From contig CANSWY010000016.1 in NCBI GenBank assembly GCA_947650915.1, forward strand, positions 1 to 33,845: 33,845 nt of DNA, in the 5' to 3' direction. The notes under the pieces were generated by a model, which ran no database searches, was not told the origin of the DNA, and saw only the letters and a program-made list of their open reading frames with translations. Of this stretch, positions 1-33,845 are shown piece by piece; positions within the stretch are counted from its first letter, which is position 1; each line of letters opens with the position of its first letter. Source of the DNA: an uncultured Eggerthellaceae bacterium (GTDB taxonomy: Bacteria > Actinomycetota > Coriobacteriia > Coriobacteriales > Eggerthellaceae). Made by a program: the position numbers and the translations under genes.

Positions 1-63
1 GTCTAACGGCACTCCCAAAACCCCACATACAAACCCCCTTATAACACAGACTGTCCGCCCCTC

Positions 64-138
64 TGTGAATTTCGCCCCGCCCCTTTCGCACATCCACGCC
101 TCCCGCTCTGTGCAATTTGGAACGTCCCTTTCGCGCAT
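64..138 (+). repeat. two degenerate half-units of the 96-bp repeat family
   Basis: Positions 109-138 match the right arm of the family found elsewhere in this window (TGTGCAATTTGGAACGTCCC, then TTTCGCGCAT). Positions 64-93 are a more decayed version ending in CCCTTTCGCACAT. Both read in the same direction as the six complete copies. No left arm is visible, so these are remnants or stand-alone half-sites. Bases 1-63 hold nothing I can recognise. Confidence 0.6.
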
Positions 139-164
139 GCCGTCACGGTTGCGCGGGGGCATGA

Positions 165-194
165 GAAAAGGGCGGCCGGTGGGCCGCCCTTTTC
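165..194 (-). terminator. intrinsic terminator of the aldehyde oxidoreductase gene
   Basis: A perfect 13-bp stem (GAAAAGGGCGGCC at 165-177 with 182-194) closes a 4-base loop. It lies 17 bases beyond the stop codon of the minus-strand gene at 212-2341. The A/T tract forms the base of the stem, so it could work in both directions. Confidence 0.8.
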
Positions 195-211
195 AGGTGG
201 AGATGCCTCTG

Positions 212-2341
212 TTATGGGAGCAGCCCCAGGCCTTGCAGCTCTTCCTTCACGTCCGGCATGTCGTAGGCGTCCAGGCAGGCAGCTGTGGGGCAGCCCAGCT
301 GTTCGTCCCAGCCGAACGTACGGTAGACCATGGTGAGGCCATTCTGGATGTCGTCCTTGTCCATCTTGTCGGTGCCTTCGGTGAAGACGGCCTTGTCAGG
401 ATCTTTGGTGAACGGCCATTCCGTGTAGATGTCATGCATGCCGCGGAAATCGTTCGTGCCCATGTTGCCCGCAGCGTCCGTCATGCCGCGGGCGGTGTTC
501 GCGCGCTGGAGCGTCATGATCTTCGCGCCGGCCTGGTACAGGTCTTCGGTGGTCACGTCTTCTCCAGTGACGGCCTTGAAGAACTTCGCTTCCAGGTCCA
601 GGTCACCGCGGTAATCGCGCGCTTCGGTGGGGGACACCGTCATGGGCCACACCCAGTTGCAGAGGGTGAGGGAGTCATGCAGCACGTCCGTCACCACTGA
701 CCACCATACGAAGTTCGCCTTGCGCTCGTTCATGGGCGTGTAGTCCATGTTCATGTCGATGGCGTCCGCACCGCCCCAGACCTCAGCAGCGATCTGCTGC
801 TTCAGTTCGAAGGGAAGGCCGCAGCCTTGGAAGTTCACAGCGGAGTGGATCATGTCATCGCGGTTGAAGAGGCTGTTGTACAACATGCCCACTTGCCCGA
901 AGCACTCCTGGGAGTGATGCACCGGCCAGCCGCGCGGGTTGATCATGCAGGAGGCCGCCGTGTCGTTCCATTCCATGTCGCCCCAGCGTTCCGTCCACAC
1001 ATGCGTGCCGTGGCCGATGTAGGAGAGCTCTGAATCGTTCTGCGCGATCATGCGCAGCAGCGGCGGCATGATGGACGGATCGTTGCGGTAGAAGCCCTCC
1101 CAGTCGATGGCGGCGTATTCCGCAGGCGGCAGCACGCGTTCGAACACGCCCGCGCTGACGCAGTGAGCGATGTCGCGGTAGAGCTGCGCATAGTTGCACC
1201 AAAGCCCCAGGTCATCCACGGTGGATCCGATGACCTGGTTCCAGATGAGCCCGGCCTCAGAAGCTGATTCGATGCCGGAACCCAAGATCTTCGACATGTA
1301 CAGGTAGGGGAAGTTCGGCACGCAGGTATTGCCGGTGGTCTCGAAGCCGCCGTTCTCCGCGCTCTTCGGCACGCGCATATCCGAATAGCAGTGGATGGGG
1401 CAGCTGTGGCAGCCATCCATCTTGATGGTGTACTTCTCGGCATCCGGGCCGTCGTCTTTGACGGATTTCATGCAGCGGTAGCCTACGGTGTTGATGTTGC
1501 CCGGCTTCGGCTCGCCCGTATCGATGGGGCCGCCTTCGGCCAGCTCCCAGTAAAGGCCATTGCGCGCCGTCCAGCGGGACTCCTTGTCGAAGTACTGCGC
1601 CCACTGCTGCTGGGTGGAGGGCACCACATGGTTGTTGTTGGAACCGATGATCTCACGCAGCATGTAGTCCGACAGATCGGCCACCGCCTGCGGGTCGGCC
1701 ACGTTCACGGTGCCGGTGCCGCGCACCACCAGCGCCTTCATGTTCTTCGAGCCCAGGACCGAGCCCAGGCCGGCGCCCGCGGAATGGTTGCGCGAATTGA
1801 TGAGGCAGGCGTAGGGCAGCAGGTTCTCACCGGCAGGGCCGATGGTGGCCACCACAGCGTCCAGGCCTTCGCGACGGTTGAGCGCTTCAGTGGTGGCGCG
1901 GGTGCCCAGGCCCCAAAGGCCGTCAGCGGATTTGATCTTCACGTCATCGTCATCCACCATGATGTAGACCGGCTTCGCTGCCTTGCCTTCTATCACGATG
2001 CCATCGTAGCCCGCCTGCTTGATGCGCGCGCCCAGCATGCCGCCGCAGTGCGCGTCCACCACCAGGTGGTCTTTGGTGTAGGTGGAAAGCGACGCGATGG
2101 TGGTGCGCCCTGCCAGGGGCACGCCCGAGGCCGTCAGCGGCCCTACGGCGAACACCACTTTGTTCGCTTCGTCGAACGGTTCTGTTCCGGCCGGCACTTC
2201 GTCGAACATGATCTTGTTCGCGATTCCCATGCCTCCGATGTATGCCTTGTATGGTTCCGTTGGGAACGTGGTGATGGTGCCGTCAGTAAGATTCACGCGG
2301 AGGATCTTACCCGCCCAACCATAAGACTTCTTCTCAGCCAT
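212..2341 (-). CDS. aldehyde:ferredoxin oxidoreductase family protein (tungsten-type)
   Basis: A 709-residue member of the aldehyde:ferredoxin oxidoreductase family, which oxidises aldehydes to acids (or the reverse) at a tungsto-bispterin site and passes electrons through a [4Fe-4S] cluster to ferredoxin. The N-terminus (GWAGKILRVNLTDG, then YIGGMGIANKIMFDE) is typical of the family's cofactor-binding domain. The cluster motif CxxCxxxC is at C311, C314 and C318, and the distal cysteine is probably the one in SLTLCNWVWP. There is no export signal, so it should be cytoplasmic. The length fits the longer YdhV-like branch rather than the roughly 600-residue archaeal enzymes. ATG at 2341 opens the conserved N-terminus. 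It is divergent from a molybdoenzyme cluster whose first gene is a ferredoxin-like protein, as in E. coli ydhYVWXUT. The substrate cannot be read from sequence. Confidence 0.9.
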   Translation of the reverse strand: MAEKKSYGWAGKILRVNLTDGTITTFPTEPYKAYIGGMGIANKIMFDEVPAGTEPFDEANKVVFAVGPLTASGVPLAGRTTIASLSTYTKDHLVVDAHCGGMLGARIKQAGYDGIVIEGKAAKPVYIMVDDDDVKIKSADGLWGLGTRATTEALNRREGLDAVVATIGPAGENLLPYACLINSRNHSAGAGLGSVLGSKNMKALVVRGTGTVNVADPQAVADLSDYMLREIIGSNNNHVVPSTQQQWAQYFDKESRWTARNGLYWELAEGGPIDTGEPKPGNINTVGYRCMKSVKDDGPDAEKYTIKMDGCHSCPIHCYSDMRVPKSAENGGFETTGNTCVPNFPYLYMSKILGSGIESASEAGLIWNQVIGSTVDDLGLWCNYAQLYRDIAHCVSAGVFERVLPPAEYAAIDWEGFYRNDPSIMPPLLRMIAQNDSELSYIGHGTHVWTERWGDMEWNDTAASCMINPRGWPVHHSQECFGQVGMLYNSLFNRDDMIHSAVNFQGCGLPFELKQQIAAEVWGGADAIDMNMDYTPMNERKANFVWWSVVTDVLHDSLTLCNWVWPMTVSPTEARDYRGDLDLEAKFFKAVTGEDVTTEDLYQAGAKIMTLQRANTARGMTDAAGNMGTNDFRGMHDIYTEWPFTKDPDKAVFTEGTDKMDKDDIQNGLTMVYRTFGWDEQLGCPTAACLDAYDMPDVKEELQGLGLLP

Positions 2342-2640
2342 GTGCGGATCTCCAACTCCCTCGGTTGCATGCGCGTTGTGCAGACGGCGGAACCGGCGGT
2401 TCGGAGTTCACATGGCGCAAATGGTAGCACTGTGAAGTCATCGTTGAGCGCAACTCTCATGTATTGATCATTTCGTAACACAACGGTGCATGAAGATGTC
2501 AGCCAGGTAACAAAGGAAGGGGCCGAAGGAGCATCTGGTGGCAGAGGGATACATTCGGAACCAGGAGTGTTGTGCAGAGGGGGGAACGCTGGCATCGGAG
2601 CTCTCTTTCAACCTATCAGGAGGTAAGAGGAGGCTTCACG
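2342..2640. promoter_or_regulatory. divergent intergenic region between the aldehyde oxidoreductase and molybdoenzyme clusters
   Basis: This 299-base gap must carry promoters for both directions. I see small dyads, GAACC-GGC-GGTTC at 2390-2402 and GTTG-AGCG-CAAC at 2443-2454, but no convincing -35/-10 pair. Near its right edge AGGAGG motifs precede the ATG at 2641. No small gene is supported here. Confidence 0.35.
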
Positions 2641-3393
2641 ATGACAGCCGAAAAAGAGGGGACCAGCAAGTCCAAGATCCCGTTCATAAAGGATGCATCA
2701 GAGAACAGCCCGGGCACGGATGTGCCGCAGACGGGCGAAAAGAAAGAGAAAAAGCATGTCTTCACGCGCCGCACGGTGCTGGGCATGTGCGGCTGCGGCG
2801 TTGCGGGCTTGGTGGCCGGCGGCGTGCTGGCCAGCTGGGGCGTGACCGAACGCTCCATCGCATCAGGCCGGATCGACATCCGCACCACCCCGCTCAAGAT
2901 GATCGTGACCGACCGCGCCCGCTGTTCGGGGTGCCAGCGCTGCGAGATGAGCTGCACGCTGAAGAACGACGGCCGCGTCTGCCAGCACATCGCGCGCGTG
3001 CGCGTGTGGGACAACTATTATTTCGGCGCGGGCGTGGACACCGGCGATGGCATCTTCGAGGACTGCCAGTTCACCGTCGAACACTGCAAGCAGTGCGAAG
3101 ACCCGTGGTGTGCGAATTACTGCCCCGTGCATGCCATCTACGCTGATCCGGAGACGGGCGCGCGTGTGGTGGACGATTCCGCGTGCATCGGATGCGGGAT
3201 GTGCGCCCAGGCGTGCCCCTGGAACATGCCGAGGATAGATTCTGAGACCGATGTTTCCACGAAGTGCGTGTCGTGCGGCCGCTGCGCCGAGCAGTGCCCC
3301 AACGGCGCCATCACGTTCGTCGATTGGAAGAACATCGCCCAGGCCGCGTTGGATGCCGGGGTCGTGCGCACCATCACCCTGGTAGACGCTTGA
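2641..3393 (+). CDS. Tat-type four-cluster [4Fe-4S] ferredoxin-like protein
   Basis: A 250-residue electron-transfer protein. A long 40-residue polar lead precedes a twin-arginine motif (TRRTVLG, R43-R44) and a hydrophobic segment to about residue 67, so it is probably exported by Tat and may stay membrane-anchored. Four cysteine groups follow: CSGCQRCEMSC, CKQCEDPWCANYC, CIGCGMCAQAC and CVSCGRCAEQC, enough for four [4Fe-4S] clusters as in DmsB, NrfC and YdhX-like subunits. The start is ATG 2641, with AGGAGG-type sites just upstream. An upstream in-frame ATG at 2572 would add residues unlike this family. It is followed 18 bases later by the molybdopterin subunit. The cluster therefore has two four-cluster Fe-S proteins, this one with its own Tat signal and another at 5679 without one. 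It may link the complex to a second electron partner, which is inference. Confidence 0.85.
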   Translation: MTAEKEGTSKSKIPFIKDASENSPGTDVPQTGEKKEKKHVFTRRTVLGMCGCGVAGLVAGGVLASWGVTERSIASGRIDIRTTPLKMIVTDRARCSGCQRCEMSCTLKNDGRVCQHIARVRVWDNYYFGAGVDTGDGIFEDCQFTVEHCKQCEDPWCANYCPVHAIYADPETGARVVDDSACIGCGMCAQACPWNMPRIDSETDVSTKCVSCGRCAEQCPNGAITFVDWKNIAQAALDAGVVRTITLVDA

Positions 3394-3411
3394 GACGCAA
3401 GGAGGATCGAC

Positions 3412-5682
3412 ATGATGACACGATCTTTCACGCGGCGGCGCTTCCTGGAGGGCTGTGCGGTCACCGGGGCCGCAGCGGCCTGCTTGGGCGCAACCGCTCC
3501 TGCGTTCGCAGAAGGCGGTGACATCGGGACTGCTGCCCGGCCGGAGAGCCGTCAGGTGGCCACCATCTGCCCGGGATGCCCGTATGGGTGCAGCTTCACG
3601 GCCTATGAGGTGGATGGAGCACTGGAAAAGGCCATCGGGACGGGCGCTGACCCGAACGCGGCAGGAACCCTGTGCACGCGCGGATATGGATGCGCCCATG
3701 GCGCAGAGGGAAGCGCGCGGGTGAAGAACCCGTTGCGCCGCAAGGATGACGGCAGCTTCCAGACCATCTCTTGGGATGAAGCGCTGGCCGAGGTGGCTGA
3801 GCGCACGCTAGCCATCAAGGATGCGAAGGGCGCGGGAGCCCTGGCTGCCATCTATGATGGCGTCTCTCCCACGGTGGCCGCCTACGTTCCGCGGTTCATG
3901 GCAGCGCTGGGAAGCGGCAACGCGTTCGTGGATGACGTGACGCTGAATGTGAACAAGGAGGCCGCTTATATCCAGGTGATCGGCACCGGCGCCTATGTGC
4001 CGGATTTCGGACATGCGGGCCTCATCCTGCTGGTGGATACCAGCTACGCGGATGTGGCCGTGCCGGGGCTGGTGGAGCAGCTGCAGGCGGCCCGCCAGGC
4101 GGGGACGCCCATCATCGCGGTGGATTCGCGCTTGGGCACGCTGGCTTCGTTCGCTGATGAATGGATCGGCGTGAACCCCGGGTCTGAGCTGGCGCTCTTG
4201 CTGGCGGTCTGCAACGGGCTCATTTCCACGAACCGCTATGATGAAGCGTTCGTGCGCGAGAACACGTCCGCGTTCGACGCGTGGGCGGCAGCCATCACTG
4301 GCTGCACGTCCCAGTGGGCGGAGCCCCTCACCGGCGTGGAGGCGTTCCGCATCGATGAGCTGACCTCGCGCATCGCGGAGGCCGCTCCGCGCTTGGCCGT
4401 GGAATACGGCAATGGGCGCGTGGGGGCGGCCACGTTCTCCAATTCAAGCGAAACGGCGCGCTGCGTGTGCCTGTTGAACGCGCTCTGCGGCGCTTGGGGT
4501 GTCAAGGGCGGCGCGCTCATGCCCTATGACCTGAGCGCGGTCACGCTGGATGCGGCCGTGGGCGCGATCAAGGGCGCGGATGCGCTGAGCACCACGGGGC
4601 TGGATCCGCTGGTGGCCTTGGGCCGCACCGTGGGCGCGTTCGCTGCGCACGGGCTGCAGCAGGCGCACGCCGGTGCCATCAACGGCTTGTTCGCGGTGGG
4701 CGCTGACGTGGCCTATGACTATGCTGGCTATGAAGGCCTCAGCCAGGTGTTGGAAGGCCTGGACCTGTTCGTCTGCATCACCGACGAGATGACGGAAACG
4801 GCGCTGCTGGCTGATTACGTGCTGCCGGCGGCCTCGTTCTTGGAAAGCCCATCGCTTCCGGTGTTCACCAGCGGGCAGGCGGCCACGGTGGCCATCGCAA
4901 GCCCGGTCACCAGCAACGACGAAGGCACCGCTCGGCCGGTGGCGGAGATCATCACGGATCTGGCTGATGCGTGCGGCCTCAGGGACGCGTTCGCGTTCTC
5001 AGTGGACGAGGCGGCGGCGAAGCAGCTGCAAGCGGCAGGCGTTGATCTGACGGGCCTCAAAGAGGCGGGCTGCGCCGAAGCGCCTGCGCTTTTGCGCGTG
5101 GTCGGCTGGCCCACGCTCACGCACAAGATCCAGTGCATCAGCGCCCGCAGTGCAGAAGCGGGCTTGCCGGAGTCTCCAGCATGGGTTCCCACGTTGGAGG
5201 AGCCCTCCATCAAGGCCGTCATCAGCGATGACATGGACTTCGGACAAGGGAACATCTCTCAGATCGTGACCACGGGAGAGCCCGGGTCCGGTCCCACGTT
5301 CCACCTGATCACCGGCCAGCAGACCGTCATCGGACCGGTGGGCCACGACGTGCCGGAGCTGGCCGGCGTTGCTGAGGAATACGGGCTGGACAGCGTCTGG
5401 ATCAACGCCACCGTGGCGGAGGCGCTGGGCATTTCGCAAGGGGATGAGGTGATGGTGGGCAACAGCGTCACCAGCGCTCCTGCGCGGGCGTTCGTCACCC
5501 AGCGCATCGTGCCCACGGCGGTGTATCTGCCCTATGGGTTCGGGCGCGCGTCCTCCAAGCAGGCCAACTCGAACGGCAAGGGCGTGAACCCGCTGCGGTT
5601 CACCAACGCGGTCATAGAAGGCGGCTACGGCACCTTGTGCACCCAAGAGGCCTGCGTCTGGCTCTGGAAAGAAGGTGAATGA
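3412..5682 (+). CDS. Tat-exported molybdopterin oxidoreductase, catalytic subunit
   Basis: A 756-residue catalytic subunit of the DMSO-reductase superfamily (bis-MGD). The Tat signal is RSFTRRRFLEGCAVTG followed by AAAACLGATAPAFA. The Fe-S motif is C53, C56, C60 and C88, the normal CxxCxxxC-x27-C arrangement for the proximal [4Fe-4S] cluster. The C-terminal molybdopterin-dinucleotide domain is present (GDEVMVGNSVTSAPARAF). With the next two genes it forms a Psr/Phs/Ttr-like three-subunit complex facing outside the membrane. The substrate is unknown: sulfur compounds, N- or S-oxides and catechols are all possible. The stretch normally holding the Mo-ligand Cys, Sec or Ser, about residues 168-198 (GSGNAFVDDVTLN onward), has no cysteine. 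Start ATG 3412 has AGGAGG six bases upstream. It overlaps the next gene by four bases. Confidence 0.9.
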   Translation: MMTRSFTRRRFLEGCAVTGAAAACLGATAPAFAEGGDIGTAARPESRQVATICPGCPYGCSFTAYEVDGALEKAIGTGADPNAAGTLCTRGYGCAHGAEGSARVKNPLRRKDDGSFQTISWDEALAEVAERTLAIKDAKGAGALAAIYDGVSPTVAAYVPRFMAALGSGNAFVDDVTLNVNKEAAYIQVIGTGAYVPDFGHAGLILLVDTSYADVAVPGLVEQLQAARQAGTPIIAVDSRLGTLASFADEWIGVNPGSELALLLAVCNGLISTNRYDEAFVRENTSAFDAWAAAITGCTSQWAEPLTGVEAFRIDELTSRIAEAAPRLAVEYGNGRVGAATFSNSSETARCVCLLNALCGAWGVKGGALMPYDLSAVTLDAAVGAIKGADALSTTGLDPLVALGRTVGAFAAHGLQQAHAGAINGLFAVGADVAYDYAGYEGLSQVLEGLDLFVCITDEMTETALLADYVLPAASFLESPSLPVFTSGQAATVAIASPVTSNDEGTARPVAEIITDLADACGLRDAFAFSVDEAAAKQLQAAGVDLTGLKEAGCAEAPALLRVVGWPTLTHKIQCISARSAEAGLPESPAWVPTLEEPSIKAVISDDMDFGQGNISQIVTTGEPGSGPTFHLITGQQTVIGPVGHDVPELAGVAEEYGLDSVWINATVAEALGISQGDEVMVGNSVTSAPARAFVTQRIVPTAVYLPYGFGRASSKQANSNGKGVNPLRFTNAVIEGGYGTLCTQEACVWLWKEGE

Positions 5683-6224
5683 TGGCTCGCTACGGAATGC
5701 TGATAGATACCACGAAGTGCATCGGCTGCTACGCGTGCAGGACCGCCTGCCAGCGCCAGAACAGCCTGCTGCCCGATGAAGCGTTCATCCGCTATGAACA
5801 GCGCGAAGTGGGTTCATATCCTGACGTGAACGTGGAGAACGTGCCGCTGCAATGCATGCATTGCGAGGACGCTCCCTGCGCGCAGGTGTGCCCCACGGGC
5901 GCTGCGCACATGGGCGCTGACGGCATCGTGGAGGTGGATCAGGGCCGCTGCATCGGCTGCCTGTACTGCATGGCGGCTTGCCCGTACCAGGTGCGCGTGC
6001 GCAACTCTGAGACGGGCGCGGTGGACAAGTGCCGGTTCTGCACGGTGTCCGCCGAAGAGAGCGGCACCAAGATGTGCAGCTGCGTGGAGGCGTGTCCCAC
6101 CGGTGCGCGCCTGTTCGGCGACTTGGACGATCCGGACAGCCAGATCGTGGCTGAGATCGCGCGGACGAAAGCCGCGCCCATCGCAGGGGATCTGACCAAG
6201 TCAAAAGTCTTCTACGTGAGGTGA
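5679..6224 (+). CDS. four-cluster [4Fe-4S] electron-transfer subunit of the molybdoenzyme
   Basis: A 181-residue DmsB/PsrB/NrfC-type subunit that carries electrons between the NrfD membrane subunit and the catalytic subunit. Four cysteine groups are visible: CIGCYACRTAC, CMHCEDAPCAQVC, CIGCLYCMAAC and CRFC...CSCVEAC. There is no signal peptide, so it is presumably carried across the membrane together with the Tat-bearing catalytic subunit, as is usual for this family. The start codon ATG at 5679 overlaps the stop of the preceding gene (ATGA). A second ATG at 5682 is better spaced from AAGG and is an equally good choice. Translational coupling is likely on both sides. Confidence 0.9.
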   Translation: MMARYGMLIDTTKCIGCYACRTACQRQNSLLPDEAFIRYEQREVGSYPDVNVENVPLQCMHCEDAPCAQVCPTGAAHMGADGIVEVDQGRCIGCLYCMAACPYQVRVRNSETGAVDKCRFCTVSAEESGTKMCSCVEACPTGARLFGDLDDPDSQIVAEIARTKAAPIAGDLTKSKVFYVR

Positions 6225-6229
6225 TGGCG

Positions 6230-7132
6230 ATGATGTTCGAACCTATCTGGGGAGTCGTGATCGCGTGCTACCTGTTCCTGGCGGGATTGGGCGGCGGTGC
6301 GTTCGCGGCATCCACGTACATGCGCTTGCGCACGCCGAAGTGCGTGCACTTGATCCGCTACGGCCGCATCATCGCTCCCGTGACGGTCATCATCGGATTG
6401 GTGCTGCTGATGTTCGATGCGACTGCGGGTTTCCATCATCCGCTGCGCTTCGCGCTCCTGCTCACGAACTTCGGCTCGGTCATGACCTGGGGCGTGGTGT
6501 TCTTGGGTGCGTTCACCATCGTGTCGTTGATCGTGCTGATCATGGATCTTTTGGGCAAAGGCCTCAAGATCCCGGTGTGGCTCGACGTGGCCGGTGCCGT
6601 CTTGGGCATCTGCGTGTGCGTCTACACCGGCTGCCTGCTGGGCGTGGCGAAGACGTTCCCTTTGTGGAACAACGCGCTTTTGCCGGTGCTGTTCTTGGTG
6701 TCAGCGGTGTCCACGGGCATGGCTGCCATCTTGTTGGTGGGCATCTTCCGCGCACCCCATGAGTTCCACCTGTCAGGCGCCTTCAAGAAGTTCCACTTCT
6801 TCCTTCCCATCTTCGAATTGTTCTTGGTGGCGTGCCTGCTGTTCATCACTGCGAACAGCGCTGAGGCGGCTGGATGGGCATCCGTCATGAATCTGGTGGC
6901 GGGGGATGACGCGGTGGCGTTCTGGCTTATGTTCGTCTTGGCGGGCTTGGTGATGCCCACCATCCTGGAATGGAAGATGCTGTTCATGTCGACCAAGGAA
7001 GTGGAAGAGTCCAAGACCGGGCACATGGTGAGCGCTGCCTCGGATGTGCTGGTGCTGGTGGGCGGCTTCACCTTGCGTTTGCTCGTTTTAGTGGCCGCCA
7101 TGCCCATCACCATCGTGCAACCGTGGGTGTAG
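6230..7132 (+). CDS. NrfD/PsrC-family membrane subunit (quinone-interacting)
   Basis: A roughly 300-residue polytopic protein with about eight hydrophobic helices, the membrane anchor of the molybdoenzyme complex. NrfD-type subunits exchange electrons with menaquinone and pass them to the Fe-S subunit. The first helix carries the family signature YLFLAGLGGGAF. The start is uncertain. GTG 6221 overlaps the upstream stop, and ATGs follow at 6224, 6230 and 6233. I chose 6230 because GAGGTG at 6218-6223 is then six bases upstream. It contains no heme-ligand pattern that I can see, which fits NrfD rather than NarI or DmsC. Confidence 0.85.
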   Translation: MMFEPIWGVVIACYLFLAGLGGGAFAASTYMRLRTPKCVHLIRYGRIIAPVTVIIGLVLLMFDATAGFHHPLRFALLLTNFGSVMTWGVVFLGAFTIVSLIVLIMDLLGKGLKIPVWLDVAGAVLGICVCVYTGCLLGVAKTFPLWNNALLPVLFLVSAVSTGMAAILLVGIFRAPHEFHLSGAFKKFHFFLPIFELFLVACLLFITANSAEAAGWASVMNLVAGDDAVAFWLMFVLAGLVMPTILEWKMLFMSTKEVEESKTGHMVSAASDVLVLVGGFTLRLLVLVAAMPITIVQPWV

Positions 7133-7156
7133 AGAAGCGTCAGGAAAGGAAACGCC

Positions 7157-7654
7157 ATGAAATGGACGGGTATGAGAAAGGCGGCAACGGTGGTGTCCGC
7201 TGCCGTGCTGGCAGCGTCGTTGGGTACGCTGGCGGGCTGTTCGCAGGCATCTGATGAGGGGGCTTCCTCCTCATCGTCGGCAGCCTCTTCGGCAAGCTCT
7301 TCGGCTGCGGCAACGCCTGAAGGGTCCATCACGGTGCACGTGACCATGAAGCAGGACGTGGTCTCCTCTGAGGCACCGGATTCTCCGCTGCAGTTCGCGG
7401 AGGAGACCATCGATGTGGTGGCCCCGGACGGCGCTACGGCACTTGAGGTGCTGCAAGGAACGGGCCGCGAGGTCAAGACCTCGGGCGAGGGTGACAGCAC
7501 TGAGGTGGTGGCCATCGGCGCCTTGGAGAGGGGCGCGGACGGTGCGGGCAGCCACTGGAGCTGGACCGTGAACGATGAGGAGCAGAAGGCATCCCCGGCG
7601 GTGGTGACGCTCTCTGACGGGGACGCCATGGTCTGGACGTTCGTCAAGGAATAG
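7157..7654 (+). CDS. DUF4430-like lipoprotein
   Basis: A 165-residue lipoprotein. The signal peptide ends in the lipobox LAGC (lipid-anchored Cys28). It is followed by a low-complexity Ser/Ala linker (about residues 36-52) and a domain from about residue 56 to the end. That domain (ATALEVLQ, then HWSWTVNDEEQ and DGDAMVWTFV) resembles DUF4430, the transcobalamin C-terminal-like fold seen in surface lipoproteins and cobalamin-binding proteins. It begins 24 bases after the NrfD gene with AGGAAAGG upstream, so it is probably the last gene of the respiratory operon. A strong hairpin follows. Its role is not known. An outer-surface ligand-binding partner of the molybdoenzyme is a guess from position only. 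Confidence 0.75.
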   Translation: MKWTGMRKAATVVSAAVLAASLGTLAGCSQASDEGASSSSSAASSASSSAAATPEGSITVHVTMKQDVVSSEAPDSPLQFAEETIDVVAPDGATALEVLQGTGREVKTSGEGDSTEVVAIGALERGADGAGSHWSWTVNDEEQKASPAVVTLSDGDAMVWTFVKE

Positions 7655-7687
7655 CGCGCGAAGAGGACTTCCTCACCTCCTTCGGTT

Positions 7688-7732
7688 GCGGGCAGGATGG
7701 CGGCTGGCATGGACTCCCGCCATCCTGCCCGC
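7688..7732 (+). terminator. hairpin closing the molybdoenzyme operon
   Basis: A perfect 16-bp inverted repeat (GCGGGCAGGATGGCGG at 7688-7703 with 7717-7732) closes a 13-base loop, 33 bases after the lipoprotein stop codon. No clear U-tract follows, so it may be a terminator, an mRNA 3'-end stabiliser or both. Confidence 0.65.
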
Positions 7733-7759
7733 TCTGCTCCTATGCACCTTGGGCCCGAT

Positions 7760-7855
7760 ATGTGCAAAAGGGACGTCCCAAATCGCACATAGGAATGCGC
7801 TCTCTGCGTTGATTTGCTCATCCTATGTGCAATTTGGAACGTCCCTTTTGCACAT
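7760..7855 (+). repeat. 96-bp palindromic intergenic element, copy A
   Basis: The left arm is 7760-7794, starting ATGTGCAAAAGGGACGTCCC. A 26-base loop follows, and the right arm is 7821-7855, ending GTCCCTTTTGCACAT. The arms mismatch at the conserved C/T position (GACGTCCC against the complement of GGAACGTC) and at one extra base (AATCGCAC). The loop is diverged from the other copies. It lies between two plus-strand genes, 37 bases before glpK. Confidence 0.95.
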
Positions 7856-7892
7856 CTGTTAGGGTGGGCTAAGCGAAGAGAAAGGAGCGGCG

Positions 7893-9386
<1,494 letters not shown>

Positions 9387-9398
9387 GGGGCCCGACTG

Positions 9399-9494
9399 AT
9401 GTGCAAAAGGGACGTCCCAAATTGCACATAGAAAAAGTCTTTCAGCGCTCAATCTCCTCTGCTATGTGCAATTTGGAACGTCCCTTTTGCACAT
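9399..9494 (+). repeat. 96-bp palindromic intergenic element, copy B
   Basis: The left arm begins ATGTGCAAAAGGGACGTCCC, the right arm ends GTCCCTTTTGCACAT, and the loop contains AGTCTTTCAGCGC. It sits between the convergent genes glpK (plus) and the activase (minus). Flanking CTG/CAG extends the pairing slightly. I see no target-site duplication. Confidence 0.95.
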
Positions 9495-9583
9495 CAGGCA
9501 ACAATGCGTTCGGAGTGAAGGGACTGGAAGCCATTGCTTGAGAGCGGCTGCCATAGCGTTGCCTCTTCGCTTCGTGCGCCAAG

Positions 9584-9613
9584 ATGTGCGGGAGGGGCGT
9601 CCCTTTCGCACAT
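9584..9613. repeat. single half-unit related to the 96-bp family
   Basis: ATGTGCGGGAGGGGCGTCCC followed by TTTCGCACAT is one near-palindromic arm of the family, diverged and without a partner. It lies 3 bases beyond the stop codon of the minus-strand activase, where it could act as that operon's terminator hairpin. Confidence 0.6.
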
Positions 9614-9616
9614 CGG

Positions 9617-10633
9617 TCAGCGGGTGCAGGGGATGGCGCCGCGTTCGCAGCGGTTGCCCCAGGAGTCTATGATGTCCTTGTCCCGGTAGACGCAGATGAC
9701 CTCGCAGTTGTTGGGGCACTTCTGGCATTCCACTTCGCGCGTCTTGAACTGGAAATCCTGTACGGCGTTGAAATCGAAGCTGCCACGGGCGAAGGGACCG
9801 GTGCCTCCGTCCTGCACCGGGCCGGCTTTGAGCGCCAAGAGCGCTGATCCGAACGCGCCCATGAGGTGCCCATCCGGGTCCACCATCACCTTCTGGCCCA
9901 GCAGGTCCTCGAAGGACTTCACCACGCCCTCGTTCTTGCTGACACCGCCTTGAAAGACGATGGGCGCCTCTATGCGCTTGCCTTTGCCCACGTTGTTCAG
10001 GTAGTTGGAGGCCACCGCGCGGCAGAGGCCGGCAATGATGTCCTCACGGGCATACCCCACCTGTATCTTGTGCACCAGGTCAGATTCGGCGAACACGGTG
10101 CAGCGCGCGGCGATGTTCGCGGGTTTTTCCGAGGTGAGCGCGATCTTGCCGAACTCCTCCACCTCCACGCCCAAGCGAGCCGCCTGGCTGGAGAGGAACG
10201 AGCCGGTGCCCGCGGCGCAGAGCGTGTTCATGGCGTAATCAGTGGCGATGCCGCCTTCCACGCAGATGATCTTCGAATCCTGGCCGCCGATCTCAAGGAT
10301 GGTGCGCACTTCAGGGTGCAGATAGGTGGTGCCCACGGCGTGGGCCGTGATCTCATTCTTGATGACCGTGGCGCCGATCATGGCGCCCACCAAACGCCGT
10401 GCGCTGCCCGTGGTGCCCGCGCCCACGATGCGCACGCCCTCATCTTCCAGCTGGCGCGCCAGCTCTGCCGCCACGCGCTTGGAGGCACCGGCCGGATCCC
10501 CTTCGGTCCAAAGGTAGGAACGCGCGATGATGTTCGCGTCTTCGTCTATGACCACGCCCTTGGTGGAGATGGAGCCGATGTCTATCCCCAGATAGGCTTC
10601 TTTCACTGCGTTCGCCGTGTTCGCGGTGCTCAT
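9617..10633 (-). CDS. BadF/BcrA/HgdC-type ATPase, acyl-CoA dehydratase activase (COG1924-like)
   Basis: A 338-residue ASKHA-fold ATPase. Family members hold a [4Fe-4S] cluster between two subunits and use ATP to inject a low-potential electron into a partner (2-hydroxyacyl-CoA dehydratase or benzoyl-CoA reductase). Visible are the phosphate loop YLGIDIGSISTKGVV, the hallmark GGQDSK at 116-121, and the cluster cysteines C139 (NTLCAAGTGSF) and C178 (AARCTVFAESD). A cysteine-rich tail follows (CQKCPNNCEVIC...CERG), typical of the longer COG1924 type. Its ATG overlaps the stop of the preceding gene (ATGA, 10630-10633). It is the last gene of a minus-strand run and acts with the two genes before it. 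The reaction is unknown. Confidence 0.9.
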   Translation of the reverse strand: MSTANTANAVKEAYLGIDIGSISTKGVVIDEDANIIARSYLWTEGDPAGASKRVAAELARQLEDEGVRIVGAGTTGSARRLVGAMIGATVIKNEITAHAVGTTYLHPEVRTILEIGGQDSKIICVEGGIATDYAMNTLCAAGTGSFLSSQAARLGVEVEEFGKIALTSEKPANIAARCTVFAESDLVHKIQVGYAREDIIAGLCRAVASNYLNNVGKGKRIEAPIVFQGGVSKNEGVVKSFEDLLGQKVMVDPDGHLMGAFGSALLALKAGPVQDGGTGPFARGSFDFNAVQDFQFKTREVECQKCPNNCEVICVYRDKDIIDSWGNRCERGAIPCTR

Positions 10634-11811
10634 CTGAGTTGCGCCTCCTTTTTCATGGCCAGCATGTCGTAGAACGCTTCCAAGCGCGTCATGAGGCCGG
10701 TGTCGCTGGTTTCCGTGTCATAGGTGAGGTACAGGATGGGGATCTTGAAGTCCTTGCTCAGTGATCGCAGGACCGGCATGGCGTCGATCTCTGGCGTGCA
10801 GCCGGTGCACTTCGCGTGGATGAGGCCGTCGAAGCCGCGCTCAGCGTATTCCTTTGCGGCCGCCAGCGTGAGCGTGGTGGTGGGGCCCATGTCGTAGGTC
10901 ACGTATTCGGAGATGCCGCGGCGCAGATTGGGTTCGTTGTAGTGCGTGTAGCGGTTCGTGAAGTTCAGCATCCGGTGCACTTCCACGCCCATGCCCATCA
11001 GCTTCTCGTCCAGATCCAGGTTGGATTCCATGTCGATGGCGGTGTACATCTCCCCGATGATGCCGATGCGGATGGGGCGCGCGGGCTTGTCCAGCGGCAC
11101 GGCGCGCATCTGGGCGGCAAAAGCGCTGTAGGCGGCGTCCACCTCTTTGGCAGAGGTGCAGCCCTCCAGCGCGTCCAGCAGGCCCTCCCACGCGCGCTTG
11201 CAGGCGCCCGGCTTTGTTTCGAATCCGGCGCATGTCATGTACAGATCGCGCGCTTGGTCCAGCTTCGTCATCATGTGCCCGCAGGCCAGAAGCTGCTTCA
11301 CGCCATGAGGGACGTTGATGTCGGGGTTCACCATCTTCATGACCTCTTTGGCCCAGCCCACGTATCCTTGTTCGATCCCGTGGGAGAAGTTCAGCATGGT
11401 GAAGTCATAGCCCATATCGCGCAGGATCTCTTCCTGCATCTCTCCGTAGAAGCCCAAGCGGCAGGGGCCTCCCACCTGCACCAGCACGTTCGCGCCGCGC
11501 TCCAGCGCTTCGATCCAGTCTCCCATCATGTGCTTGAAGGGCGTGCAGACATCGTCCGTAGAGCTTTGGATGCCCAGCTCCATGGTGCGCTTGGTGGCAG
11601 GGGGGAGCGCCAGGTAATCGCAATCCAGCACCTGTTCCACGAAGAACTTGAACGCGGGCGCGTAGTAGGCGTAGCGGAAGACGGCCACCTTCTTGTCCTT
11701 GTGGCGGTCTTTGCGGAAGCGCTTGCGCAGATCCTTCGCGCTGGTCCCTTTGAACGAAGGCGCGTCCGCGCCGTCAGCGCTGCCCGCCTTGATGCGGAAT
11801 TTCTTGAGCAT
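10630..11811 (-). CDS. 2-hydroxyacyl-CoA dehydratase-like protein (COG3581-like)
   Basis: A 393-residue protein of the HgdB/FldB-related fold. Conserved cysteines appear in DDVCTPFKHMMGD, VGGPCRLGFYGEMQ and HAKCTGCTPEIDAMPVL, consistent with Fe-S ligands. In many anaerobes this family stands beside a COG1924 activase and a DUF2229 protein, or is fused with them in one very long polypeptide. Here the three are separate. I chose ATG 11811, which gives MLKKFRIK and has a strong AGGAAGGAGG site upstream. An in-frame start at 11898 would add 29 unlikely residues inside the previous gene. Even so the gene overlaps its neighbour by 38 bases. It is not a standard alpha/beta dehydratase pair, so no substrate is claimed. 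Confidence 0.85.
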   Translation of the reverse strand: MLKKFRIKAGSADGADAPSFKGTSAKDLRKRFRKDRHKDKKVAVFRYAYYAPAFKFFVEQVLDCDYLALPPATKRTMELGIQSSTDDVCTPFKHMMGDWIEALERGANVLVQVGGPCRLGFYGEMQEEILRDMGYDFTMLNFSHGIEQGYVGWAKEVMKMVNPDINVPHGVKQLLACGHMMTKLDQARDLYMTCAGFETKPGACKRAWEGLLDALEGCTSAKEVDAAYSAFAAQMRAVPLDKPARPIRIGIIGEMYTAIDMESNLDLDEKLMGMGVEVHRMLNFTNRYTHYNEPNLRRGISEYVTYDMGPTTTLTLAAAKEYAERGFDGLIHAKCTGCTPEIDAMPVLRSLSKDFKIPILYLTYDTETSDTGLMTRLEAFYDMLAMKKEAQLR

Positions 11812-12823
11812 CCAGGTATCCTCCTTCCTGCTTGAAGCGCAGGATGTCGATGAAGCTCTCCACGCGCGTCTGAACGCCGGCGCTGCCGCTTTGCGCATCG
11901 ATCACCAGGTTCAGGATGGGCAGCTCCTTCAGGCGCCGCATGAGCGCGTCCGTGAACAGCGAATCCGGTCCACAGGGAAAGGCGCTCACCATCACGATGC
12001 CGTCCACGGCATCCTTCAGCTCCAGCGCAGCTCCGGCCAGTTCGCGGTTCACCAGCCAGGGAAGCGTTTCGGAGAACGCGAAGCTGCGCTTGAAGGATTT
12101 CGCGTGGTCCACCTCATCGGCGCAGACGATCACCGCACCCGCGGCCTCCAAGGCGTCTGTGATGTCTCCGCAGACGTAGCGGTCGTGCGCCAGATAGGGG
12201 TGCGCCACCAGCAGGATGAGCGGAGGCGCCAGCTCTTTCTGGTGTGGATCGGTTGAGGCCACCTTCCGGTATTTCGCCATGAGCGCCACCGTCTCCGCGG
12301 CGCGCTTGGCACGCTTCGCGTCTTCGGCGGCTTGTGCGGCGACAGCTGCCTTGTAGGCTTTCTTCGCCTGGGCGCCCGGCACCTTCAGGCGGCTGGCCAG
12401 ATCAAGGTAGGCCGCCTTCATCTTCTTCGCGTCCGTGGCATCTTCCAGGTCAAGGGAGATGACAGCGACGCCCTCTGCGCGGAAGGTGTTGCTCACCAGA
12501 TCCGGCAGCGATTGGAACTTCGTGCAGAATCCGGCGCGGTGGTTCACGCTGGCGAACGACGGGATGAAGACAGCGTCCACCTGGTCTTTGAGCGCGTCCA
12601 CGTGCCCCATGAACACCTTCGACGCCAGGCAGGCTTCGTCTATGGAAAGCGCGTCCCCTGCTTCCACCACGGCGCGGGTGGTGTCGCCGCTCACGACGAC
12701 CGTGAGGCCCACCTCTTCGAAGAAGGTGCGCCAGAGCGTGCCGTACTTGTGGAACAGGAGCGCTCGTGGGATGCCGACGGTGCGCACGGGATGCGCCGCA
12801 TCCGGCGCGTTCAGCATGGTCAA
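11774..12823 (-). CDS. DUF2229 acyl-CoA dehydratase activase-related protein (COG3580-like)
   Basis: A 349-residue protein. The N-terminal region matches DUF2229: VGIPRALLFHKYGTLWRTFF, then a cysteine in IDEACLASKVFMGHV and another in NHRAGFCTKFQSLP. It is the usual companion of COG1924 and COG3581 proteins and is thought to be part of the same ATP-driven electron-transfer machine. The start is either TTG 12823, six bases after AAGGAG, or ATG 12817. The TTG has the better spacing. Only one base separates it from the end of the PH-domain gene upstream. Lys/Ala-rich coil-forming sequence occupies about residues 148-185. Confidence 0.82.
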   Translation of the reverse strand: MTMLNAPDAAHPVRTVGIPRALLFHKYGTLWRTFFEEVGLTVVVSGDTTRAVVEAGDALSIDEACLASKVFMGHVDALKDQVDAVFIPSFASVNHRAGFCTKFQSLPDLVSNTFRAEGVAVISLDLEDATDAKKMKAAYLDLASRLKVPGAQAKKAYKAAVAAQAAEDAKRAKRAAETVALMAKYRKVASTDPHQKELAPPLILLVAHPYLAHDRYVCGDITDALEAAGAVIVCADEVDHAKSFKRSFAFSETLPWLVNRELAGAALELKDAVDGIVMVSAFPCGPDSLFTDALMRRLKELPILNLVIDAQSGSAGVQTRVESFIDILRFKQEGGYLDAQEIPHQGGQR

Positions 12824-12824
12824 T

Positions 12825-14717
12825 CTAGGCTCCTTGCGTGGGGGTCTGTCCGGGTCCTGCGGGGACGAAGGGTGAAGCCTCCGCTACAGGGTCTTTCTGG
12901 GGGCCCACCGTTTTCATGTGGCGGGGTTCCAGCCAGGAAAGCCATGCGTCCGCATCTGTCTGCGTGACATCGATGAGCGTGAACGTGGTGCCGCCCACGC
13001 CCGCTGCGGTGCGCGCGCAGATGGTGGCAGTGCCCGCTGCGCGCTGCAGCGGGTTCGTGCGCACGCATCCGTACTGGATCTTCTGGCGCGGGAAGTTCAC
13101 CGTTTCGCGCGAAAGGCCTGCGTTCGTGATCTGCATGAAGCGGCGGTTGTGCGCGAAGCTGGAACCCTTCGCCCAGAGGATGGCTCCTGCCACATCGAAG
13201 ACGAGCAGCACCACGGCCAGCACGTAGAGGATGGCGCAGAGCACATCCGTGATGCCCAGCACCGCGGATGCGTCCGTGCGGTACGGGTCAGGGTCAAGGC
13301 CCACCAGGAAATGGGTGATGATCTGCACGGCGCAGGTGATGACGGCGCACCAGAATCCGCTGCCCTGCCAGAGCGCACGCCGGATGAGTCCACGGCGCAT
13401 CGCCTTGGGGGACACGGGCGTGGGCGTCTGCGGCACGTCCTGGTATTCGGGCACGATGCCAAAGAGCACCTCGTTCACACGGCTCAGCTTCAGGAAGGGA
13501 TGGATGACGATGCCCGTGTCAGGCCGGCTGTTCTTCTGGCTGCTGTCCGTCTGGTCTCCTGAGACGGCTCCCACGCGGGAGAGGGACAGCTCACAGTAGC
13601 CCATGAGGCGGCGGATGAACGTCTGCTTGATGACCACGGCCTGCACGCGGCTGATGTCGACGCCTTGCAGCGCGTGCTGCAAAAGCCCGTGCTCCACTTC
13701 GATGCGCGCGCCGCGCCTGCGCGCCTGGAAGCCGCCGTAGTTCACGCAGGAGCCGATGATGCTCAGCACCCAGATGATGACCATGATGCCCACCGCCACT
13801 CCGACGACGCTCAAGACCGCAGTGTTCAAGATGTCTCCGCGGGTGATGGCCGATGAGAGGTCGTTGGCCATGTGCGCGCTCTCATTGCCGAAGACGTCCG
13901 TGAGAAGCGGCAGCGCTTCGGCCAGCACGCCCAGAATGGCCACGACGATCACCGCGAACGCGGAGTTGTTGGAGATGCCGGCCAGGATGAGCTCTTTGTT
14001 GGTGAGGCCGTACTGGTATGAGACGGCCTGCGACGCTTGTGGTGCTCCCGCGAAGATGCCGCCCACTTCGTCCCAGACCTGTTTGCCTGCGTCCAGCACG
14101 TTGCCGGTCTGGGCAGCGGGGGCCGCGGCTGCTGCTGCGCTGGGCGTTGCGGGGGCTGTGGCCGCTGTGTTCGCCACGGCGGCCTGTTCAGCCTGCATCT
14201 TGTGCGTGAAGAGCTGCGTGCGCAGCCATTCGGCTTGGGCCTTGGTGAGATAGGGCACCTGCACGGCTTTGTTCGACGCGCCGCCGGCCGTGTCGATGGA
14301 GACGGTGCAGACGCCGAAGATGCGCTGCAAGAGCGTAGCGTTCTGATCCACGGATTGGATGCGCGGATAGGGCACGTGGACCTGCTGCTTGTTGAAGATG
14401 CCGCTGCAGAGACAGAACTCATCAGCGGAGAGCGTGAAGTACAGGTGCTTGTAGGCGAAGAAGCGCGAGGCGATGATGATGGCGGCGATCATGATGAAGC
14501 CGAAGAGGGTGGTGCTGGTGGCGATGAGGCCGACGAGCGCGTCAGAATCTCCGCTGGCCAAGTAGGAGATGACCGATCCGCCGGAGGTGACCAGCAGCGC
14601 GAAGAGGAGGGCGATCACGGCACCGGCCGAACCCAGCCAGACATAGCTGGCGTGCACCTTGTAGCGGGCTTCCGGGGTTTGAGCGGCTGGCGCGGTTTGA
14701 ACGGGGGCCGTCATCAC
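12825..14717 (-). CDS. YdbT-like membrane protein with repeated bacterial PH (DUF304) domains
   Basis: A 630-residue membrane protein with three bacterial PH domains: about residues 88-168 (FTLSADEFCLCSGIFNKQQ), 345-400 (ARIEVEHGLLQHALQGVD) and 520-595 (FMQITNAGLSRETVNFPRQK). Paired hydrophobic helices precede each. An Ala/Pro-rich linker (about 172-205) follows the first domain and makes the protein longer than typical YdbT. Function of the family is poorly known. Bacillus subtilis YdbS and YdbT have been linked to resistance to other strains' antimicrobial products. The start is GTG 14717 or ATG 14714, in a TGATG junction with the upstream ydbS-like gene. It is cotranscribed with the dehydratase-activase trio below it, an unexpected pairing. 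Confidence 0.82.
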   Translation of the reverse strand: MMTAPVQTAPAAQTPEARYKVHASYVWLGSAGAVIALLFALLVTSGGSVISYLASGDSDALVGLIATSTTLFGFIMIAAIIIASRFFAYKHLYFTLSADEFCLCSGIFNKQQVHVPYPRIQSVDQNATLLQRIFGVCTVSIDTAGGASNKAVQVPYLTKAQAEWLRTQLFTHKMQAEQAAVANTAATAPATPSAAAAAAPAAQTGNVLDAGKQVWDEVGGIFAGAPQASQAVSYQYGLTNKELILAGISNNSAFAVIVVAILGVLAEALPLLTDVFGNESAHMANDLSSAITRGDILNTAVLSVVGVAVGIMVIIWVLSIIGSCVNYGGFQARRRGARIEVEHGLLQHALQGVDISRVQAVVIKQTFIRRLMGYCELSLSRVGAVSGDQTDSSQKNSRPDTGIVIHPFLKLSRVNEVLFGIVPEYQDVPQTPTPVSPKAMRRGLIRRALWQGSGFWCAVITCAVQIITHFLVGLDPDPYRTDASAVLGITDVLCAILYVLAVVLLVFDVAGAILWAKGSSFAHNRRFMQITNAGLSRETVNFPRQKIQYGCVRTNPLQRAAGTATICARTAAGVGGTTFTLIDVTQTDADAWLSWLEPRHMKTVGPQKDPVAEASPFVPAGPGQTPTQGA

Positions 14718-15214
14718 ACGTCCTCACGAGCGATGCGGGCCAGTTCTGCTGCCTTGTCGCGCACATCCGCCGCTTCCGCCAGCGCCAGGCCGGGGATCTC
14801 GTGTTCGCCGGCGGCGGTGGAGACGGTGACGCTGGCCAGGCCGAAGGCGCGCATGATGGGGCCTTGGCGGGTGTCTGTGTTCTGCACGCGGATGAAGGGG
14901 ATCACGATGCGCTGTTTCCAGATGATGCCTTTGGCGATGTCCAGGAAATCGTCCGTCAGCTGGTAGCGCCAGCGGGCGTAGCGGATGGGCGGCAGGATGA
15001 TGAGGCAGAGCACGGCCAGCGCTGCGAACAGGATGGCCACGGCCGCCAGCAGGATGGGCGCCCAGGATGCGTTTCCTTCTTCTGCGGCGATCGCGGCGAT
15101 GACGGCGGCGATGCCGAAGCAGATCAAGAACGAGATGATGATCCAGATGGCGTCATTGATGCGCCAGACGAATTTGATCTTGGGATCCAGTTTGCTTTCG
15201 GGTAGTGCTCTCAT
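14714..15214 (-). CDS. YdbS-like PH-domain membrane protein
   Basis: A 166-residue protein with two transmembrane helices (about residues 23-45 and 51-78) followed by one bacterial PH (DUF304) domain. The domain includes YQLTDDFLDIAKGIIWKQ and IPFIRVQNTDTRQGPIMRAFGLASVTVSTAAG, the family's most conserved stretch. It is the usual small partner of the YdbT-type protein, and the two overlap at the stop/start. The start is ATG 15214 with AGAAGGA upstream. It appears to be the first gene of the five-gene run ending at 9617. Confidence 0.85.
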   Translation of the reverse strand: MRALPESKLDPKIKFVWRINDAIWIIISFLICFGIAAVIAAIAAEEGNASWAPILLAAVAILFAALAVLCLIILPPIRYARWRYQLTDDFLDIAKGIIWKQRIVIPFIRVQNTDTRQGPIMRAFGLASVTVSTAAGEHEIPGLALAEAADVRDKAAELARIAREDV

Positions 15215-15248
15215 GGGCGTTCCTTCTTCGTGCGATCAGTGAGCGTCC

Positions 15249-15254
15249 ATTCTA
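15249..15254 (-). promoter_or_regulatory. possible -10 box for the PH-domain/activase operon
   Basis: TAGAAT on the minus strand, 35 bases before the ATG at 15214, leaves room for a short leader with its ribosome site. No good -35 is visible at normal spacing. The rest of the 117-base gap (15215-15331) holds nothing else I recognise. Confidence 0.3.
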
Positions 15255-15331
15255 GCGAATGCCCCGTGCCCGCGCAGGGCTGCATTGACGGAGAGCACAG
15301 CGGTCCAGCAGCGGCGTGCGCATGTCCGTGG

Positions 15332-15718
15332 TCACTGGTTGTTGAAATAGTCCGCGTCTGTGATGAAATACGTGCGGATGAACCTTTCCGATGACACCAC
15401 CACGAATTCTCCGGTGCGGTCAAGGAAGTAGACGTCGTCACCGTCTTCGCGCTGGGTCTTGTGCCGGGCGGCGGAATCCGCCACCACGGCGTTCGCCCGG
15501 GCCAGGTACTCTTCAGCAGTGGCGCAGCTCACCTCATCCCCGTGCTTCTCGAAATGGTCTTGCAGGCGCGCGTCGCTGCGGAACTCCAGGTTTCCCGGAT
15601 GCGCCGCATCGGGAGCGTCTTGCATGACAGTAGGGCCGCATGCGCAGAGCAGGCAGCACAAACATGCCGCCACCAGCGTCGGCAGCGCGCGCGTGAGCCA
15701 TGTGATGGCGCGTTCCAT
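15332..15718 (-). CDS. small lipoprotein with a polymorphic-toxin-like C-terminal domain
   Basis: A 128-residue protein. A hydrophobic signal ends in the lipobox LCAC (Cys27). The rest (about 40-128) has the pattern DHFEKHGDEV, then AEEYLARANAVV, HKTQREDGDDVYFLD, GEFVVVSSERFIRTYF and DADYFNNQ. That order of motifs is familiar from C-terminal nuclease-like modules of polymorphic toxins in the Barnase/EndoU/colicin-D/RelE superfamily, and from small lipoproteins of Gram-positive gut bacteria. The family assignment is from memory and not certain. No immunity gene is obvious nearby. The start ATG 15718 lacks a clear ribosome site. Confidence 0.6.
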   Translation of the reverse strand: MERAITWLTRALPTLVAACLCCLLCACGPTVMQDAPDAAHPGNLEFRSDARLQDHFEKHGDEVSCATAEEYLARANAVVADSAARHKTQREDGDDVYFLDRTGEFVVVSSERFIRTYFITDADYFNNQ

Positions 15719-15750
15719 GGGGGCATTGTAGCGCGGGCGGTTGAGCCGTT

Positions 15751-15795
15751 CATATCTGCATTACGTAATGCAGATATGGTATGATGTCGCATCAT
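15751..15795 (+). promoter_or_regulatory. palindromic operator and extended -10 promoter of the toxin-antitoxin operon
   Basis: 15751-15778 is a perfect 28-bp palindrome with half-site CATATCTGCATTAC. It overlaps an extended -10 (TG at 15777-15778, TATGAT at 15780-15785). A second dyad, ATGATG-TCG-CATCAT, covers 15781-15795. The antitoxin ribosome site AAAAGGAGG is at 15801-15809. A ribbon-helix-helix antitoxin binding here would block its own promoter. That is inferred from known RelB-type systems. Confidence 0.75.
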
Positions 15796-15813
15796 GACGG
15801 AAAAGGAGGCGCC

Positions 15814-16122
15814 ATGGCATCAGATGCGGTCTTGAACGTCAGGCTGCCGAAAGAGCTCAAGGATCAGGGCAACCAGGTCCTTGAGAGGAATGGGCTTTCG
15901 GTTTCGAAGGCGGTTCGCAAGCTGTATGAATTCATGGTCCGTGAACAGGATGTTCCGCCCTTCGCGTTGGATCAGGATGCGGATGGCTCCGTGGAACAGA
16001 AGCGTCTTCTGCTGCGTTCTCTGGCAGGGGTCGTGGATCTTCCAGAAGGATTCGATGGACGCCAGGCCTATCGTGACCATCTGGTTGAAAAACATGCGCC
16101 GCATGCGGGTCAGGTGCGGTGA
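15814..16122 (+). CDS. RelB/DinJ-like ribbon-helix-helix antitoxin
   Basis: A 102-residue antitoxin. The N-terminus DAVLNVRLPKELKDQGNQVL, followed by NGLSVSKAVRKLYEFMV, is the short beta strand plus two helices of the RelB/DinJ ribbon-helix-helix DNA-binding domain. The C-terminal part (about 50-102) would wrap and neutralise the toxin. ATG 15814 has AAAAGGAGG five bases upstream. An in-frame ATG at 15781 lies inside the promoter dyad and was not used. The stop overlaps the toxin's GTG, the usual arrangement for coupled toxin-antitoxin expression. Confidence 0.85.
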   Translation: MASDAVLNVRLPKELKDQGNQVLERNGLSVSKAVRKLYEFMVREQDVPPFALDQDADGSVEQKRLLLRSLAGVVDLPEGFDGRQAYRDHLVEKHAPHAGQVR

Positions 16123-16577
16123 AGGCCATGAAGGTGCTCTTGGATGCGAACATCTTGATCGATATCTGCGGCCAGACTGAGGACCTGTCATCTTCCTTCC
16201 AAGCGCTGGACATCATGTTGCTCAGGGAGGATGAGCCATGCATGCTCACCTGCATGGCGCCCACGGTCTGCTACGTCGTCAGATCAAGGGGGTACGCTTC
16301 AGAGGATGCTGCGCTCTCCGTTCTCGACCGGCTCACGCGCATCGTCCCGATGGCTGATGTGATCCCTGCGGATTATGCTGATGCGGTCACGCTCAAGATG
16401 GCGGATTTCGAGGATGCGCTCTTGGCCAGCGCAGCGAAACGCCACGAGGCCGATCTCATCCTCACGCGCAACGTCAAGGATTTCAAGGCGTCTCCAGTGA
16501 GGGCGATGCACCCGGATGGCTTCATCGCGCAGTTCTGCCCTTCCGGCTACGAATATGGGGAAGTGGCCATGCCGTGA
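16119..16577 (+). CDS. PIN-domain toxin (VapC-like ribonuclease)
   Basis: A 152-residue PIN-domain protein, predicted Mg2+-dependent RNase that is inhibited by the upstream antitoxin. Acidic active-site residues are D9 in KVLLDANILID, D15, the pair in ADFEDALLASAAKRH, and the final motif LTRNVKDF. Start is GTG 16119, overlapping the antitoxin stop (GTGA), or ATG 16128, which would begin at MKVLLD. The partner antitoxin is RelB/DinJ-like instead of a VapB type, so the pair is a mixed type II system. It ends 22 bases from the convergent upp gene. Confidence 0.85.
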   Translation: MKAMKVLLDANILIDICGQTEDLSSSFQALDIMLLREDEPCMLTCMAPTVCYVVRSRGYASEDAALSVLDRLTRIVPMADVIPADYADAVTLKMADFEDALLASAAKRHEADLILTRNVKDFKASPVRAMHPDGFIAQFCPSGYEYGEVAMP

Positions 16578-16599
16578 GAGCTGCGTGTGCTCAGCGGCT

Positions 16600-17232
16600 T
16601 CAGCCCACGGTGCCGAAGATGCGGTCGCCGGCGTCGCCCAAGCCGGGCACGATGTAGGCGCGTTCGTTCAGGCCTTCGTCCACGGCGGCCACGTAGATGT
16701 CCACATCCGGATGCGCCTTCTGGAAGGCAGCGATGCCTTCGGGCGCGGCCACCAGGTTCATCATGCGGATGTCCGTGGCGCCCCGGGCCTTCAGGGTGGA
16801 CACAGCGTCGATGGCGCTGCCGCCCGTGGCCAGCATGGGATCCAGCACGATGACCGTATCAGCGCTGATGTCAGCGGGCAGCTTGCAGAGGTATTCCACC
16901 GGCTGCAGGCTCTCTTCGTCGCGGTACATGCCGATGTAGCCCACGGATGCATCCGGCAGCACGGCCAGCATGCCTTCCACCATGCCCACGCCTGCGCGCA
17001 AGATGGGTGCCAGGGTCACGCGGCCACAGGCCAGGGTGGGGAATTCAGCGCAGGCCACAGGGGTCTTCACCGTGATCTGTTCAGTGGGCAGGTCGCGCGT
17101 GGCCCCGAAGGCCATGAGGGTGGTGATCTGATGCAGGAGGCTGCGGAATTCGCCAGTGGGGGTGTTCTCGTTTCGCATGCGGGTGAGCTTGGATGCGATC
17201 AGGGGGTGTGCGATCTGATGGACTTCGCTCAT
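16600..17232 (-). CDS. upp: uracil phosphoribosyltransferase
   Basis: A 210-residue enzyme that makes UMP from uracil and PRPP in pyrimidine salvage (cytoplasm). Key motifs are PILRAGVGMVEGML, the PRPP loop VIVLDPMLATGGSAIDAV, and the C-terminal uracil-binding segment VAAVDEGLNERAYIVPGLGDAGDRIFGT. Length is normal. I chose ATG 17232 (MSEVHQIAHPL), which has AAGGAGG at proper spacing. An in-frame start at 17256 would place the ribosome site inside the gene. It is transcribed alone, convergent with the toxin gene. Confidence 0.97.
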   Translation of the reverse strand: MSEVHQIAHPLIASKLTRMRNENTPTGEFRSLLHQITTLMAFGATRDLPTEQITVKTPVACAEFPTLACGRVTLAPILRAGVGMVEGMLAVLPDASVGYIGMYRDEESLQPVEYLCKLPADISADTVIVLDPMLATGGSAIDAVSTLKARGATDIRMMNLVAAPEGIAAFQKAHPDVDIYVAAVDEGLNERAYIVPGLGDAGDRIFGTVG

Positions 17233-17307
17233 GGATGCCTCCTTCGTGGTCTGCATCCATGGTACGCGTTTTCTGATGCGATGCCGCTGGGGATGTCCAG
17301 GAAAGGC

Positions 17308-17345
17308 GGACGGAGGTCACGAATCCTCCGTCCCTTCGTGACCTC
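17308..17345 (-). terminator. overlapping alternative hairpins at the end of the hydrogenase-ABC operon
   Basis: Two stems share bases. GAGGTCACGAA at 17313-17323 pairs with 17335-17345 (11 bp). GGACGGAGG at 17308-17316 pairs with 17325-17333 (9 bp). They cannot form together. The first covers the stop codon of the ABC gene (17344-17346). On the minus strand a weak pyrimidine run follows. Terminator is the simplest reading. Confidence 0.55.
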
Positions 17346-18732
17346 AGGGAAGGTGGACGATCTGGGCGTCCAGGAGGCGTGCGTCCGTTTCGTCATGGGT
17401 GGCCACGATGAGGGGGCGGCCGTCCAAGCGTTCGGTGATGAAGCGGCAGGCGCGCGTCCGGCTGTCCGCATCAAGGCCGGCGAAGGGTTCGTCCAACACG
17501 ATGGCCTGTCCGGCGGAAAGCAGGGCTCGGGCCAGCTCCGTCAGGCGCTTCATGCCGCCTGAGAGCTGTGCGGGCAAAAGATGCGCGCTTCCTTCGGGAA
17601 GCAGCCGCTGGAGCGCTGCCTTCGCGTCATCTTCGCTCACGCCAGGGGCGGCGGCCAGCATCACGTTCTGTGCAGCGGTGAGCCCGGTCACCAGCGTGGG
17701 CGTTTGCAGCATGGCGCCCACGCGCTCGGGCGCGGCTGCCTGCCCGCGTTCAGGGGCAGCGAGGCCCAGCGCCAGGTGGAGCGCCGTGGTCTTGCCGCTG
17801 CCGGTGGGCGCCATGAGGCAGACGCGCTGTCCAGGGTGGATGGCAAGCGTGAAGCCGTCCAGCACGTCCGTGGCGTAGGATTTCTGCACGCCGTCCCATC
17901 TGAGCGTTCCGGGTGCATCCGGTGCCGGGGAGGCTTCGGGTCTCGCCTTGAGCGCCATGCGCCCCGCGCGTCCCGAGAGGCGCAGGAGCGCCAGCACGGC
18001 CTGTTCGGTGAGCCAGCTCAAGACCATGACCATCACCGTCCAGACCAGCAGCTGGCCCGAATCCAGCGTGAGCTTGGAGGCGTGCACGGCGGATCCGATG
18101 GTGCCCAAAGGCAGGCACAGAAGCTCTGCGGTGACGCCGGCGCGCCAGGCCAGCGCCACGGCCGTCTTGCTGGCGGCCATGAAATAGGGAAGGGACGACG
18201 GCCACGCGCAGCAAAGGAAGATGCGCCAGCGCGCCACGCCTGCCAGGCGCAGCACCTCTTCGGTTTCGCGGGGGCGGTCGTCCAGAGCTTGTCCCATGCT
18301 CACGTAGAAGGGCGGGAAGGCCACGAACGCCACGATGGTGATGAGCGCGCCAGTGGATCCCCAGGCCACCAGCACGATGACGATCACGCAGGCCACCGGC
18401 GCGCTCTTCATCACCTGGAGCGCAGGTGCCATGAGGCGGCGCACCCAACAGAAGCGGTGCGCCAGCGCGCCCAGAAGGAGGCCGGCCAGCGCGGAGAGCG
18501 CGGCTGTGGCCAGGATGCGGGCCGTGGTGGCGCCCACGGCTTGCCAGAATGCGGCCTCTCCCAGGCTGCGCCCGAACGCGCGGGCCGTCTCAAGGGGGTT
18601 CGCGAACAGAAGATCGTTCCCCACCAGGGCCGCCACCAAAAACCAGATGGCCACCCAGAACACGATGCCGAGGGCAGCGCCCCCGGCATCGTTCAGCGTG
18701 CGTCCTGTCCGACCGCTTTGGGCCATGCTCAC
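17344..18732 (-). CDS. ABC transporter permease-ATPase fusion (NitT/TauT type)
   Basis: A 462-residue fusion. Residues about 15-255 form a permease with six hydrophobic segments like SsuC/TauC, including the EAA-type loop RPRETEEVLRLAGVARWRIF. Residues about 275-462 form an ATPase with Walker A APTGSGKTT (308-316), Q-loop Q343, signature LSGGMKR (390-396), Walker B AIVLDEP with E415, and the switch histidine in IVATHDET. These are normally two genes. Coupled with the substrate-binding lipoprotein just upstream it makes a complete importer of the sulfonate/nitrate/pyrimidine-precursor class. The start is GTG 18732 (GTGA overlap with the upstream stop) or ATG 18726. Confidence 0.88.
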   Translation of the reverse strand: MSMAQSGRTGRTLNDAGGAALGIVFWVAIWFLVAALVGNDLLFANPLETARAFGRSLGEAAFWQAVGATTARILATAALSALAGLLLGALAHRFCWVRRLMAPALQVMKSAPVACVIVIVLVAWGSTGALITIVAFVAFPPFYVSMGQALDDRPRETEEVLRLAGVARWRIFLCCAWPSSLPYFMAASKTAVALAWRAGVTAELLCLPLGTIGSAVHASKLTLDSGQLLVWTVMVMVLSWLTEQAVLALLRLSGRAGRMALKARPEASPAPDAPGTLRWDGVQKSYATDVLDGFTLAIHPGQRVCLMAPTGSGKTTALHLALGLAAPERGQAAAPERVGAMLQTPTLVTGLTAAQNVMLAAAPGVSEDDAKAALQRLLPEGSAHLLPAQLSGGMKRLTELARALLSAGQAIVLDEPFAGLDADSRTRACRFITERLDGRPLIVATHDETDARLLDAQIVHLP

Positions 18733-19751
18733 AAGAGGTAGAAGTCTTCCGCGGGCAGCGTACCGCCCATGGATGCCGGGTCCTGTTGCTCCAGCACGGC
18801 CAGATAGGCGGAGAGCGCGTCTTTCATCTCCTGTCCGGTGAGGCAGACCACGTTGCAGCGCGGGATGGCCGCTTCAGCGATCTTCAGGTCATCGATGATG
18901 CCCAGCGCCACCACCTCTTCCGCGATGGCCTCTGGGTCGGACTGCGCGATGGCGGCCGAGCGCGCGTGGCGCTCAAGGAACGCATCGATGGCGCCGCGCT
19001 TCTCGGCCACCGTGCCGGCCGTTGCGATGGTGACCCCGGTGATGAGGTTCCCGCGCTCTCCCTGGGTCACTTCATCCCATGCCTGCGTGAGGTCGATCCG
19101 CTGTTGGAGGGCGTCATCCTTCATGGTGGCGGAGGTGGCGAAGGGCTGCGGCAGGATGCCCACTGCTTCGTGGTCTTGCGCGATGAGCGCAGCCACTTCA
19201 GCCGGTTCGGACCGGAACTGGAGGTCCACCTGATCCGCCCCACCCGCAGCGTCCAGGAGTGCGCGGACGGTGCATTCGGGCACGGTGCCCTGGCCCGTCA
19301 GGTACACGGTGCGGCCGGCCAAGCCCTCCACGCTGTCCACGTCAGCAGCGCTCACGGCGTACAGGACGCCCAGCGTGTTCACGTCCAGCACGCGGATGTT
19401 CCCCTCCGTCTTCTGGTACAGCGTGGCGGCCAGATTCGCGGGCACCAGCACGATGTCCAGCTCCCCTTGCAGAAGCTTCGGGACTATCTCGTCAGCGGAC
19501 GCGGCCACGGTGAAGACGCCTTCATCCTTTTCCATCATGGCCGCCAGTCCCACGGAGGTGGGGCCTTTGAGCGATCCGATGCGCAGAGCGTCGGCCACTG
19601 CGGCCGCCTCTCCTGAAGCGGCTTCCGCAGCGGGAGCGCTGTTGTCCGCATTCGATCCCGCGTCTTGCGCAGGGGTGGCGCAGCCTGCAAGGGCCAGCGC
19701 CAGGCAGAGCGCGGCAACAGCCGCGAACGGCGTGAGCGTGCGCTTCTTCAT
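18729..19751 (-). CDS. ABC transporter substrate-binding lipoprotein
   Basis: A 340-residue periplasmic-binding-type lipoprotein. The signal peptide ends in LAGC (Cys24). An Ala/Ser-rich linker runs to about residue 53, and then a two-lobe solute-binding domain begins with ALRIGSLKGPTSVGLAAMM. DIVLVPANLAATLYQK and GVLYAVSAADVDSVEGLAGRTVYL fit the NMT1/SsuA/TauA class (COG0715). The ligand cannot be deduced. It overlaps the hydrogenase gene upstream by four bases and the permease-ATPase downstream by four, so hydrogenase and transporter are translationally linked. Confidence 0.88.
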   Translation of the reverse strand: MKKRTLTPFAAVAALCLALALAGCATPAQDAGSNADNSAPAAEAASGEAAAVADALRIGSLKGPTSVGLAAMMEKDEGVFTVAASADEIVPKLLQGELDIVLVPANLAATLYQKTEGNIRVLDVNTLGVLYAVSAADVDSVEGLAGRTVYLTGQGTVPECTVRALLDAAGGADQVDLQFRSEPAEVAALIAQDHEAVGILPQPFATSATMKDDALQQRIDLTQAWDEVTQGERGNLITGVTIATAGTVAEKRGAIDAFLERHARSAAIAQSDPEAIAEEVVALGIIDDLKIAEAAIPRCNVVCLTGQEMKDALSAYLAVLEQQDPASMGGTLPAEDFYLL

Positions 19752-21559
19752 CGGGCGGCCTCTTCTTTCTCCACGCCTGCGCCTGCAGGCTGGTGGATGG
19801 TGTGCAGCAGATGATGGGCCAGATCAGAACAGGGTTCGCCGAAGAACTCCTGGTACAGCATCTGGATCTGCGGGTTCTCGTGCGAATAACGCAGCGGCAT
19901 CTGGGTGCGGTCGATGGCGCGCAGCGTGGTGCCGCGGACCATGCCCAGTTCGCGGTCCGTGCCGTCGATGGGTTGGCCGCCGCCGCCCGCGCAACCACTG
20001 GGACAGGCCATGATCTCAACGAACTCGTATTCCGCCACGCCCGTGCGGATGGCGTCCAAGAGCGCTTCGGCGTTGGAGAGGCCATGGGCCACGGCGCACC
20101 TCACCGGCGTGCCGTCCATATCGAACGTGCCTTCCGTCCAGGCACCGTGTTCGGACACGGTGAACGCGAAACCGTCCGGCGGGGGCAGCTGGCCGGTGGC
20201 CACGTAGCAGGCCGTGCGCAGCGCTGCCTCCATCACGCCGCCAGTGGTGCCGAAGATGACGCCCGCGCCCGTGAACGTGCCCAGGGGGTCATCCAGTGGC
20301 GCGTCTTCCAAGGCGGTCACATCCATGTCGGCGTTGCGGATCATGCGCACCAGTTCGCGCGTGGTGAGCGCCGCGTCCATGTCCGGCACGTCGTCGTGGG
20401 AGCTGATGGGCAGCGTCACTTCGCGCTTCTTCGCCGTGCAGGGCATGAGCGCCACGGAGAAGATGTCTTTCGGAGCCAGCCCGTGGGCATCGGCGAACCA
20501 GGTCTTCGCTACGGCACCGAACATCATCATGGGGCTCTTCGCGGTGGACAGGTGCGGCACCGCATCCGCGTGTGCCTCCTTCGCGCGCTGCACCCAGGCC
20601 GGGCAGCAGCTGGTGAACATGGGCCAAGTGATGCCGTTCTCATCCGGTCTGCGTTCACTCAGGCTGGCCAGGAGCTCCGTGCCCTCTTCCATGATGGTCA
20701 GATCCGCCGCCAGGCAGGTGTCGAAGACGTAGTCCACGCCCAGTTCCTTCAGCGCGGCCACCATGCGCTCAACGGGCAGGGTGCCGTCTTCCACGCCCAG
20801 CCCAACGCCCCAGGACGTGCGCGTGGCGGGCGCGATCTGCACCACGGTGGTGATGTTCGGGTCAGCGATGGCATCCAGCAAACGCTGGGTGTCGTCGCGT
20901 TCGGTGAGGGCGCCGGTGGGGCAGTGCGTGATGCATTGGCCGCAGGCGACGCACCCCGCTTGGCGCATGGTGGCGTGATGTTCCACGCCCACGGTGGAAC
21001 GCGCGCCGGTGTTGAGGAAACTCCAGACGCCGATGCCCTCCAGCTTGCTGCAGGCAGCGATGCAGCGGCCGCATTTCACGCAGCGGTTCTCATCGCGCTG
21101 CACGATGGCCTCCGCCGGCCATTCAGCACGGCGGCCTTTCACCAGGCTGCGCGGGTAGGGGGTGGGAGATTCGGTCATGAACAGGCCGCTGGGATCCCAG
21201 GCGATGAGGCCTTCGTCCAGCAGCAGCTTCTGGAAGCGGCAGGTGCCGTTGCGTTTGCAGTAGGCGCAGTTCAGGTCATGCTGGGACAGCAGCAGCTCCA
21301 GCGCGCAGCGGCGCGCTTCGTGCACAGCCTCGGTGTCCGTCTGCGCGCTCATGCCCTCTTGCACGACGGTGTTGCAGGCCGCAGCCAGGCGCTCTTCGCC
21401 TTCCACTTCCACCACGCACACGCGGCAGGCACCGATGTTGTTCAAGTCTTCGAAGTGGCAGAGCGTGGGCACCTCTGCGCCCGCTTTCCGGGCCGCTTGC
21501 AGGATGGTGGTGCCGGCTTCCACTTCTACGGGCGTGCCGTTCACGGTCAGCTTCACCAT
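19748..21559 (-). CDS. hydA: [FeFe]-hydrogenase catalytic subunit, group A type
   Basis: A 603-residue [FeFe]-hydrogenase that interconverts H2 with protons and electrons in the cytoplasm. The N-terminal [2Fe-2S] domain has C34, C45, C48 and C62. The His-ligated [4Fe-4S] motif is H94, C98, C101 and C107. Two ferredoxin clusters are at C160/163/166/170 and C203/206/209/213. H-cluster motifs are FTSCCPAWV (C318 proton-relay, C319 ligand), LMPCTAKKRE (C374) and EIMACPSGCAGGGGQP (C519, C523). The C-terminal small-subunit-like tail is fused. ATG 21559 has AGGAGG upstream. An earlier in-frame start would lie inside the preceding gene. It overlaps that gene by seven bases. The maturases HydEFG are not in the window. 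Confidence 0.97.
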   Translation of the reverse strand: MVKLTVNGTPVEVEAGTTILQAARKAGAEVPTLCHFEDLNNIGACRVCVVEVEGEERLAAACNTVVQEGMSAQTDTEAVHEARRCALELLLSQHDLNCAYCKRNGTCRFQKLLLDEGLIAWDPSGLFMTESPTPYPRSLVKGRRAEWPAEAIVQRDENRCVKCGRCIAACSKLEGIGVWSFLNTGARSTVGVEHHATMRQAGCVACGQCITHCPTGALTERDDTQRLLDAIADPNITTVVQIAPATRTSWGVGLGVEDGTLPVERMVAALKELGVDYVFDTCLAADLTIMEEGTELLASLSERRPDENGITWPMFTSCCPAWVQRAKEAHADAVPHLSTAKSPMMMFGAVAKTWFADAHGLAPKDIFSVALMPCTAKKREVTLPISSHDDVPDMDAALTTRELVRMIRNADMDVTALEDAPLDDPLGTFTGAGVIFGTTGGVMEAALRTACYVATGQLPPPDGFAFTVSEHGAWTEGTFDMDGTPVRCAVAHGLSNAEALLDAIRTGVAEYEFVEIMACPSGCAGGGGQPIDGTDRELGMVRGTTLRAIDRTQMPLRYSHENPQIQMLYQEFFGEPCSDLAHHLLHTIHQPAGAGVEKEEAAR

Positions 21560-23385
21560 GCTGCCACCTCCTGGCTCTTCGTGGCTGCGAACCCGTGATG
21601 GTCGCACCTCAGGCATCTGCTGGCTTCTTGCAGCGCCTCTTCCTCCGTCATGCCCAGTTTCGCCAGTTCGAAGGTCTGCGCGGCTTCGGCGAATAGGATG
21701 TCCTTCAGGTCTATGCGGCCGCACGGCCCGATGGCCGGCTCAGCCGCGGGGACCTCCACCGGGTCGAACACGTTGTGGGTGAAGCCCAGCGCCTCATCTA
21801 TGTTGGCGGCCGCCACCTTGCCTGCGGCGATGGCCTTGATGACGGTGGCTGGGCCGCTGACGGCGTCCCCGCCAGCGTAGAGCGGCGTGGGCGCATCGGC
21901 GATGGAGCCGTCTTCGCGGGCCACGATGCAGCCGCGTTCGGTCTGCACCACGTCAGCGAACGCATCAGAGTCAATGGCTTGCCCGATGGCCACCAGCACC
22001 ACGTCGCAGGGGATGGTGCGCGCGGGCACGTTCGCGGCGTAGGGAGCCGGACGGCCGCCGCGCCCGATGGCGCCGATGATCTGCGGCTGCACCACCAGAC
22101 CGGTGACGTTGCCCGCACCGTCCGTTTCGATGGCCACGGGCGCCTGCAGCTGCGTGATCTGGCAGCCTTCGGCCTTCGCCTCATCAATCTCTTCGGGAAG
22201 CGCCGTCATGTCCGTGATGCGGCGCCGATAGACGCATTCCACCGACGCGGCGCCCAGGCGCTTGGCGGTGCGCGTGCAGTCCATGGCCACGTTGCCGCCG
22301 CCCACCACGCACACGCGCTTGCCGGCAAGATCCGGCGCGCACCCGCTGCCGGCCGCGCCCAGGAACTCAACGGCCGAAAGGACGCCCTCGGCCTCTTCGC
22401 CATCACAGCCCAGCTTCTTGCCGTCGTGGGCGCCGATGGCCACGTACACCGCGTCGTGATCTTCAAGGAGCGTGCTGAAGTCCACGTCAGTGCCCACCGC
22501 GCAGCCTGCTTTCACTTCAATGCCGGTGCTCAGGATGAAGCTGATGTCCGCGTCAAGCTTGTCCTGGGGCAGGCGGTAGTCCGGGATGCCGTAGCGCACC
22601 ATGCCGCCCAGCTTCTCGCGTTGGTCGTAGATGGTGACCGCGTGCCCCATGAGGCGCAGGTAATAGGCGGCCGTGAGACCAGCGGGGCCGCCGCCCACCA
22701 CCGCGATGGTCTTGCCGGTGTCCGGCAGCGGCTTCGGCGCCGGACTCCACTGGGCGTTGTCAGCGGCGAAGCGCTTGAGGCCGCAGATGTTCACGGGCGC
22801 GTCCACCAGGGAGCGGCGGCAGGTCATCTCGCAGGGGTGTTCGCACACGTATCCGCACACCGTGGGCAGCGGGTTGTTGTTGCGGATCACGCGCAGGGCG
22901 TCATCCAGCCGCCCGGCGCGGATGCAGCCGATGTAGGCGGGGATGTCAACGTGCGCGGGGCAGGTGCTGGTGCAGGTGGCTTCGGCCTTCACCTCTTGGG
23001 AGCAGGCGTCGTGTTGCACGTGGCTTTCGAAATCCTCCGCGAAGCCAGCCAGGGCGTCCAGGAGCATCTTGCCGGCCGTGAAGCCGATGGCGCAATCAGA
23101 TGCGGTGAACATCACCTGTGCGGTGGCCTTGAGCGCCTCCACGTCCGCTTCGCTTCCGTTGCCGTCCAGGATGCGGTCCAGCTTCTCCGAACAGGCTTTC
23201 AGGCCCACGCGGCAGGGCGTGCACTTCCCGCAGGAATCCGCCAGGTACATCCGCGCCAAAGACGCGGTGAAATCCACCGGGCATTTGCCCGAGGGGATGG
23301 AGACCAGCCGGGTGGCCGCTCCTTCAGCCAGCGCAGCGTGCTCCCTCTGCGTGCGCGGCTCCTCTTCTATCAACAAGCGTGACAT
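21553..23385 (-). CDS. NuoF-like Fe-S domain fused to GltD-type FAD/NAD(P) oxidoreductase
   Basis: A 610-residue flavoprotein partner of the hydrogenase. Residues about 30-122 match only the C-terminal [4Fe-4S] region of NuoF/HydB (SCGKCTPCRVG, C52, C55, C58, with C98). The FMN/NADH-binding Rossmann part of NuoF is absent. From about 135 it is like the glutamate synthase small subunit or NfnB: Fe-S cysteines TCTSTCPAHVDIP and CGYVCEHPCEMTC, an FAD site VVGGGPAGLTAAYYL (about 229-243), and an NAD(P) site VCVVGGGNVAMD. It probably moves electrons between NAD(P)H and the hydrogenase. Start ATG 23385 has AGAAGGAGG. This is the first gene of the four-gene operon. Confidence 0.9.
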   Translation of the reverse strand: MSRLLIEEEPRTQREHAALAEGAATRLVSIPSGKCPVDFTASLARMYLADSCGKCTPCRVGLKACSEKLDRILDGNGSEADVEALKATAQVMFTASDCAIGFTAGKMLLDALAGFAEDFESHVQHDACSQEVKAEATCTSTCPAHVDIPAYIGCIRAGRLDDALRVIRNNNPLPTVCGYVCEHPCEMTCRRSLVDAPVNICGLKRFAADNAQWSPAPKPLPDTGKTIAVVGGGPAGLTAAYYLRLMGHAVTIYDQREKLGGMVRYGIPDYRLPQDKLDADISFILSTGIEVKAGCAVGTDVDFSTLLEDHDAVYVAIGAHDGKKLGCDGEEAEGVLSAVEFLGAAGSGCAPDLAGKRVCVVGGGNVAMDCTRTAKRLGAASVECVYRRRITDMTALPEEIDEAKAEGCQITQLQAPVAIETDGAGNVTGLVVQPQIIGAIGRGGRPAPYAANVPARTIPCDVVLVAIGQAIDSDAFADVVQTERGCIVAREDGSIADAPTPLYAGGDAVSGPATVIKAIAAGKVAAANIDEALGFTHNVFDPVEVPAAEPAIGPCGRIDLKDILFAEAAQTFELAKLGMTEEEALQEASRCLRCDHHGFAATKSQEVAAW

Positions 23386-23417
23386 GCTCCTCCTTCTCCC
23401 GCAGTGCGGTCGGCACG

Positions 23418-23423
23418 ATTCTA
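23418..23423 (-). promoter_or_regulatory. possible -10 box of the hydrogenase-ABC operon
   Basis: TAGAAT on the minus strand, 33 bases before the ATG at 23385, would give a leader of about 25 bases holding the AGAAGGAGG site. The same hexamer is placed similarly before 15214. No clear -35 is seen. Confidence 0.3.
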
Positions 23424-23501
23424 TCCTGGTCGTGTTTCGCTTCTGTTGCATGCGAGCGTGGAGTGCGCCCTCCCGCGACGAACGGGCATCCGCGCGAAAA
23501 G

Positions 23502-23597
23502 ATGTGCAGAAGGGACGTCCCAAATTGCACATAGGGTCGGTCTTCCAGCGCGCATCATCTTTTCCTATGTGCAATTTGGAACATCCCTTCTGCACAT
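23502..23597 (+). repeat. 96-bp palindromic intergenic element, copy C
   Basis: Arms have AGAAGGG on the left and the matching CCCTTCT on the right. The loop contains GGTCTTCCAGCGCGC. The right arm has GGAACATCCC. It lies in the 452-base divergent gap between the hydrogenase operon and the response regulator. Apart from copies C and D and candidate promoters, this gap holds nothing I recognise. Confidence 0.95.
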
Positions 23598-23685
23598 CGA
23601 CGCACTCCTTTCGGGCCGCTTGTTCGACCGCGGATTCTTGGGTGTTCTTGTGTTGGAAGCTGCACGCTCTGCCAGTTGACCTCCC

Positions 23686-23781
23686 ATGTGCAAAAGGGAC
23701 GTCCCAAATTGCACATAGGATCGGTCTTCCAGCGCGCATCATCTTTTCCTATGTGCAATTTGGAACATCCCTTTTGCACAT
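23686..23781 (+). repeat. 96-bp palindromic intergenic element, copy D
   Basis: Its loop is identical to that of copy C, 88 bases away, but its arms have AAAAGGG and CCCTTTT. It also shares the GGAACATCCC right-arm variant with copy C. The two are evidently a recent duplication. Confidence 0.95.
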
Positions 23782-23800
23782 GGAGATCCGTGCGCTCTGT

Positions 23801-23809
23801 TGGTATGTT
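23801..23809 (+). promoter_or_regulatory. possible extended -10 promoter of the two-component operon
   Basis: TGGTATGTT is an extended -10 (TG-n-TATGTT) ending 28 bases before the ATG at 23838. It resembles the TGGTATGAT of the toxin-antitoxin promoter. It lies just after repeat copy D. No standard -35 is evident. Confidence 0.35.
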
Positions 23810-23837
23810 CTAATGGCATCCTTGGAAAGGAGGGGGC

Positions 23838-24536
23838 ATGGGAGGCGTGCTCATCGTGGAGGATGACCGGGACTTGGCGCCCATCATGGCGCGGGCGCTG
23901 GAAGCTGAGGGCTTCACCGCGCGCGTGGCATCCAGCGCTGAAGAGGCCTACGACGCGCTCTCCCAGGCGGCGTTCGACTGCCTGGTGCTGGACATCAACC
24001 TGCCGGGGGATGACGGCATCGCGCTCTGTCGCAACCTGCGGGCTTCAAGCGGCGTGCCCGTGCTCTTCGCTTCCGCGCGCTTGGGGGAGGACGTGCGCGT
24101 GCGCGCCTTGGATGAAGGCGGGGACGCGTATCTGCAGAAGCCCTTCAGCCTGCGCGAGATGACGGCGCAGGTGGGCGCGCTCATCCGGCGCAACGCTGGC
24201 GCACGGCCGGGCGGGGCGGACGCGCGCCCGTTCGGCCCGTTCACGCTGGATGCGGCAGCGGGGCGCATCCTGAAGCGTGGGGTGGAAGCCAGGCTCTCGC
24301 CCAAGGAATACGAGCTGGCAGCCTATCTGATGCGGCATGAGGGCAGCGTGTGGTCCCGCGATGCGCTTCTGGCGGAGGTGTGGGGCGCGTTCGCGGCGGT
24401 GGAGCCGCAGACGGTGGCCGTGCATATGAGCTGGATCCGCGCGAAGCTGGAGGACGATCCTGCGCGCCCGCAGCACTTCAAGACGGTGCGCGGCCAGGGT
24501 TACCGGTTCACCTCAGGCGAAGAGGCCACCGCATGA
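23838..24536 (+). CDS. OmpR/PhoB-family response regulator
   Basis: A 232-residue response regulator. The receiver domain (about 1-115) has acidic residues D9-D10, phosphoacceptor D52 in CLVLDINLPGDDG, S79 and K101 (LQKPFS). The C-terminal winged helix (about 130-228) has LSPKEYELAAYLMRHEG and the terminal VRGQGYRF typical of OmpR/PhoB proteins. Start ATG 23838 follows AAAGGAGG. Its stop overlaps the histidine kinase ATG. It probably binds the 11-bp-spaced direct repeat at 25729-25745 and controls the ABC transporter downstream. Confidence 0.95.
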   Translation: MGGVLIVEDDRDLAPIMARALEAEGFTARVASSAEEAYDALSQAAFDCLVLDINLPGDDGIALCRNLRASSGVPVLFASARLGEDVRVRALDEGGDAYLQKPFSLREMTAQVGALIRRNAGARPGGADARPFGPFTLDAAAGRILKRGVEARLSPKEYELAAYLMRHEGSVWSRDALLAEVWGAFAAVEPQTVAVHMSWIRAKLEDDPARPQHFKTVRGQGYRFTSGEEATA

Positions 24537-25744
24537 GCGCGCGGTCCGGCACGCGCGTGCGCACGCGCTTCCGTGCGGCGGTCATCATCGCGCTGAGCAC
24601 CGTGCTCTGCGCCGCGGCGGCAGCGGCGGCCATCTGCTGGCAGGGCGGTGCCGAAAATGCGCTGCGCACAGAAGTGCTCCAGTTGAACGAAGCGCGCGTG
24701 AGCCTCGCCTCTGATGCGGCCGATGCGGCTGAGGCGCCTTCGGGCGGCAGCTCCACATCACAGGCAGCGGATGAGGCGCTGGCGGCTGCCCAGGAGACGC
24801 TCCGGAGCGCAGCGGATGCGCGCAGCCAGTCCACATGGGCGGCCTTGGCGTGCGTCGCCGCTGCCGCATGCGCGGCCGTCGCCGGGTTGGCGCTGTATCT
24901 GCATCGCAGCATCGTGGCGCCGTTCTTGCGCCTGGACGCGTTCGCGGAGGAAGTGGCGCGCGGGAATCTGGACGCGCCCCTGGCCTACGAACGTGCGAAT
25001 CCGTTCGGCAGCTTCGCCTGGGCGTTCGACCACTTGCGCGTGGAGCTGGCCCGGTCGCGCGCGGCCGAGGCGGAAGCGGATGAGGCCTACAAGACGGCGC
25101 TGGCGTCGCTCTCCCATGACCTGCGCACGCCCCTGGCGGCCTTGCGCGCCCATGCGGAGGCGCTGGAGATGGGCCTTGCGCGCACGCCGGAGGAGCGCGC
25201 GGCCTATGAGCGCTTGATCCAGGAGAAGTGCGATGAAGCCGCGGCTCTGGTGGAGGACCTGCTCTCCCATGCGCTGGCGGACATGGGGCGCATCCAAGTG
25301 GCGTGCGAGGCGCAGGATGCAGCGCCCATCCTGCGGGCGTGCGTGGAGGGGTTCTCGTCCGCGGTGCCGCTTTCCTGCGCGCAGGTGGACGCGGCGCGCG
25401 TGTCCGTGGATGCCAAGCGCTTGGCGCAGGCGGTGGACAACCTGCTGGCGAACGCGGCGAAGCACGCGCCCGGCGCGCGGGTGGAGGTGTCCGGCGTGCG
25501 CACGGCGGAAGCGTACCGCATCACCGTGCGCGATTTCGGCCCGGGCATGGCACCGGAGGACCTGCCGTTCGCGCAGATGAGGTTCTTCCGCGGCGCGAAC
25601 GCGAAGGAGGTGCCGGGAGCGGGACTGGGGCTGTTCATCAGCGCTCACTTGGCTGAGCGCATGGGCGGACGGCTCATGGTGGAGAACGCGGAACCGGGAT
25701 TGCGCGCTGTGATCGAATTGCCGCTTCTCTTAATGACTTCTTAA
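24533..25744 (+). CDS. sensor histidine kinase
   Basis: A 403-residue membrane kinase. TM1 is about residues 14-35, a short external Ala/Ser-rich sensor follows (about 36-100), and TM2 is about 102-123. Then come HAMP, the HisKA box SLSHDLRTPLAALRAH with H195, the N-box VDNLLANAAKH (N303), and G-boxes DFGPGM (334-339) and GAGLGLFIS (362-370). The small sensor loop suggests it detects membrane or transporter state and not a large ligand. The start ATG 24533 overlaps the regulator's stop (ATGA). An in-frame start at 24350 lies inside the regulator gene and was rejected. Confidence 0.95.
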   Translation: MSARSGTRVRTRFRAAVIIALSTVLCAAAAAAAICWQGGAENALRTEVLQLNEARVSLASDAADAAEAPSGGSSTSQAADEALAAAQETLRSAADARSQSTWAALACVAAAACAAVAGLALYLHRSIVAPFLRLDAFAEEVARGNLDAPLAYERANPFGSFAWAFDHLRVELARSRAAEAEADEAYKTALASLSHDLRTPLAALRAHAEALEMGLARTPEERAAYERLIQEKCDEAAALVEDLLSHALADMGRIQVACEAQDAAPILRACVEGFSSAVPLSCAQVDAARVSVDAKRLAQAVDNLLANAAKHAPGARVEVSGVRTAEAYRITVRDFGPGMAPEDLPFAQMRFFRGANAKEVPGAGLGLFISAHLAERMGGRLMVENAEPGLRAVIELPLLLMTS

Positions 25745-25745
25745 T
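25729..25745 (+). promoter_or_regulatory. predicted OmpR/PhoB-type regulator box before the ABC transporter
   Basis: CTTAAT occurs at 25729-25734 and again at 25740-25745, an 11-base step typical of PhoB-class direct-repeat boxes. A TACGGT that could serve as -10 lies at 25757-25762, eleven bases past the box, the normal distance for such activators. The box overlaps the end of the kinase gene, 57 bases before the ATPase start. Confidence 0.5.
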
Positions 25746-25801
25746 CTGCGGGCGGGTACGGTGCATGTGATGCAGATGCCGTTTCGAAGATGAGGAGACC
25801 C

Positions 25802-26584
25802 ATGGGAGGCGAACCGATCCTGAGCGCTGCGCGCTTGGCGAAGAGCTATGTGACCGATGGCGTGCAGACCCACGTGCTGCTGGGCGTCGATCTTGAGATC
25901 CGTGAAGGGGATTTCACCGTGCTGATGGGGCCGTCCGGCTCCGGCAAGTCCACGCTGCTCTATTGTCTTTCCGGCATGGATGCGCCCACTGCCGGCGAGG
26001 TGCGCTTTCGGGGCAAGCTGATATCCGGCGCAAAGGAGAACGAACTGGCGGAACTGCGCGCCCAGAGCTTCGGCTTCGTGTTCCAGGCGGCTCACCTGGT
26101 GAGCGATCTGACGCTGTTCGAGAACGTGGTGGTGCCGGGATACCTCAAGCGCGGGCGCAGCGCGCATGAGGCACGGGGGGTGGCAGAAGGCCTCATCAGC
26201 CGCATGGGCCTGGAGGAGGTGGCGGCCCATCTGCCGAACCAGTCATCCGGAGGCCAGCAGCAGCGTTGTGCGGTGGCCCGCGCGGTGGTGAATCGGCCGG
26301 ACATCGTCTTCGCCGATGAGCCCACGGGCGCGCTCAACCAGGCCAACAGCCGGGAAGTGCTGGGGCTTTTGGGCGGCCTCAACGCCGAAGGCCAGACGGT
26401 GCTCATGGTCACCCATGACGTGAAGAGCGCCATCCGGGGCAACCGCCTGCTCTACTTCGAAGACGGTGCCATCCGCGGCGAGATGGCCCTGCCCGCATGG
26501 GACGCGGCGCGGGCCGAAGACGCCGCCTATGTCCGTGACCGCGAGGCGCAGGCCACCGCATGGCTTTCGTCCCTGGCGTGGTAG
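25802..26584 (+). CDS. ABC transporter ATP-binding protein (MacB/LolD type)
   Basis: A 260-residue ATPase. Walker A is GPSGSGKST (43-51), the Q-loop is in FGFVFQAAHLV, the signature is the variant SSGGQQQR, Walker B is IVFADEPTGALN, and the switch is VTHDVKSA. The ADEPTGALN stretch is typical of the MacB/LolD/BceA family, which works with FtsX-type permeases to move or respond to peptides, lipoproteins or lipids. ATG 25802 has GAGGAG upstream. It is followed 10 bases later by its permease. Regulator, kinase, ATPase and permease make a classic two-component-controlled ABC module. Confidence 0.93.
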   Translation: MGGEPILSAARLAKSYVTDGVQTHVLLGVDLEIREGDFTVLMGPSGSGKSTLLYCLSGMDAPTAGEVRFRGKLISGAKENELAELRAQSFGFVFQAAHLVSDLTLFENVVVPGYLKRGRSAHEARGVAEGLISRMGLEEVAAHLPNQSSGGQQQRCAVARAVVNRPDIVFADEPTGALNQANSREVLGLLGGLNAEGQTVLMVTHDVKSAIRGNRLLYFEDGAIRGEMALPAWDAARAEDAAYVRDREAQATAWLSSLAW

Positions 26585-26594
26585 GGGTGCGCTC

Positions 26595-29030
26595 ATGGAA
26601 CCCGTGCGCACGCTGACGCTGGCCGGCCTCAAGCGCAACGCAAGGACGTTCGCAGGCTTGGCCGTTCTGCTGGTGCTGGCGGCCTTCGCGCTCACGTTCA
26701 CCATCAGCCTGCATGCCGACCTGTCCGGCCGGGCCCTTGCCAGCTATGAAGAAACGGGCGGAGGCGATGTGCATGCCCTTGATTGGGTGGAAGAGACGGA
26801 AGGGGAGCCGGCGCGCCGCCTCCAAGCGCTGTCGGAGGTGGGCCAGGTGCGCGTGCTGCGGGCATTCTCCGCGCCCATGGCCTTCGAGGACGCCGAAGGG
26901 GAGCCGCTGGGAGAATCGGAGAGCGTCACCGCGTTCTTCGAACCCTGGGGCAGAGGCCTGGAGGTGAAGGCGCTCTCGGACGGCTTCGATTCCTACGAGG
27001 CGGATGCTCCAGGACCGAAGGCGGATGAGGTGTATGTGACGCCTGCGGAGAACGTGCTCTCCCAGCTGGAAGTGGGGGATTCGGTGGTGATCAGCTTGGG
27101 CCAGGAAGAGCGGCGGTTCACCGTGGCGGGCTTCTTCGAAGACCCGCAGATGGGGTCTCCTTTCATGGGAACGAGGCGCTTCTTGTTGGATCCTCAGACG
27201 TTCGATGAGCTGCTGCCCTTGGCCGAAGAGGAGATGGCCCGCGCGGGCGGTGCGAATCCGTTCGCGGTGGAGAAATCCACCTATCCGTTCATGGAATACG
27301 AGGTGGACTTGTCCGATGAAGCGCGTGCGGCAGGGCTTGACGGGCGCGATCTGGCGCGCATCCTGGAAGAGGAGGGCGTCTGGTCGCGGGAGGCCAGTGT
27401 CTTTTCCGAAGAGACGATGCTGGGGCAGAGCCTCATCGTGGTGCAGGTCATATCAGCGCTGCTGGCCGTGTTTGCGCTGCTCTTGTTCGTCATCGCGCTC
27501 ACGCTCTGCGTGCATTCCGCATCCGTGGCCATCGAAGAGGGCTATGCGGACCATGGCATCGCGAAAGCGGTGGGCGTCACGCCGGGGATGCTCTCCTGTG
27601 CGCTCATCCTCCAGTACGCCTTGACGGCGCTCGGTGCGCTCGCCGTGGGCTTCGCGGTGGGGCTTTTCGTGGAACCGGTGGCGTGGCCGCCGTTCCTCAT
27701 GGTCACGGGCGTGCTGGTGCAGGCATCTGTCTTCCCGGCGGCCGCCCTTGCGATCCTGGGGCTGCTCTTCGCGGTGCTGGTGTGCGCTGTGGCGCTCAAA
27801 GCGCGCAAGATCGGGCGCATCACGCCGCTTGCGGCTCTGCGCCAAGGGGCCGGGGACGTGCGCTTCTCGCCGCGGGGCAGCTGCAAGATCAGCGGATCGC
27901 GCCTGAGCGCGTCCCTTGCGTGGCGGGCGGTTGCATCCCGGAAGCGCAGCTATGTGGGCCTGGGCGTCTGCGCGCTTCTGCTCTGCGCGTTCATAGCGCT
28001 CTGCTTCGGGATCGGCGCTGCGGTGTCCGAAGACGAAGCCGTCAACCGCGCGTTCGGCATCTGGGAAAGCGACGTGTCCGTGGAGCTGGTCTCTGACGAA
28101 GTGGGGCCGGAGGAGGTGCGCGAGGCCATCGAAGAGGTGGCGCCCATCTCCCACGAGTGGCTGGAGGGCGCGTACATGCTCAATCTGGACGGAGCGGCGC
28201 GGACGTTCTTGGGCCTATCTGATCCCAGCGTCTTGGACGAGTCGTCGCTGATCGAAGGGCGCATGCCCCGGCAGTCCAACGAGGTGATGGTGGGCTTGAA
28301 CCTGGCCCGGAGCCAGGATCTTTCCGTGGGCGATGAGCTGGTGATCGCTGATCCTTCCGGGCAGGAGAAGACGCTCATCGCCTGCGGCGTGGTGTCTTCG
28401 GTGCTCAACGGCGGCGACGGCGCGTTCCTCACCTTCGAGGGTTTGCAGCGCCTGGTGGGCGATGACCTGGAGGATGCCAGCAGGGCGCGCCAATACCAGC
28501 TTGAGGATGCAGAGAAGGCCGATGCGGTGCGGGCTCATCTTGAAGAGCGGTTCGGAGATGAGGTGGACACGAGGCTCACGGGCCTGTTCGGATCGGCTGC
28601 GGGCATGATCCTGCTCGTCCGGAACATCCTGACCGCCATCGGCTATGCCATGTGCGCGTTCGCTGCGCTGATCGCGGTGGCTGCGGTGGCGCTGGTGAGC
28701 CAGCGGATGCTCTCTGCCGAACGGGCGGATCTGGGGGCGCTGCGCGCGTGCGGGTTCAAGGTGCGCGCGCTCCGCGTGTCCTTCGCCTGGCGGTTCTTCG
28801 GCGTGGCCTTGGCCGGCGGTGCGGTGGGCGCGGCCGCGGCGTTCCTCGGGGGCAGCAGCCTGGTGGGCAGCTTGTTCAGCCTGTTCGGCGCAGGGGCGTT
28901 CACCATCGCGCTTCCCGTGTGGTCAGCGGCGGCGGTGACGGTGGCGCTGGCGTTGGTGTTCGCCGCGTCCGCCTACGTCTTCTCCCGCTCCATCCGCACC
29001 GTCAGCATCCAAGCCCTGGTCACCGAATGA
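26595..29030 (+). CDS. FtsX-like ABC transporter permease (MacB family)
   Basis: An 811-residue permease. A first helix (about 20-40) is followed by a large extracellular domain, a three-helix FtsX domain (about 315-440, including the membrane segment VISALLAVFALLLFVIALTL), a fourth helix near 480-510, a second extracellular domain, and a second FtsX domain at the C-terminus (about 680-810, AERADLGALRACGFKVRALR). This two-FtsX layout is common in Gram-positive transporters controlled by two-component systems. ATG 26595 (MEPVRTLTLAGLKRN) fits the family. An in-frame start at 26466 falls inside the ATPase gene. The transported or sensed compound is unknown. Confidence 0.92.
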   Translation: MEPVRTLTLAGLKRNARTFAGLAVLLVLAAFALTFTISLHADLSGRALASYEETGGGDVHALDWVEETEGEPARRLQALSEVGQVRVLRAFSAPMAFEDAEGEPLGESESVTAFFEPWGRGLEVKALSDGFDSYEADAPGPKADEVYVTPAENVLSQLEVGDSVVISLGQEERRFTVAGFFEDPQMGSPFMGTRRFLLDPQTFDELLPLAEEEMARAGGANPFAVEKSTYPFMEYEVDLSDEARAAGLDGRDLARILEEEGVWSREASVFSEETMLGQSLIVVQVISALLAVFALLLFVIALTLCVHSASVAIEEGYADHGIAKAVGVTPGMLSCALILQYALTALGALAVGFAVGLFVEPVAWPPFLMVTGVLVQASVFPAAALAILGLLFAVLVCAVALKARKIGRITPLAALRQGAGDVRFSPRGSCKISGSRLSASLAWRAVASRKRSYVGLGVCALLLCAFIALCFGIGAAVSEDEAVNRAFGIWESDVSVELVSDEVGPEEVREAIEEVAPISHEWLEGAYMLNLDGAARTFLGLSDPSVLDESSLIEGRMPRQSNEVMVGLNLARSQDLSVGDELVIADPSGQEKTLIACGVVSSVLNGGDGAFLTFEGLQRLVGDDLEDASRARQYQLEDAEKADAVRAHLEERFGDEVDTRLTGLFGSAAGMILLVRNILTAIGYAMCAFAALIAVAAVALVSQRMLSAERADLGALRACGFKVRALRVSFAWRFFGVALAGGAVGAAAAFLGGSSLVGSLFSLFGAGAFTIALPVWSAAAVTVALALVFAASAYVFSRSIRTVSIQALVTE

Positions 29031-29042
29031 GGTGCAGAAGGG

Positions 29043-29128
29043 GTGCAAAAGGGACGTCCCAAATCGCACCCGTGAGGTTGCCAGATGTGCAAAAGGGACG
29101 TCCCAAATCGCACCCGCGAGGTTGCCAG
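29043..29128 (+). repeat. tandem left half-units (44-bp period) beside copy E
   Basis: GTGCAAAAGGGACGTCCC followed by AAATCGCAC occurs at 29043, again at 29087 and a third time as the left arm of copy E. The GGGACGTCCC cores start at 29051, 29095 and 29139, exactly 44 bases apart. The units are separated by the spacer CCGYGAGGTTGCCAGAT. The array begins 12 bases after the permease stop codon. Confidence 0.9.
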
Positions 29129-29224
29129 ATGTGCAAAAGGGACGTCCCAAATCGCACATAGGATCAGCCTTCCAGTGCTGGCTCTCTTTTCCTATGTGCA
29201 ATTTGGAACGTCCCTTTTGCACAT
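29129..29224 (+). repeat. 96-bp palindromic intergenic element, copy E
   Basis: A complete copy whose left arm is the third unit of the 44-bp tandem. The left arm has AATCGCAC where most copies have AATTGCAC. The loop contains AGCCTTCCAGTGC. A stray CCTTTTGCACA follows at 29226. It fills most of the 326-base gap between the permease and the esterase. Confidence 0.95.
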
Positions 29225-29322
29225 ACCTTTTGCACACAGGCATGGCGACCCCCCTTTGCACGTATGCGGGCACGTTACAGGCTTTTCACAGGTTGGCGGA
29301 CGGGGGTGCGCATGCCTTACAG

Positions 29323-29337
29323 TGAGCGAAACGCTCA
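29323..29337. promoter_or_regulatory. small dyad, candidate operator before the esterase operon
   Basis: TGAGCG-AAA-CGCTCA is a perfect 6+6 inverted repeat, four bases upstream of the ribosome site AAAGGCGG and about 20 bases before the ATG at 29357. It could be a repressor site or just a leader hairpin. Confidence 0.3.
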
Positions 29338-29356
29338 GAGAAAGGCGGTGTCATCC

Positions 29357-30376
29357 ATGGCGCTCAGCAAGGCGGCACGGGCGGTGGTGAAGGCCATCAC
29401 CAAGCTCAGACCCGGCAACATCCAGGACTCCTACCAGCAGCAGCGCGTGGCGGAGGACGCGTCCGCCAAGCTCATCATCGCGGACCCCCGTTGCCGCATC
29501 GACGAGACGTTCGCCACAGCGCCGGACGGCTATCGGGTCCCGCTCAAGGTGTTCACACCGCTGGACATAGATTTTTCTTTCAGGGCCGGCCTGCACGTGA
29601 ACGAGGACCACAAGGGCACCATCCTGTACTTCCATGGCGGCGGCTGGGCGAATGGGGACGTGGATTTCTACACGGATTCCTGCATGCGCACGGCCATCAA
29701 ACTGGAGCGGCGCGTGGTGGCCGTGGATTACCGCAGGTCCCCGGAGAACCGCTTCCCGCAGGCACCGGAAGACTGCTATGAGGTGGCGCGCCAGCTGTTC
29801 GCGGGCACGCTGATCGAAGACGTGCAGCCGGAGCACATCGTCCTCATGGGGGATTCCGCAGGCGGCAATTTGGCCGCGGTGGTGTCTCTCATGGCGCGCG
29901 AACGCGGGGAGTTCGCCCCCCACACGCAGGTCCTGCTGTATCCGCTCACCTACAACGACCACAGCCCGGACACCATCTTCCCCTCCGTCATGGAGAACGG
30001 GGAGGATTACCTGCTCACGCGGGAGGATGTGGAAGGCTACATAGGTCTGTACCTGCGCGGTCCGGAGGACCGGACGGACCCGCACTTCGCGCCCCTTCTG
30101 GCGGAAAGCCTGGCGGACATGCCGCGCACGCTGGTCATCAGCGCGGAATACTGTCCGCTGCGCGACGAAGGCGAAGCTTATGCCGCGCGCATCGAAGCGG
30201 ATGGCGGGGACGTGGAGTGCTACCGCATGCTTGACGGCGTGCACGGCTACTTCCTATACCCCACCGTGCTCAGCCTGGTGCGCGACACCTATCGCATCAT
30301 CCAGCACTTCCTGGATGGCACGCCCTTGGAAGAGGAAGGCAAGCCGCGATGGCTCGCCCTGCTTGGTACCGACTAG
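29357..30376 (+). CDS. alpha/beta hydrolase, hormone-sensitive-lipase-like esterase
   Basis: A 339-residue cytoplasmic esterase. The oxyanion-hole motif HGGGW is at 93-97, the nucleophile elbow GDSAGG has S167, the acid is probably D270 (YCPLRDEG), and the base is H296 (DGVHGYF). This is the HSL/Aes layout, which cleaves short to medium acyl esters. ATG 29357 (MALSKAARAV) follows AAAGGCGG. GTG 29348 is possible. Earlier in-frame starts lie in the leader dyad. The gene overlaps the acyltransferase gene by 28 bases, so the two are probably coupled and may make and break the same ester. Confidence 0.88.
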   Translation: MALSKAARAVVKAITKLRPGNIQDSYQQQRVAEDASAKLIIADPRCRIDETFATAPDGYRVPLKVFTPLDIDFSFRAGLHVNEDHKGTILYFHGGGWANGDVDFYTDSCMRTAIKLERRVVAVDYRRSPENRFPQAPEDCYEVARQLFAGTLIEDVQPEHIVLMGDSAGGNLAAVVSLMARERGEFAPHTQVLLYPLTYNDHSPDTIFPSVMENGEDYLLTREDVEGYIGLYLRGPEDRTDPHFAPLLAESLADMPRTLVISAEYCPLRDEGEAYAARIEADGGDVECYRMLDGVHGYFLYPTVLSLVRDTYRIIQHFLDGTPLEEEGKPRWLALLGTD

Positions 30377-31674
30377 ACAACATCGGCAAGTTCTACTCCG
30401 CGCAGGCAGGCCGTTCCGCCCAGACGGTCTTCCGCATCTCAGCGGAGCTGACCGAACCGGTGGACGCGGACATGCTCCAGCGCGCGCTGGATGAGACGAT
30501 GGAAGCGTTTCCCGGGTTCAACGTGGTGCTCCGTTCCGGCTTCTTCTGGCATTACCTGGAGCAGGCACCGGGAACCCCGCGGGTGCAGGAAGAGCATCTG
30601 CCCATATGCGCTCCGCTGCATACCGGCCGCGGCAGCGTGCTCACGCGCGTGAGCTTCTACGGCCGCCGCGTGAACGTGGAAGCGTCCCACATGATCTCTG
30701 ACGGTCGTGGCACGCTGGAGCTGTTCAAGATGCTGGTGGGCACCTATCTTGATCTGCGCTATGGCGCTGCGGGGGCGGCAGCGCCCTATGCAGGAAGCGC
30801 TGATGAGAAGGCCGAGGACAGCTTCTCCAAGAACTATGACAAGCGCGCCTCCGGCAAGGACGCGGCACCGAAGCCCTACCGCATCCGCGGATGGAAGGAC
30901 CAAGCTGCGCCCACCTTCATGGAGCTGCACGTGAGCGCCGGTGCCCTGCATGAGCAGGCGAAAACCATGGGGGTGAGCGTCACCTCTCTTCTGATAGCGG
31001 CGGTCATCTGCGCCATCCGCGCGCACATGCCAGCCGCCGAACGCACGCGCGCCATCCGCATGGACGTGCCGGTGGACCTGCGGCGCTTCTTCGGATCCGC
31101 CACCTTGCGCAACTTCTTCGGATTGGCGTATGTGTCCTACGTGCCGGGTGCGGAGGACGAACCGCTGGCCGCCGTGGCCGCGCAGGTGCAGGAGCAGCTG
31201 GCCCGCGCCACGGAAGCCCCGGCGCTCAAGCGGCGCATGATGCGCATGGTGAAGCTGGAGAAGAACCCGTTTCTGCGCGTGGCCCCGCTGGTGCTGAAAG
31301 ATGCCATCTTGGGGCTGGCATCCAAGCTGTCCGAGGGCGAGGTGACCACCACCGTGTCCAGCTTGGGCGTCATCACGCTGCCGGATGCGGCCACGTCTCA
31401 TGTGCGCGGCGTGAGCGTGCTGACCACCACCTCCGGCATCAATTTCGTGGCCTGCACCTACGGGGATGACCTGAGCATCGGCATCACCAGCGTCTATGAG
31501 AGCAACCGCATCGTGCGCAGCTTGGTGGGCATCCTGGATGGACTGGGCATCCGCGGTGCCATCAACTTGAACAAGGATGCAGCGGAAGTGGACGCACAGT
31601 TGCGCCGGGCGCAAATGGAGAGCAAGCTGGCGAACATCGCTGGCGCGTGGGCCGAGGGGAGGGAGCGCTCATGA
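30349..31674 (+). CDS. condensation-fold acyltransferase (alcohol acetyltransferase-like)
   Basis: A 441-residue protein of the chloramphenicol-acetyltransferase/condensation-domain superfamily. The catalytic motif HxxxDG is at H114-D118-G119 (SHMISDGRG). The N-terminal half has VDADMLQRALDETMEAFPGFN, as in alcohol O-acetyltransferases and condensation domains, and later segments include RMDVPVDLRRFF and a loop near 330-350 (VTTTVSSLGVI). There is no carrier-protein domain and no signal peptide. It likely transfers an acyl group from acyl-CoA to a hydroxyl compound. The start is ATG 30349 with GAGGAAGG upstream. Its last bases overlap the next gene (ATGA). Confidence 0.8.
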   Translation: MARPAWYRLDNIGKFYSAQAGRSAQTVFRISAELTEPVDADMLQRALDETMEAFPGFNVVLRSGFFWHYLEQAPGTPRVQEEHLPICAPLHTGRGSVLTRVSFYGRRVNVEASHMISDGRGTLELFKMLVGTYLDLRYGAAGAAAPYAGSADEKAEDSFSKNYDKRASGKDAAPKPYRIRGWKDQAAPTFMELHVSAGALHEQAKTMGVSVTSLLIAAVICAIRAHMPAAERTRAIRMDVPVDLRRFFGSATLRNFFGLAYVSYVPGAEDEPLAAVAAQVQEQLARATEAPALKRRMMRMVKLEKNPFLRVAPLVLKDAILGLASKLSEGEVTTTVSSLGVITLPDAATSHVRGVSVLTTTSGINFVACTYGDDLSIGITSVYESNRIVRSLVGILDGLGIRGAINLNKDAAEVDAQLRRAQMESKLANIAGAWAEGRERS

Positions 31675-32327
31675 TGCGCTGTCCTCGGTGCTGCATTTCG
31701 TTCACGGGAGACCTCGACCGCTGCGCGCTCTGCGGCGCACCGCTGGAAGGCGCGCCTGATCCCAGTCCGTTCCCGTGCGTCCCCATCCAGCGGCAGAGCA
31801 AGCGTGCCCGGCGCATCTTGGGCGTGGCCACGCTGGGCACGTTGATCGTCTGGACCGTCATCTGCTGCGCGGCGCGCATCCCCTGGACCTATGGCGTGGC
31901 GGCAGCCGCGGCGCTTTTGGTGGGATACCTGGTCACCCGCAACCTCATGGTGCATGCGCCGAACGCTCTGCGGGCGGTGAAGCGGGTGTGCCTGGCCGTC
32001 ATGGCGTGTGCGCTGATCTGGTTCGCTGCCACCGGGAGCCCCGTGGCATCCAGTTGGGCGATCCCGGCCATATCTTGGGCGGCCATCCTGTTCGATATGG
32101 TGCTCTGGGCCGTGTTCGGAAGCCGGTTGGTGGCTGAATACGGAAAGTATCTTCTGTACGACATCGTCTTCGGGGCGCTGCCTCCGCTGCTCATCCTGAC
32201 AGGAACCGTGGCGTGGCCGGCGCTCTCTTGGAGTTGTGCTGCTGCGGCGGTGGCCATGCTGGCGGCATTGCTGCTGGTGAACCGGCGCGCCGTGGGCGAA
32301 GAGGCCCGCAAGCTCTTCAGCGCGTGA
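31671..32327 (+). CDS. zinc-ribbon polytopic membrane protein (DUF6320-like)
   Basis: A 218-residue protein. An N-terminal zinc ribbon (C4-x2-C7 ... C18-x2-C21) is followed by about six transmembrane helices (roughly 53-205). Proteins of this kind (DUF6320, as I recall) often stand beside the alcohol-acetyltransferase-like protein and esterase in Gram-positive gut anaerobes, so the three probably serve one pathway, perhaps modification of a membrane lipid or diffusible ester. That is inference. ATG 31671 overlaps the acyltransferase stop, and ATG 31674 is also possible. The last base of its stop codon is the first base of a repeat half-unit. Confidence 0.75.
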   Translation: MMRCPRCCISFTGDLDRCALCGAPLEGAPDPSPFPCVPIQRQSKRARRILGVATLGTLIVWTVICCAARIPWTYGVAAAAALLVGYLVTRNLMVHAPNALRAVKRVCLAVMACALIWFAATGSPVASSWAIPAISWAAILFDMVLWAVFGSRLVAEYGKYLLYDIVFGALPPLLILTGTVAWPALSWSCAAAAVAMLAALLLVNRRAVGEEARKLFSA

Positions 32328-32357
32328 TGTGCAAAAGGGACGTCCCAAATTGCATAT
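32327..32357 (+). repeat. extra left half-unit before copy F
   Basis: This is one left-arm unit (ATGTGCAAAAGGGACGTCCC, then AAATTGCATAT) that begins inside the stop codon of the preceding gene. A spacer of 18 bases, different from the one near copy E, separates it from copy F. The GGGACGTCCC cores are 49 bases apart. Confidence 0.9.
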
Positions 32358-32375
32358 AGCACGAGCGACCCCAGG

Positions 32376-32471
32376 ATGTGCAGAAGGGACGTCCCAAATT
32401 GCACATAGGAACAGTCTTTCAGGGCTGATTCTCTTTTTCTATGTGCAATTTGGAACGTCCCTTCTGCACAT
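32376..32471 (+). repeat. 96-bp palindromic intergenic element, copy F
   Basis: Left arm AGAAGGG pairs with right arm CCCTTCT, the same matched variant as copy C. The loop contains AGTCTTTCAGGGC. It lies between convergent genes, 20 bases from the stop of the aldo/keto reductase. Confidence 0.95.
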
Positions 32472-32490
32472 CCGCAGCGTTCGCGCGTGG

Positions 32491-33615
32491 TCAGGCTTCT
32501 GGTTCGAACGCTTCGGCCACCCGTTCAAGGTCGCTGATGATGGGGAGATGCTGTGGACAGATGGCTTCGCACGCCCCGCAGGCGATGCAGTCGGATGCCG
32601 AACCGTGATCGGCGGCCACCATCCCATATGTGGACAGCGATGACGTCCAGCCTTTCTTCTCCATATCCTCCCGTTCCATCTCGTTGAACAGCGAGAAATA
32701 CTGCGGGATGGGAATGTCCTGGGGGCAGCCGGGGGCGCAGTATCCGCACGCGGTGCACGCGATAGCCATCTGGCCGTTGATGAGGCTGCCCACATGGAAG
32801 CAGAGGTCCATCTCCTCTGAGGTCAGCGGGACGAAGTCCTTCATGAATGAGACGTTGTCCTCCATCTGCTGGATCGTGCTCATGCCGGAGAGCACCATCT
32901 CCACGCCCGGCAGCGATGCGGCGAAGCGGATGGCCCAGCTGGCGTCGGAGGCGGCGGGGTCGGCGGCGCGGAAGAGCTCCTGCGCTTGCGCGGGCACCGG
33001 TGCCAACGTGCCGCCCTTCACCGGCTCCATCACGATGATGGGCTTTCCGTGCGCGCGGCACACCTCGCAGTTCGCGCGCGCTTGAATCCATGGACTCTCC
33101 CAGTCAAGGTAGTTGACCTGCAGCTGGACGAATTCCATTTCGGGGTGCTTCGTCAAGACCTCATCCAAGAGCTCCGCGTCATCGTGGAACGAGAATCCCG
33201 CGCGCTTCACCAGCCCGCGCTCTTTCTTGTCCAACAGCCAGTCGAAGCAGTCGAGCTCCTCGAACTTGGGGAGGCTGGCGCGCTCCACTCCGTGGATCAG
33301 GTACTGGTCGAAATAGCCCGCACCGGTGCGGGCGAGCTGTTCGTTGAAGATCCCATCGCGGCCTTCGCGGGAATCGAAGAACCCGGAATGCAGCTTCGTG
33401 GCCAGCGTGAATGCTTCGCGCGGATAGCGATCCACCAGCGCCTCTTTCGCTGCGCTCTCGCTCTTCGATCCGGCGTACATCCACGCAGTGTCGAAGTACG
33501 TGAAACCGGCATCCATGAAGGCGTCCACCATCTGCTTCAGTTGCTCCAGGTCGATTCCGTTCGCGGTCTCCGGCAATCGCATGAGACCGAAACCGAGCTT
33601 CTTCTGGTCAGTCAT
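32491..33615 (-). CDS. aldo/keto reductase with C-terminal two-[4Fe-4S] ferredoxin domain
   Basis: A 374-residue oxidoreductase. The N-terminal TIM barrel has the aldo/keto reductase tetrad D42, Y47 (FDTAWMYAGS), K74 (ATKLHSG) and H108 (YLIHGVER). The last 100 residues carry two ferredoxin motifs, CTACGYCAPGCP and CIACGACEAICP, so electrons may come from ferredoxin as well as a nicotinamide. This architecture is common in anaerobes and substrates are mostly unknown. ATG 33615 (MTDQKKLGFGLMRLP) begins the conserved barrel and has GAAAGGAA upstream. A longer frame to 33801 runs into repeat debris and was not used. Confidence 0.92.
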   Translation of the reverse strand: MTDQKKLGFGLMRLPETANGIDLEQLKQMVDAFMDAGFTYFDTAWMYAGSKSESAAKEALVDRYPREAFTLATKLHSGFFDSREGRDGIFNEQLARTGAGYFDQYLIHGVERASLPKFEELDCFDWLLDKKERGLVKRAGFSFHDDAELLDEVLTKHPEMEFVQLQVNYLDWESPWIQARANCEVCRAHGKPIIVMEPVKGGTLAPVPAQAQELFRAADPAASDASWAIRFAASLPGVEMVLSGMSTIQQMEDNVSFMKDFVPLTSEEMDLCFHVGSLINGQMAIACTACGYCAPGCPQDIPIPQYFSLFNEMEREDMEKKGWTSSLSTYGMVAADHGSASDCIACGACEAICPQHLPIISDLERVAEAFEPEA

Positions 33616-33671
33616 GGGAGATTCCTTTCGGGACAATTTGTCGCTTATGATGCAAAGGATAGCGCAAGCCG

Positions 33672-33760
33672 ATGCGCGAAAGGGATGTGCAAAAGGCTCC
33701 TCCGGTGCGCGAAAAAGCCTGCCCTGGTGTGCGAAAGCCTGCCCCCCGGTGTGGGGCAGG
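33672..33760 (+). repeat. degenerate half-unit cluster and GC hairpin upstream of the aldo/keto reductase
   Basis: Four short relatives of the left arm start at 33672, 33685, 33705 and 33727 (RTGNGCRAAA pattern). The last two run into GCCTGCCC. CCTGCCCC at 33738-33745 pairs with 33753-33760 as a hairpin. No complete arm survives. Bases 33761-33845 include a 9-A run and an AT-richer tail with no recognisable gene. Confidence 0.45.
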
Positions 33761-33845
33761 GGCGGGCCACAAAGGACAAAAGCATATGGCGGGGCCCCCA
33801 AAAAAAAAGTGCAATGGTGGAATATTTAAAGACCAAGGGCCACCC

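Follow-up and report, generated by a model that had tools for sequence, protein, structure and literature searches.

The window, a stretch of 33,845 nucleotides from an uncultured Eggerthellaceae bacterium, contains an operon of four genes, all on the minus strand. The original prediction placed here a NuoF/GltD flavoprotein, an [FeFe]-hydrogenase (HydA), a substrate-binding lipoprotein (SBP) and a permease–ATPase fusion, overlapping in series by 4–7 bases; all four open reading frames are indeed present, and the measured overlaps are 7, 4 and 4 bp. The first gene (21553–23385) encodes NuoF-C/GltD, in which the C-terminal 4Fe-4S domain of NuoF (PF10589, NADH_4Fe-4S, 39–122) is fused to a GltD-type FAD/NAD(P) flavoprotein (PF14691, Fer4_20, 134–212; PF07992, Pyr_redox_2, 226–522); it matches NF009410 at 554 bits, above the cut-off. 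The NuoF portion consists of this C-terminal domain only and the NADH/FMN domain is missing, so that the protein is not a full NuoF and the GltD flavin is the probable entry point for electrons from NAD(P)H. NuoF-C/GltD is likely to be the electron-input subunit of the hydrogenase. HydA (19748–21559) is the catalytic subunit of a group A [FeFe]-hydrogenase with N-terminal 2Fe-2S and 4Fe-4S clusters. It contains Fe_hyd_lg_C (PF02906, 258 bits) and Fe_hyd_SSU and passes the curated cut-off of TIGR02512 (424.4 versus 405.95 bits), whereas its score against NF040763, the model for NADH-dependent group A6 enzymes, is below threshold (671.9 versus 765 bits).

The remaining two genes encode a complete importer. 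The SBP (18729–19751), for which we propose a role as binder of a cofactor or cofactor precursor, carries a lipobox (LALAGC, residues 19–24) and belongs to a hydrogenase-linked, COG0715-like clade. Its profile matches are weak (SsuA_fam/NMT1/VitK2_biosynth), the score for the aliphatic sulfonate-binding family TIGR01728 (SsuA_fam) being 41 bits against a cut-off of 163.5. The permease–ATPase fusion (17344–18732) combines PF00528 (BPD_transp_1, 83–242) with PF00005 (ABC_tran, 291–418), the latter with a Walker A motif (APTGSGKT) and a signature motif (LSGGMKR). A type II binding fold, a BPD permease and an ABC ATPase with Walker A and LSGG motifs are thus all present, as in NitT/TauT importers (COG0715/0600/1116). 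The fusion starts with GTG and has no clear ribosome-binding site, making translational coupling likely. No riboswitch or other Rfam RNA was found around the operon.

An AlphaFold2 model of the SBP (pLDDT 89) adopts the type II binding-protein fold. By fold it is closest to 3hn0 (Z 30.9; 25% identity, profile E 2e-26), which is BDI_1369, an SBP of Parabacteroides distasonis from structural genomics and the closest solved structure; the PQQ-binding protein PqqT comes second (Z 26, 16–17% identity), followed by sulfonate, bicarbonate and nitrate binding proteins, these Z-scores indicating fold and not ligand. The invariant positions of the SBP (GPT 63–65, P104/N106, T126, G153/G155/P158, E185, P201/P203, W225 and C299) appear, with the exception of C299, to fall within loops that in this fold are usually turned towards the ligand. 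In the alignment, no basic residue is invariant in the pocket loops, where one might be expected if the ligand were a dianion.

Natural [FeFe]-hydrogenases are taken to require HydE, HydF and HydG. The window genome, which is 98.57% complete and has a single Fe_hyd_lg_C gene, contains none of the three over curated cut-offs: HydG and HydE give zero matches even at E 0.001, and the HydF matches cover just the shared, generic GTPase domain. By the combination that marks a canonical HydEFG-matured system, HydE, HydF and HydG in one genome, it does not encode such a system. Across the 138 genomes of the window's family, group A HydA occurs in 65 and the SBP in 49. The SBP is found in 31 of 32 HydA-bearing genomes that are maturase-free (no maturase over cut-off) and in 5 of 33 that bear maturases (Fisher p = 3.5e-12; the Fisher values ignore relatedness, and many of the genomes are draft MAGs). 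The lone SBP-less exception, G104, has a HydE fragment beside HydA at a contig edge. Three of the five double-positives (G031, G096 and G099) hold only members of a separate clade of the SBP tree, most genes of which adjoin large BadF-ATPase/2-hydroxyacyl-CoA-dehydratase-like (double-cubane-like) genes; because of this clade, we rejected a treatment of all 49 SBP-positive genomes as one functional group. The other two (G063 and G098) each have two hydA operons, one adjoining the SBP and the other clustered with hydE and hydG. Once the separate clade is removed and G104 is moved to the maturase-bearing genomes, the counts become 31/31 versus 2/34 (p = 1.6e-16). The tree does not include the SBPs of G130 and G117; those of G110 and G131 form long branches, yet fall outside the double-cubane clade. 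The corrected table has the gene pattern of cofactor scavenging, with target enzyme and importer present and biosynthesis genes absent. Two genomes, G075 and G076, have a related importer and no PF02906 gene, which counts against the explanation that we favour below.

In about 19 of the 31 maturase-free, HydA-bearing family genomes, the SBP and ABC genes adjoin HydA or its NuoF/GltD partner, and the relatives sharing this linkage include some with SBPs of 34–57% identity. In some relatives the SBP–ABC pair is divergent from the NuoF/GltD–HydA pair rather than downstream of it, and in about 12 family genomes importer and HydA are far apart or on different contigs. Gene order and linkage vary, whereas co-occurrence persists, so hitchhiking is not required to explain it. 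The pairing is therefore not confined to this strain: gene neighbourhoods show it in close and distant relatives from several genera. This recurrence, together with the co-occurrence of unlinked importer and HydA genes, supports the earlier suggestion that the tight linkage reflects one process. No further gene turns up repeatedly in the conserved operons.

In a phylogeny of 76 HydA sequences from the window's family, HydG-bearing and SBP-bearing states are interleaved. The SBP-only state requires 10 changes, at least 8 of which are forced by well-supported branches. Among independent pairs differing in HydG, the SBP differed in the opposite direction in a mean of 6.2 of 8 and in the same direction in 0 (sign test, median p ~0.03), a more conservative test than the kinship-blind Fisher values.

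The same exclusion is seen in another phylum, among Lachnospiraceae, in which HydG and HydF were sought. Of 298 sampled genomes, 279 have PF02906 genes; 94 of these carry the SBP only, 100 HydG only, 32 both and 53 neither (Fisher p = 2e-11). The 32 genomes with both count against our favoured explanation. In 80 hand-picked genomes, HydF was present in 1 of 32 with the SBP only, 22 of 36 with neither and 11 of 12 with HydG only; the first two figures, set against each other, indicate that the importer marks hydrogenase genomes without known maturation machinery. The other 14 of the 36 lack HydF as well as HydG and SBP, pointing to a third route or to incomplete genomes; these, too, count against our favoured explanation. 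A second hydrogenase-linked importer in the "neither" genomes was considered and rejected, as none appeared in 19 HydA neighbourhoods and most of those tested for HydF have it. More widely, the SBP profile detected at least 583 relatives when run against species genomes. The best 80 of these were kept; they are mostly from host-associated Coriobacteriia and Lachnospiraceae, nearly all from gut or rumen samples, and HydG was found in 7 of the 47 SBP-bearing genomes searched among them.

In Lachnospiraceae, the importer is also joined to hydrogenases of other classes. It lies directly upstream of a group B hydrogenase in L099 (TIGR04105, 574 bits) and likewise in L104. In L043, L074 and L087, it lies directly downstream of an [FeFe]-hydrogenase–chemoreceptor (HydA-MCP) fusion, identified by Pfam (PF02906 and MCPsignal) in L043 and L087 and by similarity in L074, and in each of the three the SBP and permease–ATPase genes overlap by 4 bp. 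In L040, L041, L046 and L059, the importer and a sensory-type HydA are encoded divergently, and L040 also has genes for a SpoIIE-like phosphatase and a group B enzyme close by. Several genomes of this last kind also have HydG; in these, the importer may serve as a supplementary salvage system. The common denominator of these importer-joined hydrogenases is the H-cluster domain; their electron partners and roles differ.

The H-cluster pocket of the window HydA is intact. Its L1, L2 and L3 motifs are TSCCP, MPCTAKK and MACPSGC, and the counterparts of CpI C300, C355, C499 and C503 are all aligned. Alignment to CpI shows that the maturase-free HydAs retain the cysteines of the H-cluster, the Cys and Glu of the proton path and the Lys and Met of the diiron site, the divergent L138 (from G131) departing from CpI at the methionines. 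They nest among maturase-linked HydAs of the same family, from which many are nearly indistinguishable in the pocket segments. Two substitutions are found close to the H-cluster in the window clade: Met at CpI position Q325 and PSGC in place of PGGC. Judged from these conserved ligands and pocket residues, HydA is expected to need the diiron subsite. A degenerate hydrogenase was rejected as the leading explanation on this alignment.

The exclusion pattern is strong, and for the cargo we hypothesize the following. The importer may stand in for HydEFG, bringing in either the diiron subsite or an organometallic precursor of it, a reading of the gene content to which we give an even chance. Lacking HydE, HydF and HydG, the cell would be unable to make the diiron half of its H-cluster, and the operon would pair an NAD(P)H-linked [FeFe]-hydrogenase with a means of supplying its cofactor. 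In the anoxic gut, neighbours bearing HydEFG would release the subsite or a late precursor (iron with CO and CN ligands), which the lipoprotein SBP would capture and the permease–ATPase would move into the cytoplasm. Apo-HydA, with its [4Fe-4S] cluster already in place, would accept the imported unit and could thereby be active in vivo. Somewhat more tentatively, the diiron cofactor or its precursor may be a shared good, released by HydEFG producers and imported by many maturase-free gut bacteria, through a dedicated ABC importer, for their hydrogenases and H2 sensors. HydEFG-bearing bacteria are probably common in gut and rumen, so the ecology should permit import; we know of no demonstration of free H-cluster precursor in the gut.

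Chemistry also permits an uptake route, since living Escherichia coli and Synechocystis without maturases form active HydA from the apo-enzyme when synthetic [Fe2(adt)(CO)4(CN)2]2- is supplied in the medium (PMC6984386). There, too, an external diiron complex serves HydA without maturases, but as a laboratory procedure with no dedicated transporter. A natural parallel is pyrroloquinoline quinone (PQQ), which non-producers scavenge (PMC12124388) through the outer-membrane importer PqqU and periplasmic PqqT; non-producers likewise import the redox cofactor of others, and the fold of the window SBP is near that of PqqT. The two differ in cofactor and cell envelope: in the window system, what is proposed to be imported is an organometallic iron cluster, and the import partner is an ABC transporter encoded alongside the target enzyme. 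HydEFG-dependent maturation has the same target, a group A HydA with an intact H-cluster pocket, whereas the window genome has an importer where HydE, HydF and HydG are absent. In the openly licensed literature, we found no report of the HydA–importer pairing, of maturase-free HydA, with or without an importer, or of H-cluster uptake.

If our favoured explanation is right, the operon would represent the first H-cluster supply in nature that is independent of HydEFG, and gut H2 metabolism would be a community trait, such that H2 production predicted from hydA alone would be wrong for importer strains. A natural transporter for an organometallic Fe–CO–CN complex would then exist, of use for semi-synthetic hydrogenases. 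The import prediction is addressable in cultured species such as Adlercreutzia agrestimuris. In Collinsella aerofaciens, stationary-phase H2 is ascribed to formate hydrogenlyases, which are reported in Coriobacteriaceae (PMC12578642), and H2 in pure cultures of this species therefore does not decide whether HydA is active.

The exclusion of HydEFG would also be explained if the importer supplied a simple precursor, such as a CO/CN source, a sulfur ligand or a metal, from which a HydEFG-independent intracellular route built the H-cluster. COG0715-type binding proteins usually take small molecules and, according to the discussion in PMC9431212, exogenous CO and CN can partly replace HydG given HydE and HydF. 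In the window's family, however, HydF and HydE are missing as well, and with no additional gene recurring in the operons every substitute enzyme would need to be encoded elsewhere in the genome; we regard this explanation as unlikely.

Less probable still is that HydA has lost its diiron subsite and taken on a new role, the importer serving separately for nutrient uptake in host-adapted bacteria with reduced genomes. The absence of HydEFG and the two substitutions near the H-cluster in the window clade would fit such a change of function. However, ligands and proton-path residues have been kept across at least 8 independent switches, most maturase-free pockets are nearly identical to those of maturase-linked enzymes, and the 31/31 association with the importer would be left unexplained.

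The original prediction had offered two roles for the pairing, namely that the imported compound is a substrate reduced by the NAD(P)H/HydA complex or that it is sensed on behalf of the hydrogenase. Apart from the operon linkage itself, two observations fit such roles: the sister importer clade goes with double-cubane-type reductase genes, and NitT/TauT importers of the COG0715 type have been reported beside clade B Ni-CODH, a low-potential metalloenzyme, with nickel import proposed; [FeFe]-hydrogenase genes also lie beside some CODHs (PMC6344411, PMC13056359, PMC11338639). The likeness to the window system is one of COG type (COG0715/0600/1116), and the partner there is CODH, not a hydrogenase. 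Neither role is favoured by our results, and we give the pair of them only a slim chance. Neither predicts the absence of HydEFG or explains why the importer is present in genomes without HydE, HydF and HydG; apart from the H-cluster, HydA contains no domain for a substrate; and the importer joins hydrogenases with differing electron partners as well as H2-sensor fusions. Finally, a coincidental linkage or the hitchhiking of an unrelated importer, for which the standalone importer copies beside tig–clpP–clpX in many Lachnospiraceae might speak, is very improbable given the co-occurrence of unlinked genes, the linkage to several hydrogenase classes and the result of the independent-pairs test.

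The importer is also found beside a different kind of hydrogenase gene. At three Lachnospiraceae loci (L043:649-4922, L074:189-4447 and L087:7991-12402), a gene for an [FeFe]-hydrogenase/methyl-accepting-chemotaxis fusion is followed by the substrate-binding protein and permease-ATPase of the same importer. These operons possibly encode a chemoreceptor that senses H2, together with an importer dedicated to its cofactor.

Two genomes of one genus, G075 and G076 (loci L140 and L142), carry an importer of this kind, outside the double-cubane clade of binding proteins, without any PF02906 (hydrogenase large subunit C-terminal domain) gene; this may reflect another use of the cargo or recent loss of the hydrogenase. 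At many Lachnospiraceae loci (for example, L108 and L047), standalone importer copies are located immediately 5' of tig-clpP-clpX, in conserved order. The maturase HydF is present in 22 of the 36 tested HydA-containing Lachnospiraceae genomes that lack both HydG and the importer (for example, G202, G241, G376 and G450), which suggests a HydG-independent maturation route.

The window also contains double-cubane-cluster-protein-like genes, composed of a BadF/BcrA-type ATPase gene and two DUF2229/HGD-D genes (9617-12823, minus strand). Elsewhere in the family, members of a separate second clade of the same importer have a fused version of these genes downstream. The segment 212-7132 contains a gene for an aldehyde:ferredoxin oxidoreductase, together with a set of molybdopterin oxidoreductase, 4Fe-4S and NrfD genes that belongs to the polysulfide- or thiosulfate-reductase type. 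Divergent from the hydrogenase operon is a typical two-component/ABC export cassette (23838-29030, plus strand), in which genes for a response regulator and its histidine kinase precede those for an ABC ATPase and an FtsX-like permease.

Finally, a palindromic repeat is dispersed over the window, with 14 half-site matches versus 0 expected. Folding gives an almost perfect stem of 32 bp (z -10.5), and the repeat has no match in Rfam. Two copies (23500-23600 and 23680-23780) sit just 5' of the NuoF/GltD gene; others are located near 7768, 9407, 29137 and 32335-32463, with a half-site at 107.

Follow-up and report, generated by a model that had tools for sequence, protein, structure and literature searches.

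Results

Copies C and D between divergent genes

In the window, i.e., the whole stretch of 33,845 nucleotides from an uncultured Eggerthellaceae bacterium that was analysed, a gap between divergent genes holds two 96-nt inverted repeats, copy C (23502..23597, plus strand) and copy D (23686..23781, plus strand), which were located by reading the sequence and whose starts are separated by 184 bp. The gap is bordered on one side by a minus-strand gene (21553–23385) with NADH_4Fe-4S, Fer4_20 and Pyr_redox_2 domains and, on the other side, by a plus-strand response regulator gene (23838–24536). Folding was predicted for these two of the 157 elements studied and is strong for each strand (z-scores of −9.8 to −12.8); the predicted plus-strand stem is broken at positions +4 and +7, and the minus strand closes both as wobble pairs.

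Positions are counted from the first G of the left GGGACGTCCC core (position 0), with the right arm read as its reverse complement; the 11 nt outside the core (−11 to −1) are referred to as the feet, and positions +8 to +22 as the inner segment. The plus-strand coordinates of the left and right feet are 23501..23511 and 23588..23598 for C, and 23685..23695 and 23772..23782 for D. Direct reading bore out the original prediction that C carries AGAAGGG/CCCTTCT and D carries AAAAGGG/CCCTTTT; the matched change from AGAA/TTCT to AAAA/TTTT, located at position −3 (G 23509 and C 23590 in C, A 23693 and T 23774 in D), is real, and a second matched difference in the outermost pair (G 23501 and C 23598 in C, C 23685 and G 23782 in D) had been overlooked. 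The rare GGAACATCCC is common to both copies, as was claimed, but the interiors are not identical: C has G at 23536 where D has A at 23720, and this inner change is unpaired.

The hairpin family

Other full elements on the plus strand of the window are A (7760..7855), B (9399..9494), E (29129..29224) and F (32376..32471). Element F does carry the AGAA/TTCT form, but its use as independent evidence for paired change did not hold, because this state of positions −10 to −1 is a common one (matched in 28 of 157 elements) and may be inherited. On their 5′ sides, E is accompanied by two tandem 44-nt half units (29043..29130, plus strand) and F by one half unit (32329..32372, plus strand); nested tandem half units of this kind are common in the sample, and degenerate half units were also seen close to the window start (61–141).

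The family consensus is ATGTGCAAAAGGGACGTCCCAAATTGCACATAGG - loop - CCTATGTGCAATTTGGAACGTCCCTTTTGCACAT; each element consists of two inverted palindromic units on either side of a spacer and forms one long hairpin. A genome-wide search with an 18-nt unit (up to 2 mismatches) revealed 523 forward and 528 reverse matches, while the reversed control gave 1 and 0. With a 23-nt unit (up to 3 mismatches), 3 of the 138 genomes of the host family were matched, namely the window's own genome (518 and 512 matches) and the genomes G082 (3 and 2) and G094 (3 and 3); no match was found in the only further genome of the host's genus. A shorter core pattern (up to 2 mismatches), run on six of the searched genomes with controls of 0 or 1, gave 30 and 28 matches in G082, with many sites contributing to both strand counts, 8 and 4 in G094, and 2 and 0 in the genus-mate. 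The sister-genus units (loci L058, L064 and L083 of G082, and L090 of G094) show tandem as well as inverted copies of an outer word, and these copies are alike within a locus and different between loci. Viral contigs gave 0 matches to one exact pattern of the element.

A sample of 825,845 bases (40 stretches and the window, 42% of the genome) yielded 158 full elements, of which one (edge or duplicate) was dropped and 157 were kept; each 20-nt anchor was allowed up to 5 substitutions and no indel, and decayed copies are therefore under-sampled. Among the 167 further unit matches in the sample, 98 are found 5′ of a full element, within 150 bp and with its orientation, 52 are found 3′ of one with the orientation reversed, and the rest are isolated (14) or discordant (3); the clusters are nested around a central hairpin. 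Another repeated motif, GACAGGGGACGGTCCAAAT, perhaps of a second REP family, was noticed at L022:7383 and L022:7696. According to a crude in-house gene caller, the elements are extragenic, an overlap of over 30 bp with a called gene being seen in only 8 of 157, and they are enriched in convergent-gene gaps (56 of the 151 elements with called genes on both sides, compared to 62 of 275 background gaps).

Coupling of the two arms

The coupling of the arms was measured by arm shuffles, mutual information and comparisons of disjoint closest pairs; most of the shuffles take the copies as independent, and the closest-pair comparisons were meant to lessen the effect of kinship. The outer 11-mers of both arms are identical in 108 of the 157 elements (mean 43.1 and maximum 60 in 10,000 shuffles of the right arms), whereas the inner segment is identical between the arms in 83, with a shuffle mean of 84.8. 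Likewise, the foot difference is 0.433 between the arms of one element and 1.164 between elements, and the corresponding values for the inner segment are 0.535 and 0.574.

The top mutual-information pairs are formed by positions −3, −11, −4 and −9 with their respective partners. Among the 157 elements, position −3 shows 31 matched double and 10 single changes (93.6% paired, 63.8% expected), position −11 shows 18 matched, 18 single and 4 both-changed unpaired cases (86.0% paired, 66.2% expected), and the numbers of matched and single changes are 9 and 12 at position −4 and 5 and 3 at position −9. Farther inside, the changes at position +14 are matched in 6 elements and single in 60 (61.8% paired, 64.5% expected), position +23 has 2 matched, 51 single and 3 both-changed unpaired cases, and position +7 is a C·A mismatch in 147 of 157 elements. 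The exception in the inner arm is position +20, where coupling is weak (3 matched and 8 single changes, 94.9% paired against 91.4% expected, z-score 8.6), so the core is no absolute limit of coupling.

Summed over positions −10 to −1, the feet contain 51 matched and 46 single changes, 16 of the 46 stemming from two indel-shifted arms, and the matched foot types number 12 in all; the inner segment (+8 to +22) contains 11 matched cells, 83 single changes and 1 double unpaired change. A predominance of unpaired substitutions, named in the original prediction as the outcome that would speak against it, is thus present in the inner arm and absent in the foot. Its proposal of selection for pairing or conversion between the arms stands for the foot, where matching is far above chance, and fails for the whole arms. 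Pairing selection on the whole hairpin was rejected on account of the uncoupled inner segment as a whole and the mismatched position +7, and whole-arm conversion fits no better, since the feet are coupled and the inner arm is not. The new point is that the coupling is confined mainly to the feet and, of the two proposed options, the data lean towards conversion restricted to them.

Pairing within one arm, of the foot with the inner portion of its own unit, was rejected for the host genome, where no clear link of positions −4 and +14 was found and position +13 is a fixed T while −3 varies; the sister-genus units look paired in that way.

Comparisons of close copies

The 30 disjoint closest pairs were chosen by their interiors (up to 4 interior differences), which lowers the inner rate of change. 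In their feet, 16 changes are matched, 14 are single and 1 is double unmatched, and the corresponding numbers for their inner arms are 0, 29 and 1; when the right arms were swapped in from another pair, the number of matched changes had a mean of 2.77 and a maximum of 9. Near pairs (less than 5 kb apart, up to 6 differences, n = 21) have 10 matched, 12 single and 0 double unmatched foot changes, and none of their 21 inner-arm changes is paired; far pairs (n = 35) have 28 matched, 18 single and 1 double unmatched foot changes, and 1 of their 47 inner-arm changes is paired. The rate of single foot changes per site is 0.026 in near pairs, against 0.028 for the inner arm, i.e., the feet show no depletion, and 0.023 in far pairs, somewhat below the inner rate of 0.037. 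At such rates, and under a neutral assumption, two independent hits are expected to give less than 1 matched change per set. More than one foot position appears to have switched in a single step between C and D (−11 and −3) and in the C9 pair (−11 and −4).

Single foot mismatches comprise 12 A·C, 12 G·T and 6 others when the two shifted arms are left out, and 15 A·C and 15 G·T when these are kept, with no wobble preference. Gene context has no effect either: after the two elements with at least 4 foot mismatches were dropped, any foot mismatch was found in 15 of 70 elements in tandem gaps, 8 of 55 in convergent gaps and 3 of 24 in divergent gaps. A higher rate of foot mismatch in divergent gaps (0.48 per element) disappeared once elements were counted and the arms with at least 4 mismatches were dropped.

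Neighbouring direct units have the state of position −3 in common in 63 of 76 cases (45.8 expected), and the likeness at −3 is therefore partly a property of the cluster that needs no pairing; cluster-wide homogenisation or tandem duplication contributes to it. Position −11 shows no such excess (50 of 76, 50.5 expected).

Orientation, local relatives and transposase genes

Among the elements with a clear GC skew and called flanking genes, the C-bearing arm comes first on the G-rich strand in 89 and the order is reversed in 16; the same bias is found in convergent and divergent gaps alone (43 and 9). A distance of less than 5 kb to the nearest loop relative was found for 28 of 49 elements (up to 2 loop differences) and for 34 of 87 (up to 4); when positions were permuted for the latter 87, the mean count was 1.12 and the highest was 8. 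The closest relatives are mostly less than 5 kb apart, as if copies land or convert locally. The orientation relative to GC skew and the local relatives would suit a single-strand, fork-linked spread.

Foot-core-foot palindromes without an interior are rare, with 3 loose matches in the 825,845 bases, only one of which (window 9585) looks genuine; insertion into ready palindromes is therefore unsupported as a general route. The genuine-looking palindrome (window 9585–9612) is a possible empty or collapsed site.

The genome contains six Y1 transposase genes (in genome G000, C15:7949, C11:35539, C11:27928, C1:138031, C1:219493 and C1:244263); all five of the scanned genes match the REP-associated tyrosine transposase (RAYT) model, one of them over the cut-off. 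The gene at C11:27928 seems frame-changed relative to its near copy at C1:244263. No RAYT was found beside the elements: the six Y1 loci, with about 1.5 kb on either side, contain no unit or core.

Discussion

Origin of the matched feet

Nearby single foot changes are not depleted, wobble preference is absent and gene context plays no part, and for these reasons joint replacement of both feet is favoured over selection for pairing. The preferred explanation, to which slightly less than an even chance is given, is that one event rewrites both feet by fold-back at the core, and that the differences between C and D are such an event. The element would be single-stranded at the replication fork, and its folded interior would stop synthesis; the new strand would then fold back at the self-complementary core GGGACGTCCC, use the freshly made foot as a template and rejoin the original template past the hairpin, with the outcome that one foot is duplicated onto the other and the interior is skipped. 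On this view, the changes that separate C from D record one copying event rather than two mutations held by selection. The place of the fold-back is suggested by the coupling, which largely stops at the self-complementary core.

Also in favour of template switching, 19 of 136 loops of 36 nt, the only length counted, are opposed by score to the polarity of their arms; loop inversion could also stem from other recombination. Inspection by eye indicated inverted 37-nt loops at L017:17114 and L018:5961, and L018:13735 is among the further inverted-loop cases listed. Copying into the unique flanks was considered and rejected: the arm match extends exactly for at least 5 nt past −11 in 10 elements, a weak excess over about 2.3 expected, and a gapped flank comparison showed no excess of high scores (8 compared to 9.4 at a score of at least 7). 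Evidence against the copying of feet includes the possibly ancient, inherited origin of the 12 matched foot types and the somewhat lower rate of single foot changes in far pairs, which pairing selection would predict.

It is a distinctly doubtful extension of the preferred explanation that the copying belongs to the movement of the element: a core-to-core module would hop a few kb in a lagging-strand gap, one foot would be taken or remade at the new site and the second would be templated from the first. If true, each insertion of the element would bring its own matched pair of ends.

A serious rival, if a somewhat unlikely one, is an exchange of interiors, in which frames with already paired feet would persist and the interior, from core to core, would be passed between neighbours by gene conversion. 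C and D would then be two older elements, one of which was given the interior of the other, with no paired change between them. The interior does vary nearly independently of the feet: both feet are shared by 33.7% of the 89 pairs with up to 4 interior differences and by 30.1% of all pairs. The similarity of interiors is local, and the 12 matched foot types might trace to few old events. However, the share of pairs with both feet in common is 42.9% at up to 2 interior differences (21 pairs) and 58.3% at up to 1 (12 pairs), and 7 of 12 local pairs with up to 2 differences share the feet from −10 to −1, which resembles duplication of the whole element; moreover, the exchange does not account for how each matched foot type arose. 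It is not cleanly separable from the copying of one foot onto the other.

Selection for a paired foot alone, which is considered unlikely, would operate if closure of the hairpin base were required by a RAYT-like single-strand DNA transposase or by some other factor that binds hairpins; mismatched copies would cease to spread, compensatory changes would be rescued and the interior would be free to mispair. The Y1 genes and their matches to the RAYT model are consistent with this, as are the available descriptions of TnpA-REP enzymes, which read a hairpin and its stem in folded form and, in one group, also irregularities of the stem (PMC8266576), and of REPINs, in which compensatory changes across the hairpin are reported to be common (PMC3116915); the scarcer single foot changes of the far pairs point the same way. 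Pairing selection should leave few single foot changes, all of the same wobble type, but A·C and G·T intermediates are equally frequent, nearby pairs show no depletion and the surroundings of the Y1 genes are free of units to about 1.5 kb on either side. This reading is weakened but alive. As to a function in RNA, extragenic position, enrichment in convergent gaps and the strong predicted folding of C and D on both strands would suit a hairpin working in transcripts, as a terminator or in 3′ end protection, but it is highly improbable that pairing is kept in this way, given 0 matches of the window to the Rfam (15) covariance models at gathering score, the lack of wobble preference, the uncoupled inner stem and feet that are matched between divergent genes too, where C and D lie.

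When changes in two arms match, this is commonly taken to prove selection for structure. Here, one molecule combines strong covariation in the foot with a lack of covariation in the inner stem as a whole, and the single-step foot changes look largely unselected, which makes the family a natural test case for covariation that arises from DNA copying. The results suggest copying of one end onto the other, not selection for the whole paired hairpin, and the roughly 1000 units, many of them young local duplicates, provide enough replicates for copying-made covariation to be measured within one species.

Comparison with known systems

No paper on this hairpin family was found among the titles listed from the part of the literature covered by the search, and a term search of the available main text of PMC12306157 gave no occurrence of Eggerthella, Coriobacter, covariation or compensatory. 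The closest known kind of element is the REPIN, and the present element is REPIN-like; as far as the accessible text of PMC3116915 describes REPINs, both have a spacer between two short palindromic units in inverted orientation, a high copy number, an extragenic location and a hairpin in single strands, which is predicted here. Unlike in REPINs, the coupling is found only or mainly in the outer feet, the inner stem is uncoupled and retains a persistent mismatch, near relatives cluster locally, and there is neither an adjacent RAYT nor a GTAG tag; GTAG occurs within −16 to −1 in 2 of 157 left arms and 0 of 157 right arms. The GTAG- and CGTC-tagged REP super-families, in the portion of PMC3733652 consulted, include palindromic repeats in dimers, some within longer palindromes, and CGTC families are reported there without a linked transposase. 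In the present family, however, CGTC lies inside the paired core GGGACGTCCC and forms no unpaired end tag, and the arms are about 34 nt long, whereas stems of 8–9 bp are given for the CGTC families.

Template switching between inverted repeats, or quasipalindrome correction, makes the arms alike in one event (PMC8604942, PMC8794818, partial texts), as may have happened here; in the present family, the likeness of the arms appears as an excess of matched changes between close copies of one genome. It has been suggested that compensatory changes arise through such switching (PMC8794818), whose known companion product is spacer inversion (PMC8604942), to which the 19 inverted loops may be compared. 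In the sections of these papers that were available, template switching is described on single loci and genes, whereas here it would concern the outer feet of a dispersed family, with the mismatch at position +7 spared.
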